From: Levilactobacillus parabrevis ATCC 53295
GTDB taxonomy: Bacteria > Bacillota > Bacilli > Lactobacillales > Lactobacillaceae
Length of the DNA stretch: 64,000 nucleotides
Direction of reading: 5' to 3'
Assembly: GCF_001434055.1 (NCBI RefSeq)
Contig: NZ_AZCZ01000013.1
Span: forward strand, 1 to 64,000
Shown: positions 1-64,000 of the stretch, in pieces
Layout: each line of letters begins with the position of its first letter
Numbering within the stretch: the stretch's first letter is position 1
Position numbers and translations under genes: made by a program
Notes under the pieces: generated by a model
Told to the model about the DNA's origin: nothing
Seen by the model: the letters and a program-made list of their open reading frames with translations, nothing else
Database searches by the model: none

Positions 1-72
1 CACTTCAATTTTAAATCGGGCAAGTTTAAGAAAGCCTTATGGTTGACTCCCACAACCATTGCGGTAAAGTAG
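1..72 (+). CDS. possible 3' end of a gene cut by the window edge
   Basis: Frame 1 is open from the first base to a TAG at 70-72 and would encode 23 residues ending in ALWLTPTTIAVK. It is too short to assign a family. It could be the C-terminus of an upstream plus-strand gene, or chance. No terminator is obvious between it and the next start. Confidence 0.3.
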   Translation, partial: HFNFKSGKFKKALWLTPTTIAVK

Positions 73-110
73 AAGACCTCATAACTAACTAAAAGAAAGA
101 ACGTGAATCC

Positions 111-347
111 ATGACAAAGCACCATCAAGCCTACCAGAGTCCCTACGCAGCCATGTTGACGCCCGAACGATTCGACTTAGCCCTCAAGCTGGCGGCACAG
201 TATCATCTCGATGCTAGCCAAATTATGTTTGCTTACTTAGAGATTACGGCAAACGTCGCTGAACCGGCGAAGGCTGTCACTGACCGCCAAAAAGAAATCG
301 ATGAACGGTTTCAAGCTTTCTTAGAGGATGCAGCTAAGCCACTTTAA
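111..347 (+). CDS. small hypothetical protein, 78 aa
   Basis: A short acidic, probably soluble and helical protein with no signal peptide or membrane segment. It begins with ATG at 111 behind only a weak purine-rich stretch (AAAGAAAG, about 10 nt upstream). Composition and codon use look like the real genes around it and no overlapping frame is better. A B-type repeat follows about 77 bp after the stop. I do not recognise a family; it resembles the small uncharacterised proteins common in lactobacilli. Function unknown. Confidence 0.55.
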   Translation: MTKHHQAYQSPYAAMLTPERFDLALKLAAQYHLDASQIMFAYLEITANVAEPAKAVTDRQKEIDERFQAFLEDAAKPL

Positions 348-423
348 TTGCTGTCGCAGTCGTTTTCACGTAAACTTAATTAACTAGATTAATCTTGTTT
401 TGAACGATTAGTTGACTCAGATT

Positions 424-596
424 GCGCCTCCGAGCCGGTAAAAATCGGACTGGGACGCTGAAGGCGGACGCCTAAAGCCGTAGAGCGGTCTTTAGGCTTG
501 TGGTTAAGCCGCTGAGAATCGCGTCTTGACCGCACCAGTTTCCTAACCGGCGTAAACTCCCACAGCTGAGTCCATTTTCACCACCTGGTAGGGCGC
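424..596 (+). repeat. B-type cloverleaf intergenic repeat (copy 1)
   Basis: An outer stem pairs GGTAAAAATCGGACT on the left with AGTCCATTTTCACC on the right. Inside is the family-defining hairpin with AGAGCGGTCTTTAGG, then a GGTTAAGCC/GTCTTGACC arm and a CTAACCGG arm. Ends read GCGCCTCC and GGTAGGGCGC. Orientation, defined by the AGAGCGGTCTTT motif, is plus, in sense with the small gene that ends 77 bp upstream. Confidence 0.75.
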
Positions 597-666
597 AGTT
601 AACATCAATCATGGCCATTTCAAACTAACATCATGCAATTGATTAAGGAAAAGGAGGGGATTTACC

Positions 667-1644
667 ATGTGTACCAGTATCTTGCAAATTGCCAAGGACG
701 GCAGTCACATCTTAGCGCGGACCATGGACTGGTACGCCCTCTACGTTCAGCCGTTGTTCGTGCCCCGTGGCTTTCAGTGGCAGAGTGTCTTTGACAATCA
801 CTGGCACACGAACCGCTATGCCTTGATTGGTGGCGGGGGTGCTCACCATAACGAAATCGACGTGTCCGATGGCGTCAATGAGATGGGCTTGAGCGTGCAA
901 AAGTTGACGTTTGCCAATGGTTCTCAACTGGTCGAAAAGCCTACACCAGGGCAAGTTCACCTAGCACCGTACGAGTTTTCCTTTTATCTGCTGGCGAACT
1001 TTGCTTCCGTGGCCGATATCGAAGCGCATCTGGATGAAATTCAGCTGATGAGTGGCGCATACGCCGTGAATAACATCGGCGACTCCGAATTACACTTTGC
1101 CGTGGTTGATCGCACCGGTCGGACCGTGGTGATTGAACCCACGCACTTTCCTATGCGCATCCGCGAGAACCCATTAGGCGTGGTCACCAACAGTAAGGAC
1201 TTCGAATTACAGCTCGAACGTCTCGGTCAGTACGTTAACTATACCGATGATTTTGAAGCCGGGACGGTACCGCTGAACGAACCCCACGTTACGACCGGCC
1301 GTTTCTCCGGAAAGCCAGTGCCCAGTGGGTCGTTTACCCCTGGTGGTCGCTTCGTCCGCGCAGCCTATTACAAGGAACGCACCGATCTCCCAGCCGATGA
1401 GAACGAGGGGATTATCAGTGCGTGGCATCTGCTGGACAGCGTGGCGGTACCTAAGAGCCACCGCTACCGGCCAACCTATTCCGTCTATCGTGCGGCGACC
1501 TGTAGTGAATCGCTGACGTATTACTTCCAGCCGTACAATCGCTTGGATGTGGTCCAATTGAAATTAACGCCAGAAATGTTGACGTGGACGGAACCAAAGT
1601 TTTATAAAGTTAGTAATCAGCTTAGTGTGACGCCGTTAAATTAA
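667..1644 (+). CDS. choloylglycine hydrolase family protein (bile salt hydrolase / penicillin V acylase type)
   Basis: An Ntn-hydrolase that cleaves a linear amide bond; family members deconjugate bile salts or cleave penicillin V. After removal of Met1, Cys2 would be the autocatalytic nucleophile. The canonical residues fall at the canonical numbers: Cys2, Arg18, Asp21, Asn175 (GVVTN) and Arg228 (PGGR). The 325-aa length is that of the family. A strong AAGGAGG lies 8 nt before the ATG. No signal peptide, so cytoplasmic. It is monocistronic with its own terminator. Whether bile salts or penicillin-like amides are preferred cannot be decided by eye; cholylglycine hydrolase annotation is often over-applied. 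Confidence 0.9.
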   Translation: MCTSILQIAKDGSHILARTMDWYALYVQPLFVPRGFQWQSVFDNHWHTNRYALIGGGGAHHNEIDVSDGVNEMGLSVQKLTFANGSQLVEKPTPGQVHLAPYEFSFYLLANFASVADIEAHLDEIQLMSGAYAVNNIGDSELHFAVVDRTGRTVVIEPTHFPMRIRENPLGVVTNSKDFELQLERLGQYVNYTDDFEAGTVPLNEPHVTTGRFSGKPVPSGSFTPGGRFVRAAYYKERTDLPADENEGIISAWHLLDSVAVPKSHRYRPTYSVYRAATCSESLTYYFQPYNRLDVVQLKLTPEMLTWTEPKFYKVSNQLSVTPLN

Positions 1645-1647
1645 TGG

Positions 1648-1685
1648 AAAGGTGCTGTGATTAGTCGTCACAGCACCTTTTTGAT
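1648..1685 (+). terminator. intrinsic terminator after the choloylglycine hydrolase gene
   Basis: A 13-bp perfect stem AAAGGTGCTGTGA/TCACAGCACCTTT with a 7-nt loop runs into a T tract, 4 bp after the stop codon. Confidence 0.9.
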
Positions 1686-1761
1686 TTTTAAATTTTCCAT
1701 CGGTGAAAGGATAACTAGTTCAGCTTTAATGCTCGCCAGCCAATCGTCTTTTGGTGCACGC

Positions 1762-2748
1762 TTAAATCAGCATCCACAGTAAGTTCGTCGCGACCATTCC
1801 AATCAGCACGCTTCTGTGGAGTCGCGGATGCAACATGATTAGCGCTAGAAACTCACGGGCCCAGCCAATTGGTAGGTAACCCAGCCGCGTGGGTGCCGGG
1901 TAGCCACCCACGTGTAGGCGAAGGTGTTGGGCAAGTAGACGGGTGCGAAAGAGGTGGTAGCCGTTAGTGATTAGCACTACTCGGCCTCCCTGGTTGGGCA
2001 GTTGCCACCAGAGTTTTTGGCTGTTCAGCAGATTAGTTCGCGTATTTGTGGCCGCCGTCTCTTGGATAATTAGGTTGGCCGGATAGCCGTGGCGTTCGAG
2101 ATAGTCGGCCATCGCAGCGGCTTCACTGGTCGTTTCATCCGCGCCCTGGCCCCCACTGACAATGAGGGTTACCGGGTGATTCTGCCGACTGGCAAAGGTG
2201 AGGGCGGTATCAAGTCGTGCTCCTAGGACGCGGCCAATCTGGTTGCCGTTGCGCAGCCCAGCTCCCAGAATCACGAGAGTGTCGGCGTGTCGGGCACGAA
2301 AACAGATGGCCCGCAGGTAACCGATGGCGCTGGCTCCAAAGAGTACGCCCAAGTAGAGGCTAAAGGCGGGGATGAAGCTCAGCCACGGCCAAATGGTATT
2401 GTCGAAGGTACCGTGACTCACGGCGTACAGCCACGCACCGCCAAGGATTAGCCAGAGCCAGATACCGGCGATGAGGCCAAACGTCAGGCGTTCTCGTTTG
2501 CGCACAATCAGGCTGGGCGTACCAATAATTAGAAACAGCGTGAAGAGGCCCCAAGCACCGATGGCCAGAGTGATTAGTTTACCCAGATCGGCCAGTGGCA
2601 CGGCCCAAGAATGCTGTGATAACGTGGCCAGTAGCGTCATTAAACCGCCACCCAACACGGTGATCACTGCACTGTTCAGACCGTGGGGATCCCAAATAGT
2701 CAGTAAAATGATTAGAAAAATTATAGCAGCACTGGCACTCAGTAACAT
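1762..2748 (-). CDS. YdcF/SanA-like DUF218 membrane protein
   Basis: 328 aa. The N-terminal half has about four to five hydrophobic segments. The C-terminal half (about 155-300) is a DUF218 domain with the typical LGAGL, the VSGGQGADE motif and ETAATNTRTN. DUF218 proteins (YdcF, SanA, ElyC) are linked to envelope integrity; the exact reaction is unknown. AAAGGAGAT stands 6 nt before the ATG. It is divergent from the glucosaminidase gene, with which it shares a 116-bp promoter region. Family assignment is firm, role inferred. Confidence 0.85.
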   Translation of the reverse strand: MLLSASAAIIFLIILLTIWDPHGLNSAVITVLGGGLMTLLATLSQHSWAVPLADLGKLITLAIGAWGLFTLFLIIGTPSLIVRKRERLTFGLIAGIWLWLILGGAWLYAVSHGTFDNTIWPWLSFIPAFSLYLGVLFGASAIGYLRAICFRARHADTLVILGAGLRNGNQIGRVLGARLDTALTFASRQNHPVTLIVSGGQGADETTSEAAAMADYLERHGYPANLIIQETAATNTRTNLLNSQKLWWQLPNQGGRVVLITNGYHLFRTRLLAQHLRLHVGGYPAPTRLGYLPIGWAREFLALIMLHPRLHRSVLIGMVATNLLWMLI

Positions 2749-2864
2749 GGAAATCTCCTTTCTGGGTAAAGTTTAAGTTTTGTTGAGGGTTTGGATAATT
2801 AATTCCATCTAACGAAAAACTCGTTATAATTGAGAACATTATAACTGAGATTGGAGGAATCCGG

Positions 2865-3488
2865 GTGCCTAAGCGTCGAAGAACGAAAAGAAAATCGACT
2901 CATAACCCCGCGACCGCTACCTGGATCTTCGTCATGGTCCTGTTGGTTCTCGGTGGCGGGCTGTTAGTGCGCGGTAAGATCAAGACTGAGATTCAGTCGC
3001 AACGCATTGCTCAGACGGATACGGGCATCACTGACAACGAGACGGCTGCTCAGAAAAAGTTTATCGCAAAAATGGCGAAACCAGCAGTCAGGGTTTACCG
3101 GCAAAATGGTCAGGTCTTACCCAGTATCGTCATTGCCCAAGCCATCCTGGAATCCAGCTGGGGAACATCTGGCTTGTTCCAGCAGGCCAATAACCCGTTT
3201 GGGGTGAAGGGGGCTTATGAGGGCAAGTCAAAGTCGTTTTGGACCAATGAATACGTCAACGGTAAGAAGATTTCGGTCCGGGCCAACTTCCGTGACTATC
3301 CCAACCTGACGGCGGCTATTTTAGACCACGATGCGTTGCTCAAACGTAGCTACTTCAAGCAGACGGTGACCGATTACAAGACAGCGGCCACGTTATTGCA
3401 GAATAACGGGTATGCCACCGATCCGAGCTACGCCAAGAAGTTGACGAACTTGATCGCCACTTACAATTTAAATGACTATGACACTTAA
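2865..3488 (+). CDS. glucosaminidase domain (GH73) peptidoglycan hydrolase, membrane anchored
   Basis: 207 aa. A lysine/arginine-rich start is followed by one hydrophobic segment (residues about 22-38), so the enzyme is anchored or exported. The GH73 domain covers about 65-205, with the catalytic-region motif ILESSWGTSGL followed by NNPFGVKG, the AcmA/LytG signature. It would cut N-acetylglucosaminyl bonds in peptidoglycan and probably acts in cell separation or turnover. The start is GTG, fixed by TTGGAGG 7 nt upstream. It carries no LysM or SH3 repeats, unlike larger autolysins. Monocistronic, with a strong hairpin after the stop. Confidence 0.9.
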   Translation: MPKRRRTKRKSTHNPATATWIFVMVLLVLGGGLLVRGKIKTEIQSQRIAQTDTGITDNETAAQKKFIAKMAKPAVRVYRQNGQVLPSIVIAQAILESSWGTSGLFQQANNPFGVKGAYEGKSKSFWTNEYVNGKKISVRANFRDYPNLTAAILDHDALLKRSYFKQTVTDYKTAATLLQNNGYATDPSYAKKLTNLIATYNLNDYDT

Positions 3489-3498
3489 ATGATACAAC

Positions 3499-3540
3499 AA
3501 ACGAGGCAGTACCGGCATTGACGCTGGTACTGCCTCGTTT
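3499..3540 (+). terminator. intrinsic terminator between convergent genes
   Basis: A 15-bp perfect stem AAACGAGGCAGTACC/GGTACTGCCTCGTTT with a 12-nt loop. The downstream T tract is short, so it may act in both directions between the glucosaminidase and serine hydrolase genes. Confidence 0.8.
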
Positions 3541-3619
3541 GACGTTACTTGCCAAATGGATTGAAGTCTTCTAAGCAACCGATACTTAACGCGGCTACCG
3601 CCATAAATGATACGCCACG

Positions 3620-4939
3620 TTAGTTTTCGTCGTAGTATCGTGCAAGGTCGTAGAGCGTCTCGGCCAGATTGTTCATCGGCGTGGTTGGCGCCTGGTTGGC
3701 AAAGAGGATGACGCCGGATTTGTTGCCTTCCGATCCGTACAGCGCGGTTTCGTAGCCCGCACCGCTAAGGGTTCCGCGGACGCGTTTGATACTGTGCTTA
3801 TAGTGATACAATCCACCGGCATAGTTTAGCTTGTAGTCGTTGGAGAGATCGTAATACTGATTAGTCGTCAGGATCTTGCCATTACGCAAGCCTTGTTGAA
3901 TCTTATAGTAGTCGGCTGGTGTCGAGTAGTAATTACCAGCGCCTAACAGCGATGAAACCAACTTCTGTGAGGCGTTGTTGGTGTTATTACTCTTGCCATT
4001 GGTAAAACTGTAGCCGGTCGCGATAGATCCACTGCGCGGCAGGTTATCCCAAGAATAGGTGTTTTTGAGCCCCAGTGGCGCAATGATTCGTTTCTGGACC
4101 AGCTGGTCATAGGTTTGACCGGTCACCTTGGAAGCTATTCCGGCGAGCAGGGTATAGTTAGCGTTGGTGTAGTTAAAGCTCCCATTGCTGCCAACTCTGA
4201 GCTGATTCAAGGTGTAGTTGATCTCGGCGGATTGCGTCTTGAGAACGCTGCTGGGCGTGGACTCATCCATGTCGATGCCCGACCGCTGATTGAGCAGCTG
4301 GCGAAGCGTCATCTTGTTGCTATTCTTAACACCAGGGTAGTACTTGCTGAGCTTGTTGTTCAGCGACAGCTTACCTTGGCCAGCGAGTTGTACGATAAGC
4401 GCGCCGGTCATCACCTTTTGAAGCGAGGCGATGGGGTAAATGGTGTTGGCTGAGTTCAGTGTCTTCGTGGCGGCATCGGCGTAGCCGACATTGACGTTGC
4501 TGGCACCGTTCGTGTAGTTATTGAATAGCATGGCGCTACCTTGGAAATGAGCATTGTTCAGCAGTACCTTCGCATTTTGACTGCGACTGAACTTCTGCAA
4601 TGCCCGTACGTCGACCCACCCAATTTTGTCACCATACCACGAGAACTTGGCAAACTGCACGCCATTTGAGAGAGTTGCCACCTGGCTGACTTTCACAAAC
4701 CGGTGTTGCCAGTTCTTACCACTGGCGTCACGGGTCTTAGCCGACCGTTGGGTGTAATAGGGTGCGTAGTAGTAGATACCATCGTTACGACTGCCTTGAT
4801 TGACGAAACGTGCGTTGTAACTGGTGTTCTTGGTGCTCTTGATCCCCAGGTAGCTGCTAGCGTCGGCGGAAATCGTCGGCAGGCTACCAGCAAACGCACA
4901 CGCGAGAGTTAACCCCAAAATTGTCACAATTTTCTTCAA
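3620..4939 (-). CDS. secreted beta-lactamase-fold serine hydrolase with N-terminal SH3-like region
   Basis: 439 aa. A signal peptide covers residues about 1-27 (AFAGSLPTISADA). An aromatic-rich SH3/GW-like segment follows (about 30-115), then a class C beta-lactamase/PBP-like domain. The active-site SxxK is in ASLQK and the YxN in NYTNANY. It is probably a D,D-carboxypeptidase or esterase-like envelope enzyme rather than an antibiotic-resistance determinant. The third HTG/KTG-type motif is not clear; GAGYETALYG occupies that place. The start is TTG, as no in-frame ATG lies near the signal peptide. Confidence 0.85.
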   Translation of the reverse strand: MKKIVTILGLTLACAFAGSLPTISADASSYLGIKSTKNTSYNARFVNQGSRNDGIYYYAPYYTQRSAKTRDASGKNWQHRFVKVSQVATLSNGVQFAKFSWYGDKIGWVDVRALQKFSRSQNAKVLLNNAHFQGSAMLFNNYTNGASNVNVGYADAATKTLNSANTIYPIASLQKVMTGALIVQLAGQGKLSLNNKLSKYYPGVKNSNKMTLRQLLNQRSGIDMDESTPSSVLKTQSAEINYTLNQLRVGSNGSFNYTNANYTLLAGIASKVTGQTYDQLVQKRIIAPLGLKNTYSWDNLPRSGSIATGYSFTNGKSNNTNNASQKLVSSLLGAGNYYSTPADYYKIQQGLRNGKILTTNQYYDLSNDYKLNYAGGLYHYKHSIKRVRGTLSGAGYETALYGSEGNKSGVILFANQAPTTPMNNLAETLYDLARYYDEN

Positions 4940-5328
4940 AATTTATCATCCATTCCCTTAAAGTCGGTCTAAGTTTCCCCAAATGCCAGTCTCATATTAA
5001 CGCGCCTCGGTCATATTTTCAATCGTTTATTTGATGAACGAGTTAAGTGGCCTAACCAACAGATTAATTGGTTATGGGGCACAGCGAATAAATGAGTCGC
5101 AAGTTAAGGGGGAGTGTGGTAAACTTATCCAGATAAAAATAAGTTTATAATCAGTGTCGATGTGTGTGGCTGGTGGGTTTTGACTCGCTGGCATGCGCCG
5201 GTCGACCCACGCGTGGACTTGTTTTTGCCAACTGCTGAGGACCAAGTAGCGGAAATGGTTGTGGCTATTAATGGATTCCTAGCAGAAACAATCTTAATAA
5301 CTTTCAAGCTAAGGAGCTGAAGCTAGCG
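4940..5328. other. intergenic region with a long leader before the terC gene
   Basis: No convincing gene. A TATAAT at 5146-5151 has no clear -35 partner. From there to the TerC start is about 170 nt of G-rich sequence containing TGGGT/ACCCA inverted repeats around 5170-5215. TerC-family genes are often controlled by the yybP-ykoY manganese riboswitch, but I could not find its conserved core here. Confidence 0.4.
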
Positions 5329-6117
5329 TTGTTACACTTTATAGGCCAAATGTATGGCCCATTCTTTGATCTTCATAACTGGGAAACCGTGATTACTTCT
5401 GGTAATGACTGGCTGATTATCTTCTCACTGGTACTGATTGAGTGCCTGTTGTCCGTCGATAACGCCGTAGTTCTTGCAGCGCAGACACAATCGTTACCGA
5501 CCCGTAAGCAACAGGAAGAATCTCTGTTCTACGGGATCTGGGGGGCGTATATCTTCCGGTTCATCATCATTGGGCTGGGTGTATACCTCATTAATTTCTG
5601 GGAAATCAAGGTCGTTGGGGCACTCTATCTGGTCTTCCTGGTCTTCCAATACTTCAGTAAAACGCGAGTCAAGCACACGCGTAAACTGGTTAAAGACAAA
5701 AAGAAACGGCTCTTGCCGTTGTTCTGGTCGGTCGTATTGCAGATTGAAATGATGGACATTATCTTCTCCGTGGACTCCGTGCTGGCATCGCTGGCAATTT
5801 CCAACAATCCGGTCATCGTGTTGATTGGGGGCTTGATTGGGATTCTTGCCATGCGGGGTGTCGCAGAGGTGATTATGAAACTCATGCGGCGGATTCCGGA
5901 GCTGGAACCGATGGCGTATATCTTAATCGGCTTGATTGCCGTTAAGTTGTTCATCTCGATTCCCGCTATCGACATCGAGATTCCGGCAACCTTGTTTGGA
6001 ATCGTTGTGATTGGCGCCATTATCTTGACGTTGATTATTCATGTGATCCGCAAGCGGCAGCAACCACAAACCAAGGCTGAGGGCGAAAAGAAACCATCAA
6101 ATTCAACTGAATCTTAA
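5329..6117 (+). CDS. TerC family membrane protein, probable manganese exporter
   Basis: 262 aa with seven to eight hydrophobic segments. It carries the acidic transmembrane motifs of the family: LIECLLSVDNAVVLA near residue 35 and EMMDIIFSVDSVLA near 140. TerC/YceF proteins export Mn2+ in Firmicutes, some feeding metal to secreted enzymes. The start is TTG, 12 nt after AAGGAG; the first in-frame ATG (5350) lacks a ribosome site. The charged C-terminal tail (RKRQQPQTKAEGEKK) is cytoplasmic. Single gene with a strong terminator. Confidence 0.9.
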   Translation: MLHFIGQMYGPFFDLHNWETVITSGNDWLIIFSLVLIECLLSVDNAVVLAAQTQSLPTRKQQEESLFYGIWGAYIFRFIIIGLGVYLINFWEIKVVGALYLVFLVFQYFSKTRVKHTRKLVKDKKKRLLPLFWSVVLQIEMMDIIFSVDSVLASLAISNNPVIVLIGGLIGILAMRGVAEVIMKLMRRIPELEPMAYILIGLIAVKLFISIPAIDIEIPATLFGIVVIGAIILTLIIHVIRKRQQPQTKAEGEKKPSNSTES

Positions 6118-6124
6118 CAAACGT

Positions 6125-6158
6125 GGACCTGAGATAAATTCTCGGGTCCTTTTTTTTT
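6125..6158 (+). terminator. intrinsic terminator after terC
   Basis: Stem GGACCTGAG/CTCGGGTCC followed by nine T. Confidence 0.9.
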
Positions 6159-6333
6159 GCCATTGAAACGGGTGATACCAAGGTATTGGCTGGTTGCAGC
6201 GATTTTTGTAAGGTATTTGACACATGCTTTTAAAATTTACAGTGTATACTGAATTTTGGAACAGAGTAGAAAAAGGTTCTTCAGGGGTACGTGTTACATC
6301 GATTACGTTAACAATCATACGGGAGGAAGCAAG

Positions 6334-7158
6334 ATGAAAGTACATGTGAAATGGTGGCTGGCCGCAGTGGTTGGTCTGACCATTGTCGGCGTTGGAGCAA
6401 CTACGGCCAACGCTGCAACTAGCAGCAAGTATTTAACGGGGAACGTCGGCTACGTGCGGACCAAGAAGGCCATGTACGTCGGCATTTATAAGAAAACTAA
6501 TGGTAAATACAAGCAAGTTAAGGTTAAGAAGAACACACTGTTGAATGCCGAGAGCATTATGTCGATGGATGATGGTCACGGTGGTGTGAAGACAACCGCA
6601 CTGTTTACGTATGGTGTGGTCAACTATAAGCGAGCTAAGGCACTCAAGTATAAGAATATCGCGACAATTCCGTTTACCAAGGCTAACTTCAAGTACGTGA
6701 CACTGAAGGCACCGATTCGAACGCAAGTCTTCTTGAACGGTAAGGGGTATACGGCCAATAGCACGAATATGGCGGCCGAGCCAACACCAGGGTTCTATCT
6801 GACGCTGGACAACTACTTGCAGTACTACAGCAAGACGGCGATGGCTAAGGCGCCCTTTCTGTTTGGCGCACGCTGGGCAGGTTCGACCAAAGTATACAAG
6901 CCGACACGTTCAGTGAAGGTGTCGAAGGTGACGGTCAAAGGAAACACAACTAAGATCGACTACAACAAAGCGTTAAAGGGGCTGCCTAACAAGAGGCTCA
7001 GCAAGGGACACTACCGACTGACAATCACCAATAAGAAGACGACGGGGAGCCTGGGAATCAATCCCACTGACGATACTTTTGATGCGTTTGCCAGTTGGAC
7101 GAACTACACGGTTAATGGAAAGGCCTATCACTTCGGCGAGGTTGAATACGGGAACTAA
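6334..7158 (+). CDS. secreted protein of unknown function, 274 aa
   Basis: A Sec signal peptide (residues 1-27, ending in ANA) precedes a Lys/Tyr-rich, beta-strand-like mature protein with repeated VxVKKNT-type strands. No catalytic motif is seen. The start is ATG at 6334, with GGGAGGA 9 nt upstream; the frame stays open to a TTG at 6256 but that lacks a ribosome site. It resembles the many lineage-specific secreted proteins of Levilactobacillus. An A-type repeat begins 12 bp after the stop and a terminator follows at 7423. Confidence 0.75.
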   Translation: MKVHVKWWLAAVVGLTIVGVGATTANAATSSKYLTGNVGYVRTKKAMYVGIYKKTNGKYKQVKVKKNTLLNAESIMSMDDGHGGVKTTALFTYGVVNYKRAKALKYKNIATIPFTKANFKYVTLKAPIRTQVFLNGKGYTANSTNMAAEPTPGFYLTLDNYLQYYSKTAMAKAPFLFGARWAGSTKVYKPTRSVKVSKVTVKGNTTKIDYNKALKGLPNKRLSKGHYRLTITNKKTTGSLGINPTDDTFDAFASWTNYTVNGKAYHFGEVEYGN

Positions 7159-7170
7159 CTGGTTTTGCTC

Positions 7171-7361
7171 GCCTGCGGTTGCCAGAGATTCTGCCGCTGT
7201 GGGGAACGCCTGCAGCCGAAGGGCGGGCTTTCGGCTCGGTTTGAAACCTCGCGAGGTTCATGCGAGTTTCCAAACACGTCCCACGCTGTAAGGCCGGGAA
7301 GAAACAAGCCCCGGTCTAACAGCGACGTCACGGCTGGCGCCATCTCTGGCCTCCTCCGGCT
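7171..7361 (+). repeat. A-type cloverleaf intergenic repeat (copy 1)
   Basis: Left end CGCCTGCGGTTGCCAGAGAT pairs with ATCTCTGGCCTCCTCCGGC at the right. Inside are the GCAGCCGAAGGGCGGGCTTTCGGCT hairpin region, the GTTTGAAACCTCGC/GCGAGTTTCCAAAC hairpin, and the CGCTGTAAGGCCGGG/CCCGGTCTAACAGCG hairpin. It is in sense and 12 bp downstream of the secreted-protein gene, before its terminator, so likely part of the 3' UTR. Confidence 0.85.
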
Positions 7362-7422
7362 AAACAGTTTGTTTCCCTAACGGCAGAGGCTAGTTAGCAA
7401 ACTCTTAACTTTGAATTAGATG

Positions 7423-7457
7423 TCACCCAGCAAGTAGTTACGTTGGGTGATTTTTTT
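7423..7457 (+). terminator. intrinsic terminator
   Basis: TCACCCA/TGGGTGA stem followed by seven T, downstream of the A-type repeat. The 330 bp from here to 7786 hold no further feature I can support. Confidence 0.8.
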
Positions 7458-7786
7458 CGTATGCAGATGTGCTTTCGAGAAGTTGGCCTGATACTAATAC
7501 CAATGTAAATTTCGATGATTTTGTCTCAGTTTTTCAGCGGAAAACTTGGAAAATCGTATTAACCATTAATTAGATAGTAGGATGATATAAGTGAGAAGGC
7601 AGACATGATTGTTGTGATATGAGGGAATTGAGAAGGTAGAAGCTACTTTTACTCGGGAGATTTGACTTGGCGATAAGTTGTCAATTTTCGTAGGATTCGT
7701 GGTTAAATGTGACCGACCGTTTCTTACCCGGCCCAGCTGACAACGTGGTACCATAGACTTCAAATAGCTCAAGGAGGCAACCGCTT

Positions 7787-8650
7787 ATGCAAATTGGATT
7801 TATTGGCACCGGCGTCATGGGGACTGGCATCGTATTGAATTTACTGAAGGCCGGCCAGTCGGTAGTCGTGTACAATCGAACGAAGGCCCACGCCGCAACG
7901 GTTTTGGATGCTGGGGCAACCTGGGCAGAGACGCCCGCCGCTGTTGCCCAGCAATCCCAGTTGGTGATGACCATGGTTGGCTATCCCAGTGATGTCGAGG
8001 AAGTCTACACTGGAGATCAGGGTATCTTCACTGGCATTCAGGCTGGGAGTATCGTGGTAGATATGACCACGAGTACCCCAGCGCTGGCGGTAAAATTGAC
8101 TGGTTTGGCTCACGAACACGACGTGCAGGCACTGGATGCGCCCGTCTCCGGTGGGGATGTCGGTGCCAAGAACGCTACCCTGACGGTGATGGTTGGCGGT
8201 GATCAAGCCGCTTATGATCGCGTATTGCCCGTCTTTCAACAGGTAGGACAACGCGTGAACTACTTCGGTGGCGCTGGTAAGGGGCAACACACTAAGATGG
8301 CCAACCAGATCATGATTGCCGGAACGATGACCGGCCTGACGGAAATGCTGGTTTACGCCAAGGCGGCTGAGCTGGACTTGCCACAGGTCTTGGAAACCTT
8401 AAGCAGTGGCGGAGCCGACAATTGGAGCATGGACAACTATGTGCCACGGATTTTAAAGGGTGATTACACGCCAGGGTTCTTCGCCAAGCATTTCCTCAAG
8501 GACTTGCGGATCGCGCTGCAGGAGGCCGACCGCATGGGACTGGATTTGCCAGCAACCAAGCAGGCCAAGTTACTCTACGAGGCGATGGTCGACGACTTTG
8601 GCTTGGGGAACGATGGGACGCAAGGATTGATTAAGACTTATGAACATTAG
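7787..8650 (+). CDS. NAD(P)-dependent beta-hydroxyacid dehydrogenase (HIBADH/GarR family)
   Basis: 287 aa. The Rossmann motif GFIGTGVMG is at residues 4-12; the substrate-binding signature DAPVSGGDVGAKN is near 117-129; the catalytic lysine region GKGQHTKMANQ is near 165. The family oxidises 3-hydroxyisobutyrate or reduces tartronate semialdehyde and related acids. The exact substrate cannot be read from sequence. CAAGGAGGC stands before the ATG. Monocistronic with a terminator. Confidence 0.9.
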   Translation: MQIGFIGTGVMGTGIVLNLLKAGQSVVVYNRTKAHAATVLDAGATWAETPAAVAQQSQLVMTMVGYPSDVEEVYTGDQGIFTGIQAGSIVVDMTTSTPALAVKLTGLAHEHDVQALDAPVSGGDVGAKNATLTVMVGGDQAAYDRVLPVFQQVGQRVNYFGGAGKGQHTKMANQIMIAGTMTGLTEMLVYAKAAELDLPQVLETLSSGGADNWSMDNYVPRILKGDYTPGFFAKHFLKDLRIALQEADRMGLDLPATKQAKLLYEAMVDDFGLGNDGTQGLIKTYEH

Positions 8651-8664
8651 GTTTTGAAAGGGTG

Positions 8665-8697
8665 GTGCAACGGGCTTCGGCCTGTTGCATCTTTTTT
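8665..8697 (+). terminator. intrinsic terminator
   Basis: Stem TGCAACGGG/CCTGTTGCA around CTTCGG, followed by a T tract. Confidence 0.85.
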
Positions 8698-8800
8698 CAT
8701 AGCGTCGGTTAAAATCCAATCAAAAAAAGTTCTCTGTAATTAGAGGACTTGTCTTGATTAATATAATTCTAGAGTGGGGAATAATTGTGCAGATACGCTT

Positions 8801-9103
8801 CTAGGAGTTGTCGGATGAATCGTCGTTTTCGAGCTCGTAAAGGTGCTTCATGAATTCATCAGCCGAGTTAAACTCCGTTACGTTGCCATTCTTAACATCT
8901 TCTAGTGCGCCAGCTAAATCGATGGCTACAGAATCATTGGTTGGCTTGAAAGGTAGACCGTTTTCTTTAATCATTTGGGAAATGAACAGATTGACTGCTG
9001 TGGTGAGGTCGATACCCATGTCGTTTGCGACCTGTTCGGCTTTCTTTTTCTGGTCGGGGTCCATACGAATAGTTACTAACACCTGTTCTGACTTTTTCGT
9101 CAT
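8801..9103 (-). CDS. RelB/DinJ-family antitoxin, apparently without a toxin gene
   Basis: 100 aa with an N-terminal ribbon-helix-helix region (VLVTIRMDPDQKKKAEQVANDMGIDLTTAVNLF) typical of RelB/DinJ, and the conserved GLPF after it. The acidic C-terminus would bind the toxin. In this family the YafQ/RelE toxin normally follows directly; here the downstream side (8650-8800) holds only the convergent gene's terminator. It is therefore an orphan, perhaps a retained transcriptional repressor. GGAG lies 10 nt before the ATG. Confidence 0.85.
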   Translation of the reverse strand: MTKKSEQVLVTIRMDPDQKKKAEQVANDMGIDLTTAVNLFISQMIKENGLPFKPTNDSVAIDLAGALEDVKNGNVTEFNSADEFMKHLYELENDDSSDNS

Positions 9104-9423
9104 CTAATTATCTCCAATCCGTGGCATATAGTTTGAGACTATCACCATTTGACTTGGAAACATAGCAAAAAGATCTAGCAGGATTGGTGAAATATCTTTC
9201 GGTTTCATAGAATAATCGAATGTCCAACAAATGGTTTAATCATATTGTTAATTAAGGGCGTAGATGGTACTCTTAATTTAAGCAGTCCGTATGGGTGGAC
9301 TAGATTAAGTTACGAACCGCAATTTAATGAATTACACACCATGAGGCGGCAGAAATCCAATAACGTGGTATAACATTTTGCCAGGATAACACCTGGTATT
9401 TCAGACGGAACAGGGGTGGTCGT
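9104..9423. other. intergenic region, no feature recognised
   Basis: 320 bp of AT-rich sequence between the divergent antitoxin and small membrane protein genes. It must hold both promoters, but I see no convincing -35/-10 pair or operator palindrome. Confidence 0.4.
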
Positions 9424-9849
9424 ATGGTGAGAAAGTATCTTTTGGGAATCTTCCCGTTTGCCTTTATCTTTTTCATTCACAATCTCAATACGCAGACGGG
9501 AGCATGGTCGATAGCCCTTTCCTGGTGGAATGGGTATCTTGTGTTGAGCTATCTCGTTTTCTTCCCACTCCTGTACGATCGGGCACGGCAAATGCTTAAC
9601 GGATCGGTCGATATCGGCAAGAAAATCAAGAAGACAATGAACGCCGATCAAGAGGCGATGAAGATGGGGTCCAATTACGGGAATACGGGTCACATGGGAT
9701 TCGCTCGGATCGGGGATGCCGATGCCAAGGAAGGCTGGTTGCTCCGGTGGGGGATGAGTCTGATTATGCGGCTCTTTCTGATTCTGGCGGGACCGTTTGT
9801 CTGGGCTTTTCTGTGGGGCAAGCGTTGGTGCCAAACGCGCAAACACTAA
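9424..9849 (+). CDS. small membrane protein of unknown function, 141 aa
   Basis: Three hydrophobic segments (about residues 5-20, 28-50, 108-132) flank a polar loop rich in charged residues and Gly/Asn. No domain recognised. The start is ATG at 9424; CAGGGGTGG upstream is a fair ribosome site. It is convergent with the acetyltransferase gene and separated from it by a shared hairpin. Confidence 0.65.
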   Translation: MVRKYLLGIFPFAFIFFIHNLNTQTGAWSIALSWWNGYLVLSYLVFFPLLYDRARQMLNGSVDIGKKIKKTMNADQEAMKMGSNYGNTGHMGFARIGDADAKEGWLLRWGMSLIMRLFLILAGPFVWAFLWGKRWCQTRKH

Positions 9850-9868
9850 ACACTATAATAAATCTAAA

Positions 9869-9917
9869 AATGGCGTCGATGGATTTCCTACTGCTGGAAA
9901 AGTCATCGACGCCATTG
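9869..9917. terminator. bidirectional terminator between convergent genes
   Basis: AATGGCGTCGATG/CATCGACGCCATT stem with A tract on the left and T-rich right flank. Confidence 0.8.
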
Positions 9918-9925
9918 TGTTTAAA

Positions 9926-10357
9926 TTATAAGTCTTTATGCAGGATAACTACGGGTGCTCCATCTTCATCGAACGGGCCTTCATTGACCGCGTAGCCGCA
10001 CCGTTCGTAAAATGCCTGGGCACTGACCTCACCGTGGATAACGCCGGTCGAGAAACCATGCTCGCGCGACCAATCCTCGGCGGCCGTCAGCAGGCGTGTG
10101 CCTATGCCTTGACCACGCAAGTCCTGACGGGTGCAGACCCGGCCGAATCGCATCTCAGTTGGCGATTGGGGCTCTAACCGCAGCGTGGCAATGGGGTGAG
10201 TGGCGTCCTGGTACAGCGTCACGTAGACCCGGTCGCTGGTATCGCGGTCGTCAAACTCAATGTCGCGGGGAATCCCCCGTTCGGTGACGAAGATGGCTTG
10301 GCGTAGCGACAGGGCGGCGGCCCGGTTGAAGGGTTCGTTTGAAATAACGAGTTCCAT
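9926..10357 (-). CDS. GNAT family N-acetyltransferase
   Basis: 143 aa. The acetyl-CoA loop motif DLRGQGIGTRLL (Q/RxxGxG/A) is near residues 79-90 and the C-terminal FYERCGY is near 120. The N-terminal region with ALSLRQAIFVTERGI resembles the ElaA subgroup. Substrate unknown. GGAGG precedes the ATG. Its start is immediately 3' of the ATPase gene of the minus-strand ABC operon (10 bp gap), so it may be co-transcribed as the last gene of that operon. Confidence 0.85.
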   Translation of the reverse strand: MELVISNEPFNRAAALSLRQAIFVTERGIPRDIEFDDRDTSDRVYVTLYQDATHPIATLRLEPQSPTEMRFGRVCTRQDLRGQGIGTRLLTAAEDWSREHGFSTGVIHGEVSAQAFYERCGYAVNEGPFDEDGAPVVILHKDL

Positions 10358-10367
10358 GCAAGGCCTC

Positions 10368-11138
10368 CTATTCGATCTCAGCGAAGAAGCTGTAGAGTTT
10401 CTCCGTGGTCAGAGCGTCCTTTTCGGCACCGGCGACATCGAAGGTGACCTTGCCGTGGTGGAGGACAATCAGTCGATTGCCGTAGGTCAGGGCGTCTTCC
10501 AAGTGGTGGGTGATCATCAGGCAGGTCAGCTGTTCCTCTTGCACCCGCTCGTTGGTGAGGTGCATCAAGTCTTGGCTGGTCTGCGGGTCGAGCGCCGCCG
10601 TGTGTTCGTCCAGCAGTAAAACCTCTGGACGTTTCAACGTCGCCATCAGGAAGCTCAGCGCCTGGCGTTGGCCCCCGGAGAGGTTCCCGGTCGCTGTCGT
10701 CAGTCGTTCATCCAAGCCGTTGTGCATGGTGGCTGTGATCTTCTTATAGCGGTCGAGTTGCTTGTTCAGGTGGCGCGGCGCTAACGTCCGGCGTTGTCCG
10801 CGTCGTTCAGCCAGCAATAGGTTTTCGGCCACGTTCATTCGCGGAGCGGTCCCTAGCTTGGGATCCTGGAAGACCCGCGCCAGAAAACGTGTGCGTCTTT
10901 CCACGGATTCGTGAGAAATGTCTTTGCCGTTGAGCAGAATCTGACCGCTGTCAATACTGAGGTCGCCCCCGATAGCGTTGAACAGCGTGGACTTTCCGGC
11001 CCCGTTAGACCCCAACACGGTGATAAAGTCGCCGGCATTGATCGTCAGGTTGAGGTGGTCAAGAATCATGATTTCTTCGGGCGTGTTGCGGTTGACCTTC
11101 AACACGACATTTTTCAATTCGAGTAATGGTTTAATCAT
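10368..11138 (-). CDS. trpZ: ABC transporter ATPase, TrpZ-type (importer 1)
   Basis: 256 aa. Walker A is GSNGAGKST (residues 43-51), signature LSGGQRQA, Walker B VLLLDEHTAALDP, with a His after the catalytic Glu as is common in this subfamily. It energises import of the ligand bound by the SBP at 12030-13025. The start overlaps the permease stop by 8 nt, indicating translational coupling. The cognate plus-strand paralogue lies at 17822-18592. Substrate is inferred from the family (tryptophan-type) and from the upstream leader peptide. Confidence 0.9.
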   Translation of the reverse strand: MIKPLLELKNVVLKVNRNTPEEIMILDHLNLTINAGDFITVLGSNGAGKSTLFNAIGGDLSIDSGQILLNGKDISHESVERRTRFLARVFQDPKLGTAPRMNVAENLLLAERRGQRRTLAPRHLNKQLDRYKKITATMHNGLDERLTTATGNLSGGQRQALSFLMATLKRPEVLLLDEHTAALDPQTSQDLMHLTNERVQEEQLTCLMITHHLEDALTYGNRLIVLHHGKVTFDVAGAEKDALTTEKLYSFFAEIE

Positions 11139-12030
11139 TAGTATCCAGCCCCCGTTTCAAAATATGCTTGAAGTTAAACGTCTTCTTGAAGACTGGCAAC
11201 ATCATGCAAAGTGCCAAGATGATGGAAGATAACAGGTTAAGATCGTTGGCGCTGAAGCCCAATTTGAGGACAATCAGCAGGACGAAGCGGTAGAGGATAC
11301 TCCCGAGGGAGACCGCTACCAGTCGTTGATTCAGCGTTAAATCACCGAAGGCCACTTCCCCAATGATGATGGAGGCGAGGGCAATCACGATGATTCCAAT
11401 CCCCATGTTAACGTCGGCATACCCGTTGTTTTGGGCAACCAGTGCGCCCCCAAAGGCAATCATACCATTGGAGACCATTAGGCCCATGATCTTCATGTTA
11501 TCCGTGTTGATTCCAAGGGAGCGGGCCATCGTCTGGTTATCTCCGGTAGCGATGAAGCCTTGGCCCAGTTGCGTTTGCAGGAAGTAGATGACAAGTCCCG
11601 TGATGATGACCATGACCAGCGTGCCTAGAAAGACACTGTCAAAGTATTGGGGCAAGGAGGCGAGAAAGTGGTTCTTAAATAATGTGGATTTTCCCAGTAA
11701 GGAAACGTTGGCCCGACCCATGATCCGTAAGTTGACGGAGTAGCAGGCGGTCATGACCAGGATTCCGGCCAGTAATATTGGAATATGACCCTTGGTGTAG
11801 AGCAACCCAGTAATCAGGCCGGCAATGGCACCAATGGCGAAGGCCAGGAGTGTTGCCAGTAGGGGATTCATCCCGTTACTGATGGCGGCGACCGCGGTGG
11901 CCGCACCCAGTGGGAACGTCCCTTCAACGGTCATATCGGCAAAGTCGAGAATTCTAAAGGTGAGGAACAACCCTACACCCAGGACGGCCCACAGCAGGCC
12001 CTGTCCAATAGCAGATACAATTAAACTCAT
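11131..12030 (-). CDS. trpY: ABC transporter permease, TrpY-type (importer 1)
   Basis: 299 aa, eight to nine hydrophobic segments, of the branched-chain-like permease fold used by TrpXYZ systems (GLFLTFRILDFADMTVEG at the start is characteristic). The start overlaps the SBP stop (TAATG). It forms the membrane channel of importer 1. It aligns along most of its length with 16924-17892. Confidence 0.9.
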   Translation of the reverse strand: MSLIVSAIGQGLLWAVLGVGLFLTFRILDFADMTVEGTFPLGAATAVAAISNGMNPLLATLLAFAIGAIAGLITGLLYTKGHIPILLAGILVMTACYSVNLRIMGRANVSLLGKSTLFKNHFLASLPQYFDSVFLGTLVMVIITGLVIYFLQTQLGQGFIATGDNQTMARSLGINTDNMKIMGLMVSNGMIAFGGALVAQNNGYADVNMGIGIIVIALASIIIGEVAFGDLTLNQRLVAVSLGSILYRFVLLIVLKLGFSANDLNLLSSIILALCMMLPVFKKTFNFKHILKRGLDTND

Positions 12031-13025
12031 TAGCGGTATACCTCCCCGTGTTGTTTGGCTTCCTTAACGACCGAGTCCGGCAGGGTAATCCCTAGCTTCT
12101 GTGCGGTCTTCAGATTGATGGTCATTTCACCCTTACGTACGAAGTGAATTGGCGTATCGGCGGGCTTCTTGCCCTTTAAAATAGCGGCGGTCATCTTACC
12201 CGTGGTCACGCCCAACTTGTATTGGTTGATGCTCAACGTGGCGAGTCCACCAGCCTTGACCATGGTGTCGACGGCTGGGAAGACGGGTACCTTTTTCGCA
12301 GTAGCCGTGGCGACCAGCGTTTGCATGGCGCTCGCAACGGTGTTATCGGTCGGCACGTAGACGGCGTCGACCTGACTCACCATTTCCTGGCTGACCTGGT
12401 TCAAGTCGTTGGTGTTGGCGATGGAGTAAGCCTTTAGGTCAACGTGTTCCTTCTTGCAAAGGGCGGCGAACTGGTGATACTGGGCCGTTGCCGAGTCATC
12501 AGACGAGGTGTAAATGATCCCCAGCGTCTTCATGTTGGGCATGATCTTCTGGATCAATTTGAGTTGCGCAGCCAGTGGCGCTTGGTCGGAGACCCCGGTG
12601 ACATTGTTGCCAGGGTGATTGTTGTTCTTAACCAGATGAGCACCCTCAGGATCGGTGATGGCCCCCAGAACGACGGGGGTGGTGGAACTGGCGTTAGCCA
12701 ATGCCTGAGCGGCCGGTGTGGCAATTCCAATCATGGCGTCGGCGTCTTCGTTGACGAAGCGTGCGCTCATGGTTTTCAGATTACTCTGGTCGTTTTCGGC
12801 GTTTTGAAAATCAATCTTGATGTTCTTACCCACGTGATAGCCCTCTTCGGCTAGCCCGTGGATGATGCCCTTATGAATGGCATCTAGCGCAGGGTGGGAA
12901 AGCAATTGGAGAATTCCGACAGTGGGAACCTCTTTGGTGGTCGCCGCTTCCTTGTGGCTTTCGCTAACAAAGGCGAAGCCGAGAAAAACCACGAGGATGG
13001 CGATGAGTCCGTATAGTCGTTTCAT
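12030..13025 (-). CDS. trpX: ABC transporter substrate-binding protein, TrpX-type (importer 1)
   Basis: 331 aa. Uncleaved-looking N-terminal hydrophobic anchor (residues 4-20) without a lipobox Cys, unlike its paralogue at 15933. The periplasmic-binding fold follows, with VGILQLLSHPALDAI, the GIATPAAQALA segment and VYVPTDNTVASA that mark the TrpX (DUF534) family. Family members bind tryptophan in streptococci. First gene of a trpXYZ-like operon, preceded by a leader peptide with a Trp codon, terminators and two C-elements. The start is ATG with GAGGTTG about 11 nt upstream. Confidence 0.9.
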   Translation of the reverse strand: MKRLYGLIAILVVFLGFAFVSESHKEAATTKEVPTVGILQLLSHPALDAIHKGIIHGLAEEGYHVGKNIKIDFQNAENDQSNLKTMSARFVNEDADAMIGIATPAAQALANASSTTPVVLGAITDPEGAHLVKNNNHPGNNVTGVSDQAPLAAQLKLIQKIMPNMKTLGIIYTSSDDSATAQYHQFAALCKKEHVDLKAYSIANTNDLNQVSQEMVSQVDAVYVPTDNTVASAMQTLVATATAKKVPVFPAVDTMVKAGGLATLSINQYKLGVTTGKMTAAILKGKKPADTPIHFVRKGEMTINLKTAQKLGITLPDSVVKEAKQHGEVYR

Positions 13026-13275
13026 GGTGCAATCAACCTCAATTCTCTATAGTAGGTGCTGGTTTAGGGTACTTTTGTTTTTGTAGATAATTATTGACGA
13101 AAAATAGCGTTAGCTTTCATCTTGGCAGAGATGGTTTGACGATGGAAGGATTCTGCCTGTGTGAGTCAAATTACGTAAAGTTGTCGTGAGTCGGATGGTG
13201 ACTGTATGTAAGTTGGTGGGACTGAGCTTGATTAGGGCAGGTGGTACTTGATGGTGGGATTGGTTTGAACCTTCT

Positions 13276-13413
13276 CTCTAATGCGACACAGCCGAAACGT
13301 GCTACGCAAGGCAGACTCCTGTGCTTAACCCCGATAAGGAAAAAGCCAAGCCCGGGCTTTTATCCTTATCGACGTTAATGCTCGGAGTCTAATCACCTTG
13401 CTCCGCACTCTTT
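13276..13413 (-). ncRNA. C-element copy 2 (gene-proximal), structured RNA candidate
   Basis: Read on the minus strand: GTGC, then GCAAGG, GACTCC and GAGC pair with GC, GGAGTC, CCTTGC and GCAC on the far side. A conserved internal loop ATTAACGT on one side and GGGGTTAA on the other separates this from an apical helix GATAAGGATAAAAGCC/GGCTTTTTCCTTATC. The 3' tail ends in CATTAGAG. Lies in sense in the 5' region of trpX importer 1. Confidence 0.7.
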
Positions 13414-13417
13414 TAGC

Positions 13418-13555
13418 CTCTAATGCGACATAGCCGAAACGTGCTCCAGAAGGCAGGCCCCTGCGCCTAACCCCATTAGACAAAAAATCCAGGCCCGGAT
13501 TTTGTACCTAATGACGTTAATGCTCAGGACCTAAGCGCCTTCTTACGCACTCTTT
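13418..13555 (-). ncRNA. C-element copy 1 (promoter-proximal), structured RNA candidate
   Basis: Same architecture as the copy at 13276-13413, directly in tandem (4-bp spacer). Helices AGAAGGC/GCCTTCT, GGTCC/GGGCC and an apical CATTAG...CTAATG helix replace those of the other copy, while the loops CATTAACGT and GGGGTTA and the CCTGAGC/GCGCAGG core are kept. It starts right after the second terminator of the leader. Confidence 0.7.
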
Positions 13556-13557
13556 AT

Positions 13558-13718
13558 CAAAAAAAGAGCACCCAGTCCGGCTGGGTGCCCAAGAAAAAGG
13601 CCCGCATTGCCGGATAGAAGACATCCGTGCGGGCTATTGCATCAGAAAGTTAGCCGGCGCAGATGCGAAAATCGCTCTGGGAGCTCAAGTCGCATCTACA
13701 GCGATGACGACTTGATTA
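13558..13718 (-). promoter_or_regulatory. Trp-type attenuator: alternative hairpins and two terminators
   Basis: Minus strand. Hairpin a:b is TCAAGTCG (13715-13708) with CGACTTGA (13692-13685). Mutually exclusive b:c is AGATGCGA (13697-13690) with TCGCATCT (13668-13661). The terminator GCCCGCACGGAT/ATCCG..TGCGGGC plus T5 lies at 13634-13594. A second terminator GCACCCAG/CTGGGTGC plus T7 lies at 13588-13558. Region c can also pair with the 3' arm of the first terminator (GCAT..GCCGG with CCGGC..ATGC), a plausible antiterminator. Confidence 0.65.
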
Positions 13719-13763
13719 CCGGCTTTGCCAACGTCCATTAAGTTGAATGCTAGACATTTGCAT
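13716..13763 (-). CDS. 15-aa leader peptide with a Trp codon (importer 1)
   Basis: ATG at 13763-13761 behind GGAAGGAAGGAAAG; the peptide is MQMSSIQLNGRWQSR. The single Trp (TGG, 13730-13728) is four codons before the TAA. A ribosome waiting at this codon would leave hairpin segment a free, whereas one at the stop codon would cover it. This placement, a strong promoter 37 nt upstream and terminators downstream argue for a regulatory leader. Only one Trp codon is present, so the amino acid sensed is an inference. Confidence 0.6.
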   Translation of the reverse strand: MQMSSIQLNGRWQSR

Positions 13764-13799
13764 ATAAACTTTCCTTCCTTCCGTTTCTCGAATAAATTT

Positions 13800-13828
13800 A
13801 GTGTACGGCATTGCTGAAAAACCGTCAA
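13800..13828 (-). promoter_or_regulatory. sigma-A promoter of the importer 1 leader
   Basis: Minus strand: -35 TTGACG (13828-13823), 17-bp spacer, -10 TACACT (13805-13800). A start near 13793 would give a leader of about 770 nt before trpX. Confidence 0.75.
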
Positions 13829-14100
13829 CCATAATTTTCAATTTTTGGTATACTGGACTTTAACGATTGCGCAACTTAAAGCAGAAATTTCAGAGATTGA
13901 GAGGCTTGTTGTTGGTGAATCCAGGGCCGTTAATCACTTACCTTCGCAAGAATAGAAATTCTGGTGACAACACCATTGGTAGGATTCGAGAATGAAACTA
14001 TCGGGATGGTGTGGCAATAGATTATTTTTAATGGTGAGCGATGGTATGGTTGGTGGCAGCTCCATATGATTGGAACAATATAAAAATGAAAAACTAGTGT

Positions 14101-14291
14101 AGCCGGAGGAGGCCAGGGATGGCGCCAGCCGTGACAGCGACGTTAGACCGGGCGATTGATTCTTCCCGGCCTTACGTCGCAGGACGTGTTTGGAAACTCG
14201 CGGAATTTTGCGAGGTTCCAAACCGAGCCGGAAGCCCGTACTTTGGCTGTAGGCGTTCCCACAGCGGCAGAATCCCTGGCAGCCGCAGGCG
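14101..14291 (-). repeat. A-type cloverleaf intergenic repeat (copy 2)
   Basis: Ends AGCCGGAGGAGGCCAGGGAT and ATCCCTGGCAGCCGCAGGCG form the outer stem. Internal hairpins: GCGACGTTAGACCGGG/CCCGGCCTTACGTCGC, GTTTGGAAACTCGC/GCGAGGTTCCAAAC, and the GAGCCGGAAGCCCG/CTTTGGCTG arm. It lies between the divergent importer 1 promoter and degV, and is one of the few A copies not directly 3' of a gene. Confidence 0.85.
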
Positions 14292-14368
14292 ACAATTGTT
14301 AGCATGTATTCAATAAAGTAACTAAATCGTAAAAAGATGTTTGAACCTCAAGGAGGTTGCCAGAAATT

Positions 14369-15256
14369 ATGAAAATAGCAGTTATGACCGATACTTCGGC
14401 CGGCATCGACTTTGCCGAAGCCGACCAGCGCCACATCACTTTGTTGCCGGCACCAATAATGTTTGGTAACCGCCAATACCACGAATATAAAGACCTCTCA
14501 ACAGCGGATTACTATCGGTTAATGCGATTGGCGAAGACCAAGAAAGTGGTGCCGACCGCACCTCAGCTCTCGATGAAGACGATTGAAGCGGCCTGCCACG
14601 GCTTGGTCAAGCAGGGCTACACCGACGTGATCATCGTGGGCCCGTCACTGGGAATCTCCGGTTTCGTGAATACGTTGGCGGCGTTTGCCGAAAGTATCGA
14701 GGCCATTCATGTGTGGCCATGGGATTCACGCGGTATCTTAACCGTCATGGGCGATCAAGTCCGATTAGCGGCGGAGTTGGTTAACCGCGGTGCCACGGTC
14801 GATGAAGTTTTTAGTCAGCTGACTTTATTACGGCAGACGATTCACAGCGTTTTCGTGGTGGACTCGATCAAGCCGCTGCTGCGAACGGGGGAAGTCAACC
14901 CGACTGGTCCCGGCAGTACGCCACTACACGCGGGCAAGCCGATCTTGAGTTTTGAACCGTCCGGTAAGATGCGGTATGCCGGCAGTACTTTGCGGTGGCG
15001 TGGAGCCCGCGGAGACTTTCTCGACGATCTTGCGGTGGACTTGGCCGCAACGTATCCAGTCAGGGCCACTATTTTAAATGCGGACCAACCCGAGGCAACA
15101 TCTCGGTGGTTGGCGGCCGCACAGGAACGGTTCCCCACAGTGAAATTTGATGTGGCGTTGATTGGTCCTAGCTTCGGTGTGCACGTGGGGGATGGCGCGA
15201 TGGGAATGGCGTGGTCACAGGATTTTCAGAGCTTGATTCCTGATAATGAGAAATAG
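14369..15256 (+). CDS. DegV family (fatty-acid-binding) protein
   Basis: 295 aa. It opens with MKIAVMTDTSAGID, the usual DegV start, and keeps the TAPQLS loop and VIIVGPSLGISGF. DegV/FakB proteins bind an acyl chain and present it to the kinase FakA for phosphorylation. Start taken as ATG at 14369, 12 nt after AAGGAGG; a TTG 12 nt further upstream would sit on the ribosome site. It sits between the two ABC importers but is probably transcribed alone. Confidence 0.85.
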   Translation: MKIAVMTDTSAGIDFAEADQRHITLLPAPIMFGNRQYHEYKDLSTADYYRLMRLAKTKKVVPTAPQLSMKTIEAACHGLVKQGYTDVIIVGPSLGISGFVNTLAAFAESIEAIHVWPWDSRGILTVMGDQVRLAAELVNRGATVDEVFSQLTLLRQTIHSVFVVDSIKPLLRTGEVNPTGPGSTPLHAGKPILSFEPSGKMRYAGSTLRWRGARGDFLDDLAVDLAATYPVRATILNADQPEATSRWLAAAQERFPTVKFDVALIGPSFGVHVGDGAMGMAWSQDFQSLIPDNEK

Positions 15257-15271
15257 ATTAGAAATTTAGGG

Positions 15272-15300
15272 TTGACACCGATATTTTTTAATGGTTAACT
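15272..15300 (+). promoter_or_regulatory. sigma-A promoter of the importer 2 leader
   Basis: -35 TTGACA (15272-15277), 17-bp spacer, -10 TTAACT (15295-15300). Begins 16 bp after the degV stop codon, giving importer 2 its own leader transcript. Confidence 0.8.
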
Positions 15301-15337
15301 AGTAATTGTAAATTGATAAATGAAAGGAACTTCACTC

Positions 15338-15400
15338 ATGAAGCAAAATAACCTCACTCATTTGAATAGCCAATTTGCCTTTAGCTTCTTCTTTAGATAG
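15338..15400 (+). CDS. 20-aa Phe-rich leader peptide (importer 2)
   Basis: ATG at 15338 behind GAAAGGAAC; the peptide begins MKQNNLTHLNSQ and ends FAFSFFFR before TAG. Five of its last eight residues are Phe, the hallmark of leader peptides of Phe-controlled attenuators. The stop codon overlaps the first of seven alternately pairing RNA segments, and a strong terminator lies 145 nt downstream. No function other than regulation is expected. Confidence 0.85.
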   Translation: MKQNNLTHLNSQFAFSFFFR

Positions 15401-15584
15401 CGTTTGTATTCAGCATCCTTGGATACGAACGCGCCGCTCAATTGCGTTCGTATCTATCGATAAGCTAAAGTTTTTCAACATGACTTAAGCGCCAGATAGA
15501 TACGGGTATAATCTATCTGGAGAAATAATATCGGGCCCGATAACACCAGGTAGATTCTACTTAGAATCTGTCTGGTGTTTTTTT
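15400..15584 (+). promoter_or_regulatory. Phe-type ribosome-mediated attenuator with a seven-segment pairing relay
   Basis: Segments: 1 GCGTTTGTAT (15400-15409); 2 GATACGAACGC (15422-15432); 3 GCGTTCGTATCTATC (15444-15458); 4 CCAGATAGATAC (15492-15503); 5 ATCTATCTGG (15511-15520); 6 CCAGGTAGAT (15546-15555); 7 ATCTGTCTGG (15566-15575, then T tract). Neighbouring segments are complementary: 1:2, 2:3 (11 bp perfect), 3:4 (9 bp), 4:5 (10 bp), 5:6 (10 bp with one G-U), 6:7 terminator. A ribosome stalled at Phe codons leaves segment 1 free, giving 1:2, 3:4, 5:6 and readthrough. A ribosome at the stop masks 1, giving 2:3, 4:5, 6:7 and termination. Confidence 0.8.
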
Positions 15585-15588
15585 GTTT

Positions 15589-15710
15589 AGAGCGTGAAGG
15601 CGGGCGGTAGGTCCTGAGCATTAACGTAGCTAAGTGCCCGCTCGGTGGAACCGAGCCGGTGCTTAGCTGGGTTAAGCGCAGGGACCTGCCCGACTGAACG
15701 CGTTTCAGAA
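15589..15710 (+). ncRNA. C-element copy 3, structured RNA candidate upstream of importer 2
   Basis: Starts 5 nt after the attenuator T tract. Helices GCGT/ACGC, CGGGC/GCCCG and AGGTCCTG/CAGGGACCT flank the conserved loops CATTAACGT and GGGTTAA. The apical helix is AGCTAAGTGC/GTGCTTAGCT. Helix sequences differ from the two minus-strand copies, but pairing and loops are the same. The 3' tail continues into a further AGAAGC/GCTTCT hairpin (15707-15777). Confidence 0.7.
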
Positions 15711-15932
15711 GCAGCCAGGACCGACAAAGCGGACGCGCTGAGCCAGTCCAAGGCTTACCAGCTTCTAAACAGTCAGTTGATCTAATCCGTGGGCGGAATT
15801 TATCAGCACTACCGGTAAATTCCAGTATCATTTATCAACTAAATCCAAACATTTCTGATAACTATTAACACATACAAAAGCGCCACCACAACGGTCAGCA
15901 CGGCTGGCCAACATACCTGGAGGGAATCGATT

Positions 15933-16904
15933 ATGAAAAAATTATTACTGACGAGCATTGCATTATTAGGATTGGGCTTAACATTAGCGGGCTGCTCCAG
16001 CAAGTCCGATGCTAGCAGCAAGAGCACCTTGAACGTGGGGATCTTACAGGTTGTGCAACACGGTTCGCTCGATGAGGCGCGGCAAGGATTCAAGGCCGGT
16101 TTGAAGCAAGAACTCAAGACCCATCACAAGTCCGTGACCGTAAAATATCACTACTTAAATGCGCAGGGGGACCAAGCCAATTTAAATACGATGAGCCAAC
16201 AATTGGTCCAACAAAAGAATGATTTACTGTTAGGTATCGCAACGCCAGCCGCTCAAGCACTGGCCAAGAAGACCAAGACCACGCCAACGTTAGTCACGGC
16301 CGTCACGGATCTGAAGTCAGCCGGGTTGGTCAAATCCAACAGCAAGCCACAGACCAACGTCAGTGGGACCAGTGATTTGACGCCGGTTGGTTTACAACTG
16401 AAGCTGTTGGCTAGTATGAGCAAGGGTAACAAGCCTCTCGGTATCATGTACAACTCTTCCGAAGAGAACTCCGTATTGCAAGTCAACTTGGCCAAAGCAT
16501 ACGCCAAGAAGCACCACATCAACGTCAAAGTCGTCAGTGCTACTAGCACCAACGATGTGACCAGCGTGCTGGCCGGCTTAGAGGGTAAGATTTCCGGCCT
16601 GTACCTGCCAACCGATAACCTGATGGCTAGTGCGATGAAGACCATCGGCCAAAAGGCTAAGGCCGCTAAATTACCCGTTGTGACCGGCTCGATTGAAATG
16701 GCGCAAGACGGTGGGACCGCAACTTACGGCATCAACTACTACGACTTGGGGAAGCAAACCGGGAAGATGGCTTACGCCGCACTGGAAAACAACAAGAAGC
16801 CCCAAACGACGGCCGTTCAAACCTCAAAGAAGCTTCACATGTACATCAACAAGGCCAATGCTAAGGCAATTGGCTTGAAGACCAGTCAGATTCAAGAACC
16901 GTAG
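15933..16904 (+). CDS. ABC transporter substrate-binding lipoprotein, TrpX-type (importer 2)
   Basis: 323 aa. Signal peptide with lipobox LTLAGC (Cys21), so a membrane-anchored lipoprotein. The mature part is of the TrpX (DUF534) family: VGILQVVQHGSLDEA, GIATPAAQALA and LYLPTDNLMASA parallel importer 1. CTGGAGGGA precedes the ATG. First structural gene of a three-gene operon whose leader peptide is Phe-rich, so phenylalanine or another aromatic ligand is a better guess than tryptophan; not provable here. Confidence 0.9.
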   Translation: MKKLLLTSIALLGLGLTLAGCSSKSDASSKSTLNVGILQVVQHGSLDEARQGFKAGLKQELKTHHKSVTVKYHYLNAQGDQANLNTMSQQLVQQKNDLLLGIATPAAQALAKKTKTTPTLVTAVTDLKSAGLVKSNSKPQTNVSGTSDLTPVGLQLKLLASMSKGNKPLGIMYNSSEENSVLQVNLAKAYAKKHHINVKVVSATSTNDVTSVLAGLEGKISGLYLPTDNLMASAMKTIGQKAKAAKLPVVTGSIEMAQDGGTATYGINYYDLGKQTGKMAYAALENNKKPQTTAVQTSKKLHMYINKANAKAIGLKTSQIQEP

Positions 16905-16923
16905 ACAGAAAGGGAGATCAGTT

Positions 16924-17892
16924 ATGTTAATCACTAGTATTGGCCAGGGCCTACTCTGGGCGCCACTCGCTATCGGCGTATTCATTACATTTCGTATTTT
17001 AGATATTCCCGATTTGACCACAGAGGGGAGCTTTCCCCTTGGCGCGGCCGTGACGGTCAGTGCGATGGTTAGCGGCCAATCTGCACTAGTGGCCAGTCTG
17101 TTAGGCTTCCTGGCTGGTTGTCTGGCCGGGTGGGTGACCGGCGTGTTGGACACCAAGCTGCGGATGCCTTCACTACTTGCTGGGATTTTGACAATGACCG
17201 GGTTGTACTCGATCAACATGCACGTGATGGGGAAATCCAACGTGCCCCTGTTGAATCAGCGGGTGTTGACCAGTTACCTGCCGGCTACATGGTCCGTTGA
17301 TTTACAAACGATTATCGTGGGTGCCGTCATTACCGGGGTAGTCATGGCAGCCTTGATTTGGCTGTTCAAGACCCGGCTCGGATTGTCCCTGATGGCGACC
17401 GGAAATAATTCGGCAATGAGTGCGGCCAACGGCATCTATACCGACCGAATGGTGATTATCGGTTACATGGTCTCTAACGGTTGCATTGCCTTGTCGGGGG
17501 CTTTGATCGCCCAGAGCAATGGGTACGCCGACATTGGCATGGGAATCGGCACGATCGTGATTGGGCTGGCCTCAGTCCTCGTGGGGGAGATCTTCCTCCG
17601 CGGTCGGCAAATGTGGGTGCGGCTGACCGCCATGGTCGTTGGGGCCATCATTTACCGGTTCCTATTGACCGTCGCCATGGGCTTAGGTTTCCCAGTCGAC
17701 GATCTGAAAATTCTTTCCGCAGGCATCTTGGTCGTTGTGATCTGCCTGCCACTGATTCGCAATAAATACCAGACGAAGCAACAGTTGAAACGTTATCTCA
17801 CACAGATTGGAGTCGATTCGCATGCTACAGCAAACAGCAGTCTTAGGCGTCAAGCACCTTCAGAAGGTCTTCTTTCCCGGGACGGCAAATGA
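16924..17892 (+). CDS. ABC transporter permease, TrpY-type (importer 2)
   Basis: 322 aa with eight to nine hydrophobic segments; the GVFITFRILDIPDLTTEG start parallels importer 1. The last 24 residues, after LTQIGVDSH, read through the ATPase start and have no counterpart in importer 1's permease, which stops 8 nt into its ATPase gene. So the stop codon here has probably been lost and the tail is junk-like (NSSLRRQAPSEGLL). AAGGGAGA ribosome site. Confidence 0.9.
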   Translation: MLITSIGQGLLWAPLAIGVFITFRILDIPDLTTEGSFPLGAAVTVSAMVSGQSALVASLLGFLAGCLAGWVTGVLDTKLRMPSLLAGILTMTGLYSINMHVMGKSNVPLLNQRVLTSYLPATWSVDLQTIIVGAVITGVVMAALIWLFKTRLGLSLMATGNNSAMSAANGIYTDRMVIIGYMVSNGCIALSGALIAQSNGYADIGMGIGTIVIGLASVLVGEIFLRGRQMWVRLTAMVVGAIIYRFLLTVAMGLGFPVDDLKILSAGILVVVICLPLIRNKYQTKQQLKRYLTQIGVDSHATANSSLRRQAPSEGLLSRDGK

Positions 17893-18592
17893 GCGCCACG
17901 TTTTAAAGGACGTCAGTCTCACGATTGAACCTGGCGATTTCGTCTCCGTCATTGGGAATAACGGGGCGGGGAAGTCCACGCTGCTCAATACGATTGCGGG
18001 CACACTGACGGCCGATGCCGGAGAACTCACTTTGGCGGGGCACCGCATCACGCGCAAGCCAATTGCCTACCGATCACGTTGGTTATCACGGGTCTTCCAG
18101 GATCCTAAGATGGGGACGGCGGGGGAACTAAGCGTTGCGGAAAACTTAACGTTGGCGGCGAAGCATACGGGGAGCATGAGCCTTCACCGTTACCGTCATC
18201 GCGGCCAGACCGAAGCATATCAAGAGTTGTTGCGGCCACTGGATATGGGATTAGAGAATCGGTTGACGACGCAGGTGAAGTATTTATCTGGTGGGCAGCG
18301 TCAAGCACTCTCCCTGTTGATGGCAACGCTGAGCCAACCCCAACTGTTGTTGCTAGATGAACATACGGCGGCGCTGGATCCCCAGACGAGCCGCAAGGTC
18401 ATGGACTTGACGCAAACTATCGTGGCAGAAAACCAATTAACCACGATGATGATCACCCACAAAATGAGTGATGCGTTGACCTATGGTAATCGGTTAGTCA
18501 TGGTTCAAGACGGTCAGATCAAGCTCGACGTCCGTGGCGAAGAGAAACAAAACTTACGGCAGGAAGACCTGTTGTCGATGTTTGTGGAGTAA
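17822..18592 (+). CDS. ABC transporter ATPase, TrpZ-type (importer 2)
   Basis: 256 aa from ATG 17822, placed 10 nt after GGAG inside the permease gene; an upstream TTG at 17807 has no ribosome site. Walker A GNNGAGKST, signature LSGGQRQA, Walker B LLLLDEHTAALDP. Overlaps the permease by 71 nt, much more than in importer 1. An A-type repeat starts 29 bp after the stop. Confidence 0.9.
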   Translation: MLQQTAVLGVKHLQKVFFPGTANERHVLKDVSLTIEPGDFVSVIGNNGAGKSTLLNTIAGTLTADAGELTLAGHRITRKPIAYRSRWLSRVFQDPKMGTAGELSVAENLTLAAKHTGSMSLHRYRHRGQTEAYQELLRPLDMGLENRLTTQVKYLSGGQRQALSLLMATLSQPQLLLLDEHTAALDPQTSRKVMDLTQTIVAENQLTTMMITHKMSDALTYGNRLVMVQDGQIKLDVRGEEKQNLRQEDLLSMFVE

Positions 18593-18620
18593 TCGATGGC
18601 CTAACGTGGGGTGAAGCTGT

Positions 18621-18807
18621 CGCCTGCGGCTGTCAGGGATTATGCCTGCTGTGGGGACCGCCTACAGCCAAAGGTCGGGCTTCCGGCTCGGTTTGAAACC
18701 TCACTATGAAGCGTGAGTTTCCAAACGCGTCCCATGGCCTAAGAACGGAAGAACCTCCGTCCTAATGCCATCGTCACGGCCGGCGCCATCCCTGACCTCC
18801 TCCGGCT
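18621..18807 (+). repeat. A-type cloverleaf intergenic repeat (copy 3)
   Basis: CGCCTGCGGCTGTCAGGGAT on the left pairs with ATCCCTGACCTCCTCCGGC on the right. Note the paired change CAGGGAT with GTC to GAC relative to other copies (TGTCAGGG/CCCTGAC). Internal GTTTGAAACC...GTTTCCAAAC and GGCCTAAGAACGG/CCGTCCTAATGCC hairpins. In sense, just 3' of importer 2. Confidence 0.85.
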
Positions 18808-19013
18808 AGGATAGCTGCTATTCAGGATAGTCGATCGAAATGATCTGTGAGATTTTAAACGGTGGTTGGCCATACCAGCCTCAAGCGTTGTTGTTGACTC
18901 ACTAAACCATAAGTTGAGGTAGATCATTGCTGGCGAAAGCCCCTAACCGGGACGAATAGGGAAAGCTTGTGTCCCATGACTCTCCTAGGTTAGAAACTGA
19001 TGTGAAAATTGTC

Positions 19014-19042
19014 TTGACAATTAGAAAGGAACTCATTATTAT
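19014..19042 (+). promoter_or_regulatory. sigma-A promoter of the T-box leader
   Basis: -35 TTGACA (19014-19019), 17-bp spacer, -10 TATTAT (19037-19042). The start near 19049 is about 40 nt before stem I of the T-box. Confidence 0.8.
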
Positions 19043-19084
19043 CTAATGTATTGAGTCGTTGCGCAACGAACTTTAAAAAGAAAA

Positions 19085-19360
19085 CAGTAAAAATGTCGCG
19101 AGAAGAAGAGTAGCCATCAAGTTTCCTTTCAAGAGAGCCCCCGGCGGTGTGAACGGGCAGGGAAGTACGTGGTGAAGATGAGCTTCGAAATGACCGGTGT
19201 TGGTGCAAGCTAACATCGCGGAAGGATCCGTTACCATCCCTGGTATCAGTAGTGTACCGTTGAGGCGTCAATACAGTTGACGCGAACAAAGGGTGGTAAA
19301 GCGATAGTTCGCCCCTTAAGCGTTGTTTTAAACAACAACGTTTAGGGGGCGAATTTTTTT
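19085..19360 (+). promoter_or_regulatory. T-box riboswitch (probably Met-specific)
   Basis: Stem I includes GAAGAAGAGTA, the AGAGAG bulge motif (19132-19137) and GGTGTGAA. The T-box sequence AAAGGGTGGTAAAGCG (19288-19303) binds the tRNA acceptor end. The terminator CGCCCC...GTTGTTT/AAACAAC...GGGGGCG runs into T7 (19310-19360). Folding stem I by eye places ATG followed by A (19178-19181) in the specifier loop, which would mean tRNA-Met. This agrees with a YxjG-type methionine gene in the operon. The specifier assignment is less certain than the T-box itself. Confidence 0.9.
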
Positions 19361-19598
19361 GTCCGCTGATTCAGCCGGGGCGTCACAAAAGCCACGGTAC
19401 CACGGTAGTAACGAAGAGTTGCTGGTGATGACCAACTGCAGTGGTGGTCACCGGATTTCCGTCTAGAGAGAATTGATTTGCGCGCTAATGGGATAGCGTA
19501 GGGTTGCTGAACTTCAGTATATCGGACTGTTTTGCTATTTCAGCGGCGGTGCTACATCGTTTAACCGCAATAAAAAATCTGCATAAGAAGATGACGTT

Positions 19599-20936
19599 AT
19601 GGAAAGTACTACTTCAGAATTAAAAGTCAGTTTGTCCACGAAAGATTTAGTGATTTACGGGGTAACCTTCATGATTCCCGTCGCACCGTTGGCCTTCTAT
19701 GGATCGTTCCTGACTCCGGCGAATGGGATGGTTTCGTTGGCCTACTTGGTGGGGATGATTGCCATGCTTTTCACCGGCTTCAGCTACGCGACCATGGCCG
19801 GAAGTTATCCGTTCTCCGGATCCGTGTACACCTATGTTCAGCAGGGAACAACGGCTGGTCTAGGCTTCATCAGTGGTTGGGGTATCGTCTTGGACTATCT
19901 GTTGATCCCGACGATTACCTACTTAATTACGCAATCGTTTGGTAAATCTCTTATTCCCGGAATCCCTGGTTGGGTGTGGATCGTGGCGCTAGTGCTCTTT
20001 AACACCGTGATTAACATCTTGGGTGTCAATATCGTAACAAAGATCAGTTGGGCCTTGATTGCTTTGCAGGCCTTTGTCTTACTGGCCTTCGTGGTGGGCA
20101 CGGTGACCGCCTTGATTCAGGGAACAATTCATCCTAATGTGGTGGCCTTTTACAATCCCGCACACTTCAATTTCCAGGGAGTGCTGCAAGCTACAGGAAT
20201 CGTTATTGTCAGTTACTTAGGTTTTGATGCCGTCAGCACACTGTCCGAAGAAGCTGAGAATCCTTACCATTCCGTGGGCCGCGCGATTATTCTTTCCATC
20301 GTCAGCATTGGTTTGCTCTTCGTCTTCATCACCGCGCTGGCTGGGTTCGTTGCTCCAGATTATCAGAATCTGAATTCCAATACGGCTTTCTTAGGCATTC
20401 TCGACAGAGTTGGTGGGGCTTGGCTCGTCAAATTAGCCGACATCACGATTATTCTCTCCTTTGGTTTCGCCAGTGGGCAGGAGGGGCAGACCGCCGTTTC
20501 ACGAATTCTCTACGCCATGGGGCGTGACGGCGTGTTACCAGCCTCACTAGCTAAGTTGCACAAACGGTATCAGACACCGGTCGTGGCCATCGTCTTGGTT
20601 GGTTTGGTTTCCTTGGTATTGTCGTTGGCGCTGTCTCAGAATATGGTCTCCAACTTGGTGAGCTTCGGTGCCCTGTTTGGCTTCATGGTCCTGAACTTGT
20701 CAGTGATCTGGAAGTTCTATATCACTGGTCAGCACAGTACTGTTGGTGACTTTCTGAAGCACTGTCTGTCACCATTAATTGGTTTTGGTGTGAGTGCCTG
20801 GATTTTCCTGAACCTGTCGCTGGATGCCAAATTAGTAGGTGCTTCATGGTTAGCCGTGGGGCTCGTCATTCTTTTAGTGAAGACACGGTTCTTTACCGTT
20901 CGGACGCCTAAATTAGACTTTACTAGCAAGGATTAA
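19599..20936 (+). CDS. APC family amino-acid permease
   Basis: 445 aa, about twelve hydrophobic segments, cytoplasmic membrane. APC motifs include YSxPFSGSVYTYVQ-like PFSGSVYTYVQQG near residue 70 and SYLGFDAVSTLSEEAENP near 210. It is the first gene after the T-box terminator, so uptake of the amino acid sensed by the T-box (methionine suggested) is likely. Ribosome site AAGAAGATG is weak. 238 nt separate the terminator from the start and hold nothing else recognised. Confidence 0.88.
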   Translation: MESTTSELKVSLSTKDLVIYGVTFMIPVAPLAFYGSFLTPANGMVSLAYLVGMIAMLFTGFSYATMAGSYPFSGSVYTYVQQGTTAGLGFISGWGIVLDYLLIPTITYLITQSFGKSLIPGIPGWVWIVALVLFNTVINILGVNIVTKISWALIALQAFVLLAFVVGTVTALIQGTIHPNVVAFYNPAHFNFQGVLQATGIVIVSYLGFDAVSTLSEEAENPYHSVGRAIILSIVSIGLLFVFITALAGFVAPDYQNLNSNTAFLGILDRVGGAWLVKLADITIILSFGFASGQEGQTAVSRILYAMGRDGVLPASLAKLHKRYQTPVVAIVLVGLVSLVLSLALSQNMVSNLVSFGALFGFMVLNLSVIWKFYITGQHSTVGDFLKHCLSPLIGFGVSAWIFLNLSLDAKLVGASWLAVGLVILLVKTRFFTVRTPKLDFTSKD

Positions 20937-20994
20937 TGTGAATTTAAAGCTCCGTTAGCTTTGCAGTAACAATCAAATATTGGAGGACTATTCT

Positions 20995-21777
20995 ATGACA
21001 AAAATTAATGATTCTAAAGTGACAGTTGAACCCGTAAATTCGCCAGTTTCTCAAGTGGTAACCGCACTAAAGGACTTTAAATGGGTAGATCTAACCCATA
21101 CCTTTGGACCGGACAGTCCACGTTTTCCGTCATTTGCCAAGCCAAAATTCAAGACGATCTTTACTCATGCAGATGGTTTCTTCGTTAAAGAGTACACATT
21201 TCCTGGGCAATTCGGCACCCACATTGATCCACCCATTCACTTCGATGCTCATCAGGATAAGTACGTGGAAGATTTGGATTTGAAGGAACTCGTCTTGCCA
21301 TTGATTGTGATTGACCGCTCAGCTGCCGTCACAAAGAGTGCCGACGCTTCACTGAGTGTGGCCGACATCAAAGCGTGGGAAGCTAAACATGGTAAGATTC
21401 CGGCAAATTCCTTCGTTGCCTTACGCACTGATTGGGGTAAACGTTGGCCAAGTCAGGAAAAGTTCGAAAATCTCGATGCTAAAGGGCAGGCCCATTATCC
21501 CGGCTGGGACCTTGATGCGTTGAAATTTATTTACGAACAACGCCATGTGACGGCTAATGGTCATGAAACCTTCGACACCGATACGGCAGTCAACCAGGAA
21601 GATGGGTTAGTCGGAGAATACTACGTCTTGTCACACGGCCACTATCAGGTGGAGTTGTTAGACAACTTGGACTTAGTTCCAGCCACTGGCGCCTACATTT
21701 TCATCTCCGTACCTAAGGCAGAAAAGGCTCCCGGGTTCCCTGTACGGGCATTCGCGGTGGTACCGGACGCTAAGTAA
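20995..21777 (+). CDS. cyclase family protein (kynurenine formamidase-like)
   Basis: 260 aa. The metal-binding signature of the family, here QFGTHIDPPIHFD (HxGTHxDxPxHF pattern with Q in first place), is near residue 80; DWGKRW and GHETFDTDTA later. Fold is that of arylformamidases. Start ATG 20995, 8 nt after TGGAGG; an upstream in-frame TTG overlaps the ribosome site. It lies between the permease and the YxjG-like gene, so a role in methionine or sulphur metabolism is possible but unproven. Confidence 0.85.
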   Translation: MTKINDSKVTVEPVNSPVSQVVTALKDFKWVDLTHTFGPDSPRFPSFAKPKFKTIFTHADGFFVKEYTFPGQFGTHIDPPIHFDAHQDKYVEDLDLKELVLPLIVIDRSAAVTKSADASLSVADIKAWEAKHGKIPANSFVALRTDWGKRWPSQEKFENLDAKGQAHYPGWDLDALKFIYEQRHVTANGHETFDTDTAVNQEDGLVGEYYVLSHGHYQVELLDNLDLVPATGAYIFISVPKAEKAPGFPVRAFAVVPDAK

Positions 21778-21797
21778 ATTAGAAGGAGGGATGATTG

Positions 21798-22907
21798 ATG
21801 ACTGAGACAACGACGGTAAAATTTCCGACGCATTACGATGTTGTAGGGAGTTTGTTGCGGACGCCAGCGTTGAAGGAGGCGTTAGCTCAATTTAACCGAG
21901 GTGAATTGACGGCAACAGCATTAAAGGTGGTTCAACGCGCCGAAACCCAGAAGGTCGTGGCTAAAGAGGTTGCCCTAGGACTACGGTCTGTTACTGATGG
22001 CGAGTTCAATCGAAATTGGTGGCATCTCGATTTTTGGAAACACCTGACTGGTATCAGCGAGCATTTCAAGGAGTCCATTTCCTTTGCCGGTGGGGGTAAC
22101 AAGCTCCACACCGCCCAGTTGGTGGACCGAGTGGCGTTCAACCCCGACCATCCATTCTTTGATGACTATCAGTATACACAGTCGTTAGTGCCAGCAGGGG
22201 TCAGGGTTAAACAAACCATTCCATCACCAACGTTATTGTTCGGAGCCAATTGGCACGATGTCTACGATGATTGGGACAACTACCTAAGTGACTTGGCTCA
22301 GGCGTATCACGAGACCATCCTGCATTTCTACGCATTGGGCAATCGCTATTTACAGTTGGACGATACCAATTGGGCGTACCTTATCAGCGAACTGAATGCG
22401 ACCGAGGACAATCCGGAGGCTCATGCCAACTTCGAGAGCCAAGCCAAGGATGCTGTGGCTTTGGTGAATGCTATCCTCAAAGACTTGCCGGATGATCTGA
22501 CAACGACCACTCATATTTGTCGGGGAAATTTCAAATCAACTTACGTCTTCTCCGGTAGTTACGATGTGGTTGCGGAATATTTGGGTCAGCTGAATTATGA
22601 CGGCTTATTCCTCGAGTATGATAGCTAACGAGCCGGTGGCTTTGAACCACTTGATGCGATTTGGCAAAACAATGTTCATAAGCGCTTGATCTTAGGCTTG
22701 GTGACGTCAAAGACACCAGAGCTGGAATTAGCCTCATCACTGGAGTCACGTTTAAATGAGGCCGCGCAGCACTTACCGCTAGAGAATCTTGGCTTGTCAA
22801 CGCAATGTGGCTTCGCGTCTTCTACGGTGGGTAACCTCCTCACACAAGAGGAGGAGTGGCAAAAGCTACGGCATGTCATTGCGGTGGCAGACCAGGTGTG
22901 GTCGTAA
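21798..22907 (+). pseudogene. YxjG/YxjH-type (MetE C-terminal-like) methionine synthase, interrupted by an in-frame stop
   Basis: Codons 1-276 read as a typical YxjG-family protein (DGEFNRNWWHLDFW, THICRGN), reaching LFLEYDS, where TAA stands at 22626-22628. The same frame continues with RAGGFEPLDAIW to the natural end (QCGFASSTVGN ... ADQVWS, TAA at 22905). Total length 369 codons, as expected for the family. The zinc-ligand Cys in LSTQCGF lies after the stop, so the truncated product should be inactive. AAGGAGGG places the start at ATG 21798. A single base change would restore it; a sequencing error is the alternative. Confidence 0.85.
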
Positions 22908-22973
22908 TAAATGAGAATGGACAAAGGACAATCAGTTTTAAGCAGAACTGGCAATATAGATTTGGAGATACCC

Positions 22974-23003
22974 AAAGAGCCTGAGTTGCCTCAGACTCTT
23001 TTT
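22974..23003 (+). terminator. intrinsic terminator of the T-box operon
   Basis: AAAGAGCCTGAG/CTCAGACTCTTT with T5. The rest of 22908-23289 holds no gene I can support. Confidence 0.8.
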
Positions 23004-23289
23004 GCGCGGCGTAACCAAAGCTATTAGTTTGTCTTAACTCGTGTACGGCACCTTCCCCGATATGTGGGAGTTTGCTTTCTATCACGCTGATAATGTTCTA
23101 TACTATGGCCAGATTCTAAGGTAACCTAGTTTTAGGGAGCTTGACGGAATCCGCATGTAAAGTTGAGCGAAGCGTTTGTAACCTTTGAGGTGACTGGTCC
23201 CGCGAGACGGTCATCACTGGGTACAAGAAAAAACGTCAAGGACGCGCGAACCACGACTACTAGGAAATTGTGGGGAAGCGGCCGTACAT

Positions 23290-23329
23290 AAATAAAGGAC
23301 TGGGGCATTTGGCCTCAGTCCTTTATTTG
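23290..23329 (-). terminator. intrinsic terminator of the CPBP protease gene
   Basis: AAATAAAGGACTG/CAGTCCTTTATTT, 7 bp downstream of the stop of the minus-strand gene. Confidence 0.8.
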
Positions 23330-23336
23330 TGTTGTG

Positions 23337-24029
23337 TCAGATTAAAGATAATGCATTGTTTAAAAAGTGAAGTGTCATGTCGTAGCGAACATCGCGGAAA
23401 TGCAGGTAGCTATAGCCCAGCACCCAGCCCAACGCGGAGTACATAATCAACGTTGGCGTGAAGCTGGATACGTGCATGAAGCCAAAGATGATTCCCGAGA
23501 TAAAGATGCCGAGAAAATTCATCAGCCGGGTATTCTTACTGAAGAAGTAGTTCAGGAAGATGCCACGGAAGATGAGCTCTTCAAAGATCGGCGCCAGCAG
23601 AATCGCATAGGCCAGGTTCCAAAATGGGAGTTGTGTGACCTGTTGGTTGATGGCCGTCTGGTTGGCGGGGCTAGGTAAAATGTGGGTGGCAATTAAGATT
23701 GACCACGAATACTGAATCGTCAGCATCAGAATGAAGAAGCCAATCAGCTGGCTTACGGTCTTCCCAGTGAAAGGGGTTCGACCGAAGTTGCGCGGGTTGT
23801 TTTGTTGCAACTGTTTCTGATAACGCCAGGTGATAAAGCCCAGCAACAGCCCGGAGTAGATCAGCATCATACCGATCGCTCGGTTGGGGCTACTCCCGTG
23901 GCTGGCTTGTTGGGTCGCCAGGGTGAGAAAAACGCTGTCGATGAGGTACAACAGTAGGAATCCTAGCCACTTGAGGTCACGTAGAATCCAGTCAAGCAGC
24001 CAGTTGATCCCCTTATTCCAAGAGTTCAT
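23337..24029 (-). CDS. CPBP family intramembrane glutamic endopeptidase (Abi/CAAX-like)
   Basis: 230 aa, about six hydrophobic segments. Catalytic motifs: EELIFRG near residue 150 (EExxxR) and FGFMH near 190. The family includes CAAX-type proteases and bacteriocin self-immunity proteins, but no bacteriocin gene is near. TTGGAGG lies 7 nt before the ATG. Confidence 0.88.
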   Translation of the reverse strand: MNSWNKGINWLLDWILRDLKWLGFLLLYLIDSVFLTLATQQASHGSSPNRAIGMMLIYSGLLLGFITWRYQKQLQQNNPRNFGRTPFTGKTVSQLIGFFILMLTIQYSWSILIATHILPSPANQTAINQQVTQLPFWNLAYAILLAPIFEELIFRGIFLNYFFSKNTRLMNFLGIFISGIIFGFMHVSSFTPTLIMYSALGWVLGYSYLHFRDVRYDMTLHFLNNALSLI

Positions 24030-24093
24030 TCAGGCAATCCTCCAATATTAGGTATTTCAGTTTTGCTTGGTGCGGTTAAGTTGGTCTTTGTCA

Positions 24094-24276
24094 GCGCCTT
24101 ACCGGGCGACACAAATAGCCTGGAACGCCTGGGCGGACGCTTAAAGCCAAGGAGCAGTCTTTAGGCTTGGTTTTGAACCTCTGCGAACCGAGTTTCAAAA
24201 CCACCAATTCTCTAAGCGACAAGTCGCTAAGTGAATTCCCACGGCTGAGGCTATTTGTGCCGCCCTCACGGCTTAC
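24094..24276 (+). repeat. B-type cloverleaf intergenic repeat (copy 2)
   Basis: Ends GCGCCTTACCGGGC and CCCTCACGGCTTAC, outer stem GGCGACACAAATAGCC/GGCTATTTGTGCCGCC. Hairpins: CTTAAAGCC/GTCTTTAGGC, GGTTTTGAACC/GTTTCAAAACC, and AATTCTCTAAGCGAC/GTCGCTAAGTGAATT. Upstream of the CPBP gene promoter and oriented away from it. Confidence 0.85.
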
Positions 24277-24468
24277 GTAGTGGTCGGCGCAGATCAACAG
24301 AATTACATGTAAGATTGGCGTCGATCGACTTATTTGTGCGGTTCGGTGAAATTTTTGAATTCACAATTTAAGTAAGCCTATTTTAGTGAGTACGACGCCC
24401 ATCGGAAATCACATTATCGCGGTAGCATGATAAATAACCGACTATCTTAATGGCTAACGACTACCAAG

Positions 24469-24664
24469 AGCCGGAGGAGGCCAGGGATGTAGCCGGCCGT
24501 GACGATGGCGTTAGGACGGGTGCTAGGTTCTTCCCGGGTTTACAGCATGGGACGAGCTTGGAAACTCGCGATTTTCAGCGAGGTTTCAAGTCGAGGTGAA
24601 ATACCGATTCTCAGGATTTCACCGGTCCCCACAGCAGGCGGAATCCCTGGCAGCCGCAGGCGGC
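24469..24664 (-). repeat. A-type cloverleaf intergenic repeat (copy 4)
   Basis: AGCCGGAGGAGGCCAGGGAT and ATCCCTGGCAGCCGCAGGCG ends. Hairpin GATGGCGTTAGGACGGG..., arm CTTGGAAACTCGC/GCGAGGTTTCAAG, and a GGTGAAATACCG/GATTTCACC arm. In sense and 38 bp 3' of the VOC gene stop. Confidence 0.85.
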
Positions 24665-24702
24665 ACGCTAAAGCTCACTGATCTCTAAAACAATGTTGCC
24701 AG

Positions 24703-25086
24703 TTATTTATCATATTTCCCGATTTCGATGAGGTTTTCGTCGGGGTCGCGGACGTAAACGGACGTCATTGGGCCCAGTGCTCCCTGCTTAGGAAGTGGTC
24801 CATCCACGATTTCCACCGCGTAGTTGGTCAAGTGGGACAGGATGTTTGCCAGTGGATCGGTCGCGATGATGGCGAAGTCGGCGCCACCAATCGTGGGGTG
24901 CTTGGCGACCGGCAAATGGGGGGCGTCAGTCTGTTGGAAATTGATCTTTTGTTTGCCAAGTTTAACACCACGGCGACCATCGTCAAATTCGATGATGGGC
25001 AGGTCGAAAACCTCGTGGTACCAACGGACGGAGCGCTCGATGTCACTAACAGTTAGGGTTAAATGGTCAATGTTACGAATATTCAT
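24703..25086 (-). CDS. VOC family protein (glyoxalase/dioxygenase superfamily)
   Basis: 127 aa from ATG 25086 behind AAGGACTG; a longer in-frame reading to 25119 lacks a ribosome site. Vicinal-oxygen-chelate fold: HLTLTVSDIERSVRWYHEVF opens the first module, SVYVRDPDENLIEI closes the second; His and the terminal Glu are the usual metal ligands. Resembles FosA/FosX-like and uncharacterised VOC proteins; substrate unknown. Confidence 0.85.
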   Translation of the reverse strand: MNIRNIDHLTLTVSDIERSVRWYHEVFDLPIIEFDDGRRGVKLGKQKINFQQTDAPHLPVAKHPTIGGADFAIIATDPLANILSHLTNYAVEIVDGPLPKQGALGPMTSVYVRDPDENLIEIGKYDK

Positions 25087-25213
25087 GAAAGTTTCAGTCC
25101 TTAGCAAGTAAATTTTCACTATTATAGCATAGTTTTCAGGAAAGGCCCTAAGCGGTGAAGTTGACGAACCCGGGCGTTTCGTGGTAAGTTACTACTTATA
25201 TATTAGGTTTGGG

Positions 25214-25242
25214 ATGAAGCCTTGACGTCGTCGGGGCTTTTT
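25214..25242 (+). promoter_or_regulatory. short terminator-like hairpin with a tiny uORF in the ABC-F leader
   Basis: AAGCC/GGCTT stem followed by T5 sits 30 nt before the ABC-F start; its 5' arm is inside ATG AAG CCT TGA (25214-25225). The stem is only five base pairs, so premature termination would be weak. Confidence 0.35.
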
Positions 25243-25271
25243 CTGCGTGAGAGAAGAAGGGAAGGATACAC

Positions 25272-26825
25272 GTGCCATTACTACAAGTTGACGACCTGAG
25301 CATGAGTTTCGCTGATAAGAAGCTCTACGAAGGGGCCAGTTTTACCCTAGAAAAGGGCGAACACATGGGTGTCGTCGGGCAAAACGGGGTTGGTAAGTCA
25401 ACCTTAATCAAAATTATTACGGGACAAGAACTCCCACTGACCGGAGAAGTGAAGTGGCAGAAGAAGACCCACGTGGGTTATTTGGACCAGTATGCCGATA
25501 TTCCAGAAGGCATGACGCTGATCGACTTTCTGCACACCGCTTACGCCGATCTCTATGAAATGAACGACCGGATGACGGCCATGTATACGGAATACGCCGA
25601 GAGCATGGATGATAAGCTCTTAGAACGAGCCGGCCGGATTCAAGAGGAACTCGATGCGCGGAACTTTTACGACGTTGAGACCGAGATTGAACGGGTTATT
25701 TCCGGGCTAGGCTTGGATGACATGGGTCGCGACCACGAAGTTGCCAACATGTCTGGGGGCCAACGGTCAAAGATTATCTTGGCCAAGCTGTTGTTGGAAA
25801 CGCCAGATGTGATTCTACTGGACGAACCGACTAACTACCTGGATACGGCACACATCGACTGGCTGGAAGATTATCTGAACAGTTTCGATGGGGCGGCTCT
25901 GATTGTTTCCCATGATTACGACTTCTTGCAAGACGTCACCAACTGTATCATCAACGTGGCGTTCGGTCGGATCACCAAGTACCGAGGAAACTTCAAGCAG
26001 GCCATGCGGCAACGGGCTGAAAAAGAAAAGGCCCAACAACGTGAATTCGATAAACAACAGGTCGTGATTGAAAAGGCCGAACGCTTTATCCGTAAGAACA
26101 AGGCCGGGTCCAAGTCGACCATGGCCAAGTCACGGGAAAAGATGTTGAACCGGTTGGACCGGGTCGATCCACCTTCCACCAACATTCAAGCCCACTTCGA
26201 TTTCCCTTATCAGGAAACCGGCTCGCAGAATGCCCTGGTCGTGGACCAACTGTCCGTTGGGTATGATCGGCCATTGCTGAAACCAGTGACCTTCTCCGTG
26301 ACGACCGACCAAAAAGTCGGCCTGACCGGGTTCAACGGGGTCGGGAAGTCAACGCTGATCAAGTCCATCTTGGGCATCATCAAGGCCAAGGGTGGGGAAG
26401 CGTCCTTCTCACCATCCGCACGAATCAGCTACTTTAGCCAGGATTTAGTTTGGGATAACAATCGGCAGACACCTCTGCAGATTATCCAGGCGAAGTACGA
26501 AAAGCTACCACAAAAGGCTATTCGGACCAAGTTGTCCAAGTGTGGTCTGGATTCCGCCAATGCCATGAAACCGATCGGTGAGCTCTCCGGGGGCGAACAG
26601 ACCAAGGTCAAGCTGGCGATGATGGAATTTGAACCCGCTAACTTCCTGATCATGGATGAACCAACGAACCATTTGGATGACGAGACCAAGCAAGCCCTGA
26701 AGGAAGCTATCAATACCTTCCCTGGCAACGCCATCATCGTCAGTCATGAGGAAAGCTTCTACACCGGATTGGTCGATAAGATCCTGAACGTGGAAAAGCT
26801 GAGTTTGAAGAATACACAAAACTAA
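25272..26825 (+). CDS. ABC-F family ATPase (translation factor type)
   Basis: 517 aa with two ABC domains and no membrane segment. Walker [10 protein letters not shown] (N) and GFNGVGKST (C); signatures MSGGQRSK and LSGGEQTK; Walker [13 protein letters not shown] and [12 protein letters not shown]. The interdomain linker (about 235-310) is long and charged, as in ribosome E-site binding EttA/YbiT-type proteins. Not closest to a known antibiotic-resistance subgroup by eye. Start GTG at 25272 after GGGAAGGA. Confidence 0.9.
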
Positions 26826-26915
26826 GATTACGTTTCGGTAAAAAGCGTTCCCTTTTGCCGCTAAATCCGTTACAGTTAACGGTGGGTTGAAATTCAGTAA
26901 AAAGGACGGAAAAGC

Positions 26916-27509
26916 ATGAAACGATTCAGACAATTACTCGTTATTGTCGTGTTGGTCGTTGTTGCGGCGGTGGGGATTAACCGCGTCATGCAACATACGT
27001 CGGCTGATAAAGCCGCGACCACACGGACGGTCAAGTCAATAGCGAAACCAAAGCCAAAGGCCAAGACGATTGATTGGCGTGCACCTTCCGAAGATAAGGC
27101 CTATCCAAACTTAAAGACTTACCCGAATGCTTGGCTGGATGTGAATACCAGTAAGCAGCGGGTCTACGTGAAAAACGGCAATAAGGTGCTCTATACCATG
27201 TACTGTTCGACAGGAACGGGCAAGGAAAATGGCACCCCACACGGAACGTATTACATCCAGGCCGAACGTGGCAAGTTCTTCTACAACCAGGGTTCTGGTG
27301 AAGGGGCGAAGTATTGGGTCTCCTGGAAGGATCATGGGATTTATCTCTTCCACAGTGTCCCAACGGATAAGGACGGCAATTTCATCGAAAGTGAAGCCAA
27401 AGAACTGGGCAAGACGGCCGCGTCACACGGTTGTGTCCGGCTATCGGTCTCCGATGCCAAGTGGGTTTACAATAACGTGCCTTATGGGATGAAGGTTGTG
27501 ATTCACTAG
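26916..27509 (+). CDS. L,D-transpeptidase (YkuD domain)
   Basis: 197 aa. One N-terminal hydrophobic anchor (residues 7-24), a Lys/Pro-rich stalk, then a YkuD domain. Catalytic motif SHGCVRLS with Cys is near residue 171, with the upstream His in HSVP. It would cross-link or modify peptidoglycan, using the third-position residue of the stem peptide, or hydrolyse it. Located outside the membrane. AAGGACGG precedes the ATG. Confidence 0.9.
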   Translation: MKRFRQLLVIVVLVVVAAVGINRVMQHTSADKAATTRTVKSIAKPKPKAKTIDWRAPSEDKAYPNLKTYPNAWLDVNTSKQRVYVKNGNKVLYTMYCSTGTGKENGTPHGTYYIQAERGKFFYNQGSGEGAKYWVSWKDHGIYLFHSVPTDKDGNFIESEAKELGKTAASHGCVRLSVSDAKWVYNNVPYGMKVVIH

Positions 27510-27539
27510 TACGCTTGAAATCGTGTTGTTAAGCAAATA

Positions 27540-27585
27540 AAAATGTGATTGTGTTTCCTTCAGGGAGACCAATCACATTTTTTTG
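27540..27585 (+). terminator. intrinsic terminator
   Basis: AAATGTGATT/AATCACATTT stem with T7. Confidence 0.9.
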
Positions 27586-27599
27586 TTTGTCTGTTAAAA

Positions 27600-27704
27600 C
27601 TATTTTTTATGACGAAAAAGTAACCAAACTAGTGTTATACCAGTCACGACTACGACGGCAATAATACTATAAAATAATAGTTCGCCTACTGCTAATGTAC
27701 TCAG
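27600..27704 (-). CDS. 34-aa putative small membrane peptide, CTG start
   Basis: Reads LSTLAVGELLFYSII... with one hydrophobic helix (residues about 8-30) and a basic tail RHKK, ending TAG at 27602-27600. A perfect GGAGGAG stands 5 nt before a CTG codon; no ATG, GTG or TTG is available in a suitable place. Size and shape match holin-like or type I toxin-like peptides, but no antitoxin RNA has been identified. It could also be a non-toxic membrane peptide. Confidence 0.5.
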   Translation of the reverse strand: MSTLAVGELLFYSIIAVVVVTGITLVWLLFRHKK

Positions 27705-27714
27705 AAGATCTCCT

Positions 27715-28052
27715 CCGTATGACTATTGATTAACTAAATTCAAAATAATGATGTCCATGGTCTTACTAAATGTTTCTGTTATCACGGTAATTTTCTAGTT
27801 TTACTAGTATTTTTAAGAGTGCGTGAGCGCTCAATTAAATCTAACATGGAATACAGGGATAATCAGCCGTGTAAAATATTTATTTAATAATACTTTTGGC
27901 CCTGTATTATTTGCTTCCTAGCCATGGAAACTACCCAATAATCTGGTTTTAGTTAGTCTGTGAAGGCTTGTCCATTTCATTTTATCTGTTAATCGAGGTA
28001 GAGAATGTAATATTGCAACATAAACAGTCAGGGTTGGCTAATGAAATTAAAA
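27715..28052. other. AT-rich intergenic region with a wide inverted repeat
   Basis: AATACAGGG (27850-27858) and CCCTGTATT (27900-27908) form a 9-bp perfect inverted repeat around 41 nt of AT-rich sequence; CATGG/CCATG extends it with offsets. No gene recognised. Could be part of the regulatory region of the small membrane peptide. Confidence 0.4.
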
Positions 28053-28096
28053 AAACGTTCTGCGAATTTCTCTTAGAGAAGTCCGCAGAACGTTTT
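28053..28096. terminator. intrinsic terminator of the PepI-like gene
   Basis: AAAACGTTCTGCG/CGCAGAACGTTTT stem with A and T flanks; 10 bp after the stop of the minus-strand gene. Confidence 0.85.
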
Positions 28097-28106
28097 AGGT
28101 TAAAGA

Positions 28107-29018
28107 TTAAGCATTAAAGTTGTCATTTTCCACATCGCGGATAAACGTTGCCAAGTGGTCGTAATAGACCGGTGCGTTATCGATCATGTGGTGATGACCA
28201 CCCTCAGGCGTCGTAACGAAGCGAGAGTGGGGGATGAGTTCAGCCATCTTCTTACCAGTGGCGATTGGCATGGTTTCATGTTCACCGAAAGTCAACAGGG
28301 TTGGCACCTTAATTTCCTTCAAGTGGTCACGGAAGTTCCATTCCTTCAGCTTGCCTTTGATGACAAATTCGTTGTCACCTTGGAAGGCGCCGTAAACGTC
28401 GGTTGCCATCGTGCTGATCAAGTGGGAGATAGCAGCGGGCTTCTTACGGTCCACGTAGCCATCGTTTAAGATGTCCACGTAACTCTGGTACTTAGGATCG
28501 TCATAGTTACCGTCGGCTTCGACCTGCTTCATGTAAGCAACTTGGTCGGCAGATAAGACCGTTTCCCGGATATGGTTAATGCTTTCAACGTATTCGTCAA
28601 TGTTATCAACCATAGAGGAAATGATGGCACCCTTTAAGTGTTGACCATACTTAGCAGCGTACATTTGAACTAATGCGCCACCCCATGATTGGCCAATCAA
28701 ATAAAACTTGTCGATGCCTAATTTTTGCCGAACTTCTTCGACTTCATCCAGGAAGTAGTCGTAGGTCAGGTACTTCTTGGCCGTTTCAGGGTCGCTATAG
28801 TCGGGTTGGTCGGAATACCAAGAACCAAGTTGGTCGTACATGTGGACCTGAACGTTCAGGCCTTGTGCGGCGAGTTGCTTGGCAGTGTCTTCCCAGTATT
28901 CGTGGTTGCCACCGGGGCCACCGTGAAGGGCAAGCAGGTGAATGTCACCAGTCCCTTGGGTATTGGTCCAGAGGTGGTAGCCGTTGTCTAAGGTAATGAT
29001 CGTAGTGCCTTGTTTCAT
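28107..29018 (-). CDS. proline iminopeptidase family alpha/beta hydrolase
   Basis: 303 aa. HGGPGGNHEYW (oxyanion loop) near residue 33, nucleophile elbow GQSWGG near 109, acid Asp and catalytic His in GGHHHMI near 277. This is the S33 peptidase layout of PepI/PepR/PepL enzymes that remove N-terminal proline or leucine from short peptides. Cytoplasmic. Fits with PepX next to it and the Opp system further on. Exact specificity not determinable by eye. Confidence 0.85.
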   Translation of the reverse strand: MKQGTTIITLDNGYHLWTNTQGTGDIHLLALHGGPGGNHEYWEDTAKQLAAQGLNVQVHMYDQLGSWYSDQPDYSDPETAKKYLTYDYFLDEVEEVRQKLGIDKFYLIGQSWGGALVQMYAAKYGQHLKGAIISSMVDNIDEYVESINHIRETVLSADQVAYMKQVEADGNYDDPKYQSYVDILNDGYVDRKKPAAISHLISTMATDVYGAFQGDNEFVIKGKLKEWNFRDHLKEIKVPTLLTFGEHETMPIATGKKMAELIPHSRFVTTPEGGHHHMIDNAPVYYDHLATFIRDVENDNFNA

Positions 29019-29074
29019 GAGTAAATTCCCCCGTTTCTAATGAGTTATCCATCGTGCTGGTCAACGTGTTGAAC

Positions 29075-29258
29075 TGCCTTCGGGCCGGTGAAAATGAACC
29101 GTGGCGCTGAGGGCGGGCGCCGAAAGCCAAAGAGCGGTCTTTTGGCTTGGCTTTAAGCCACTAAGAAGCGAGTCTCAAAGTCACCGATGCTCTAACCGGC
29201 AAATTCAGCCGGCAAGAGCATCCCCACAGCTGAGTTCATTCTCACCGACTCTACGGCT
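29075..29258 (+). repeat. B-type cloverleaf intergenic repeat (copy 3)
   Basis: Outer stem CGGTGAAAATGAAC/GTTCATTCTCACCG. Hairpins GCCGAAAGCCAAAGAGCGG/TCTTTTGGC, GGCTTTAAGCC and GATGCTCTAACCGGC/GCCGGCAAGAGCATC. Flanked by TGCTGGTCAA (29055) and TTGGCCAGCA (29288), a 9/10 inverted pair outside the core. Sits upstream of the PepI-like gene, oriented away from it. Confidence 0.85.
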
Positions 29259-29393
29259 AGTTACGTGTAGACTACTAGCTATTAGCATTGGCCAGCACCG
29301 GACAGATGCGTTAGTTAATATTTTATCACTGTACATGTAAATTCGAAACCAAAGATAATTGTGTAGCGAGCAAGTGGTGAAGTTACTTGCCGT

Positions 29394-29580
29394 GTAAGCC
29401 GTGAGGGTGGTGGAAATAAGCCCAGCCGTGGGAGTTCTCTTAGTGACGATTCTTGTCGCTTAGAGAACTGGTGTCAGTGAAACGCGATTCTTAGCGGTTC
29501 ACTGACAAGGCCAGAGACCGTTCTTTGGCTCTGGTCGTCCGTCCTGGCGTTCCGGGTTATTTCCACCACCCGGTAAGGCG
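29394..29580 (-). repeat. B-type cloverleaf intergenic repeat (copy 4)
   Basis: Ends GTAAGCCGTGAGGG and CCCGGTAAGGCG, outer stem GGTGGAAATAAGCC/GGGTTATTTCCACC. Hairpins TTCTCTTAGTGAC/GTCGCTTAGAGAA, GTCAGTGAA/TTCACTGAC, CCAGAGACCG/CTTTGGCTCTGG. In sense and 15 bp 3' of the pepX stop. Confidence 0.85.
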
Positions 29581-29595
29581 ATGCATACGCAAAGT

Positions 29596-32034
29596 TTACT
29601 TCTCAACGAAGGGGATGGTTAGGGAAGAAGCACCCAGCTGGATCGAGTACTGCAAGTCCTGATTTCCGCGGACAGTCATACTGAAGTCGGTCGCGTAGAT
29701 GACCAAGCCCAGTTGGTGCCCCGCCAACAACCGGTAGTGGGTTGGTTGTAAGGTCACGGATAAATCGTAGAACTGGTTTGGCTTCAACTCGTCCACGTGG
29801 TAGGCGTTCGTCCGGTTTTGCAGGTTGCGGTGGCCCTTCGTGATCATCTTCCATGGCGTCGGCTTGGTCGTCTGGAACTCACGCAGGTTATCCTCGCGCC
29901 AACGGTAGCCTTCATCGAGGCTGACCCGCAGCGGTGTTGGACTCACGCCAAGGCGTTTAGCATCGCCGTAATCCACAATCTGGAAACTTAACATCCCGAC
30001 TGGCTGGTTGACGGCGACTTGCAGCTTCACGGTTGGCTTGCCATCTAAGACCAGGTCGTCCTTTAAGACGGCGGACTTGAAAATCAAGCGGTGGCCGAAC
30101 ATGTCGTTATGTTTGTCACCGAGGAGGGCCGTTTGCCAAGCGTCAATGTCCTTGGTGTAGCGCTGGTATTGGGCGACGGGGAGCTGGTCGCTAAAGCTGG
30201 TGGCAAATTCCATCGGTTCATGCGTTGTCTCATCGACCAGCTCGTCGTGTTGGAGGTTGAAGACCCGAGTTGGGTTGCTTGGGGCGTCCCAATCGTCCGT
30301 AGCGTGCCAGGTCTCTGGGGTAACGTTGTCTTGGATAATGACGTTTGGCAATAACGTTTCCGCCTGGTTGTCGACGCCGAGCAGCTCGTGGGTCAACCAG
30401 AGATTGACGATGTCCGTGTAGTCGATCGACCGGAAGGCATTGATGTAGATGTGTTGGCCTTGGTGGAGAATCAACTTCTTCGTGACGGGTAAATAACGAA
30501 CGGCATTCCACAGATTGTTGACGTTGCGTGGCTTGACGTTCCAGTCGTTTAACCCGTGGACGAGCAGGAGATCCGCCTTGATGTTTTTAACATTCTTCAG
30601 GTAGTTCCGGGCATCCCAGTAGGTGCTATAATTGCCAGTCTTGCGATCCTGACCGTGGGTAATAGCGGCGAGGTCAGCCTGCCATTTGGCTTGAATCCGG
30701 TGGTAATCGCCGGCCTTGAGCTGCCGACTAAAGGTTTCTTCGGCCAAGACGTCTGTGTCCTCACCGGGGAAGCCACCGGGGGCGATGACCAGGCCACCGT
30801 CACGGTAGTAGTCGTACCAGTTGGAAATGGCGGCTTCGGAAATGACCGTCTTGAGGCCTTCGACCCCAGTAGTAGCGGCGGCTGTGGCCAGCGTTCCCAG
30901 ATAGGAGCGACCGGTCATGGCAACGGCGTGATTACTCCACCAGGCGGGGATGGCTTGGGTTGCGGCCCGGCTGGTGAAGGCGGTACGGTTCCCAGCCAGC
31001 CATTCAATGATGGCGATGGTCGAGGTCGTTTCCTCAGGGTCCCCGGTGGTGCGGACACCATCGGAATCCAACGTCCCGATACCGGCGGCGTAAACGACCG
31101 CAAAGCCCCGCGCCAGGAAGTAGTCGTTTAGCGTGTAGGATTGTTCGCGCGCAAAGGTTTCCTCGGCGGTCTTAGTGGTCGTTGTCACGGGCCGTGGGTC
31201 TGGAATTGGCGTGGTGTCGGGCTGTGCGGTGACATCAGCTAGCGTCAAGTCATTAGGTTGTTTAGGTTCCAAGGGAACGTTGACGTTGTGCATCATTTGA
31301 TCGCCGGCCTCGTCGTTAGTCCCTTGGTTGTAGGGACTTGCGGTGTAGAGGACGGGGACCTTTAGGCCGGTTTCCGTTTCGGCTGGCCGAATGACCTCGG
31401 CTTTCAGCAGGTCCCGCTGGCCGTCATGGTCGGTATCTTGGGGGCTTTCAACGTAAACGACTTCGCGAATCAGCTGGGTCGTGTCGAAGACAGCCTGGGA
31501 TTTGCCGTTAAAGATCAGAGGCTTCTCCACGCTGGCGTCGTGCACCATTGGGGCGAAGTAACCGTGCGTCGTCAAGTGGTCGAGGAAGGTCTGACCAGTC
31601 TTGGTGTGCGTCGTAAGTAAGAGATACCAAGCTTGCTTGAGTTCGGCAAGGGTGAAGTCATTGCCGGCGTGGTCGGCAACGGGGAGTTGAATCTTAGCCA
31701 TCGCAGCCAGTGGATCAGTCAGCTGGAAGTCCAAGCCCGGTGTGAAACCGAGGCGTTGCAGGGCTAGGTTGTAGAAGCCAGTGACTGAGACCGTTTCGTG
31801 CTGGGCCAAGAAGGCCAGCCCATCGAGATCTGGTGTTGCCATTAAGTTACTGAGTTGTTGGTCGACCACGTTAGCCGTGGTATATTCCGGCCAGCTCTTG
31901 TCGTAGAAGTCCCGCAGTAAGGCACTGGGACTGGTCAACTGTTGATTAGCAGCGGTTAAGAAATGAATCTGTTCCAACTCGCGCAGGGCATTGGCCGGCT
32001 GCGTGGGACGAATAGCAAATTGTTGATTACGCAA
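29596..32034 (-). CDS. pepX: Xaa-Pro dipeptidyl-peptidase PepX
   Basis: 812 aa, the length of lactobacillal PepX. An N-terminal PepX domain is followed by an S15 alpha/beta-hydrolase domain with nucleophile in TGRSYLG, Asp in [11 protein letters not shown] and His in HQGQHIY, then a C-terminal jelly-roll. It removes X-Pro dipeptides from casein-like peptides in the cytoplasm. I place the start at TTG 32034 ([10 protein letters not shown], 8 nt after AGGAAGG), which matches the usual PepX N-terminus. The in-frame GTG at 32043 abuts the ribosome site. Confidence 0.95.
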
Positions 32035-32194
32035 ATTGATCACCTTCCTGAATAAGTTAAAGGGTCATAGTTTAAGCTTACTTAGCTGACGTGATGACTT
32101 TGTCAGGTAAGCATGGTTTAAAAACGTAAAAGTAAAAAACAAATATTAAAATTCCCAAGCAGTTGCCAACCGGCGAAGTGCCAAAAGAACTAGT

Positions 32195-32382
32195 GTAAGC
32201 CGTGAGGGTGGGCAAAATGGACTCAGCCGTGGGAATTATCTTAGTGGTGGTTTTGGCCACTTAGATAATTGGTGACTTTGAAACTTGATTTTCAGAGGTT
32301 CAAAGTCAAGTCTGGAGACCGCTCTATGGCTCCAGACGTCCGCCCACCGCGTTCCAGTCCATTTTGCCCACCCGGTAAGGCG
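32195..32382 (-). repeat. B-type cloverleaf intergenic repeat (copy 5)
   Basis: Ends GTAAGCCGTGAGGG and CCCGGTAAGGCG, outer stem GTGGGCAAAATGGACT/AGTCCATTTTGCCCAC (16 bp perfect). Hairpin AATTATCTTAGTGG/CCACTTAGATAATT, arm GACTTTGAAAC/GTTCAAAGTC, arm GTCTGGAGACCG/GGCTCCAGAC. In sense, 14 bp 3' of the APC permease stop. Confidence 0.9.
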
Positions 32383-32396
32383 CTGAAAACACACAA

Positions 32397-33797
32397 TTAT
32401 TTTGGCAAATCATCGTTGAGGCGGCTGTGTCGGAGGCCGTAGGTGAAGTAGATCACCAGCCCCAGTGCGAACCAGATCGAGGAGGCAATCCAAGTCTCAG
32501 CCGGCAACTGGAGCATCATGCCGAAGCACAACAGACCGGAGACAATTGGCAGTACCGGGTAGCAAGGCACCTTGAACCCAGAATTTTCTGGGAGTTCCTT
32601 GATGTGGCGCAACCGGATAATCCCAAAGGAAACGAAGAGAAAGGCCACTAACGTTCCGATGTTAACCAGGTTGGTCAGTTGGGCCAGAGGAACGAAGCCA
32701 CCCAGTAAGGCGATGACCACGGTGATGACGGCTAAACTGTTCTTAGGCGTCCCGTTGGAGTCGTCGATCTTTCCTAGGAATTTAGGCAACAGGCCGTCGC
32801 GACCGATCGAGTAGATCAGCCGAGAGGAACTGTAGATCATGGTGACCATCATGGTAAACATCCCCGCCAGAGCTCCCAGCGAGATGATCCCGGACGTCCA
32901 ATTCTGGTGAACCAGCGTCAGCGCAAAAGCCACGGGATCAGCCACGTTCAGCTTGGTGTAGTGGACCATCCCCGTAAGGACGACCGCAACCAGCATGTAG
33001 AGAACTGAGGCTACGATCAACGTCCCAATGATCCCAATTGGCATGTTCTTCTTGGGATTCTTAACTTCGGCAGCCGAGGCAGAGACCACGTCAAAGCCCA
33101 GGTAGGCGAAGAAAACGGTCGAAGCTCCCCGTAGAATCCCTTTACTCCCAAACGGGGCGAAGGGTTGCCAGTTGGCTGGTTTAACGTAAAACATCCCTAC
33201 CAGGACGAATAAAATAATGATGGCAATTTTGACGATGACGATAGCGTTGTTGATCCGCATCGACTCGCGCATGCCCCGGTTGAGGAGCCAACTGATCAGC
33301 AGGACGACGAGGATAGCCACGATGTTCCCGTACGTGCCGTGTGCGGGGTCATAAGGTCCCGTGACGGCTGTGGGGAGGTCTAGGTGGAAACCGGCTAGGA
33401 ACGAGTTAAAATAGGCCCCAAAGGAATTGGCCACGGCGGCGACCGCCAAGACGTATTCCAAGATCAGAGCCCATCCGAGTACCCAGCCGATGATTTCGCC
33501 AAACACCAGGTTGCCGTAAGAGTAGGCGGACCCAGCGACTGGCAAAACGGAGGCGAATTCGGCGTAGCACATGGCCGCTGTCGAACAGACAATGGCCGCT
33601 AACAGGAAGGATAAAACGATGCCGGGCCCGCTATACTGCGCGGCGATGGTTCCGGGGAGAATAAAGATCCCAGTTCCGATGACGGCACCGATGCCCAGTG
33701 ACATCAGATCCTTTGCCGACATTGTTTTGGCAAAGTGCTGGTCACTTTTTAAGTAATTATCTAAGCGTTCGCGGCGAAATATTCGCGAAATACCCAT
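32397..33797 (-). CDS. APC family amino-acid permease (CAT/YfnA type)
   Basis: 466 aa, twelve or more hydrophobic segments. GIGAVIGTGIFILPG near residue 35, VLPVAGSAYSYGNLVFGE and FFAYLGFDVVSASAAEVKNP identify the cationic amino-acid transporter-like APC subgroup (YfnA). Probably imports an amino acid with protons; substrate not readable. AAGGAGG precedes the ATG and a clear promoter lies 35 bp upstream. Monocistronic. Confidence 0.9.
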   Translation of the reverse strand: MGISRIFRRERLDNYLKSDQHFAKTMSAKDLMSLGIGAVIGTGIFILPGTIAAQYSGPGIVLSFLLAAIVCSTAAMCYAEFASVLPVAGSAYSYGNLVFGEIIGWVLGWALILEYVLAVAAVANSFGAYFNSFLAGFHLDLPTAVTGPYDPAHGTYGNIVAILVVLLISWLLNRGMRESMRINNAIVIVKIAIIILFVLVGMFYVKPANWQPFAPFGSKGILRGASTVFFAYLGFDVVSASAAEVKNPKKNMPIGIIGTLIVASVLYMLVAVVLTGMVHYTKLNVADPVAFALTLVHQNWTSGIISLGALAGMFTMMVTMIYSSSRLIYSIGRDGLLPKFLGKIDDSNGTPKNSLAVITVVIALLGGFVPLAQLTNLVNIGTLVAFLFVSFGIIRLRHIKELPENSGFKVPCYPVLPIVSGLLCFGMMLQLPAETWIASSIWFALGLVIYFTYGLRHSRLNDDLPK

Positions 33798-33831
33798 AAA
33801 AAGCCTCCTTAATAATGATGATATCTCGGAT

Positions 33832-33861
33832 AGTGTACCCTAGACTTAAATTAAAAGTCAA
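33832..33861 (-). promoter_or_regulatory. sigma-A promoter of the APC permease
   Basis: Minus strand: -35 TTGACT (33861-33856), 18-bp spacer, -10 TACACT (33837-33832). Confidence 0.7.
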
Positions 33862-34246
33862 TGAGAGTTGGCAAGAGTTTTACCAAAACCCGATTAAAAA
33901 ATCCCCACAACCTTGGTTTTCGATATAAAATAGAACAGATATGGTCACAACGGATTTGGTGAGGACTGGTGATTAAGGAGCTGGGTTAGGGACAGAATGA
34001 CTGGCTGAAAGGCCATAGCGGCGCTGTTTCGGCTGAATAAGCTTACGGATTTTCGGTAAAACCTGGCGGCCGCGGCAGTCGCCAATTATGCCCAACAAGT
34101 CAGCTAGAATATTAATGAACTTTTTTTCTGACAAAATCCCCAAATCAAAAGCAGTTCGTGGTATGGTTAACTTTCATTTATATGCGAGAGTAAAGCTAAC
34201 TGTCAGCTAAAGCTGGTATAGCAAAATAAGGGTGAGGCAGACTTGT
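33862..34246. other. intergenic region without recognised gene
   Basis: Between the divergent permease and Nudix genes. No ORF with a ribosome site. The downstream half leads into a B-type repeat and its flanking arm at 34247. Confidence 0.4.
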
Positions 34247-34266
34247 GGTTGGTTAGCTGTCTGTCA

Positions 34267-34448
34267 GCCGCAGGGACGGTGAAAATGGACGCCACTGTGG
34301 GAATTGTCTTAGCGTTGGGTTGTGACGCTTAGACAATTGGTAGCTTTGAGACTCGGTCCCTAGAGGCTTGAAGCTAAGCTGGGAGACCGTTCTGTGGCTC
34401 CCGGCGTCCGCCCTCAGTGCTCCAGTTCATTTTCACCGTCCTGGAGGC
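34267..34448 (-). repeat. B-type cloverleaf intergenic repeat (copy 6)
   Basis: Outer stem GACGGTGAAAATGGAC/GTTCATTTTCACCGTC. Hairpin AATTGTCTTAGCG/CGCTTAGACAATT, arm TAGCTTTGAG/CTTGAAGCTA, arm CTGGGAGACCG/GGCTCCCGG. Flanking arms GGTTGGTTAG (34247) and CTAACCAGCC (34462) extend the symmetry. Lies in the 5' region of the Nudix gene, oriented away from it. Confidence 0.85.
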
Positions 34449-34513
34449 GCTACAAGAGATCCTAACCAGCCATCAAATGGTTGTGAAGAAGTGAAAGAGG
34501 AGGCAATTTCATC

Positions 34514-34939
34514 ATGATTACCGAAAATGCAAGTGGTGCCGTCGTATATCGTCTCGTCGACGAGCAGCCACAATACTTATTGTTAAAGAGTGCCACCAGC
34601 AACTTCTGGGGCTTTCCCAAGGGTCACGTGGAAGGTAACGAAACCGACATTGAAACGGCCGTTCGTGAGATTCGCGAAGAGACTAGCCTGCACGTGACGA
34701 TCGACCCCACGTTCCATGCCGACTTGGATTATGATATGAAGAACGGACATCACAAGCACGTGGTTCTTTACACCGCGCAAGTGCCTGCCGATGTCACGAT
34801 TCACCGACAAGTTGAAGAAATCAGTGAATTCGGTTGGTTTGACTTTTCAACGGCGCATGAGCGCTTGAGTTACCCGAATCTGCAGGACTTGATGACGCAG
34901 GCCAACGCCTTCTTAACGGGGGATCGGCATGTCAAATAA
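34514..34939 (+). CDS. Nudix hydrolase, diadenosine tetraphosphatase-like
   Basis: 141 aa. Nudix box GHVEGNETDIETAVREIREETSL (residues about 37-59) is complete. The opening SGAVVYR and WGFPKGHVE are typical of bis(5'-nucleosyl)-tetraphosphatases that cut Ap4A to ATP and AMP. AAGAGGAGG precedes the ATG. Overlaps the next gene by 11 nt, so the two are co-translated. Confidence 0.88.
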   Translation: MITENASGAVVYRLVDEQPQYLLLKSATSNFWGFPKGHVEGNETDIETAVREIREETSLHVTIDPTFHADLDYDMKNGHHKHVVLYTAQVPADVTIHRQVEEISEFGWFDFSTAHERLSYPNLQDLMTQANAFLTGDRHVK

Positions 34940-35489
34940 AGTATTGGTCATCACCGGGGCGACGGGGACTGGCAAGACCACCGTTCAGGATTACCTGGTC
35001 GATGAGTATCCCGTCACCAAGGTAATTACGCACACAACGCGACCACCACGTCAGGGTGAGGTCAACGGTCGTGATTACTATTTTGAGAGTGATGAGAGCT
35101 TTCCGAAGAATCATTACCTAGAGTCCGTCTTCTATTCCGGCTACCATTATGGGTCGTCACGTGAAGGCTTGGCGGCTGGTTTCGAGCGGGACCCCTTTGT
35201 GGCCATTGTTTTGGATAGTAAGGGCGCTATTACCTACGCACAGGAGTTGGGGGACGAGGCCGTCGTGATCTTTTTGACGGTCAGTCAGCCGGACGAGTTG
35301 CTTACACGGGTGACACAGCGTGGTGACGACCGAAGCATGCTCAAACAACGGTTTGCCAGTCCCGAATATCGGCGCGATTTGACCATGCCACTGGCGCTTC
35401 AGGGCAAGGCCATTCAGCTGAATAATGATAACTGGCAACAGACTCAGATTAAGTTAGATGAACTGATGAAACGCTTACAGGCAGAATAA
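34929..35489 (+). CDS. guanylate kinase-like P-loop protein
   Basis: 186 aa. P-loop GATGTGKTT at residues 9-17, followed by the guanylate-kinase region HTTRPPRQGEVNGRDYYF that binds GMP in true Gmk. Shorter than housekeeping Gmk (about 200 aa) and in an unusual place, so probably a paralogue rather than the essential enzyme. Coupled to the Nudix gene, suggesting a nucleotide-metabolism pair. Confidence 0.85.
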   Translation: MSNKVLVITGATGTGKTTVQDYLVDEYPVTKVITHTTRPPRQGEVNGRDYYFESDESFPKNHYLESVFYSGYHYGSSREGLAAGFERDPFVAIVLDSKGAITYAQELGDEAVVIFLTVSQPDELLTRVTQRGDDRSMLKQRFASPEYRRDLTMPLALQGKAIQLNNDNWQQTQIKLDELMKRLQAE

Positions 35490-35573
35490 GCGACGTCTTG
35501 GTTGAGTTTCGTTTGGAAATGTGCGAAACTTACTAGGAATTCGGACTAAATTTTTAAGAGGAGGCCGCCCATC

Positions 35574-36041
35574 ATGGCAGATACGTTGAACGCCGCTGTG
35601 GCGATTTTAAGAAAGAATAAGTTTAAGTTGACCAAACAGCGTCACGCGTTGCTGGAGTTTTTGTTGACCAATCAAGGTCACTATACGGATGTGGTGACCG
35701 TTGACGCTTATATGCGGACTGAATTTCCGGGGATGAGTCATAACACCGTCTACCGGAACCTGAAGGAATTTGAAGAGGTCGGTATTGTTGAACAGAATAC
35801 GGAACAGGAACGCACGCGGGTAAAGTACCAGTGTGACTTCCACCATCAACATCACCACCACTTCATTTGTCAGAATTGCGGGAAGGTCACCGAGCTCCAA
35901 ATGTGCCCGATGGACTTTTTCACGGACCAACTACCGGGCTACGACATCACGGGCCACAGCTTCGAACTCTACGGTATCTGCGCAGAGTGCAAGGCGGCCG
36001 GGGTTGTTGCGGCGCCCAAGAAGACGTTGGTCAACAACTAA
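35574..36041 (+). CDS. Fur family metalloregulator (Fur/Zur/PerR)
   Basis: 155 aa. Winged helix in the first 85 residues, then a His-rich metal region (HHQHHHHFICQNCGKV) with structural zinc CxxC pairs CQNC and CAEC. Which metal or peroxide it senses cannot be told by eye; the His cluster suggests Zur or Fur. GAGGAGG precedes the ATG. An A-type repeat begins 15 bp after the stop. Confidence 0.9.
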   Translation: MADTLNAAVAILRKNKFKLTKQRHALLEFLLTNQGHYTDVVTVDAYMRTEFPGMSHNTVYRNLKEFEEVGIVEQNTEQERTRVKYQCDFHHQHHHHFICQNCGKVTELQMCPMDFFTDQLPGYDITGHSFELYGICAECKAAGVVAAPKKTLVNN

Positions 36042-36056
36042 CGAGTTAAAAGTTGT

Positions 36057-36250
36057 CGCTTGCGGTAGCCAGAGGTTTCGCCTGCTGTGGGGACCGCCTG
36101 CAGCCAAAGAACGGGCTTCCGGCTCGGTTCGAAGCCTCACAAAATTTCTGTGAGTCTTCAAACACGTCCCGCTGTGTAAGACCGGGGAGAACCGAGCGCC
36201 CGGTCTAACGCAGCTGTCACGGCTGGCTACACCTCTGGCTACCTCCAGCT
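36057..36250 (+). repeat. A-type cloverleaf intergenic repeat (copy 5)
   Basis: CGCTTGCGGTAGCCAGAGGT pairs with ACCTCTGGCTACCTCCAGC. Inner stem GGTAGCCAGAGG/CCTCTGGCTACC is perfect. Hairpins GAAGCCTCAC/GTGAGTCTTC and CGCTGTGTAAGACCGGG/CCCGGTCTAACGCAG. In sense 3' of fur. Confidence 0.85.
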
Positions 36251-36425
36251 AGGAAAACTTGTTAATCTGACGTTAGCTGAATGGTCAACGACCTGATTCT
36301 CACGAACTTAGGAACTATGATAAGTTGGATGATTCATAAGTGGCCATCTAATCAGCGAGAGTTGTCTTGTGTCAATCGTAAGGAATACAGAAAGAGACTG
36401 GATATCCGGTTTTAAAACCTGTTTA

Positions 36426-36616
36426 AGCCGGAGGAGGTCAGGGATGGAGCCGGCCGTGATGATGGTGCTAAGACGGGAGCAATTCTTCCCGTTCTTACAC
36501 CATGGGACGAGCTTGGAAACTCGCGGTTTTGGCGAGGTTTCAAGTCGAGGTCCAAGACCGCTTCTCAAGTTTGGACCAGTCTCCACAGCAGGCGGAATCC
36601 CTGGCGGCCGCAGGCG
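36426..36616 (-). repeat. A-type cloverleaf intergenic repeat (copy 6)
   Basis: AGCCGGAGGAGGTCAGGGAT...ATCCCTGGCGGCCGCAGGCG. Arm CTTGGAAACTCGC/GCGAGGTTTCAAG and a GGTGCTAAGACGGG/CCCGTTCTTACACC hairpin. Faces copy 5 across 175 bp and is not in sense with either flanking gene. Confidence 0.85.
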
Positions 36617-36727
36617 AAAGTAAAGAGGTTGTAAACCTTAGGAAAAATTAAAAGAAATTTGAGATTTTTTTGAACTTAACGTGGGATAATAAGAACCATT
36701 GAGTTAATTCAGAAGGAGGAATGTAGC

Positions 36728-37261
36728 ATGGCGTACCGGACACCACCCTTTATTACGCCGTTTGCCATCGTTTCAATGGCACTCGCGCTCGGCGCTACCA
36801 ACGTGGTCACTAATTCCGTGACGAAGACCAATGAAGGGGCTTCACGGACGTCGACGAGTTCATCGCTGGTCGTCAACCAGTCAAATGATTCTAAGAAGAA
36901 GGCTAGCGACGACAGTAAGAAAAAGGACTCTGATTCTTCCAAGAAGGACAGCAGCGACTCATCTAACAAGGAGAGTAGCAGTAGTAGTTCCTCGACGGAT
37001 ACGGAAAGCTCTTCAGCAAATTCGACATCCGAAGACAACACGAATAATGGCACAACTACGGGGAACACCGGCAACACGGGGACGACTTCCAAGAAGAAGA
37101 CGTCATCCAGCACGACGAGTTCAGCAACGACTGATAATGATAATACCGCGAGTGACGACACGACGAACAGTGATGATACCACGGACGATACCGGATCAGG
37201 CACGTATAGTCACGCCACGACTTATAACAATACGAATGATACCAACGATACGGGTCAATAA
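36728..37261 (+). CDS. low-complexity Ser/Thr/Asn/Asp/Lys-rich secreted or surface protein
   Basis: 177 aa. A hydrophobic N-terminus (PFAIVSMALALGATNVVT) is a signal or anchor; the rest is almost wholly Ser, Thr, Asp, Asn and Lys, probably disordered and possibly glycosylated. No sortase motif. AGAAGGAGGAATG gives a strong ribosome site. The next gene begins 20 bp after the stop and is likely co-transcribed. Function unknown. Confidence 0.7.
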   Translation: MAYRTPPFITPFAIVSMALALGATNVVTNSVTKTNEGASRTSTSSSLVVNQSNDSKKKASDDSKKKDSDSSKKDSSDSSNKESSSSSSSTDTESSSANSTSEDNTNNGTTTGNTGNTGTTSKKKTSSSTTSSATTDNDNTASDDTTNSDDTTDDTGSGTYSHATTYNNTNDTNDTGQ

Positions 37262-37281
37262 CGAAGAAAGGGGGACCGACA

Positions 37282-38229
37282 ATGCTTAGTTTTCTTGATA
37301 TGGTCAACCATTACCTGGGCTACATCAATGTGAGTGTTAAGATTAAGAACCGCATTTACGTCATTTTGGGCGCATTAGGGGATCTCTACCTGTTTTATAT
37401 CGCCGTGCGTTATCTCCAAAATGGTCACCCATTCTGGGGCTTATTGATTCTGTTGATTGCCTTGGTACTGCTGTACTTTGTCTATCTCAATACGGTGTAC
37501 TACTTCACCCAGAAGAAGGCTCCATTCGATATTTCGCCTAAGATTGAAAAGGCGCTGCACATGAAGCCGAAAGAAGCCGAGGAGGACAAGCCCCGACGAA
37601 CGATGGGTGGTCGGAATATTCCAGCAAATGGCTACTTCGATGAGAAGAAAATATTACCTGGGAAATTAACGTCGACACCAATCGAACAAGCCAACATCCA
37701 AAACTTGGCGAGTCGCCTGCAACAAAATCAGTTGTTGCAGATGGACTACTCGGGGTTAGGTGACCGTGAAATTACGGAGCAGGCCCGGCAGACGGGGAAG
37801 CCCGTTTACGCTTCGGGTCCCGGCGCTTTGATTCCCTACTTTGACATGCAAACGGAAAACGATCAATTGGTCGTTTACGCCGGCATGAATCAGGCTGAAA
37901 AGCAACGCGTCGGTGTGGTCAGCACGGTCGGTCTGCAAAATGTGGCCGATGTTCGGGATCAAATCGAACTGTATTTAGCCAATGCTACGTTAGTCGGGGG
38001 TCCTTTCAAGGTTCTCGGCCGGACGTCAGTGATTGAACAGGCCAACGACTTTCAAGTGGCCGTTCAACTGGCATATAAGCATCAGGGTGGCACCAAGCCA
38101 GCGCCAACGAGTACTGACCAGATGACCCGTGAGTCTACGGCGACATCACGGCGGGCCCGTTACGACGATGCGCCACAGACGGAGACCGAGTCTGAACCGA
38201 TGACGCGGACCTCCCGTTACCACCATTAA
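37282..38229 (+). CDS. conserved membrane protein, DUF6681-like, 315 aa
   Basis: Two hydrophobic segments (about 26-44 and 50-70), then a cytoplasmic-looking polar domain with YFDEKKILPG and a C-terminal Arg/Thr/Ser-rich tail. It resembles a lactobacillal family of membrane proteins without known function (the DUF name is from memory). Lies in an operon with the low-complexity surface protein. AAAGGGGG ribosome site. Confidence 0.7.
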   Translation: MLSFLDMVNHYLGYINVSVKIKNRIYVILGALGDLYLFYIAVRYLQNGHPFWGLLILLIALVLLYFVYLNTVYYFTQKKAPFDISPKIEKALHMKPKEAEEDKPRRTMGGRNIPANGYFDEKKILPGKLTSTPIEQANIQNLASRLQQNQLLQMDYSGLGDREITEQARQTGKPVYASGPGALIPYFDMQTENDQLVVYAGMNQAEKQRVGVVSTVGLQNVADVRDQIELYLANATLVGGPFKVLGRTSVIEQANDFQVAVQLAYKHQGGTKPAPTSTDQMTRESTATSRRARYDDAPQTETESEPMTRTSRYHH

Positions 38230-38250
38230 TGAATCAGCATGATAACCGGC

Positions 38251-38287
38251 ACGCTCAGAGATATTCTCTCTGAACGTGCTTTTTTGT
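38251..38287 (+). terminator. intrinsic terminator
   Basis: GCACGCTCAGAGA/TCTCTGAACGTGC stem with T6. From here to 38649 no feature is recognised. Confidence 0.85.
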
Positions 38288-38649
38288 ACCCATTATTGTT
38301 GCTATAGATGCGCTAACGGCCGTCCGAGGCATGACATTGTGACGTCAGTCTGCTACAAAATAGTCAAAGTGGACAGGTGACTTTTCCTAGAGTCGGGGTG
38401 GTCGGTAACAGACTATATCGCTGTGAGATAGTGCATAGCTAACATGCTGGTCCCAACTGATGCGAGAAAACCAGCGAACTTGTAAAAAATGTTCGGGTTT
38501 TGATAGCCTGAATGTCACGTTTTCTAACATCGCGGTGCTAACTGACAGAAAAATTTTCACGTGAATATCACAGAGGCTTAACCCGTGGTATGACTAACGT
38601 TTTTGAGCTTAAACCATCACTGGGGGTGGTTACATATGATGTGTTTATT

Positions 38650-38678
38650 TTGACCGGGTTATTTTTTTGGTTTAAACT
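38650..38678 (+). promoter_or_regulatory. sigma-A promoter of the Gln-type ABC operon
   Basis: -35 TTGACC (38650-38655), 17-bp spacer, -10 TAAACT (38673-38678), 89 bp before the first ATG. Confidence 0.6.
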
Positions 38679-38766
38679 TTAACCTAGACTCAAAAAACAC
38701 GGAGTAAAATTTCAGGAGTGGGAGTCGCCTTCGGGCAAATACTTTAGTTAGTGGAGGGAAAGACTT

Positions 38767-39507
38767 ATGTCAATGATTGAATTTCACAACGTTGAAAAAT
38801 ACTACGGTAGCTTTCACGCACTGCATAACATTAATCTGACGATTGAGGACGGTGAAACGGTCGTGCTGATCGGACCATCTGGGTCTGGGAAGTCGACGTT
38901 GATTCGGACCATCAATGGTCTGGAATCGATTCGCCATGGGCAACTGATTGTAAACGGTCAGGACCTCGCCAACCCCAAGACCGATATGAACCGGATCCGT
39001 AAGAACGTGGGAATGGTGTTCCAACACTTTAATTTATACGCCAACAAAACAATTCTTGAAAACATCATGTTAGCGCCAAGAATCGTGCTGCACCGTGACG
39101 AAAATGAAAACAAAAAGGTTGCCATGGAAATGCTCGATCGCGTGGGTTTGGCGGACCAAGCGCCCAAGATGCCTTCCCAATTATCTGGGGGGCAACAGCA
39201 ACGAATCGCGATTGCCCGCTCACTGGCAATGAAACCCAAGTGTCTGTTATTTGACGAACCAACCAGTGCCTTGGATCCCGAAATGATCGATGATGTGCTG
39301 AACGTTATGAAGACCATCGCGCGGGATTCCAGTATGACTACCTTAGTCGTGACCCACGAAATGGGATTTGCTCGTGAAGTAGCCAACCGGGTTATCTTCA
39401 TGGCTGATGGCCGGATTCTGGAAGATGACTCTAAAGAAACCTTCTTCGATGGGCAACCAACGAATGAACGGGCGCGTCAATTCTTAAGCAAGATTATTAC
39501 ACACTAA
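38767..39507 (+). CDS. glnQ: polar amino-acid ABC transporter ATPase, GlnQ-type
   Basis: 246 aa. Walker A GPSGSGKST (residues 37-45), signature LSGGQQQR, Walker B CLLFDEPTSALDPE, then H-loop VVTHEMGFA, which is diagnostic of GlnQ/ArtP-type ATPases. First of four genes for uptake of glutamine, glutamate or aspartate-type substrates. GTGGAGGGA ribosome site. Confidence 0.9.
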   Translation: MSMIEFHNVEKYYGSFHALHNINLTIEDGETVVLIGPSGSGKSTLIRTINGLESIRHGQLIVNGQDLANPKTDMNRIRKNVGMVFQHFNLYANKTILENIMLAPRIVLHRDENENKKVAMEMLDRVGLADQAPKMPSQLSGGQQQRIAIARSLAMKPKCLLFDEPTSALDPEMIDDVLNVMKTIARDSSMTTLVVTHEMGFAREVANRVIFMADGRILEDDSKETFFDGQPTNERARQFLSKIITH

Positions 39508-39527
39508 AACGGGGAGGAACATGACAT

Positions 39528-40364
39528 ATGAAGAAGTTTATTCGAATCCTCGGCTTAGTTCTGACCCTGTTAACATTGACGGTGGTCGCCAGTGCTTGCG
39601 GCCATAAGCCGCTGTCGCAACGCAATGTGTTGCAGACGGACCGCCAGGACAAGACGATTACTTGGGGTGTCAAGGCGGATACCCGACTGTTTGGGTTACT
39701 CGACACCAAGGACAATCAAATCAAAGGTTTTGAAGTGGATCTCGCTACGGCATTGACTAAGCAGATGCTCGGTAAGGATGCCAAGGCTAAATTCATTCAG
39801 GTGACGAGTTCAACGCGGATGCCGATGCTGAAAAATGGGAACATCGATGCCATCATTGCTACGATGACCAACACACCGGAGCGGCGGAAACAAGTTGATT
39901 TCTCGAAAACCTACTTCTTTGCCGGGCAGTCACTGCTGGTCAAGAAGGGTAGTCGGATCAAGAACGTGAAGGACTTAAACAAACAGAAGGGGACCGTCCT
40001 CGGTGTTGTGGGGTCGGACTCCGTGCAAAATGTGGCGAAGGTCGCTCCCGATGCCAAGGTGCTTCAGTTGACCGACTACGCGCAAGCCATGACCGCTTTG
40101 AAGTCCGGTCAAGGGCAAGCGTTGACGACCGATAACGGGATTCTTTACGGGATGTCCGTTCAGAACCCTGGCTACGAGGTTACTGGGGGCACGTTCGTTT
40201 CCGAACCTTACGGGATTGCAATCGACAAGAACCAGGAGCCATTCAAGGCGTCCGTGAACAAGGCGCTGACGCAGTTGCGTGAGAATGGTGAATATGACAA
40301 GATTCTTCACAAGTGGTTCCACAACGTGAAGGGCTTTGACTACAAGGAGGCGGCTAAAGAATGA
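39528..40364 (+). CDS. polar amino-acid ABC transporter substrate-binding lipoprotein
   Basis: 278 aa. Lipobox VASAC at residue 24, so a lipoprotein. SBP_bac_3 domain: FGLLDTKDNQIKGFEVDLATAL, then DFSKTYFFAGQSLLVKKGS typical of Gln/Glu/Asp-binding proteins, and EPYGIAIDKNQEPF. Its stop overlaps the next start (ATGA). Confidence 0.9.
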   Translation: MKKFIRILGLVLTLLTLTVVASACGHKPLSQRNVLQTDRQDKTITWGVKADTRLFGLLDTKDNQIKGFEVDLATALTKQMLGKDAKAKFIQVTSSTRMPMLKNGNIDAIIATMTNTPERRKQVDFSKTYFFAGQSLLVKKGSRIKNVKDLNKQKGTVLGVVGSDSVQNVAKVAPDAKVLQLTDYAQAMTALKSGQGQALTTDNGILYGMSVQNPGYEVTGGTFVSEPYGIAIDKNQEPFKASVNKALTQLRENGEYDKILHKWFHNVKGFDYKEAAKE

Positions 40365-40999
40365 TTCATATCTTTCAAGCATACGGAGGCACACTCCTCT
40401 ATGGCCTTGGCCAAACGCTATTGTGTAGCCTCATCGCATTGATTTTTAGTCTGATAATTGGGACGTTCTTCGCTTTACTGGAGGAATCACCAAGCAAGAT
40501 TGGCCGGCGAATCGCGCGGGCTTATATCGAGCTCTTCCGGAACATTCCACTGCTGGTAATCACGATGTTCTTCTACGTCGTCTTCCCGCTATATGTGGTC
40601 AAGATGAACGGGTTCACCGCCGGGACGATTGGATTGACACTCTACACGTCTTCCTTTATCGCCGAAACGGTGCGGGCGGGCATTCAGTCCGTCGATCCCG
40701 GTCAAATGGAAGGCTCCCGGTCAAATGGGTTTACGTACTGGCAAGCCATGCGCTACGTGGTGTTGCCTCAGGCCTTTCGCTACGTCATCCCACCACTGGG
40801 AAATCAATTCGTGAACTTGGTCAAAAACTCTTCGACGTTAGCCTTTGTCGGTGGGTTTGACCTGATGTACCAAGGAAACGTTATCGCCTCAAGCTCACTG
40901 GAAACTATGGCGGCATACTCCGCCGTGGGGGTCCTCTACCTGATTATTACGATGCCAATCAGTTACTACATGCGCTACTTGGAAAAGCGGTTAGCTTAA
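40361..40999 (+). CDS. polar amino-acid ABC transporter permease 1
   Basis: 212 aa, about five hydrophobic segments. HisMQ-type permease: AYIELFRNIPLLV near residue 50 and GQMEGSRSNGFTYWQAMRYVVLPQA (EAA loop, contacts the ATPase). Overlaps the binding-protein gene by 4 nt. Confidence 0.9.
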   Translation: MIHIFQAYGGTLLYGLGQTLLCSLIALIFSLIIGTFFALLEESPSKIGRRIARAYIELFRNIPLLVITMFFYVVFPLYVVKMNGFTAGTIGLTLYTSSFIAETVRAGIQSVDPGQMEGSRSNGFTYWQAMRYVVLPQAFRYVIPPLGNQFVNLVKNSSTLAFVGGFDLMYQGNVIASSSLETMAAYSAVGVLYLIITMPISYYMRYLEKRLA

Positions 41000-41015
41000 G
41001 GGGAGGAGAATCATT

Positions 41016-41672
41016 ATGCTGCAAAATTTTATTGATGCCTATTCTCCCGACAACCTGCGCTACCTGCTCGGGGGCTTATGGATTACGATTCTGGTTTCCG
41101 TCGTCTCGATCATTGGGAGTTTTATTATCGGGTCGATTCTCGGTGTGATTCGCTATGTGAAGATTAAATATTTATCGGCGGTCGTTGGATTCATCATCGA
41201 TGTGATTCGGAACCTGCCACTGTTGTTGATCCTGTTCTTTACCTACTTTGGCTTACCCAACCTGGGAGTTAAGCCGGAGATTATTCCGGCGGCCATCCTC
41301 GCCATGACCATCTTTGAGTCCACAATGCTCGCTGAAATCGTGCGCTCCGGGATTCAAGCGGTCGACTCCGGTCAGATGGAAGGGGCCCGAGCTAACGGGC
41401 TAACTTACTGGCAAGGTCTGTGGCACATCGTGTTGCCGCAAGCTTTAGTCAAAATGATTCCGGCCATCGTGAGCCAATTCATCTCACTGGTTAAGGACAC
41501 GTCTTTGGCAACGATTATCCTGTTACCAGAAATGTTGTTCCGGTCACAGATCATTTACGGGCAAAACACCAATTACATTATTCCAATGTTTGTGGCGATT
41601 GCTTTGATGTACTTCATCGTTTGTTACCTGCTGTCGCTCCTATCACGCTACTTAGAGAAGCGCCAAGCCTAA
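41016..41672 (+). CDS. polar amino-acid ABC transporter permease 2
   Basis: 218 aa, HisMQ-type with DVIRNLPLLLI and EAA loop GQMEGARANGLTYWQGLWHIVLPQA. Pairs with permease 1 as a heterodimer. GGGGAGGAG ribosome site; an A-type repeat starts 32 bp after the stop. Confidence 0.9.
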   Translation: MLQNFIDAYSPDNLRYLLGGLWITILVSVVSIIGSFIIGSILGVIRYVKIKYLSAVVGFIIDVIRNLPLLLILFFTYFGLPNLGVKPEIIPAAILAMTIFESTMLAEIVRSGIQAVDSGQMEGARANGLTYWQGLWHIVLPQALVKMIPAIVSQFISLVKDTSLATIILLPEMLFRSQIIYGQNTNYIIPMFVAIALMYFIVCYLLSLLSRYLEKRQA

Positions 41673-41704
41673 GGTTGTGTTAGGGATGTGTTGTAGTGAT
41701 GTGC

Positions 41705-41898
41705 CGCCTGCGGCAGCCAGGGATTCCGCCTGCTGTGGGGACCGCCTGCAGCCAAAGAGCGGGCTTCCGGCTCGGTTTGAAACCTCGCGAGGTTCATGCG
41801 AGTTTCCAAACGCGTCCCATGCTGTAAACCCGGGAAGAACCTAGCGCCCGGGCTAACAGCATCGTCACGGCCGGCTGCATCCCTGGCTGCCTCCGGCT
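41705..41898 (+). repeat. A-type cloverleaf intergenic repeat (copy 7), the clearest example
   Basis: Outer stem GGCAGCCAGGGAT/ATCCCTGGCTGCC (13 bp perfect). Hairpins GTTTGAAACCTCGC/GCGAGTTTCCAAAC and ATGCTGTAAACCCGGG/CCCGGGCTAACAGCAT; the GCAGCCAAAGAGCGGGCTTCCGGCT segment forms the third. In sense 3' of the Gln-type operon and before its terminator. Confidence 0.9.
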
Positions 41899-42005
41899 CT
41901 ACGTGACAGCTCTGACAAAAGTTATGCTTGGGCTGTGACCGTAGTGCGATAGTTACTGCTAGCCGATTGTTAAGCTGGCGTTGTACTGAACTTTAGATAT
42001 AAATA

Positions 42006-42052
42006 AAAATAACCATCGACACATTCGGTTTGAGTGTGTTGATGGTTATTTT
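42006..42052 (+). terminator. intrinsic terminator
   Basis: AAAATAACCATC..ACACA/TGTGT.GATGGTTATTTT, downstream of the A-type repeat. Confidence 0.85.
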
Positions 42053-42103
42053 GCGTGACGGAGTCTATTGAGAGACTAGTTGGTCCTGGTTACTACCGCG
42101 TAC

Positions 42104-42285
42104 GCCGCAGGGGTGGTGAAAATGGGCTCAGCTGTGGGAATTCTCTTAGCGGCGGTATGTGCCGCTTAGAGAATTGGTGTGCTTGAAATTCTGATTTTTG
42201 AAGTTCGAGCACAAGCCTAGAGACCGGGCTTTGGCTCTAGGCGTCCGCCCTCAGCGTCACGGTCCATTTTCACCGGCCCGGAGGC
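42104..42285 (-). repeat. B-type cloverleaf intergenic repeat (copy 7) with perfect flanking arms
   Basis: Outer stem GGTGAAAATGG/CCATTTTCACC. Hairpin AATTCTCTTAGCGGC/GCCGCTTAGAGAATT (15 bp perfect), arm GTGCTTGAA/TTCGAGCAC, arm GCCTAGAGACCG/GGCTCTAGGC. Outside the core a 14-bp perfect inverted repeat GGTCCTGGTTACTA (42082-42095) / TAGTAACCAGGACC (42300-42313) brackets it. In sense 3' of hflX. Confidence 0.9.
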
Positions 42286-42316
42286 CTGATAACGCCTAGT
42301 AGTAACCAGGACCAAA

Positions 42317-42353
42317 TAAAAATCATCCTCAACTGATGTGGGGATGATCTTTT
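42317..42353 (-). terminator. intrinsic terminator of hflX
   Basis: Minus strand GATCATCC.CA/GGATGATT followed by TTTTATTT. It lies between the hflX stop and the B-type repeat. Confidence 0.75.
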
Positions 42354-42358
42354 TTGAT

Positions 42359-43636
42359 TTATTCAGTAACCACGAATTTCTTGAAGCGGTCGAAGTCAGC
42401 CTGTTGTAGCTCAACCTTCAGGGCCGTTCCCTCAGCTTCGTAGTTGGTATCCAGAACGTTGGCGTTTTCGTTTAAGTAAGAGACGATTTCGCCGTCTGAG
42501 AAAGGCACCAGGAAGTTGGCGGTGACGTAGTTGTGGAAGACCTTTTCCTTCATTGCCTTGACCAACATGGCAATAGAATCGGAATCCTTGGCTGACAGAA
42601 TCAGTTGGTCGCCGACGCGGCTAGGATAGCTTGCTTCCGTCAAATCGGCCTTGTTGAAGACCGTGATCATTGGCACGTCGGTCACGCCGATTTCTTCCAG
42701 CGTCTTCTCCGTGGTGGCCATCATGGCCTCGCGGTTCGGATCGGCATAATCCACGACCTGAACCAGTAAGTCGGCGCTGGCTGCTTCGGCTAACGTGGAA
42801 CGGAAGGCCTTGACCAGTTGGGTTGGCAGTTGGCTCACGAACCCAACCGTATCGCTCAACAGCATCTTCTTTTGGTCGGGGAAGACTAACTGCCGGACAC
42901 TGGTATCCAGCGTGGCGAACAGCATATCCTTCACGAAGACTTGCTTGTCTTCACTCTTCCCGAATTCACGGACGAGGGCGTTCATTAACGTTGATTTCCC
43001 AGCGTTGGTGTACCCGACTAGGGCAACGGAAGGTAATTCGTTACGTTCCCGCTGTTGCCGTTGGGTAGCCGCTGCCTGGGTGATTTCTTTGAGTTCGTGA
43101 TTGACGTGGTTAATGGAACGTTGGATGGTCCGGCGACTCATTTCAGTCTGTGATTCACCAGAACCACGGTTGGTGAAGCCACCGCCACCGCCGCTACCGG
43201 TCTGCTGGTCCAGTCGTTGTGAGGCGCTGGTGTGCAGGCGGGGCAGTTGGTATTGTAACATGGCCAGTTGAACCTGTAACTTGGCTTCGCGAGACTGTGC
43301 CCGGTTAGCGAAAATTTCAAGAATCAGGCCGGTCCGGTCAATGATTCTGGCCTTCGTCCCGTTTTCCAGGTTCCGAATCTGACTGGGGGTCAGCTCATCG
43401 TTGACGATAATGATGTCGACACCATCGTCAGCGACAATTTGGGCTAACTCCTCAACCTTCCCAGTACCAAAGTAGGTCCCGGGATTGGGCTTAGTCAAAG
43501 ATTGTTGAATCTCTTCTGCCACGGTCATGTTATTGGCTTCCACCAAATTTCTAAGCTCCGTCATGGAGTAGTTAAACGTGGCTTGACCAGCGTTTAGACC
43601 AATCGTGATGACGGGTGTACGTGGGGTTTCTTCCAA
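42359..43636 (-). CDS. hflX: GTPase HflX
   Basis: 425 aa. An N-terminal HflX domain (NPGTYFGTGKVEEL, NDELTPSQIRNLE) precedes the G domain with G1 GYTNAGKST, G3 DTVGF and G4 NKAD. HflX splits stalled or hibernating 70S ribosomes, notably after heat stress. A Gly-rich stretch (SGGGGGFTNRGSGE) separates the domains. TTG start fixed by AAGGAGGGTGATC. Confidence 0.95.
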   Translation of the reverse strand: MEETPRTPVITIGLNAGQATFNYSMTELRNLVEANNMTVAEEIQQSLTKPNPGTYFGTGKVEELAQIVADDGVDIIIVNDELTPSQIRNLENGTKARIIDRTGLILEIFANRAQSREAKLQVQLAMLQYQLPRLHTSASQRLDQQTGSGGGGGFTNRGSGESQTEMSRRTIQRSINHVNHELKEITQAAATQRQQRERNELPSVALVGYTNAGKSTLMNALVREFGKSEDKQVFVKDMLFATLDTSVRQLVFPDQKKMLLSDTVGFVSQLPTQLVKAFRSTLAEAASADLLVQVVDYADPNREAMMATTEKTLEEIGVTDVPMITVFNKADLTEASYPSRVGDQLILSAKDSDSIAMLVKAMKEKVFHNYVTANFLVPFSDGEIVSYLNENANVLDTNYEAEGTALKVELQQADFDRFKKFVVTE

Positions 43637-43958
43637 AAGATCACCCTCCTTTAAAGTCTATGACTTGAGTATAACATGTTTGCTCACTGACGAATAAAGA
43701 TTAGCTGGGGTAAGTAAGGCCGGCGCAGTCTTGTGGACGGTTGGGGCGAGATGGCGTGGCAGCGGTCGCACAAAATTAATGAACTTAAAAATGCATTATT
43801 ATTGATATCTCATTTTTAGGTAAAATGACGTGAGCGGGGTGAATAAAAACTAATTGGTAATGAATGCCTATCTGACGGCGTATACAGCTACATTCATTGG
43901 TGAATATGAGTTTGATCAGTGGGGGTGAACACAAGGGTGACCTCCAAAAAAGTGAATA
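43637..43958. other. intergenic region, no feature recognised
   Basis: 322 bp between the divergent hflX gene and the oppA1 promoter region. No ORF with a ribosome site and no repeat element. Confidence 0.4.
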
Positions 43959-44006
43959 AATTTTCAAAAAATTAGAAATCAGTATTGATTCTCATAGAAC
44001 TTTAAT
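43959..44006 (+). promoter_or_regulatory. oppA1 promoter with a CodY-box-like site and a conserved block
   Basis: AATTTTCAAAAAATT (43959-43973) matches the CodY consensus AATTTTCWGAAAATT at 14 of 15 positions. ATTGATTCTCAT (43984-43995) is shared with the oppA2 promoter and nearly with oppA3. -10 candidate TTTAAT at 44001-44006. Whether this organism has CodY is not visible here. Confidence 0.5.
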
Positions 44007-44204
44007 CTACAATGGTTGCTGTTGCTTAGTCAACAGGCAAGTCCCATTTGCGCCGTTAACTTTCGGACAATCGATGATTAGGGTGGTTGTGCGTCGGACA
44101 TCTTCTGTGAGGGATGTGCGGGCACAATGCCCCGCCGGTCGATGACGCGAGCCAAAACTAACGTCGCAATGTGAGCATTACATATTTAGAGGGGTCGGAA
44201 TTTT

Positions 44205-45836
44205 ATGAAGGTAAAGTCAATCGTTAAATTAGGAGCGGTGGCAGCGCTGGCAACAGTTTCATTAGCAGCGTGTGGCACTTCTTCTAGCAGTAGCAAGCAG
44301 GCTAAGGATCAAACCTTGACCTGGATGGAAAGTTCTACCTTACCAACAATGGATAATTCGCTGGCAACCGATGTCGTTTCCGGTGAAACGTTGAACAACA
44401 CGGGTGAAGGTCTGCTGAAGTTCGGTAAAAACAGTAGCACCCATCCCGGAGTTGCCAAGAGTTACACCAAGTCTAAGGACGGAAAGACCTACACATTTAA
44501 CTTGCGGAAGTCTAACTGGAGCAACGGAGACAAAGTAACGGCTCGCGATTTCGTTTACGGGTGGCAACGCACTGTCAACCCGAAGACGGGGTCACAATAC
44601 GCCTACTTATACGCTGACGTGCTGAACGCCAACGCCATCATGAAGGGCAAGAAGGCCGTTTCCACGTTAGGGATCAAGGCTGTTGGCGACTACAAAGTTA
44701 AGGTCACCCTGGTTCACCCAGTCAGCTATTTCCCAACGTTAGTCGCTCAGACGGCTTTCTTCCCACAAAACAAGACGGCCGTGACGAAGTACGGTAAGAA
44801 GTACGCCACGAATGCCAAGGATAACGTCTACAACGGACCGTTCAAGCTGACTTACTGGACGGGGACGTCAGATAACTGGACGCTTTCTAAGAACAGCAAG
44901 TACTGGGATGCTAAGAACGTGAAGTTGGGCAAGATCAAGTTCAGCGCCGTTAAAGACCCGCAAACCGCTCTGAGTCAATACCAGAGTGGCAAGTTGGATG
45001 CCATCTACTTGAGCGGTCAACAACCTAAGAACTACAAGAACGACAAGGATTACCATGCTCGAAACAGTTCTCGGGTCACTTACATTGAATTGAACGAAAA
45101 GAAAGATTCCATGATGCGTAACAAGAAGGCCCGTCAAGCCTTGTCTCTGGTCTTGAACCGGAAGCAATTTGTCAACAAGGTTATGGACGATGGTTCTAAG
45201 GTCGCTACTGGGATCGTTACCAGTGGTTTAGCTATCCGCAACGGCAAGGACTTTGCCAAGGAAGGCACGATTCCTGCTGCCACGGAACACAACGTTGCTA
45301 AGGCGCAAAAGCTTTGGAAGCAAGCATTGAAGGAAACTGGCCGGAAGAGCTACGCATTGACCTTGATGGCCGATGACACTGCCGAAGGCAAGAGCACGAC
45401 TGAATATGTTCAGAGTCAATGGTCTAAGCTCTCTAACTTCAAGGTTACCAACTCAAACTTGCCATACAAGACCCGGTTATCCCGGTCTGCCTCTGGTCAA
45501 TTTGATGCCGTCGTTACCCTCTGGGGAGCCGACTTCCCAGACCCAATCACCGACTTGTCACTCTTCACGTCCGACAACACTTACAACAATGGTAAGTGGT
45601 CGAACAAGACTTACGACAAGCTGATCAATGATGCTACGACGACGAACGCTAACAAGCCAGCCGCTCGTTGGCAGAACATGGTTGATGCCCAAAAGGTTCT
45701 GTTGAAGGATCAAGGGATCATCCCTGTTTCACAAAGTGGTAAGCCACAATTGGTTAAGTCCAAGGTCAAGGGTGTGGTTTACTTCCCTGTCAGCTCTAAC
45801 TGGGACTTCAGCAAAGCTTACATCGCTAACAAATAA
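44205..45836 (+). CDS. oppA: oligopeptide ABC transporter substrate-binding lipoprotein OppA, paralogue 1
   Basis: 543 aa. Lipobox VSLAAC (Cys23), then an SBP_bac_5 domain of Opp type (SGETLNNTGEGLLKFG, FVYGWQRTVNPKTGSQYAYLY, NVYNGPFKLTYW). It captures peptides outside the cell for OppBCDF. Highly similar to the two following genes; an A-type repeat and a terminator separate it from paralogue 2, so it has its own transcript. Confidence 0.93.
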   Translation: MKVKSIVKLGAVAALATVSLAACGTSSSSSKQAKDQTLTWMESSTLPTMDNSLATDVVSGETLNNTGEGLLKFGKNSSTHPGVAKSYTKSKDGKTYTFNLRKSNWSNGDKVTARDFVYGWQRTVNPKTGSQYAYLYADVLNANAIMKGKKAVSTLGIKAVGDYKVKVTLVHPVSYFPTLVAQTAFFPQNKTAVTKYGKKYATNAKDNVYNGPFKLTYWTGTSDNWTLSKNSKYWDAKNVKLGKIKFSAVKDPQTALSQYQSGKLDAIYLSGQQPKNYKNDKDYHARNSSRVTYIELNEKKDSMMRNKKARQALSLVLNRKQFVNKVMDDGSKVATGIVTSGLAIRNGKDFAKEGTIPAATEHNVAKAQKLWKQALKETGRKSYALTLMADDTAEGKSTTEYVQSQWSKLSNFKVTNSNLPYKTRLSRSASGQFDAVVTLWGADFPDPITDLSLFTSDNTYNNGKWSNKTYDKLINDATTTNANKPAARWQNMVDAQKVLLKDQGIIPVSQSGKPQLVKSKVKGVVYFPVSSNWDFSKAYIANK

Positions 45837-45851
45837 TCTGTGAGTTTGTGT

Positions 45852-46044
45852 CGCCTGCGGCTGCCAGAATTCCGTCTGCTGTGGGGACCGGTGAAAGCCT
45901 GAGAAGCAGTCTTTCACCTCGACTTTGAGCCACGCCAGGTTCGGGCGTAGCTCAAAGCTCGTCCCATGCTGTAACCCCGGGAAGAACCTAGCACTCGGGC
46001 TAACAGCATCGACACAGCTGGCTCCATCCTGGCATCCTCCGGCT
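45852..46044 (+). repeat. A-type cloverleaf intergenic repeat (copy 8)
   Basis: CGCCTGCGGCTGCCAGAAT on the left, ATCCTGGCATCCTCCGGC on the right. The first hairpin is replaced by GGTGAAAGCC/GTCTTTCACC. Others: CTTTGAGCCACGCC/GGGCGTAGCTCAAAG and ATGCTGTAACCCCGGG/CTCGGGCTAACAGCAT. In sense 15 bp 3' of oppA1. Confidence 0.85.
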
Positions 46045-46115
46045 TATGCTACACAGATTAATTGCCGCTCGCCGGTGATGTGGTTATATTTGTTAAATTT
46101 TATCGAGATTATTGG

Positions 46116-46157
46116 GAACTCTCAGAGGTTGTAACTGACTTCTGGGAGTTCTTTTTG
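46116..46157 (+). terminator. intrinsic terminator of oppA1
   Basis: GAACTCTCAGAGGT/ACTTCTGGGAGTTC region with T5, located after the A-type repeat. Confidence 0.8.
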
Positions 46158-46313
46158 ATGTTCACTGGGAAGCTTTTGAGGGATGAGTACGGGTAGTGGC
46201 GGTCTTACCAGATACATTATCAGCCCTAAATGGTGCCTATTGAAATATTTTTTAGGCGGCAGTAACCCAATGTTTGCGGCATTTGTCGCTATTTTCAAAG
46301 TGTAAGATTAAAA

Positions 46314-46342
46314 TTTACTATTGATTCTCATCGTTTTATAAT
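46314..46342 (+). promoter_or_regulatory. oppA2 promoter
   Basis: -35 TTTACT (46314-46319), 17-bp spacer starting with the conserved ATTGATTCTCAT block, -10 TATAAT (46337-46342). Confidence 0.65.
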
Positions 46343-46402
46343 CTAGTATGTTATTCAACGTCATGTCACTTGAGGATAATTTGTGAAGGGGTCGGAATTT
46401 AT

Positions 46403-48028
46403 ATGAAGGTTAAGTCAATTGCCAAGTTAGGGGCGGTGGCGGCGTTAGCGACGATTTCGTTAGCGGCGTGTGGTACCAGCTCCAACGATAATAAGGCCAA
46501 GAATCAAACGGTTCACGTTATGGAGACCTCCGCGTTAGCGTCAATGGATAACGCCAAGGCCACCGACATCATTTCCGGTGAGACACTGAACAACACGGGT
46601 GAGGGCCTGTTGCGATTCGGTAAGAATAGTAAAACGCTGCCTGGGTTGGCGAAGAGTTATACCAAATCCAAGGACGGATTGACTTACACGTTTAACCTCC
46701 GGAAATCACAATGGAGTAACGGTGAGAAGCTGACTGCTCAGGACTTCGTCTACGCATGGCGGCGGACCGTTGCGCCGAAGACCAGTTCACAGTACGCTTA
46801 CCTCTACGCCGACATTAAGAATGCGAATGCGGTGATGAATGGCAAGAAGGCGCCAACTGCTCTGGGGGTTGCGAAGGATGGAGACTACAAGTTAGTCGTC
46901 ACGCTGGCTCACCCAGTGAGTTACTTCCCAACGCTGGTTGCGCAACAATGTTTCTACCCTGTGAACAAGGGTGCCGTTGATAAATACGGTAGCAAGTACG
47001 CTAGCAACGCCAAGACCAATGTTTACAACGGGCCGTTCAAGCTGACATCATGGTCGGGGACTTCTGATACCTGGACGCTGACTAAGAACAAGAAGTACTG
47101 GAACGCTAAGGTCGTGAAGTTGCAGCACGTGAAGTACAGTGCCGTGAAGGATCCACAGACGGCGTTGAGTCAATACCAGAGTGGTAAGTTGGACATCATT
47201 TCACTGAGTGGCCAACAACCAAAGAACTACAAGAATAACAAAGAATTCCATTCCCGGAAGAGTTCTCGGATCAACTACGTCGAACTCAACCAACGGAAGG
47301 ATACGATGCTGAAGAACACGAAGGCCCGTCAAGCCCTGTCCATGGTTATCAACCGTAAGCAATACGTAAATAAGGTATTGCAAGATGGTTCGACACCAGC
47401 AACTGGAATCGTTTCGACCGGGTTAGCTATCCGCGACGGCAAGGACTTTGCCAAGGAAGCAACCGTACCATCAGCAACGGATTACAACTTGGCTAAGGCT
47501 CAGAAGTTATGGAACCAAGCTTTGAAGGAAACTGGCCGGACCAGTTACTCACTGACCTTAATGGGTGACGATACGCCAGCTGGTAAATCCGCAACTGAAT
47601 ACATCCAAAGTCAATGGGGGAAGTTGGATCACTTCAAGGTGACGAACTCTAACATTCCTTACAAGACGCGGTTGTCCCGGTCCCAAAATGGCCAATTCGA
47701 AGCCGTTGTCAGTGGCTGGAGTGCTGACTTCCCAGACCCAATCACCGACCTGTCCCTCTTTACTACGGGGAACACGTACAATAACGGGAGATGGTCTTCT
47801 AAGGCTTACGACAAGCTGATCAATGACGCCACCATTACCAATGCCAACAAGCCAAGTGCTCGGTGGCAGAACCTCGTGGATGCCCAGAAGGTCCTGTTGA
47901 AGGACCAAGGGATCATTCCGTTCTACCAGACCGGGATGCCACAATTAGTGAAGTCTAAGGTCAAGGGTGTCGTCTACTTCCCAGTCGGCGCCAACTGGGA
48001 TTACAGTCGGGCCTACATTGCTAAATAG
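46403..48028 (+). CDS. oppA: oligopeptide ABC transporter substrate-binding lipoprotein OppA, paralogue 2
   Basis: 541 aa from ATG 46403 behind AAGGGGTCGG, the same ribosome site as paralogue 1; the longer ORF start at 46370 is unlikely. Lipobox ISLAAC. Same SBP_bac_5 layout as paralogue 1, differing mostly in the peptide-binding lobe surface. Own promoter and terminator, hence possibly differently expressed. Confidence 0.93.
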   Translation: MKVKSIAKLGAVAALATISLAACGTSSNDNKAKNQTVHVMETSALASMDNAKATDIISGETLNNTGEGLLRFGKNSKTLPGLAKSYTKSKDGLTYTFNLRKSQWSNGEKLTAQDFVYAWRRTVAPKTSSQYAYLYADIKNANAVMNGKKAPTALGVAKDGDYKLVVTLAHPVSYFPTLVAQQCFYPVNKGAVDKYGSKYASNAKTNVYNGPFKLTSWSGTSDTWTLTKNKKYWNAKVVKLQHVKYSAVKDPQTALSQYQSGKLDIISLSGQQPKNYKNNKEFHSRKSSRINYVELNQRKDTMLKNTKARQALSMVINRKQYVNKVLQDGSTPATGIVSTGLAIRDGKDFAKEATVPSATDYNLAKAQKLWNQALKETGRTSYSLTLMGDDTPAGKSATEYIQSQWGKLDHFKVTNSNIPYKTRLSRSQNGQFEAVVSGWSADFPDPITDLSLFTTGNTYNNGRWSSKAYDKLINDATITNANKPSARWQNLVDAQKVLLKDQGIIPFYQTGMPQLVKSKVKGVVYFPVGANWDYSRAYIAK

Positions 48029-48036
48029 CGTTTGAT

Positions 48037-48232
48037 CGCCTGCGACAATCGGAGATTCCGCCTGCTGTGGGGACCGGTGAAAGCCTGAGAAGCGGTCTTT
48101 CACCTCGGTTTGGAACCTCACCAAAGTACGGTGAGGTTCCAAACACGTCCCGTGATGTAACCCCGGGAAGAACCAAACGCCCGGGCTAACATCACTGTCA
48201 CTGCAGGTCTCCATCCCCGACTGTCTCCGGCT
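48037..48232 (+). repeat. A-type cloverleaf intergenic repeat (copy 9)
   Basis: CGCCTGCGACAATCGGAGAT / ATCCCCGACTGTCTCCGGC ends. GGTGAAAGCC/GTCTTTCACC arm as in copy 8, GGAACCTCACC/GGTGAGGTTCC and GTGATGTAACCCCGGG/CCCGGGCTAACATCAC hairpins. In sense 8 bp 3' of oppA2. Confidence 0.85.
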
Positions 48233-48290
48233 ACATGACAGTAGCAATGTAGTCGCCACTGTATCTTCCCACATCCTATAGTGTTATCGA

Positions 48291-48330
48291 GAGTTCTCCG
48301 AAGCTTAGTTGGCTTTGGAGAACTCTTTTT
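48291..48330 (+). terminator. intrinsic terminator of oppA2
   Basis: GAGTTCTCC/GGAGAACTC with T5. The following 590 bp to the oppA3 promoter hold no gene or repeat I can support. Confidence 0.85.
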
Positions 48331-48925
48331 CTGTTTCAAAGAGATATAAGGTCCTGGGAGCCTGCTGGTGCGTTTGCATAGGATTAGCGTCCATGTGGTA
48401 GATAGAGCCAGTCTATCGTCGTTTGGGGGATTTTAAAGCGATTTACGGTGGCTTTTGCGTTCGTTCAGGGTCGATTTCATTTTTAATCAAAAGCAGTGGC
48501 AATCTTCTCATAATTCGGGTTCCTCCATAAATTGAATAATATTCATAAATTAATAGCAGGCGAGTTCGGACCATCAGCCGCGAGCGGGCAGGAAGGGCGG
48601 TGCGTCTTGACCATTAAAATAGCCGATTATGTTCTTGGCTTTCCTGACTTAACGGTTGAATGTAACGCCGACGTATCAGCAGTTACCTGACATTGCGGTG
48701 ACACATGGGCTTGGTGATTGCTGTCGGACGAGGTCTATCGGGGAGGTGTGAAGATTGGTTGGTACGGTGACCAATCGAAATGAATGTATAATAGGTAAAT
48801 ATTTATGTAAGCGTTATCTCGGGATTATCGCTAAAATGAGAAAAATTATACTCAAAAATTTTATTTTTGCACAACAAACCCCCGTCCAACAGCGTTTATA
48901 ACTGTATATTTAAATTTTATTAGTT

Positions 48926-48954
48926 TTTACCATTGATTTTAATTGTTTTCTAAT
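48926..48954 (+). promoter_or_regulatory. oppA3 promoter
   Basis: -35 TTTACC (48926-48931), 17-bp spacer starting with ATTGATTTTAAT, -10 TCTAAT (48949-48954) or overlapping TAATAT. Confidence 0.55.
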
Positions 48955-49026
48955 ATACAATTGGAAACATCAAATTTGAGGATGTCAATTTATTTCACTA
49001 ACAACACATAGAGGGGTTGGATATCA

Positions 49027-50655
49027 ATGAAAATCAATTCGGCAGTCAAACTCGGGACGGTGGCCACGTTCGCGGCAGTATTGCTCGCAGCGTGTGGGTC
49101 ATCGTCAAGCAGTTCTAGCGAGGCTAGCAAACAAACGTTAAATTGGATGGAAAATTCAGCTTTACCATCAATGGATTCCGCGACAGCAACTGACGTGGTT
49201 TCTGGAGAAACTTTAAACAACACCAATGAAGGTCTGTTACGGTTCGGTAAGAACAGTAAGGTTCACCCTGGGGTTGCCAAGAGCTATAAGGTTTCTAAAG
49301 ACGGTAAGACGTATACCTTCAACTTACGGAAGTCTAACTGGAGTAACGGGACCAAAGTTACGGCAAAAGATTTCGTTTATGCTTGGCAACGCACCGTTAA
49401 TCCTAAGACCGCTTCACAATATGCTTACATGTACGCACCTGTGAAGAACGCCAACGAAATCATGACTAGCAAGAAGCCAGTTTCTAGCTTGGGAATCAAG
49501 GCGGAAGGCAATTACAAAGTGGTTGTCACGTTGACGCAGGCAACGAGCTACTTCCCATCATTAGTTGCGAGTCCCATGTTCTTCCCACAAAGTAAAGCAG
49601 TCGTTGATAAGTACGGCAAGAAGTTTGCCACGAACGCCAAGAGCAACGTCTACAACGGGCCATTCAAGTTAACTTACTGGACCGGGACGTCTGATAACTG
49701 GTCGTTGAGTAAAAACACTAAGTACTGGAACGCAAAGAATGTTAAACTGAAGAAGATTAACTTCAAGACGATGAAGGATCCACAAACTGCTTTGAGTCAA
49801 TACCAGAGTGGCAAGCTGGATGCAACTTACCTGAGTGGTCAACAACCTAAGAACTACAAGAATGACAAGCAATACGTTGAACGTAAAGGGGCTTCAACCT
49901 TCTACATTGAAATGAACCAACGGAAAGACAGTATGATGAAGAACAAGAAGGCGCGTCAAGCATTGTCCTTGGCAATCAACCGGAAGCAATTCGTCAACAA
50001 GGTCTTAGCCGATGGCTCAACGCAAACGAAGGGTCTGGTCTCAACTGGTCTGATGTCTTACAAGGGTAAAGACTTCAACACCGCTTCATACGTGCCAGAA
50101 GCTACTAACCATGACTTAGCTAAGGCGAAGACGTTATGGAAGCAGGCACTGAAGGAAACCGGTCGTTCAAGCTACAACTTGACGTTGATGGCCGACGATA
50201 CGCCAGCTGGTAAGAACACGTTGGAATTCGTTCAAAGTCAATGGTCTAAGTTGGGTAACATCAAGGTTACCAACCAAAGCCTGCCATTCAAGACGCGTTT
50301 AGCACGTTCTGAAAATGGACAATTCCAAGCCGTTGTTTCTGGCTGGGGTGCTGATTACCCTGACGCTATCTCCTTCTTGGAAATGTTCACGAAGACCAAC
50401 TCCTACAACCGTGGGAAGTGGAACAATGCCGAATACAACAAGGACATTGCCGCTGCTGATGGTAAGGATGCAAACAACGAAGCCGCTCGTTGGACGGACT
50501 TAGTTGATGCTCAAAAGACGTTGATGAAGGACCAAGGGATCATCCCACTGTACCAACAAGGGAAATCACAACTGGTCAAATCTAAGGTCAAGGGCGTTAC
50601 CTACTTCCCAACCGGCGCTAACTGGGACTTCAGTAAGGCATACATTGCCAAATAA
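49027..50655 (+). CDS. oppA: oligopeptide ABC transporter substrate-binding lipoprotein OppA, paralogue 3
   Basis: 542 aa, lipobox VLLAAC (Cys23). Same family and length as paralogues 1 and 2. The C-terminal lobe differs most (YPDAISFLEMFTKTNSYNRG where the others have FPDPITDLSLFT). Nearest to oppBCDF and probably read through its weak terminator into them. AGAGGGGTTGG ribosome site. Confidence 0.93.
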   Translation: MKINSAVKLGTVATFAAVLLAACGSSSSSSSEASKQTLNWMENSALPSMDSATATDVVSGETLNNTNEGLLRFGKNSKVHPGVAKSYKVSKDGKTYTFNLRKSNWSNGTKVTAKDFVYAWQRTVNPKTASQYAYMYAPVKNANEIMTSKKPVSSLGIKAEGNYKVVVTLTQATSYFPSLVASPMFFPQSKAVVDKYGKKFATNAKSNVYNGPFKLTYWTGTSDNWSLSKNTKYWNAKNVKLKKINFKTMKDPQTALSQYQSGKLDATYLSGQQPKNYKNDKQYVERKGASTFYIEMNQRKDSMMKNKKARQALSLAINRKQFVNKVLADGSTQTKGLVSTGLMSYKGKDFNTASYVPEATNHDLAKAKTLWKQALKETGRSSYNLTLMADDTPAGKNTLEFVQSQWSKLGNIKVTNQSLPFKTRLARSENGQFQAVVSGWGADYPDAISFLEMFTKTNSYNRGKWNNAEYNKDIAAADGKDANNEAARWTDLVDAQKTLMKDQGIIPLYQQGKSQLVKSKVKGVTYFPTGANWDFSKAYIAK

Positions 50656-50708
50656 TCGAATCTAATATTAGTCATTACGCGTAAGAGAACGTTATAGTTT
50701 TAATCGGG

Positions 50709-50744
50709 GAGTAAGGATTAACGAAGCAGTTAGTCCTTACTTTT
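50709..50744 (+). terminator. hairpin between oppA3 and oppB
   Basis: GTAAGGATTAAC/GTTAGTCCTTAC followed by TTTTC. Probably a partial terminator that keeps binding protein in excess over transporter. Confidence 0.7.
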
Positions 50745-50847
50745 CGATATATAGCAATCATTTATCGTCTTGTTGTTTTCATATAATTCTTGTTAAGCTT
50801 AACAACTTAACGGTAACGAATAAGTCTACTGATTGAGAGGTAAACAA

Positions 50848-51777
50848 ATGGCAAAGTACCTAGCAAAGCGGATCTTCTATCTGATCCTGACCTTATTCAT
50901 CGTTATTACCGTCACCTTCTTCCTGATGAAGTTGTTACCCGGGACGCCACTGACGAACCAAGCCAAGCTGTCCAAGAGCCAGATTGCATTGATTTACCAG
51001 CAATATGGGTTGGATAAGCCGGTTTGGCAGCAGTACCTGTTGTACCTAGCAGGGGCCGTCAAAGGTAACTTCGGGACTTCATTCCAGTTCAGTGACCAAC
51101 CCGTGTCCTACCTGCTCTCTAGCCGGATTGGACCATCCTTACAGATTGGGCTGCAAGCCATGATTGTGGGTGTCATTGTCGGAATCATCATCGGTGCTTT
51201 CGGTGCGATGAAGCAAAATACGTGGGTCGACACCACGACGACTGTTGTTTCCATCTTAGGGATCTCAATTCCTTCCTTCGTTCTGGCCGTACTGTTACAG
51301 TACTACTTGGGGTTGAAGTTAGGCTGGTTCCCAATCGCCGAATGGGGGGGCTTTATCTACACGGTATTGCCAACCTTAGCGTTAGGCGCGACGCCGTTAG
51401 CCGAGTCGGCGCGGTTCGTGCGGACGGAAATGGTCGATGTGTTGAGTTCGGATTACATTGAGTTAGCCAAGGCTAAAGGCCTGAGTCGGATGGGGGTTAT
51501 TTACCACCATGCGCTGCGGAACAGTTTGATTCCGCTGATCACGATTGTGGGTCCTTTAGCGGTTAACATCATGACCGGGTCGATGGTTGTTGAAAACATC
51601 TTCTCCATCCCCGGGATTGGGGAACAGTTCGTCAAGTCCGTCTTGACCAACGATTACCCAACCATCATGGGCTTAACCATCATCTATTCATTCATGTTGT
51701 GTGTCGTTCTGTTAGTCACTGATATCCTTTACGGAATCGTTGATCCACGGATTCGGCTTACAGGAAAGGCTAACTAG
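50848..51777 (+). CDS. oppB: oligopeptide ABC transporter permease OppB
   Basis: 309 aa, six hydrophobic segments. Typical OppB/DppB start (MAKYLAKRIFYLILTLFIVITVTF) and EAA loop DYIELAKAKGLSRMGVIYHHALRNSLIP. Start ATG 50848, seven nt after GAGAGG; a longer reading to 50833 lacks support. Confidence 0.93.
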   Translation: MAKYLAKRIFYLILTLFIVITVTFFLMKLLPGTPLTNQAKLSKSQIALIYQQYGLDKPVWQQYLLYLAGAVKGNFGTSFQFSDQPVSYLLSSRIGPSLQIGLQAMIVGVIVGIIIGAFGAMKQNTWVDTTTTVVSILGISIPSFVLAVLLQYYLGLKLGWFPIAEWGGFIYTVLPTLALGATPLAESARFVRTEMVDVLSSDYIELAKAKGLSRMGVIYHHALRNSLIPLITIVGPLAVNIMTGSMVVENIFSIPGIGEQFVKSVLTNDYPTIMGLTIIYSFMLCVVLLVTDILYGIVDPRIRLTGKAN

Positions 51778-51788
51778 GAGGTAAATAA

Positions 51789-52814
51789 ATGGCAGATACA
51801 GTAAAACTCCCAGAAGATAGCTTTAAGCCCATCACGGCCGATGACCGTGCGGCTTTAGATAGTGAAAAGATTGCGGCACCGTCACTGACCTTTACACAGG
51901 ATGCTTGGCGGCGGTTAAAGAAGAACCGGGGCGCCTGGGTGTCTCTGATTCTCTTAGGAATCATCTTCTTACTAGCTTTCGGCTCCATCTTCGTTTCACC
52001 GCACAATCCAAATGCCGTGAATCCATCATACGCAAACTTACCCTCAAAGATTCCTGGAATTGGGATCAACGGGTTCAACGGAACGCTGGTTCAGGCCGGT
52101 GAACGGGTCGATGCTTACAAGCAAGCTGGTGCTACTGGTGTGCATTACATCATGGGGACCGACTACTTAGGGCGGGACTTGTTCTCCCGGGTTCTGTACG
52201 GGACACGGATCTCCCTGATCATTGCGTTAGTTGCGACACTGTTTGACCTGACGATTGGGGTGACCTACGGGTTATTCTCCGGTTGGAAAGGGGGACGGGT
52301 TGATACCTTCATGCAACGGGTCATTGAAATCATCCTGTCCATTCCTAACCTAGTCGTTATCGTCCTGTTGATTTTGATTCTGAAACCCGGGATGGCGTCG
52401 ATCATTATCGCCATCGCGTTAACCTCGTGGGTGAACATGGCCCGGCTGGTCCGAGCGCAGACGCTGGAAATCAAGGAGCAAGAGTACATCTTAGCGGCGA
52501 GAACGCTGGGTGAAAGCTCGTTCAAGATTGCCTTCAAGCATCTGCTGCCTAACCTGTCGAGTGTCATCATCATTAACACGATGTTTACCATTCCTAGTGC
52601 CATCTTCTTCGAAGCCACGCTGTCCTATATTGGGATCGGGATTTCATCCCCGCAAGCTTCGTTAGGGACACTGTTAAATGATGGGCAAAAGAACTTCCAG
52701 TTCCTGCCTTATCAGATGTGGTGGCCAGCACTGATCCTATGTATCATCATGTTAGCCTTTAACCTTTTGGGTGATGGGTTGCGGGATGCATTTGATCCGC
52801 GGACGAAAGAGTAG
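51789..52814 (+). CDS. oppC: oligopeptide ABC transporter permease OppC
   Basis: 341 aa, N-terminal cytoplasmic stretch then six hydrophobic segments; GTDYLGRDLFSRVLYGTRISL and EAA loop KEQEYILAARTLGESSFKIAFKHLLPN. Starts 11 bp after oppB with AGGAGG. Confidence 0.93.
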   Translation: MADTVKLPEDSFKPITADDRAALDSEKIAAPSLTFTQDAWRRLKKNRGAWVSLILLGIIFLLAFGSIFVSPHNPNAVNPSYANLPSKIPGIGINGFNGTLVQAGERVDAYKQAGATGVHYIMGTDYLGRDLFSRVLYGTRISLIIALVATLFDLTIGVTYGLFSGWKGGRVDTFMQRVIEIILSIPNLVVIVLLILILKPGMASIIIAIALTSWVNMARLVRAQTLEIKEQEYILAARTLGESSFKIAFKHLLPNLSSVIIINTMFTIPSAIFFEATLSYIGIGISSPQASLGTLLNDGQKNFQFLPYQMWWPALILCIIMLAFNLLGDGLRDAFDPRTKE

Positions 52815-52827
52815 GTGAGGTGACGTC

Positions 52828-53928
52828 ATGGATAACGAAAAAGACATTTTAGAGGTCCGGAATCTACAAGTTAACTTCAAGACCTATGCCGGTGACGTTA
52901 AGGCCATTCGGAACGTTAGCTTTGATTTACGGAAAGGTGAAACACTTGCCATTGTTGGGGAATCTGGTTCTGGGAAATCCGTTACGACGCGGACCATCAT
53001 GGGTCTGAATGCGTCAAACGCCGATATTACCAGTGGCTCGATCGTCTACAAGGGGCAAGACCTATTGAAGAAGAGCGAGAAGGAAATGCAAGCCATTCGG
53101 GGCCAAGACATCGCCGAAATCTTCCAGGATCCAATGACTTCGTTGGACCCAACCATGAAGATTGGGCGGCAAATTGCCGAACCCTTAATGGTCCACAAGG
53201 GTATGAAGAAGGAAAAAGCCTTGGCGCAAGCCTTGGAAATGATGAAGTTAGTCGGGATCACGGATGCTGAAAACCGGATCAACGATTATCCTCACCAATT
53301 CTCTGGTGGGATGCGGCAACGGATCGTGATTGCGATTGCGTTGATCAACTACCCCGAGATTCTGATTGCCGATGAACCAACGACTGCTTTGGATGTAACC
53401 ATTCAGTCACAGATCCTGCATCTGATGAAGGAACTACAAGACAAGATTTCAACGTCGATCATCTTCATCACCCATGATTTAGGGGTGGTTGCCGGAATGG
53501 CCGACCGGGTCGCCGTCATGTACGCGGGTAAGATCGTAGAATACGGCACCGTCGATGAAGTCTTCTACAATCCTAAGCACCCGTACACGTGGGGCCTGTT
53601 GAGCTCGATGCCAACGTTGGATTCGAGTGGGGATTCCTTACCATCGATTCCCGGGACGCCACCAGACTTGCTGGATCCACCAACTGGGGATGCCTTTGCG
53701 GCTCGGAACGCTTACGCATTGAAGATCGATACGGAACAGGAGCCACCGTTCTTCAAGGTTTCCGATACGCACTATGCGGCGACTTGGCTGCTCCATCCTG
53801 ATGCACCCAAGGTAACGCCACCAGCACAGATCGTTGAACGGCAAGAGAAGTACGCGACGATGCAGAAGGCTTGGTTGAAGACCCAACAGTCAACCACACC
53901 AGTTGAAGAAGAGGAGGAACAGCAATAA
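52828..53928 (+). CDS. oppD: oligopeptide ABC transporter ATPase OppD
   Basis: 366 aa. Walker A GESGSGKSV, signature FSGGMRQR, Walker B ILIADEPTTALDVT. The extended C-terminus with oligopeptide-transporter motif (SSMPTLDSSGDSLPSIPGTPPDLLDPPTG) is complete. C-terminal Glu-rich tail. Stop overlaps the oppF start (TAATG). Confidence 0.93.
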   Translation: MDNEKDILEVRNLQVNFKTYAGDVKAIRNVSFDLRKGETLAIVGESGSGKSVTTRTIMGLNASNADITSGSIVYKGQDLLKKSEKEMQAIRGQDIAEIFQDPMTSLDPTMKIGRQIAEPLMVHKGMKKEKALAQALEMMKLVGITDAENRINDYPHQFSGGMRQRIVIAIALINYPEILIADEPTTALDVTIQSQILHLMKELQDKISTSIIFITHDLGVVAGMADRVAVMYAGKIVEYGTVDEVFYNPKHPYTWGLLSSMPTLDSSGDSLPSIPGTPPDLLDPPTGDAFAARNAYALKIDTEQEPPFFKVSDTHYAATWLLHPDAPKVTPPAQIVERQEKYATMQKAWLKTQQSTTPVEEEEEQQ

Positions 53929-54887
53929 TGGACTACGAAAATGCCGAAAAAATCCTCGAGGTCAAGCACCTCAAGCAGTACTTCAACGTGGGTAAAGCCG
54001 ATGAAGTGCGTGCCGTTGATGACATTTCATTCGATATCTACAAGGGTGAGACCTTTGGATTAGTGGGTGAATCTGGTTCAGGTAAGACCACCACTGGTCG
54101 GGCCATCATTCACCTGTATGAACCAACATCCGGTGAGATTCTGTTTGACGGTAAGAACGTTGATTCCTTTACGAGTAAGAAGGACCAACATGACTTCCGC
54201 CAAGAGATGCAGATGATCTTCCAAGATCCCTATGCCTCACTGAATCCACGGATGAAGGTCAAGGACATTGTGGCCGAGGGAATTGATATCAACCACCTCG
54301 CCAAGGACGACGCCGACCGGACCAAGCAGGTCGAAGACTTATTGGAAACGGTTGGCCTGAACAAGGACCACTCCAGTCGGTACCCCCACGAATTCTCCGG
54401 TGGGCAACGGCAACGGATCGGGATTGCGCGGGCGTTGGCTGTGAACCCCAAGTTCGTGATTGCCGATGAACCCATCTCCGCTTTGGACGTGTCGATTCAG
54501 GCGCAAGTCGTTAACTTAATGAAGAAGTTGCAACGGGAACAGGGCTTAACGTACCTGTTCATCGCCCATGACCTCTCCATGGTCAAGTACATCTCCGATC
54601 GTATCGGGGTCATGCACTATGGCCGGATGCTAGAAATCGCCGATGCCGACGAAATCTACGCCCATCCATTACACGACTACACCAAGAGTCTGCTGTCAGC
54701 CGTTCCAGTACCCGATCCAGAGTTTGAGCGGACCCGGGAAGAAATTGCTTACGACGGTAGCCAAGAAAATGACGGTAAGGAACGTCACTTGGTAGAAATC
54801 GCACCACGTCACTGGGTCCGCGCTGCGGAAGATGAAGTCTTCATGTACAAGCAACGTGCCCAGGAAGCATCATTGATTAAGGAATAG
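53928..54887 (+). CDS. oppF: oligopeptide ABC transporter ATPase OppF
   Basis: 319 aa. Walker A GESGSGKTT, signature FSGGQRQR, Walker B FVIADEPISALDVSIQ, then the C-terminal oligopeptide motif LLSAVPVPDPEFER. Forms the nucleotide-binding heterodimer with OppD. Last gene of the operon. Confidence 0.93.
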   Translation: MDYENAEKILEVKHLKQYFNVGKADEVRAVDDISFDIYKGETFGLVGESGSGKTTTGRAIIHLYEPTSGEILFDGKNVDSFTSKKDQHDFRQEMQMIFQDPYASLNPRMKVKDIVAEGIDINHLAKDDADRTKQVEDLLETVGLNKDHSSRYPHEFSGGQRQRIGIARALAVNPKFVIADEPISALDVSIQAQVVNLMKKLQREQGLTYLFIAHDLSMVKYISDRIGVMHYGRMLEIADADEIYAHPLHDYTKSLLSAVPVPDPEFERTREEIAYDGSQENDGKERHLVEIAPRHWVRAAEDEVFMYKQRAQEASLIKE

Positions 54888-54962
54888 AGTGTGGAGCGAG
54901 GCGGTAACCGGCTGCCTCGCGGAACACGTTTCGGCAGCATAACCACGAAGAACGCTTTACGA

Positions 54963-54998
54963 AAGGTCCAAGAGCAATCCAGCTCTTGGGCCTTTTTG
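54963..54998 (+). terminator. intrinsic terminator of the opp operon
   Basis: AGGTCCAAGAG/CTCTTGGGCCT with T5. Confidence 0.85.
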
Positions 54999-55020
54999 CT
55001 GTCGTCAAAAGCTAAAGTCA

Positions 55021-55212
55021 GTCGTCTGCGGCTGTCAGGGACTCCGCCTGCTGTGGGGACCGGTCCAAGCCAAAGAGCGGTCTTGGACCTCGACTTGAAA
55101 CCTCGCGAGGACCACGAGTTTCCAAGCTCGTCCCATGGCGTAAGAACGGGAAAAATCGAGCGCCCGTCCTAACGCCATCGTCACGGCCGGCTACACCCTG
55201 ACCTACTCCGGC
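55021..55212 (+). repeat. A-type cloverleaf intergenic repeat (copy 10)
   Basis: GTCTGCGGCTGTCAGGGA left end, TACACCCTGACCTACTCCGGC right end. Hairpins GGTCCAAGCC/GTCTTGGACC, CTTGAAACCTCG/CGAGTTTCCAAG, GATGGCGTTAGGACGGG type. Located after the opp terminator rather than before it. From here to 55489 no feature is recognised. Confidence 0.8.
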
Positions 55213-55489
55213 TAAGCTAAACTTTAACTTTAAACGCTGGCGATCCTAATGTCTGAGGGGGAGTCTATTAGAAATAGTCCTTACACTTACTACCAATGTA
55301 ATTTTTACAGATCTAGTCGCATGAAAGACGCGACCTTTAGTAGAACTTAATTTTTAAGGTGGCTAGTTGTTCGACTAGCCAAACGTAAATTGGCGTTGAA
55401 ACCAGCGTTAACTGGCGGGTTCACGAGCATCGAGACTGCGTAGGGTGGGTCCCTGAATGATGACTCGCCGCAACTGCCATTACGCCAAA

Positions 55490-55524
55490 CAAAAAACGCC
55501 AAACCAGCGAGTGGTTTGGCGTTC
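55490..55524 (-). terminator. intrinsic terminator of the phosphatase gene
   Basis: Minus strand AACGCCAAACCA/TGGTTTGGCGTT followed by T6. Confidence 0.85.
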
Positions 55525-55550
55525 AGTGATTTTATTTGCAAGCGGGGAGC

Positions 55551-56210
55551 CTAAAGCACGGGACCCTCAGAATTGTTGTAGTAGTCGACGTGATACTGGC
55601 CATCGGTGACAGTCAGCTTGGTGATACTGCCGTTGTCGACGGGAACTGAGATGTCGATGTCGGAGAACTTGGAGACCGTACTCCGGATGGTCGTGCTGTG
55701 TGTGGCAATCATGATCTTATCGCCATCGTTAGCCGCAGCCACCACGCGGTCGAAGCCGGGTTGAAGGCGAGCCCAGAAGGCAGCGTTGTCCTCGGCATCG
55801 CCGTAAGGGTCTTGGGCGTGGAACATGTCCTTGGTCTTCTCAATCGTCAGACCGGCAATCATGTCATCAAAGGTGTGGAACCCCTTGGGACTGCCGACCG
55901 TGTGCCAGGTTTCGCCTTCGTCCATCCCCTCGAAGAATCCGAAGCTTTCTTCACGGAAAGCGGGTTCAGTCTGAAGGGCGCTCTGGTCGAGTGAATTAGC
56001 GGCAAGGATGATGTCTGCGGTGCGTTGCGCCCGCGACATATCGCTGGCATAGGCTGCCGCAAAAGGAATATCGGCTAGCCGTTCACCGGCGCGTTTGGCA
56101 TCGGCCAGGCCCTTGTCGGTCAACGGGGCATCGATCCACCCCTGAATACGGAAATACTTGTTCAGAAAGGTTTGGCCGTGACGGACCAAATAAAGTTCAA
56201 CTGTCGCCAT
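55551..56210 (-). CDS. histidine phosphatase family protein (phosphoglycerate mutase-like)
   Basis: 219 aa. Catalytic RHG motif LVRHGQTFLN at residues 6-15, with later Glu (FREESFG) and His (ATHSTTIRS). Belongs to the GpmB/PhoE-like group, which are phosphatases rather than glycolytic mutases. Substrate unknown. GGAGCG precedes the ATG. Confidence 0.88.
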   Translation of the reverse strand: MATVELYLVRHGQTFLNKYFRIQGWIDAPLTDKGLADAKRAGERLADIPFAAAYASDMSRAQRTADIILAANSLDQSALQTEPAFREESFGFFEGMDEGETWHTVGSPKGFHTFDDMIAGLTIEKTKDMFHAQDPYGDAEDNAAFWARLQPGFDRVVAAANDGDKIMIATHSTTIRSTVSKFSDIDISVPVDNGSITKLTVTDGQYHVDYYNNSEGPVL

Positions 56211-56261
56211 GTCATTCGCTCCTTTAAAATTAAATTACTAGTGGTAGGCGTGACGGTAACC

Positions 56262-56450
56262 GCGCCTTACCGGGAGCCGCAAATCAATCGTGACGCGGTG
56301 GGCGGGCGCCCAGAGCCAAAAAGCGGTCTCTGGACTGACGTTAAAACCTCTGGAAAGCGAGTTTTCAACGTCCCAGTTCTCTAAGCGGTAAAGCCCACCA
56401 CTAAGAGAACTCCCACGGCTGGATTGATTTGCGGCTCCCTCACGGCTTAC
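56262..56450 (+). repeat. B-type cloverleaf intergenic repeat (copy 8)
   Basis: Ends GCGCCTTACCGGGAGCC and GGCTCCCTCACGGCTTAC; outer stem GGAGCCGCAAATCAATC/GATTGATTTGCGGCTCC (17 bp). Hairpins CCAGAGCC/GTCTCTGG, GACGTTAAAACC/GTTTTCAACGTC, GTTCTCTAAGCGG...CTAAGAGAAC. AGTGGT and ACCACT flank it. Upstream of the phosphatase gene, oriented away. Confidence 0.85.
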
Positions 56451-56606
56451 ATTGCGGGAACCACTTCTAAATTAGCTTAGAAGTTAAAGTTATGCAGTGT
56501 GCCATTGTTTATGATTGTTTGGGGAATACTGTGTAACCTTTTATGGAATGCTGATAATGATCTATTCAACTGGATAATGATACCAACAACGAAGTGGTAG
56601 ATTATT

Positions 56607-56783
56607 AGCCGGAGAGGGTAAGGTGTCGCGCAGTGACGAGGTTCTTTGCCGGTGTTCTTCCGGCTTAGAACCTGGGCCGGATGGGAGACTTGCGGTCTTT
56701 GTAAGGCTCCCATTCGCCTCTAGAGACCGTTCTCTGGCTCTAGAGGGTCGCCCCACAGCGCGACGCCTTGCCATCGTAGGCGG
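56607..56783 (-). repeat. A/B-intermediate cloverleaf intergenic repeat
   Basis: A-like end AGCCGGAGAG but its own outer stem GGTAAGGTGTCGCGC/GCGCGACGCCTTGCC. Hairpins GGTTCT..CCGG/CCGG..AGAACC, ATGGGAG..CTTACAAAG-type arm closing with CTCCCAT, and TCTAGAGACCG/GGCTCTAGAG (B-like). In sense 40 bp 3' of the antiporter gene. Confidence 0.8.
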
Positions 56784-56823
56784 TTAATCGTCCCCGCAAG
56801 TTGCGGGTATCATTGTAACAGTT

Positions 56824-58680
56824 TTAATTGAGAATGCCTAGTTCGCGCCGAATTTCACGAGCCTTTTCCGGCGTGCTCGTGAAGATGATCCGGTCGTTGA
56901 ACTTCAACATGGTGCTGCCAGTCGGCCGGACAAAGTGACCGTTACGGAAGATTTGACTGATAGTGATGTCACCCACAAAGTCCAGGTTGCGAATCTGCTG
57001 GTCGGTGTAGCGGCGGTTGCGTAGCGCCACTTCGTAGACGGCAGAGGACGAGGCTGTCATCATCCGCAGGGTCGTTGGTGCTTCAATCAGGCTCCGGAGC
57101 ATGGCGATGTTGACGTTTGGTGTGTTGTAGACCTCGATCCCCAGATCGGTCAGCTCGTCCTCCCGTTCATCGAGAACGTTGCGGTCCTCGAAGCGCACGA
57201 TGACCCGGTTGACGCCGTAAGCCTTGGCCGCCTTGGCGAGCTCGTAATTTTTATTGGCATTAAAATGCCCCAGCACGACGATATCCGCGTCAAAGACGTT
57301 CTGGTCCGTGACGTAGTCGGTGTCGAGTGAATCCAGCAGGGACACGTTGACCTCGGAATTGTAGGTCTTGTAGTTGGCTTGTTTGTCGGTGTACATGCTG
57401 ATGTCATACCAGCTATCCGCCAATTGTTGGGCGACCGGCACCGTTAAGAGGTTGGTCCCAATGAAGTGGACGGTTGACTTTTTCAAGTCTTCAGCTTCAG
57501 CGGTATAGCCGGTGTTAAATAAGAGCGGTCCCAGTACACAGGTCAGGATAGCGGCCAACAGGAAGGCGCCAGACTGTTGGCTGGTAACGACCTTCATCGT
57601 TTTAGCAACTTGTAAGACGGCCAGGACCATGGTGATTGTGGCTGACGTGATCGCCATTCCAGCAAAGGCGTTACCGCGCTTGAACCGTAGCCGCAGAATG
57701 AAGTAGACCGCGGCTTTGGCGAGTAGGTAGGCGACGAGAAAGGCGGGAATCAGGAGCAGTGTGGCGGAGTCGGAGAGCAGCGTCCGCAGGTTCAGTTCGA
57801 CCCCACTCATCATGAAGAACATCGGAATAAAGAAGCCATAACCGATACCGTCCAATCGGGTCCGAGTGTCTTCTTGAGGTTGTAGAAGTTTCATGACGAT
57901 CCCAGCAACGAAAGCACCCAGAATTCCCTCAGCGCCCACGGATTCGGCGATGACCACCATGCTAAAGATCAGGAAGAAGGCTAACCGAATGTCCAGTTGC
58001 GTCGTGGACTTGTTGATCCTTTCGAAGAAGGTGAAAAACGGCTTGAATCGGCGGAACAGGATGCCGGCAGCCAGGAAGACTAGGAGCAACAGCCAGAGGG
58101 ATTTGCCCCCCTTACCGAAGATGGAGGCATAGATGGTCAGGGCAAACAGGGGAATAATTTCCCCTAACGCGGCAATCAACAGGATGGTCTGGCCAAAGGG
58201 CTTACTCAGCAGTTCTTTTTCCTTCAGCGTCGCGATGACAATCCCCAGAGAAATCGTCATGAAGATAATTGCGGCTAGCCAAGGATCCTTGAAGAGCCCA
58301 GTCCATTTGCAGATGAAGCCAAGTAGCAGTGCGCTGGCGGCCACGGCGACGTAGCTCGTGACGGCGATGAAGACCGGTGAATACTTGGGTGCACTGCCGG
58401 CAACTTTGGCGGCCAGTGGCGTCTGTGGTTGCTTGCGGCGGTTGAAGAGGCTAAAGTCGATCTCCATCCCACTGAGAAACATCAGGAAGATGACCCCGGT
58501 GTTTGATAATAAAGTTAACGTATCGTTGGTGTGAACGATATTGAAAAGACTCGGTCCCAGCATGATGCCGACTAGGATCTCCACCACGGCGGTCGGTAGC
58601 ACGGTGAGCTTGAATTTCGCCATGACTAGCGGCGTGATTAACGCGGCGGTCAGAATAATTAATAAGGAAACTTGGTCCAT
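56824..58680 (-). CDS. CPA2-type cation:proton antiporter with RCK (TrkA-N/TrkA-C) domains
   Basis: 618 aa from ATG 58680 behind GGGGGTGAC (the longer reading to 58710 has no ribosome site). Residues 1-390: eleven to thirteen hydrophobic segments of the Na+/H+ exchanger fold (KefB-like). About 400-515: a nucleotide-binding RCK domain (FIGTNLLTVPVAQQL, DADIVVLGHFNANKNY). About 530-618: TrkA-C. Likely K+ or Na+ efflux in exchange for protons, gated by nucleotide. The Gly pattern of the Rossmann loop is not canonical. Confidence 0.88.
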   Translation of the reverse strand: MDQVSLLIILTAALITPLVMAKFKLTVLPTAVVEILVGIMLGPSLFNIVHTNDTLTLLSNTGVIFLMFLSGMEIDFSLFNRRKQPQTPLAAKVAGSAPKYSPVFIAVTSYVAVAASALLLGFICKWTGLFKDPWLAAIIFMTISLGIVIATLKEKELLSKPFGQTILLIAALGEIIPLFALTIYASIFGKGGKSLWLLLLVFLAAGILFRRFKPFFTFFERINKSTTQLDIRLAFFLIFSMVVIAESVGAEGILGAFVAGIVMKLLQPQEDTRTRLDGIGYGFFIPMFFMMSGVELNLRTLLSDSATLLLIPAFLVAYLLAKAAVYFILRLRFKRGNAFAGMAITSATITMVLAVLQVAKTMKVVTSQQSGAFLLAAILTCVLGPLLFNTGYTAEAEDLKKSTVHFIGTNLLTVPVAQQLADSWYDISMYTDKQANYKTYNSEVNVSLLDSLDTDYVTDQNVFDADIVVLGHFNANKNYELAKAAKAYGVNRVIVRFEDRNVLDEREDELTDLGIEVYNTPNVNIAMLRSLIEAPTTLRMMTASSSAVYEVALRNRRYTDQQIRNLDFVGDITISQIFRNGHFVRPTGSTMLKFNDRIIFTSTPEKAREIRRELGILN

Positions 58681-58975
58681 AATGTCACCCCCGAAAAAAT
58701 ATCTTCTCAATTATAACAAAGTTGGGCGGAACTAGCCGACATTAAGCAGTCACATTCCTTTATTTATAGGGGGATTAAGTGTAGAATTGAAAGTCGAATT
58801 ATTAGCCTTAGCGGCGCTGAATCCGGGGGAGCGTAAGCGGTATCGGTGAAAATGAGGGGCCTGCAAAGTGAGGCCCGTCAGCCATTGACCCTGACGGTCT
58901 ACATAGGCGGCGTTAAGAGATGATGATTAGGTATTTCACGACTAGGTTGCCCGGTTAATTCGAGGAGGGATTGGC
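58681..58975. other. divergent promoter region; possible degenerate repeat remnant
   Basis: CGGTGAAAATGAGGGGCCTG (58844-58863) resembles the left end of B-type repeats but no matching right half follows. GGGCCT/AGGCCC and CTGAC/GTCAG hairpins lie at 58857-58900. No gene. Confidence 0.35.
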
Positions 58976-61270
58976 TTGCCAGATTCAATTAAGGCTCATG
59001 AGCAAGAACATTTAGATGCAGTGGTCGCGAAGATCAAGGTCGCGCAGACTGAATCCAAGAAGCGGATCGATTCTGCCGAGGATGATGAGGCAGGGATTCG
59101 CAAGAACTTTGTCAACGACTTACGGATCAAGACGGACAGTTACGAAGGTATTCTGGAAACGGCGCTATCCGTGCGTCAACAACAACAGATGTTGGCCGAA
59201 CGGCAGAATAGCTGGCAACACGCCACAACTGAACTGTCGACGCTGAAACGTTTGGAGAAGAAGGCCTACTTTGCCCGTATCGATTTTCAAGAAGGGGCCA
59301 AGTCAAAGCCGGAAACCATCTACATTGGTCTGGGATCATTTTCCGATTCTCCCGACCATTTTCTGATCTACGACTGGCGGGCACCCATTTCCAGTATCTA
59401 CTACGATGGCGAGTTGGGTGACGTCAGCTATCAGACGCCCGATGGTGAACAGACCGTGGACGTCCAGCTCAAGCGGCAATTCCAGATTGAAGATGGCACG
59501 ATCATTACGCTCTACGACACCGACCAAACGGTGACTGACCAGATGCTGCTGTCCGCGTTGAGCGAGCACTCCGATACCAAGATGAAGAGTATCGTGACGA
59601 CCATTCAGAAGGAACAAAACCGAATTATTCGAGACACCGGTTCCGACCTGCTGTTCGTGCAGGGGGCCGCGGGGTCTGGGAAGACGGCGGCGATTCTGCA
59701 ACGGGTCGCTTACCTGCTGTACCGTTACCGGGGTCATTTGACGGCCGGCCAAGTCATGCTGTTCTCGCCGAACCAACTGTTCAACGACTACATCGACCAG
59801 GTCTTGCCAGAACTCGGTGAGCACAACATGGTTCAGATGACGTACTACCAGTACGCTGGCCGTCGCTTGCCGAAGATCGACGTGGAAACACTGGCCCAAC
59901 GGTTTGGCGAAAATAATACGCCTGCTCAGAAGCGTATCAGCCGCCTGAAGGGGAGCTTGGAGTTCTTCGACGCCGTGACCGGTTACGCCGACCATTTGGA
60001 AAGCACCGATATGGTCTTCAGAAATATTAAATTCAACGGGAAAGTCTTTATCCCGAAAGAAAAAATTCAAGAAATTTATTACAGCTTTAACCGCAACTAT
60101 CACTTGGCCAACCGGCTACAGGCGACGAAGGAATCATTGATTCGAATCCTCAATCGGCGGATCTCCAGTGAAATGAAGACCAAGTGGGTTGAAGAGACGA
60201 TTCAGGATCTCGACCGTGAACATCTGAATGCGTTGTACGGGGATGAACCGCGGGAGTTTGAATCTGCCGACAAGGAATTTCAGTTCTTAGCGCGGAAGGT
60301 CGTCATGCAGGCGTTTAGCCCAATTCGTAAGGCTATCGTGCGGGCCCGATTCCTGAGTATCAATAACCAGTACGTGCACATGCTACGGGACGTGCCGAAC
60401 CGCATTGAGCTGAGTGACTATCACATCAGCATGGCGGATTGGCAGGCTAGTGTGGAAGAGTCTGTGGCCAAGTTGCGCGATCACAGTATGCAGTTGGTTG
60501 ATACCACGCCGTACCTGTATCTCTACGATAAGATGACCGGGAAGTCCGGCGAGCGCGACATGCGTTACGTCTTCCTGGATGAAATTCAAGACTACAATGC
60601 CTTTCAACTGGCATTCCTGAAGTTCAGTTTTCCTCGCGCCCGTTTCACTATGCTGGGGGACCTGAATCAGGCCATCTTTACCAAGGAAAATAGCCGCACG
60701 TTGCTGCAAGAACTCAGTACGATGTTTGACCCGGATAAGACTAAGGTCGTCCAGTTAACGCAGTCGTACCGGTCGACGCAGCAGGTGACAGACTTCACCA
60801 AGCATATCTTGAAGAATGGTGAAGCAGTCACGGCCTTTGATCGTGAAGGTGAATTACCAACGGTCACGGTCGCTGCGGATGAAGCGGACGGGTTACAACG
60901 GGTCATTGACCTGGTAAAGCAAAACGACGCTGAGGACGAAACGACTGCGATTATTGGTAAGGACCTGGCAGATTGCCGGGACCTGACTGAAAAGTTGCGG
61001 GACCAAGGCGTAGCGGTCACCCTGATCCAGTCGGAAAATCAACGACTGGCACCGGGCTTGATTGTGGTGCCATCGTTCCTGGCCAAGGGGCTGGAATTCG
61101 ATGCTGTCATTGTATGGCAAGCGTCGGTCAGCCGCTTTGGGGCGGATGATGAGCGTCAGCTGCTCTACACCATTTGCTCGCGGGCGATGCATCGGCTGAG
61201 CCTGGTGGCGGTGGGCGAGGTTTCCCCACTCCTGAGCGACGTCCCAACCGATGAGTATGAAATGGTCTAA
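58976..61270 (+). CDS. helD: RNA polymerase recycling helicase HelD
   Basis: 764 aa, SF1 UvrD/Rep-like helicase fold with HelD organisation. An N-terminal coiled coil (about 1-90) reaches into RNA polymerase. Motif I is GAAGSGKTA near residue 226, motif II FLDEIQDY near 537, later QSYRSTQQ and a C-terminal motif in ICSRAMHRL. It removes stalled RNA polymerase from DNA using ATP. TTG start, 7 nt after GAGGAGG. Confidence 0.88.
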   Translation: MPDSIKAHEQEHLDAVVAKIKVAQTESKKRIDSAEDDEAGIRKNFVNDLRIKTDSYEGILETALSVRQQQQMLAERQNSWQHATTELSTLKRLEKKAYFARIDFQEGAKSKPETIYIGLGSFSDSPDHFLIYDWRAPISSIYYDGELGDVSYQTPDGEQTVDVQLKRQFQIEDGTIITLYDTDQTVTDQMLLSALSEHSDTKMKSIVTTIQKEQNRIIRDTGSDLLFVQGAAGSGKTAAILQRVAYLLYRYRGHLTAGQVMLFSPNQLFNDYIDQVLPELGEHNMVQMTYYQYAGRRLPKIDVETLAQRFGENNTPAQKRISRLKGSLEFFDAVTGYADHLESTDMVFRNIKFNGKVFIPKEKIQEIYYSFNRNYHLANRLQATKESLIRILNRRISSEMKTKWVEETIQDLDREHLNALYGDEPREFESADKEFQFLARKVVMQAFSPIRKAIVRARFLSINNQYVHMLRDVPNRIELSDYHISMADWQASVEESVAKLRDHSMQLVDTTPYLYLYDKMTGKSGERDMRYVFLDEIQDYNAFQLAFLKFSFPRARFTMLGDLNQAIFTKENSRTLLQELSTMFDPDKTKVVQLTQSYRSTQQVTDFTKHILKNGEAVTAFDREGELPTVTVAADEADGLQRVIDLVKQNDAEDETTAIIGKDLADCRDLTEKLRDQGVAVTLIQSENQRLAPGLIVVPSFLAKGLEFDAVIVWQASVSRFGADDERQLLYTICSRAMHRLSLVAVGEVSPLLSDVPTDEYEMV

Positions 61271-61282
61271 CTGCATGTGTAT

Positions 61283-61531
61283 TACGCCTTACCGGGTGTG
61301 AAAAACAGTCGCCTCCGCCTGTCAGGAATTCCACCTGCTGTGGGACCGGTGAGAGCCTGTGAAGCGGTCTCTCGCCTCGACTTGAAGCCTCGCCAGAACC
61401 GCGAGTCTTCAAGTACGTCCTGCGATGTAAGGCCGGGAAGAAACAAGCACCCGGTCTAACGTCGCTGTCACGGCTGGCTCCATCCCTGACAGGCTACGGC
61501 TAAGTGCGCTTTTCACCACCCGCACGGCTCA
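61283..61531 (+). repeat. composite repeat: A-type element nested inside B-type ends
   Basis: Outer ends ACGCCTTACCGGGTGTGAAAA (61284-61304) and TTTTCACCACCCGCACGGCTCAC (61509-61531) are those of B-type elements. Between them, 61310-61502 is an A-type element: CGCCTGTCAGG/CCTGACAGGC outer stem, GGTGAGAGCC/GTCTCTCGCC, CTTGAAGCCTCG/CGAGTCTTCAAG and GCGATGTAAGGCCGGG/CCCGGTCTAACGTCGC hairpins. 12 bp 3' of helD, in sense. Confidence 0.8.
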
Positions 61532-61788
61532 CATAGTGGTCGACCATTTCATAGCGATCGGTTGGTCGCATGGACAGTTTTGATTTAGCAATTTGATCAC
61601 AATCGAGGTCAAGCTCAGTGATGGGTTTGGCCTTTTTCTTTCGTCATTTTCTATGGCTGGGAGTGGTTGTTGAGCGGTGAAGTTGGTCGGTGAAATTGGC
61701 GTTAAACTTTCTCAGCGAACCACGAGGAATCCGCCGCTATCTGCGGTATAATGGGGCTAATTATTTCTGAAAAAGTTGAGGTGTCCCC

Positions 61789-62712
61789 ATGTCAGATCCC
61801 ATCAATTACAATGCGTTTACCCGTGCTCAGTGGCGGGCGTTTTCCGACGATGCGACGTTGCCGCTGACTCAGGAAAGCTTGCGGCAAGTTAAGGCCTTTA
61901 ATGACCGGATTTCTCTGCAAGACGTTCAGGATATTTATATTCCGTTGGTACACTTGTTGCGGTTAGAGTTCGACCATTACCAGCAACTGCAGCAGGACAA
62001 GGCCCGCTTTCTCCAACGACCGGCGCACCGGGTGCCCTTTATCATCGGCATTGCCGGGAGTGTGGCAGTCGGCAAGAGTACCACGGCCCGGTTGCTGGAA
62101 GTTTTGTTGAATCACTACTTTCAAGGACAGCGCATTCAGCTGATTACGACCGACGGGTTCCTTTACAGTAATGAAGAGCTGAAGAAACGCAATCTCATGG
62201 CGCGTAAGGGGTTCCCGGAAAGTTATGACATGGCTGGGCTAATTCGCTTCTTAAACAGCGTGAAGGCCGGTCAGTCGCTGATCAAGGCGCCAGTCTACTC
62301 GCATAAAATTTATGATATCGTGCCCGGGCAGGCCGAGTATATCGTTCATCCAGATGTGTTGATCGTGGAGGGGATTAATACCCTGCAATTACCGACCAAT
62401 GAACAGATTTATGTGAGCGATTTTACCGACTTCTCCCTGTACGTGGATGCTGATCCGGGGCTGATTGAGGACTGGTTCCTGGAACGGTTTGATTTGTTGC
62501 TGAACACGGCCTTTCAGGACCCGACCAACTACTATTATCCGTATGCGATTGGCGGACATGACCAGGCTATCGCTAAGGCCAAACAGGTGTGGCATGACAT
62601 TGACCTGAAGAATCTGGAGGAATACATTTTACCCACGCGTAATCGGGCGGATATGATTATTCACAAGACGTTCCATCACCGAGTGGACCGGTTGTTGCTA
62701 CGGAAATACTAG
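61789..62712 (+). CDS. coaA: pantothenate kinase, type I
   Basis: 307 aa. Walker A GSVAVGKST near residue 89, then TTDGFLY, RKGFPESYD and VIVEGINTLQ, all standard CoaA motifs. Phosphorylates pantothenate in the first step of CoA synthesis. GAGGTGT ribosome site; TATAAT at 61747-61752 is a likely -10. Followed after 11 bp by a GNAT gene. Confidence 0.95.
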   Translation: MSDPINYNAFTRAQWRAFSDDATLPLTQESLRQVKAFNDRISLQDVQDIYIPLVHLLRLEFDHYQQLQQDKARFLQRPAHRVPFIIGIAGSVAVGKSTTARLLEVLLNHYFQGQRIQLITTDGFLYSNEELKKRNLMARKGFPESYDMAGLIRFLNSVKAGQSLIKAPVYSHKIYDIVPGQAEYIVHPDVLIVEGINTLQLPTNEQIYVSDFTDFSLYVDADPGLIEDWFLERFDLLLNTAFQDPTNYYYPYAIGGHDQAIAKAKQVWHDIDLKNLEEYILPTRNRADMIIHKTFHHRVDRLLLRKY

Positions 62713-62723
62713 GAGGGCATGCG

Positions 62724-63314
62724 ATGCTACGAGACGCAACTATCGTGGACGCCGATGCAGTGGCGATGCTGGTGCTTCACGAGTTGGAGCGGCGGCAACT
62801 GCGGCGGCTACGACGTCTGAGCAAGGAGCAACTTTCCCAGCTCTTATTTGTCGGCTATCATCAGCCGATGTTTCGCTACGGTTACCCGCAGGCCCGAGTG
62901 TATCAGAACCAGGGGGTCGCGGTCGGTGTGGCCTATGGCTACCCGGCGGCGGTCGAGAGCACGCTGGATAATCAGTGGACGGCGTTGTTTGAGCGGCTGC
63001 AGGTTGCACCACCTCAGCAGGTGGTAGTGACGCCGCGGGCGCGTCCGGACGAGTGGTATCTGGATATGCTGACGGTTCGTAGTCGTTACCAGGGCAAGAC
63101 CTATCAGGGTTGGTGGTTTGCCGAGTGGCTGATGGGGGATGCGATTCATCAGGCCAAACTCAGTGGCGCTAACGCCATGGGGATGGACGTGCGGCCGGGC
63201 AGCTCTCTTGCCAAGTTGGCGGCCCAGTATGGTTTTGTGGCGGTTGAACGCCGGAAGCTGGACCGGCAGACGTACTTTCATTTACGATTAAATTTGCGGG
63301 GAAATCGGTGGTAG
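62724..63314 (+). CDS. GNAT family N-acetyltransferase
   Basis: 196 aa. Acetyl-CoA loop region SRYQGKTYQGWWFAEWL (a degenerate RxxGxG), then MGMDVRPGSSLAKLAAQYGF. The N-terminal half is Arg/Leu-rich. Substrate unknown. AGGAGGG ribosome site and 11-bp spacing suggest an operon with coaA. Confidence 0.8.
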   Translation: MLRDATIVDADAVAMLVLHELERRQLRRLRRLSKEQLSQLLFVGYHQPMFRYGYPQARVYQNQGVAVGVAYGYPAAVESTLDNQWTALFERLQVAPPQQVVVTPRARPDEWYLDMLTVRSRYQGKTYQGWWFAEWLMGDAIHQAKLSGANAMGMDVRPGSSLAKLAAQYGFVAVERRKLDRQTYFHLRLNLRGNRW

Positions 63315-63381
63315 TGACTACTTAGGCGTCATAACCGATTGACGGGTGAAACAATTCTCCCTGATTTCTGTTGGATTTAGA

Positions 63382-63410
63382 TTGACCCGCGTTTCAGAAA
63401 TCGGTATGAT
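63382..63410 (+). promoter_or_regulatory. sigma-A promoter of guaA
   Basis: -35 TTGACC (63382-63387), 17-bp spacer, -10 TATGAT (63405-63410); predicted 5' UTR only about 29 nt, so no room for a purine riboswitch. Confidence 0.75.
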
Positions 63411-63445
63411 AGTACCAATGTTGAAAAGAAGAAAGGGTGAATGGC

Positions 63446-64000
63446 TTGGCAAACGTTGATATGTCCAAATTCGATAAGATTATCGTCTTGGACTTCGGAA
63501 GTCAATATAATCAATTGATTACGCGCCGGATTCGTGACATGGGCGTTTACTCTGAATTAAAGGCGCACACGATGAGTGCAGCCGAAATCAAGGCTTGGGG
63601 CCCCAAGGGGATTATCTTCTCCGGGGGACCAAACAGCGTGTACGACAGCAGTGCGTTTAACGTTGACCCTGAGATCTTCGAGTTAGGGATTCCGATTCTG
63701 GGAATCTGTTACGGGATGCAACTGATGGCCCACAGCTTGACTGGTGGGAAGGTTGAATCTGCTGACAACCGTGAATACGGCCGGGCGGATATCACCGTAT
63801 TGAGTGATGACGCGAAGCTATTCAAGGATACGCCGAAGACACAGACGGTGTGGATGAGCCACGGTGACTTGGTGACCCAAGTGCCCGATGGATTCGAACG
63901 TGTCGCAACGAGCGAAAACTGCCCGATTTCTGCGATGCAAGACGTTGATCGGAATTTCTACGGGATTCAATTCCACGCAGAAGTGCGTAACACGGAATAT
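63446..64000 (+). CDS. guaA: GMP synthase (glutamine-hydrolysing), 5' part, cut by window end
   Basis: 185 codons visible of about 515-520. Glutamine amidotransferase class I domain: [24 protein letters not shown] start, [13 protein letters not shown], nucleophile Cys in [10 protein letters not shown], His in GIQFHAEV. Converts XMP to GMP with glutamine. TTG start, 8 nt after AAAGGGTG; an ATG at 63441 is in another frame. Confidence 0.95.

Follow-up and report, generated by a model that had tools for sequence, protein, structure and literature searches.

Within the window, a 64,000-nt stretch of Levilactobacillus parabrevis ATCC 53295 DNA, a short ORF rich in Phe codons and a chain of complementary segments precede an operon on the plus strand. 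The features of the locus are listed below.

15272..15300, plus strand: promoter of the Phe leader, read from the sequence as TTGACA at 15272 and TTAACT with a 17-nt spacer
15338..15400, plus strand: leader ORF MKQNNLTHLNSQFAFSFFFR, with an ATG start, 20 codons, a TAG stop and Phe at five of the last nine codons
15379..15400, plus strand: segment 0 (coding), the partner of 15455-15470 (3b) by complementarity and family covariation
15400..15413, plus strand: segment 1
15419..15433, plus strand: segment 2
15443..15470, plus strand: segment 3 (15443-15458) and 3b (15455-15470)
15492..15507, plus strand: segment 4
15510..15520, plus strand: segment 5
15529..15542, plus strand: GGGCCC palindrome TATCGGGCCCGATA between segments 5 and 6
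15542..15558, plus strand: segment 6, the 5´ arm of the terminator
15563..15584, plus strand: segment 7, the 3´ arm of the terminator, plus the T tract
15933..16904, plus strand: TrpX-like substrate-binding lipoprotein of a presumed Phe importer (NCBIfam ABC_SBP_TrpX, 309 bits; the cut-off of 390 is not reached)
16924..17892, plus strand: ABC permease
17807..18592, plus strand: ABC ATPase, whose listed ORF start overlaps the end of the permease

The first-pass annotation had placed a promoter, a ribosome site with a 20-codon ORF ending in FAFSFFFR and a stop, and a downstream TrpX-type ABC importer at this locus, and each of these was found. The TTGACA element of the promoter is present in 30 of 30 printed Levilactobacillus loci, with TT(A/T)ACT next in each when read by eye; a consensus promoter scan of the window does not give the TTGACA/TTAACT pair at 15272 among its listed sites. 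The ribosome site, AAAGGAA, ends 8 nt 5´ of the ORF at 15338-15400, and the FAFSFFFR end of the ORF is the same in 29 aligned Levilactobacillus loci (27 distinct) and in a thirtieth, L066. The terminator stem spans 15542-15579 and its T tract runs to 15584; the terminator scan found one terminator-like site against a shuffle mean of 1.0, which by itself is no evidence. The lipoprotein, permease and ATPase genes form the importer, and the nearest solved protein structures by sequence are 3lft and 6hni.

The T tract and the trpX-like gene are 348 nt apart, and part of this distance (15589-15720) is a genomic repeat. It is an inverted-repeat element on the plus strand between the terminator and the first gene of the operon, and as a query it has 19 matches in its own genome, the window copy included. 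Rfam miRNA matches at 15601-15692 were rejected because they coincide with the hairpin of this repeat.

A helix-chain search of 15400-15586 revealed six mutually exclusive, overlapping helices, which define seven segments 3´ of the ORF: 1:2 (15400-15413:15419-15432), 2:3 (15420-15433:15443-15456), 3:4 (15446-15458:15495-15507), 4:5 (15492-15501:15511-15520), 5:6 (15510-15520:15546-15556) and 6:7 (15542-15558:15563-15579). The gapless chain of six compares with a maximum of three in 500 dinucleotide-preserving shuffles, none of which gave six; the bulge-tolerant test likewise gave six against a maximum of three in 150 shuffles. The seven neighbor-complementary segments annotated earlier, the last pair being a terminator with a T tract, have the right coordinates. 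That list was incomplete, as it missed an eighth, coding segment (segment 0, 15379-15400), which pairs with 15455-15470.

The GGGCCC core of the palindrome between segments 5 and 6 is present in 27 of 27 distinct Levilactobacillus leaders, and the full 14-nt palindrome in 22 of them. Companilactobacillus and Pediococcus loci retain this core between variable flanks, except for one with GCCCGGGC in its place. Among the printed loci of other genera, the palindrome was not seen.

In the proposed mechanism, a shortage of Phe-tRNA would stall the ribosome on the Phe codons and leave segment 1 free; 1:2, 3:4 and 5:6 would then form and RNA polymerase would read through. With ample Phe, the ribosome would reach the stop codon and cover segment 1, and the resulting helices 2:3, 4:5 and 6:7 would end transcription. 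An untranslated leader of the average family member would pair its coding segment 0 with 3b and form 1:2, which would lead to 4:5 and the terminator.

To model these states, folding was carried out on RNA ending with segment 6, and a ribosome was represented by deleting all nucleotides as far as 12 nt beyond the first position of the A-site codon; the resulting ensembles are equilibrium sketches, not kinetics. In the window leader, the pairs predicted with a stall at codon −5 number 11.7 (1:2), 8.0 (3:4) and 10.0 (5:6), whereas those predicted with the ribosome at the stop codon number 10.6 (2:3), 8.9 (4:5) and 1.1 (5:6). The folding of the window leader therefore agrees with the parity originally proposed, in which stalling selects the odd-numbered helices and arrival at the stop codon the even-numbered ones, with 5:6 nearly gone. 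Termination is not clearly predicted for the untranslated window leader, which lacks 0:3b, forms 3:4 and has an intermediate level of 5:6. The average family member without a ribosome forms 0:3b (12.2 pairs), 1:2 and 4:5, and little 5:6 (2.0), from which untranslated leaders are predicted to terminate. For a stall at codon −5, 5:6 gains more than 2 pairs in 29 of 72 relatives and is reduced in three; the corresponding numbers are 24 and four at codon −3, and 11 and four at codon −2. With the first helix locked as a co-transcriptional mimic, 5:6 goes up in 29 of the 72 and down in one, and 3:4 goes up in 43 and down in none. A clean switch is thus predicted for the window leader and a minority of its relatives (29/72).

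The leader has relatives across the order. At permissive thresholds, the Rfam family RF02863 ('Enterococcus sRNA 2410') matches 15381-15598 over its full length with 31.9 bits and an E value of 0.0027. This score is below the gathering score of 61, and the window locus is homologous by its full-length match and shared plan without being a member by the Rfam rule; among the 10 family loci scanned, the gathering score is reached by L009 only. At E≤0.001, RF02863 matches were found in 214 of the 395 Lactobacillales genomes searched, spread over 52 of 80 genera, and 98 genomes exceeded the Rfam cut-off; 14 control genomes gave no match. A draw of 299 genomes from the class gave 26 with a match, five from outside the order. 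Both surveys missed the genome of the window itself, and the counts are therefore probably lower bounds. A covariance model (R1) built from 80 of our sequences matched 97 of 251 Lactobacillaceae genomes in 20 of 40 genera, with one match in the genome of the window. By DNA comparison, the leader is present in 32 of 35 Levilactobacillus genomes, and the other three (G346, G395 and G422) gave no DNA match to it. A pattern scan returned 107 stretches, and carriers among the 80 listed include Enterococcus, Tetragenococcus, Companilactobacillus, Pediococcus, Lactiplantibacillus and Levilactobacillus. A match in L201, an alphaproteobacterial MAG without such a leader, was rejected as chance.

From these searches, 140 loci were assembled: the 30 best order matches, 30 genus matches and 80 hand-picked from the best-scoring listed matches. 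In 79 of the 80 picked loci, an ORF with at least four Phe/Tyr in its last 12 residues ends at the element, a count that does not presuppose the codons; L108 has none. A stop could be placed in 138 of the 140 loci (L066 and L108 were dropped, and L066 shows the motif on reading). All 138 have an in-frame start codon, and 130 have a ribosome site of at least four bases. As the motif that places the stop demands aromatic codons at −2, −3 and −5, only −6 and −7 are free counts: codon −6 is Tyr/Phe in 72 of 72 representatives and codon −7 in 62 of 72, through several different codons, and four Tyr/Phe codons occur at −3. The stop codon lies three codons beyond the usual end in nine leaders (L080, L088, L094, L095, L098, L107 and L120-L122), in which the RNA plan is kept.

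RF02863 shares the leader end, 0:3b, 1:2, 4:5 and the terminator with the window leader; it differs in that it is typed as an sRNA gene in Rfam and its model begins within the leader ORF. It is named after the 195-nt sRNA_2410 of E. faecium, which was seen as two transcripts on Northern blots (PMC5593968), and a stand-alone, trans-acting small RNA would account for that observation. We consider this very unlikely for the family, since all 138 loci in which a stop was placed have a terminator-like hairpin with a T tract (4:5 was the hairpin chosen by the script for L088 and L097), the leader is usually followed by a same-strand importer or aromatic-pathway gene in the loci read (a gene could not be named behind every leader, e.g. 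L142 and L361), and 195 nt is the size expected of a terminated leader. The RNA may have a second role in trans besides its role as a leader.

Conservation of the relay was examined in 72 representatives (loci below 85% identity), with a duplex counted as present at −8 kcal/mol or better. The duplexes occur in 72 (0:3b), 72 (1:2), 70 (2:3), 68 (3:4), 68 (4:5), 67 (5:6) and 72 (6:7) representatives, whereas nine non-neighbor pairs reach this energy in 0 to 6 of the 72. When partners were swapped between loci, the own partner was better in 96% of cases for 6:7, 79% for 5:6, 68% for 1:2 and 62% for both 0:3b and 4:5; own and swapped partners barely differ for 3:4 (55%) and 2:3 (51%), and non-neighbors give 34-48%. 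In the 80-sequence alignment, two-sided changes occur at 9 of 12 pairs of 1:2, 6 of 12 of 2:3, 9 of 11 of 4:5 and 5 of 14 of 0:3b; 4:5 is paired in just 76.7% of alignment cells. By this count 1:2, 2:3 and 4:5 covary; 3:4 is conserved (92.9% paired) and shows compensatory change at 0 of 9 pairs in this alignment.

The first-pass annotation had staked its reading on two properties of orthologous leaders, and both are present. All 30 Levilactobacillus loci have FAFSFFFR, as do those read from Companilactobacillus, Pediococcus and Lactiplantibacillus; more distant relatives have Phe/Tyr. Each helix of the alternating chain is retained in 67 to 72 of the 72 representatives. The Phe-codon conservation is partly imposed by the pairing with 3b; codons −2 and −5 are nearly always TTT, which suggests that pairing constrains those codons too. 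The early remark that a relay this long is unusual still holds for its length, but not as an oddity of one locus, an idea that was dropped after the order-wide RF02863 matches and the duplex counts.

A sister leader lies in the same window on the minus strand.

13716..13763, minus strand: leader ORF MQMSSIQLNGRWQSR with a Trp codon
13559..13715, minus strand: relay of seven segments in the Trp leader, in which 4:5 and 6:7 are both terminators with a T tract, from the bulge-tolerant chain test
12030..13025, minus strand: TrpX proper (NCBIfam, 494 bits, over the cut-off of 390)

The divergent operon with TrpX proper occupies 13025-10368 on the minus strand. Stretches that resemble the 15589-15720 repeat by eye are at about 13545-13275 (minus strand), the equivalent place in this operon. 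The gapless chain test gave two helices for the Trp leader, which 150 of 500 shuffles equalled; the bulge-tolerant test gave six helices, a number reached in none of 150 shuffles (mean 2.7, maximum 5). Folded to the end of segment 6, the Trp leader is predicted to form 1:2, 3:4 and 5:6 with a stall at Trp, 2:3 and 4:5 with the ribosome at the stop codon, and 0:3, 1:2 and 4:5 when untranslated. When the RNA is cut off after segment 5, 4:5 prevails in each of these states, which counts against a clean switch at the first terminator.

The Phe model R1, run at E≤10 with filters off, missed the Trp leader of the window. The kinship of the two leaders is drawn from their shared plan, the QLN motif described below and loci in G805 and G867 that both models match (R1 weakly). 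The Trp leader region was found by DNA in 35 of 35 Levilactobacillus genomes; a second model (R2) matched 85 of 251 Lactobacillaceae genomes in 17 of 40 genera. Of 246 genomes searched across the order, it matched 17, each of them in Lactobacillaceae. All 44 inspected Trp-type loci have Trp in the last nine leader residues, many as RWQSR, a count to be read with the fact that R2 was built on sequences containing the Trp codon and itself favors matches with Trp. Behind 43 of the 44 leaders lies a TrpX-like ORF, and all 43 resemble the minus-strand TrpX more closely than the plus-strand protein.

To relate sensor codons to the genes behind them, 237 leader entries (215 distinct contexts) were collected. 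A TrpX-like binding protein is encoded within 900 nt of 167 of them (145 distinct), the first such ORF being taken. In Lactobacillaceae, tandem importer paralogs that share a stretch of DNA carry different leaders: YYYGYYG or YYYGYFG versus FFAGFFG, FFTGFFG, FFGSFFG or FFFGFFR in L340, L341, L342, L343, L365 and L366, and YYYSY(Y/F) paired with FYFSYFR in L305, L306, L334 and L335. The coding segment pairs better with its own downstream stretch than, on average, with those of the other class for 13 of the 14 Tyr-rich leaders and all 9 Phe-only ones (22/23), at about −22 and −19 kcal/mol versus −14.5 and −11.6 kcal/mol with the other class for Tyr-rich and Phe-only leaders, respectively, the classes being groups of related sequences. 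This fit suggests that the recoding was compensated. On a tree of 87 TrpX-like proteins, the leader classes need 12 changes versus 35.6 with shuffled labels, and none of 200 shuffles was as low; near-copies inflate this clustering, and the Tyr/Phe split still recurs in separate clades.

Family searches identified aromatic-pathway and other genes behind further leaders: shikimate dehydrogenase and DAHP synthase (L069), prephenate dehydratase (L131 and L268, FFFSDFR), DAHP synthase (L264), chorismate synthase (L351), transketolase (L352, YYYYWFFK; L363, RYYWFS), an aminotransferase (L347) and a hydroxyacid dehydrogenase (L368), both behind FYFWYFR, and a sodium symporter (L267, IWYSYRR). By eye only, more aroE, aroB and aroC genes were seen behind leaders, as was a transketolase behind the RYYYFGWFS leader of L271, which is outside the order. 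The sensor codons match the pathway of the gene: Trp codons precede TrpX (43/44), the Phe-only leader of L268 precedes prephenate dehydratase, and the Tyr/Phe/Trp leaders of L352 and L363 precede transketolase.

Three further arrangements were observed. An MFS permease fused to a chorismate mutase domain (L369:645-2114) lies behind a Tyr/Phe leader. In L347, L350 and L368, a leader with Phe, Tyr and Trp codons stands before an aminotransferase (by Pfam in L347) and a D-2-hydroxyacid dehydrogenase (by Pfam in L368), genes expected in aromatic amino-acid breakdown and odd behind a starvation-induced switch. L118, in a genome (G391) with five listed copies, has its leader before aroC-tyrA-aroA-like genes by eye, not aroE.

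Sequence comparison and folding together make it highly probable that the window leader regulates a TrpX-like ABC importer by ribosome-mediated transcription attenuation, with charged tRNA-Phe as the signal, and that it is one of an order-wide family whose sensor codons were recoded for Phe, Tyr, Trp or a mixture of these in keeping with the downstream gene. The leader could instead be a general aromatic or Phe-plus-Tyr sensor, with Phe-only codons in the window by chance and Tyr or translation speed equally important. Mixed Phe/Tyr leaders in 47 of the 87 tree representatives, and the interchange of Phe and Tyr codons at −3, −6 and −7, are consistent with this; however, Tyr-rich and Phe-only leaders split between paralogs of the same stretch (L340-L343, L365 and L366) at several places on the importer tree, and the binding protein of the window lies in a clade of 13 with Phe-only leaders throughout, which renders a general sensor quite improbable.

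A T-box, or another ligand-sensing leader that works without translation, is suggested by an importer of the same kind in S. suis: trpX (trpXYZ) is under Trp T-box control there (PMC9382623). In that system, too, an aromatic amino acid regulates a related importer, but the RNA senses tRNA directly and lacks a leader peptide in that account, whereas both TrpX-type operons of the window have leader ORFs. No Rfam family, T-box RF00230 included, reaches its gathering score in the window, a T-box was found in 0 of 10 family loci scanned, and leader ORFs recur. We therefore regard this alternative as extremely unlikely and retain attenuation by a translating ribosome.

The proteobacterial trp, his and phe leaders combine a leader peptide with sensor codons, alternative helices and an intrinsic terminator, the his leader having six segments, and the window leader is like them in all three features. 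The family differs in its seven segments plus coding segment and in one architecture that is recoded for three amino acids. Within 15200-15960, proteobacterial-type Rfam leader families gave no match at E≤10, and Phe_leader, which we take to be the Rfam name of the proteobacterial pheA attenuator, is absent among the seven Rfam matches at this threshold. Ribosome-mediated attenuation is usually regarded as proteobacterial; Firmicute attenuators (hisS/hisZ, his, ilv-leu and uORFC-13-1) lie outside Proteobacteria and share the ribosome-mediated mechanism proposed for the window leader, and the S. aureus ilv-leu leader is said to be one of them. Panina et al. 2003 reportedly dealt with aromatic regulation in Gram-positives and could bear on the family. 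Excerpts of published work describe ribosome-mediated attenuation in Firmicutes for the hisS/hisZ leaders of bacilli (PMC2965389) and for his operons (PMC9413887), and Acholeplasma uORFC-13-1, which codes for at least one Phe, precedes the DAHP synthase gene aroF (PMC8632094). These systems concern other taxa or amino acids, and the excerpts describe neither relay nor recoding (PMC2965389, PMC9413887, PMC8632094). A description of this leader family was not found in the literature searched, whose coverage mostly excludes subscription papers.

The leader peptides share a further motif. In leaders of the Phe, Tyr and Trp types, (Q)LN mostly precedes the first aromatic residue by 3–4 positions. 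LN is present in 57 of 72 order, 47 of 59 Lactobacillaceae and 28 of 44 Trp-type leaders versus about 12, 12 and 6 expected from shuffled peptides, and its Leu is encoded by five or six different codons per set. Plain hungry-codon attenuation does not need QLN, which may help pausing or be inherited. Nascent-peptide arrest, in which QLN(N) acts in the ribosome exit tunnel instead of, or besides, hungry-codon stalling, would explain why LN is so far above expectation in three leader sets with varied Leu codons, and Trp-type leaders hold just one or two Trp codons. Yet LN is absent from 15 of 72, 12 of 59 and 16 of 44 leaders, occurs in only 2 of 8 leaders of a small set mostly from outside the order, and could owe part of its conservation to common descent, as the Asn codon after Leu hardly varies. 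QLN is retained where the sensor residues change between Phe, Tyr and Trp, a pattern consistent with a signal from tRNA charging. Arrest therefore appears rather unlikely, and hungry-codon stalling is the preferred reading.

The kind of mechanism is already known, Firmicutes included; the family, the length of the relay, the coding guard segment and the recoding for three amino acids appear new. A broader view, which we favor by a small margin over doubt, is that one RNA plan of leader ORF, seven-segment relay and coding guard segment is a recodable sensor of tRNA charging that would serve as the main aromatic regulon of lactic acid bacteria and a few other Bacilli. Its Phe, Tyr, Trp and mixed versions would be matched to importers, shikimate genes, transketolase, aminotransferases and permeases and would assign substrates to TrpX-like importers, with the QLN(N) nascent-chain motif tuning the pause. 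If true, a function would replace the 'sRNA' label across a large order of food, gut and clinical bacteria, in which ribosome-mediated attenuation would run an order-wide Firmicute aromatic regulon. Leader codons alone would predict the substrates of poorly annotated importers, and the natural Phe/Tyr/Trp recodings would be ready tests of attenuator evolution with a coding segment kept base-paired.
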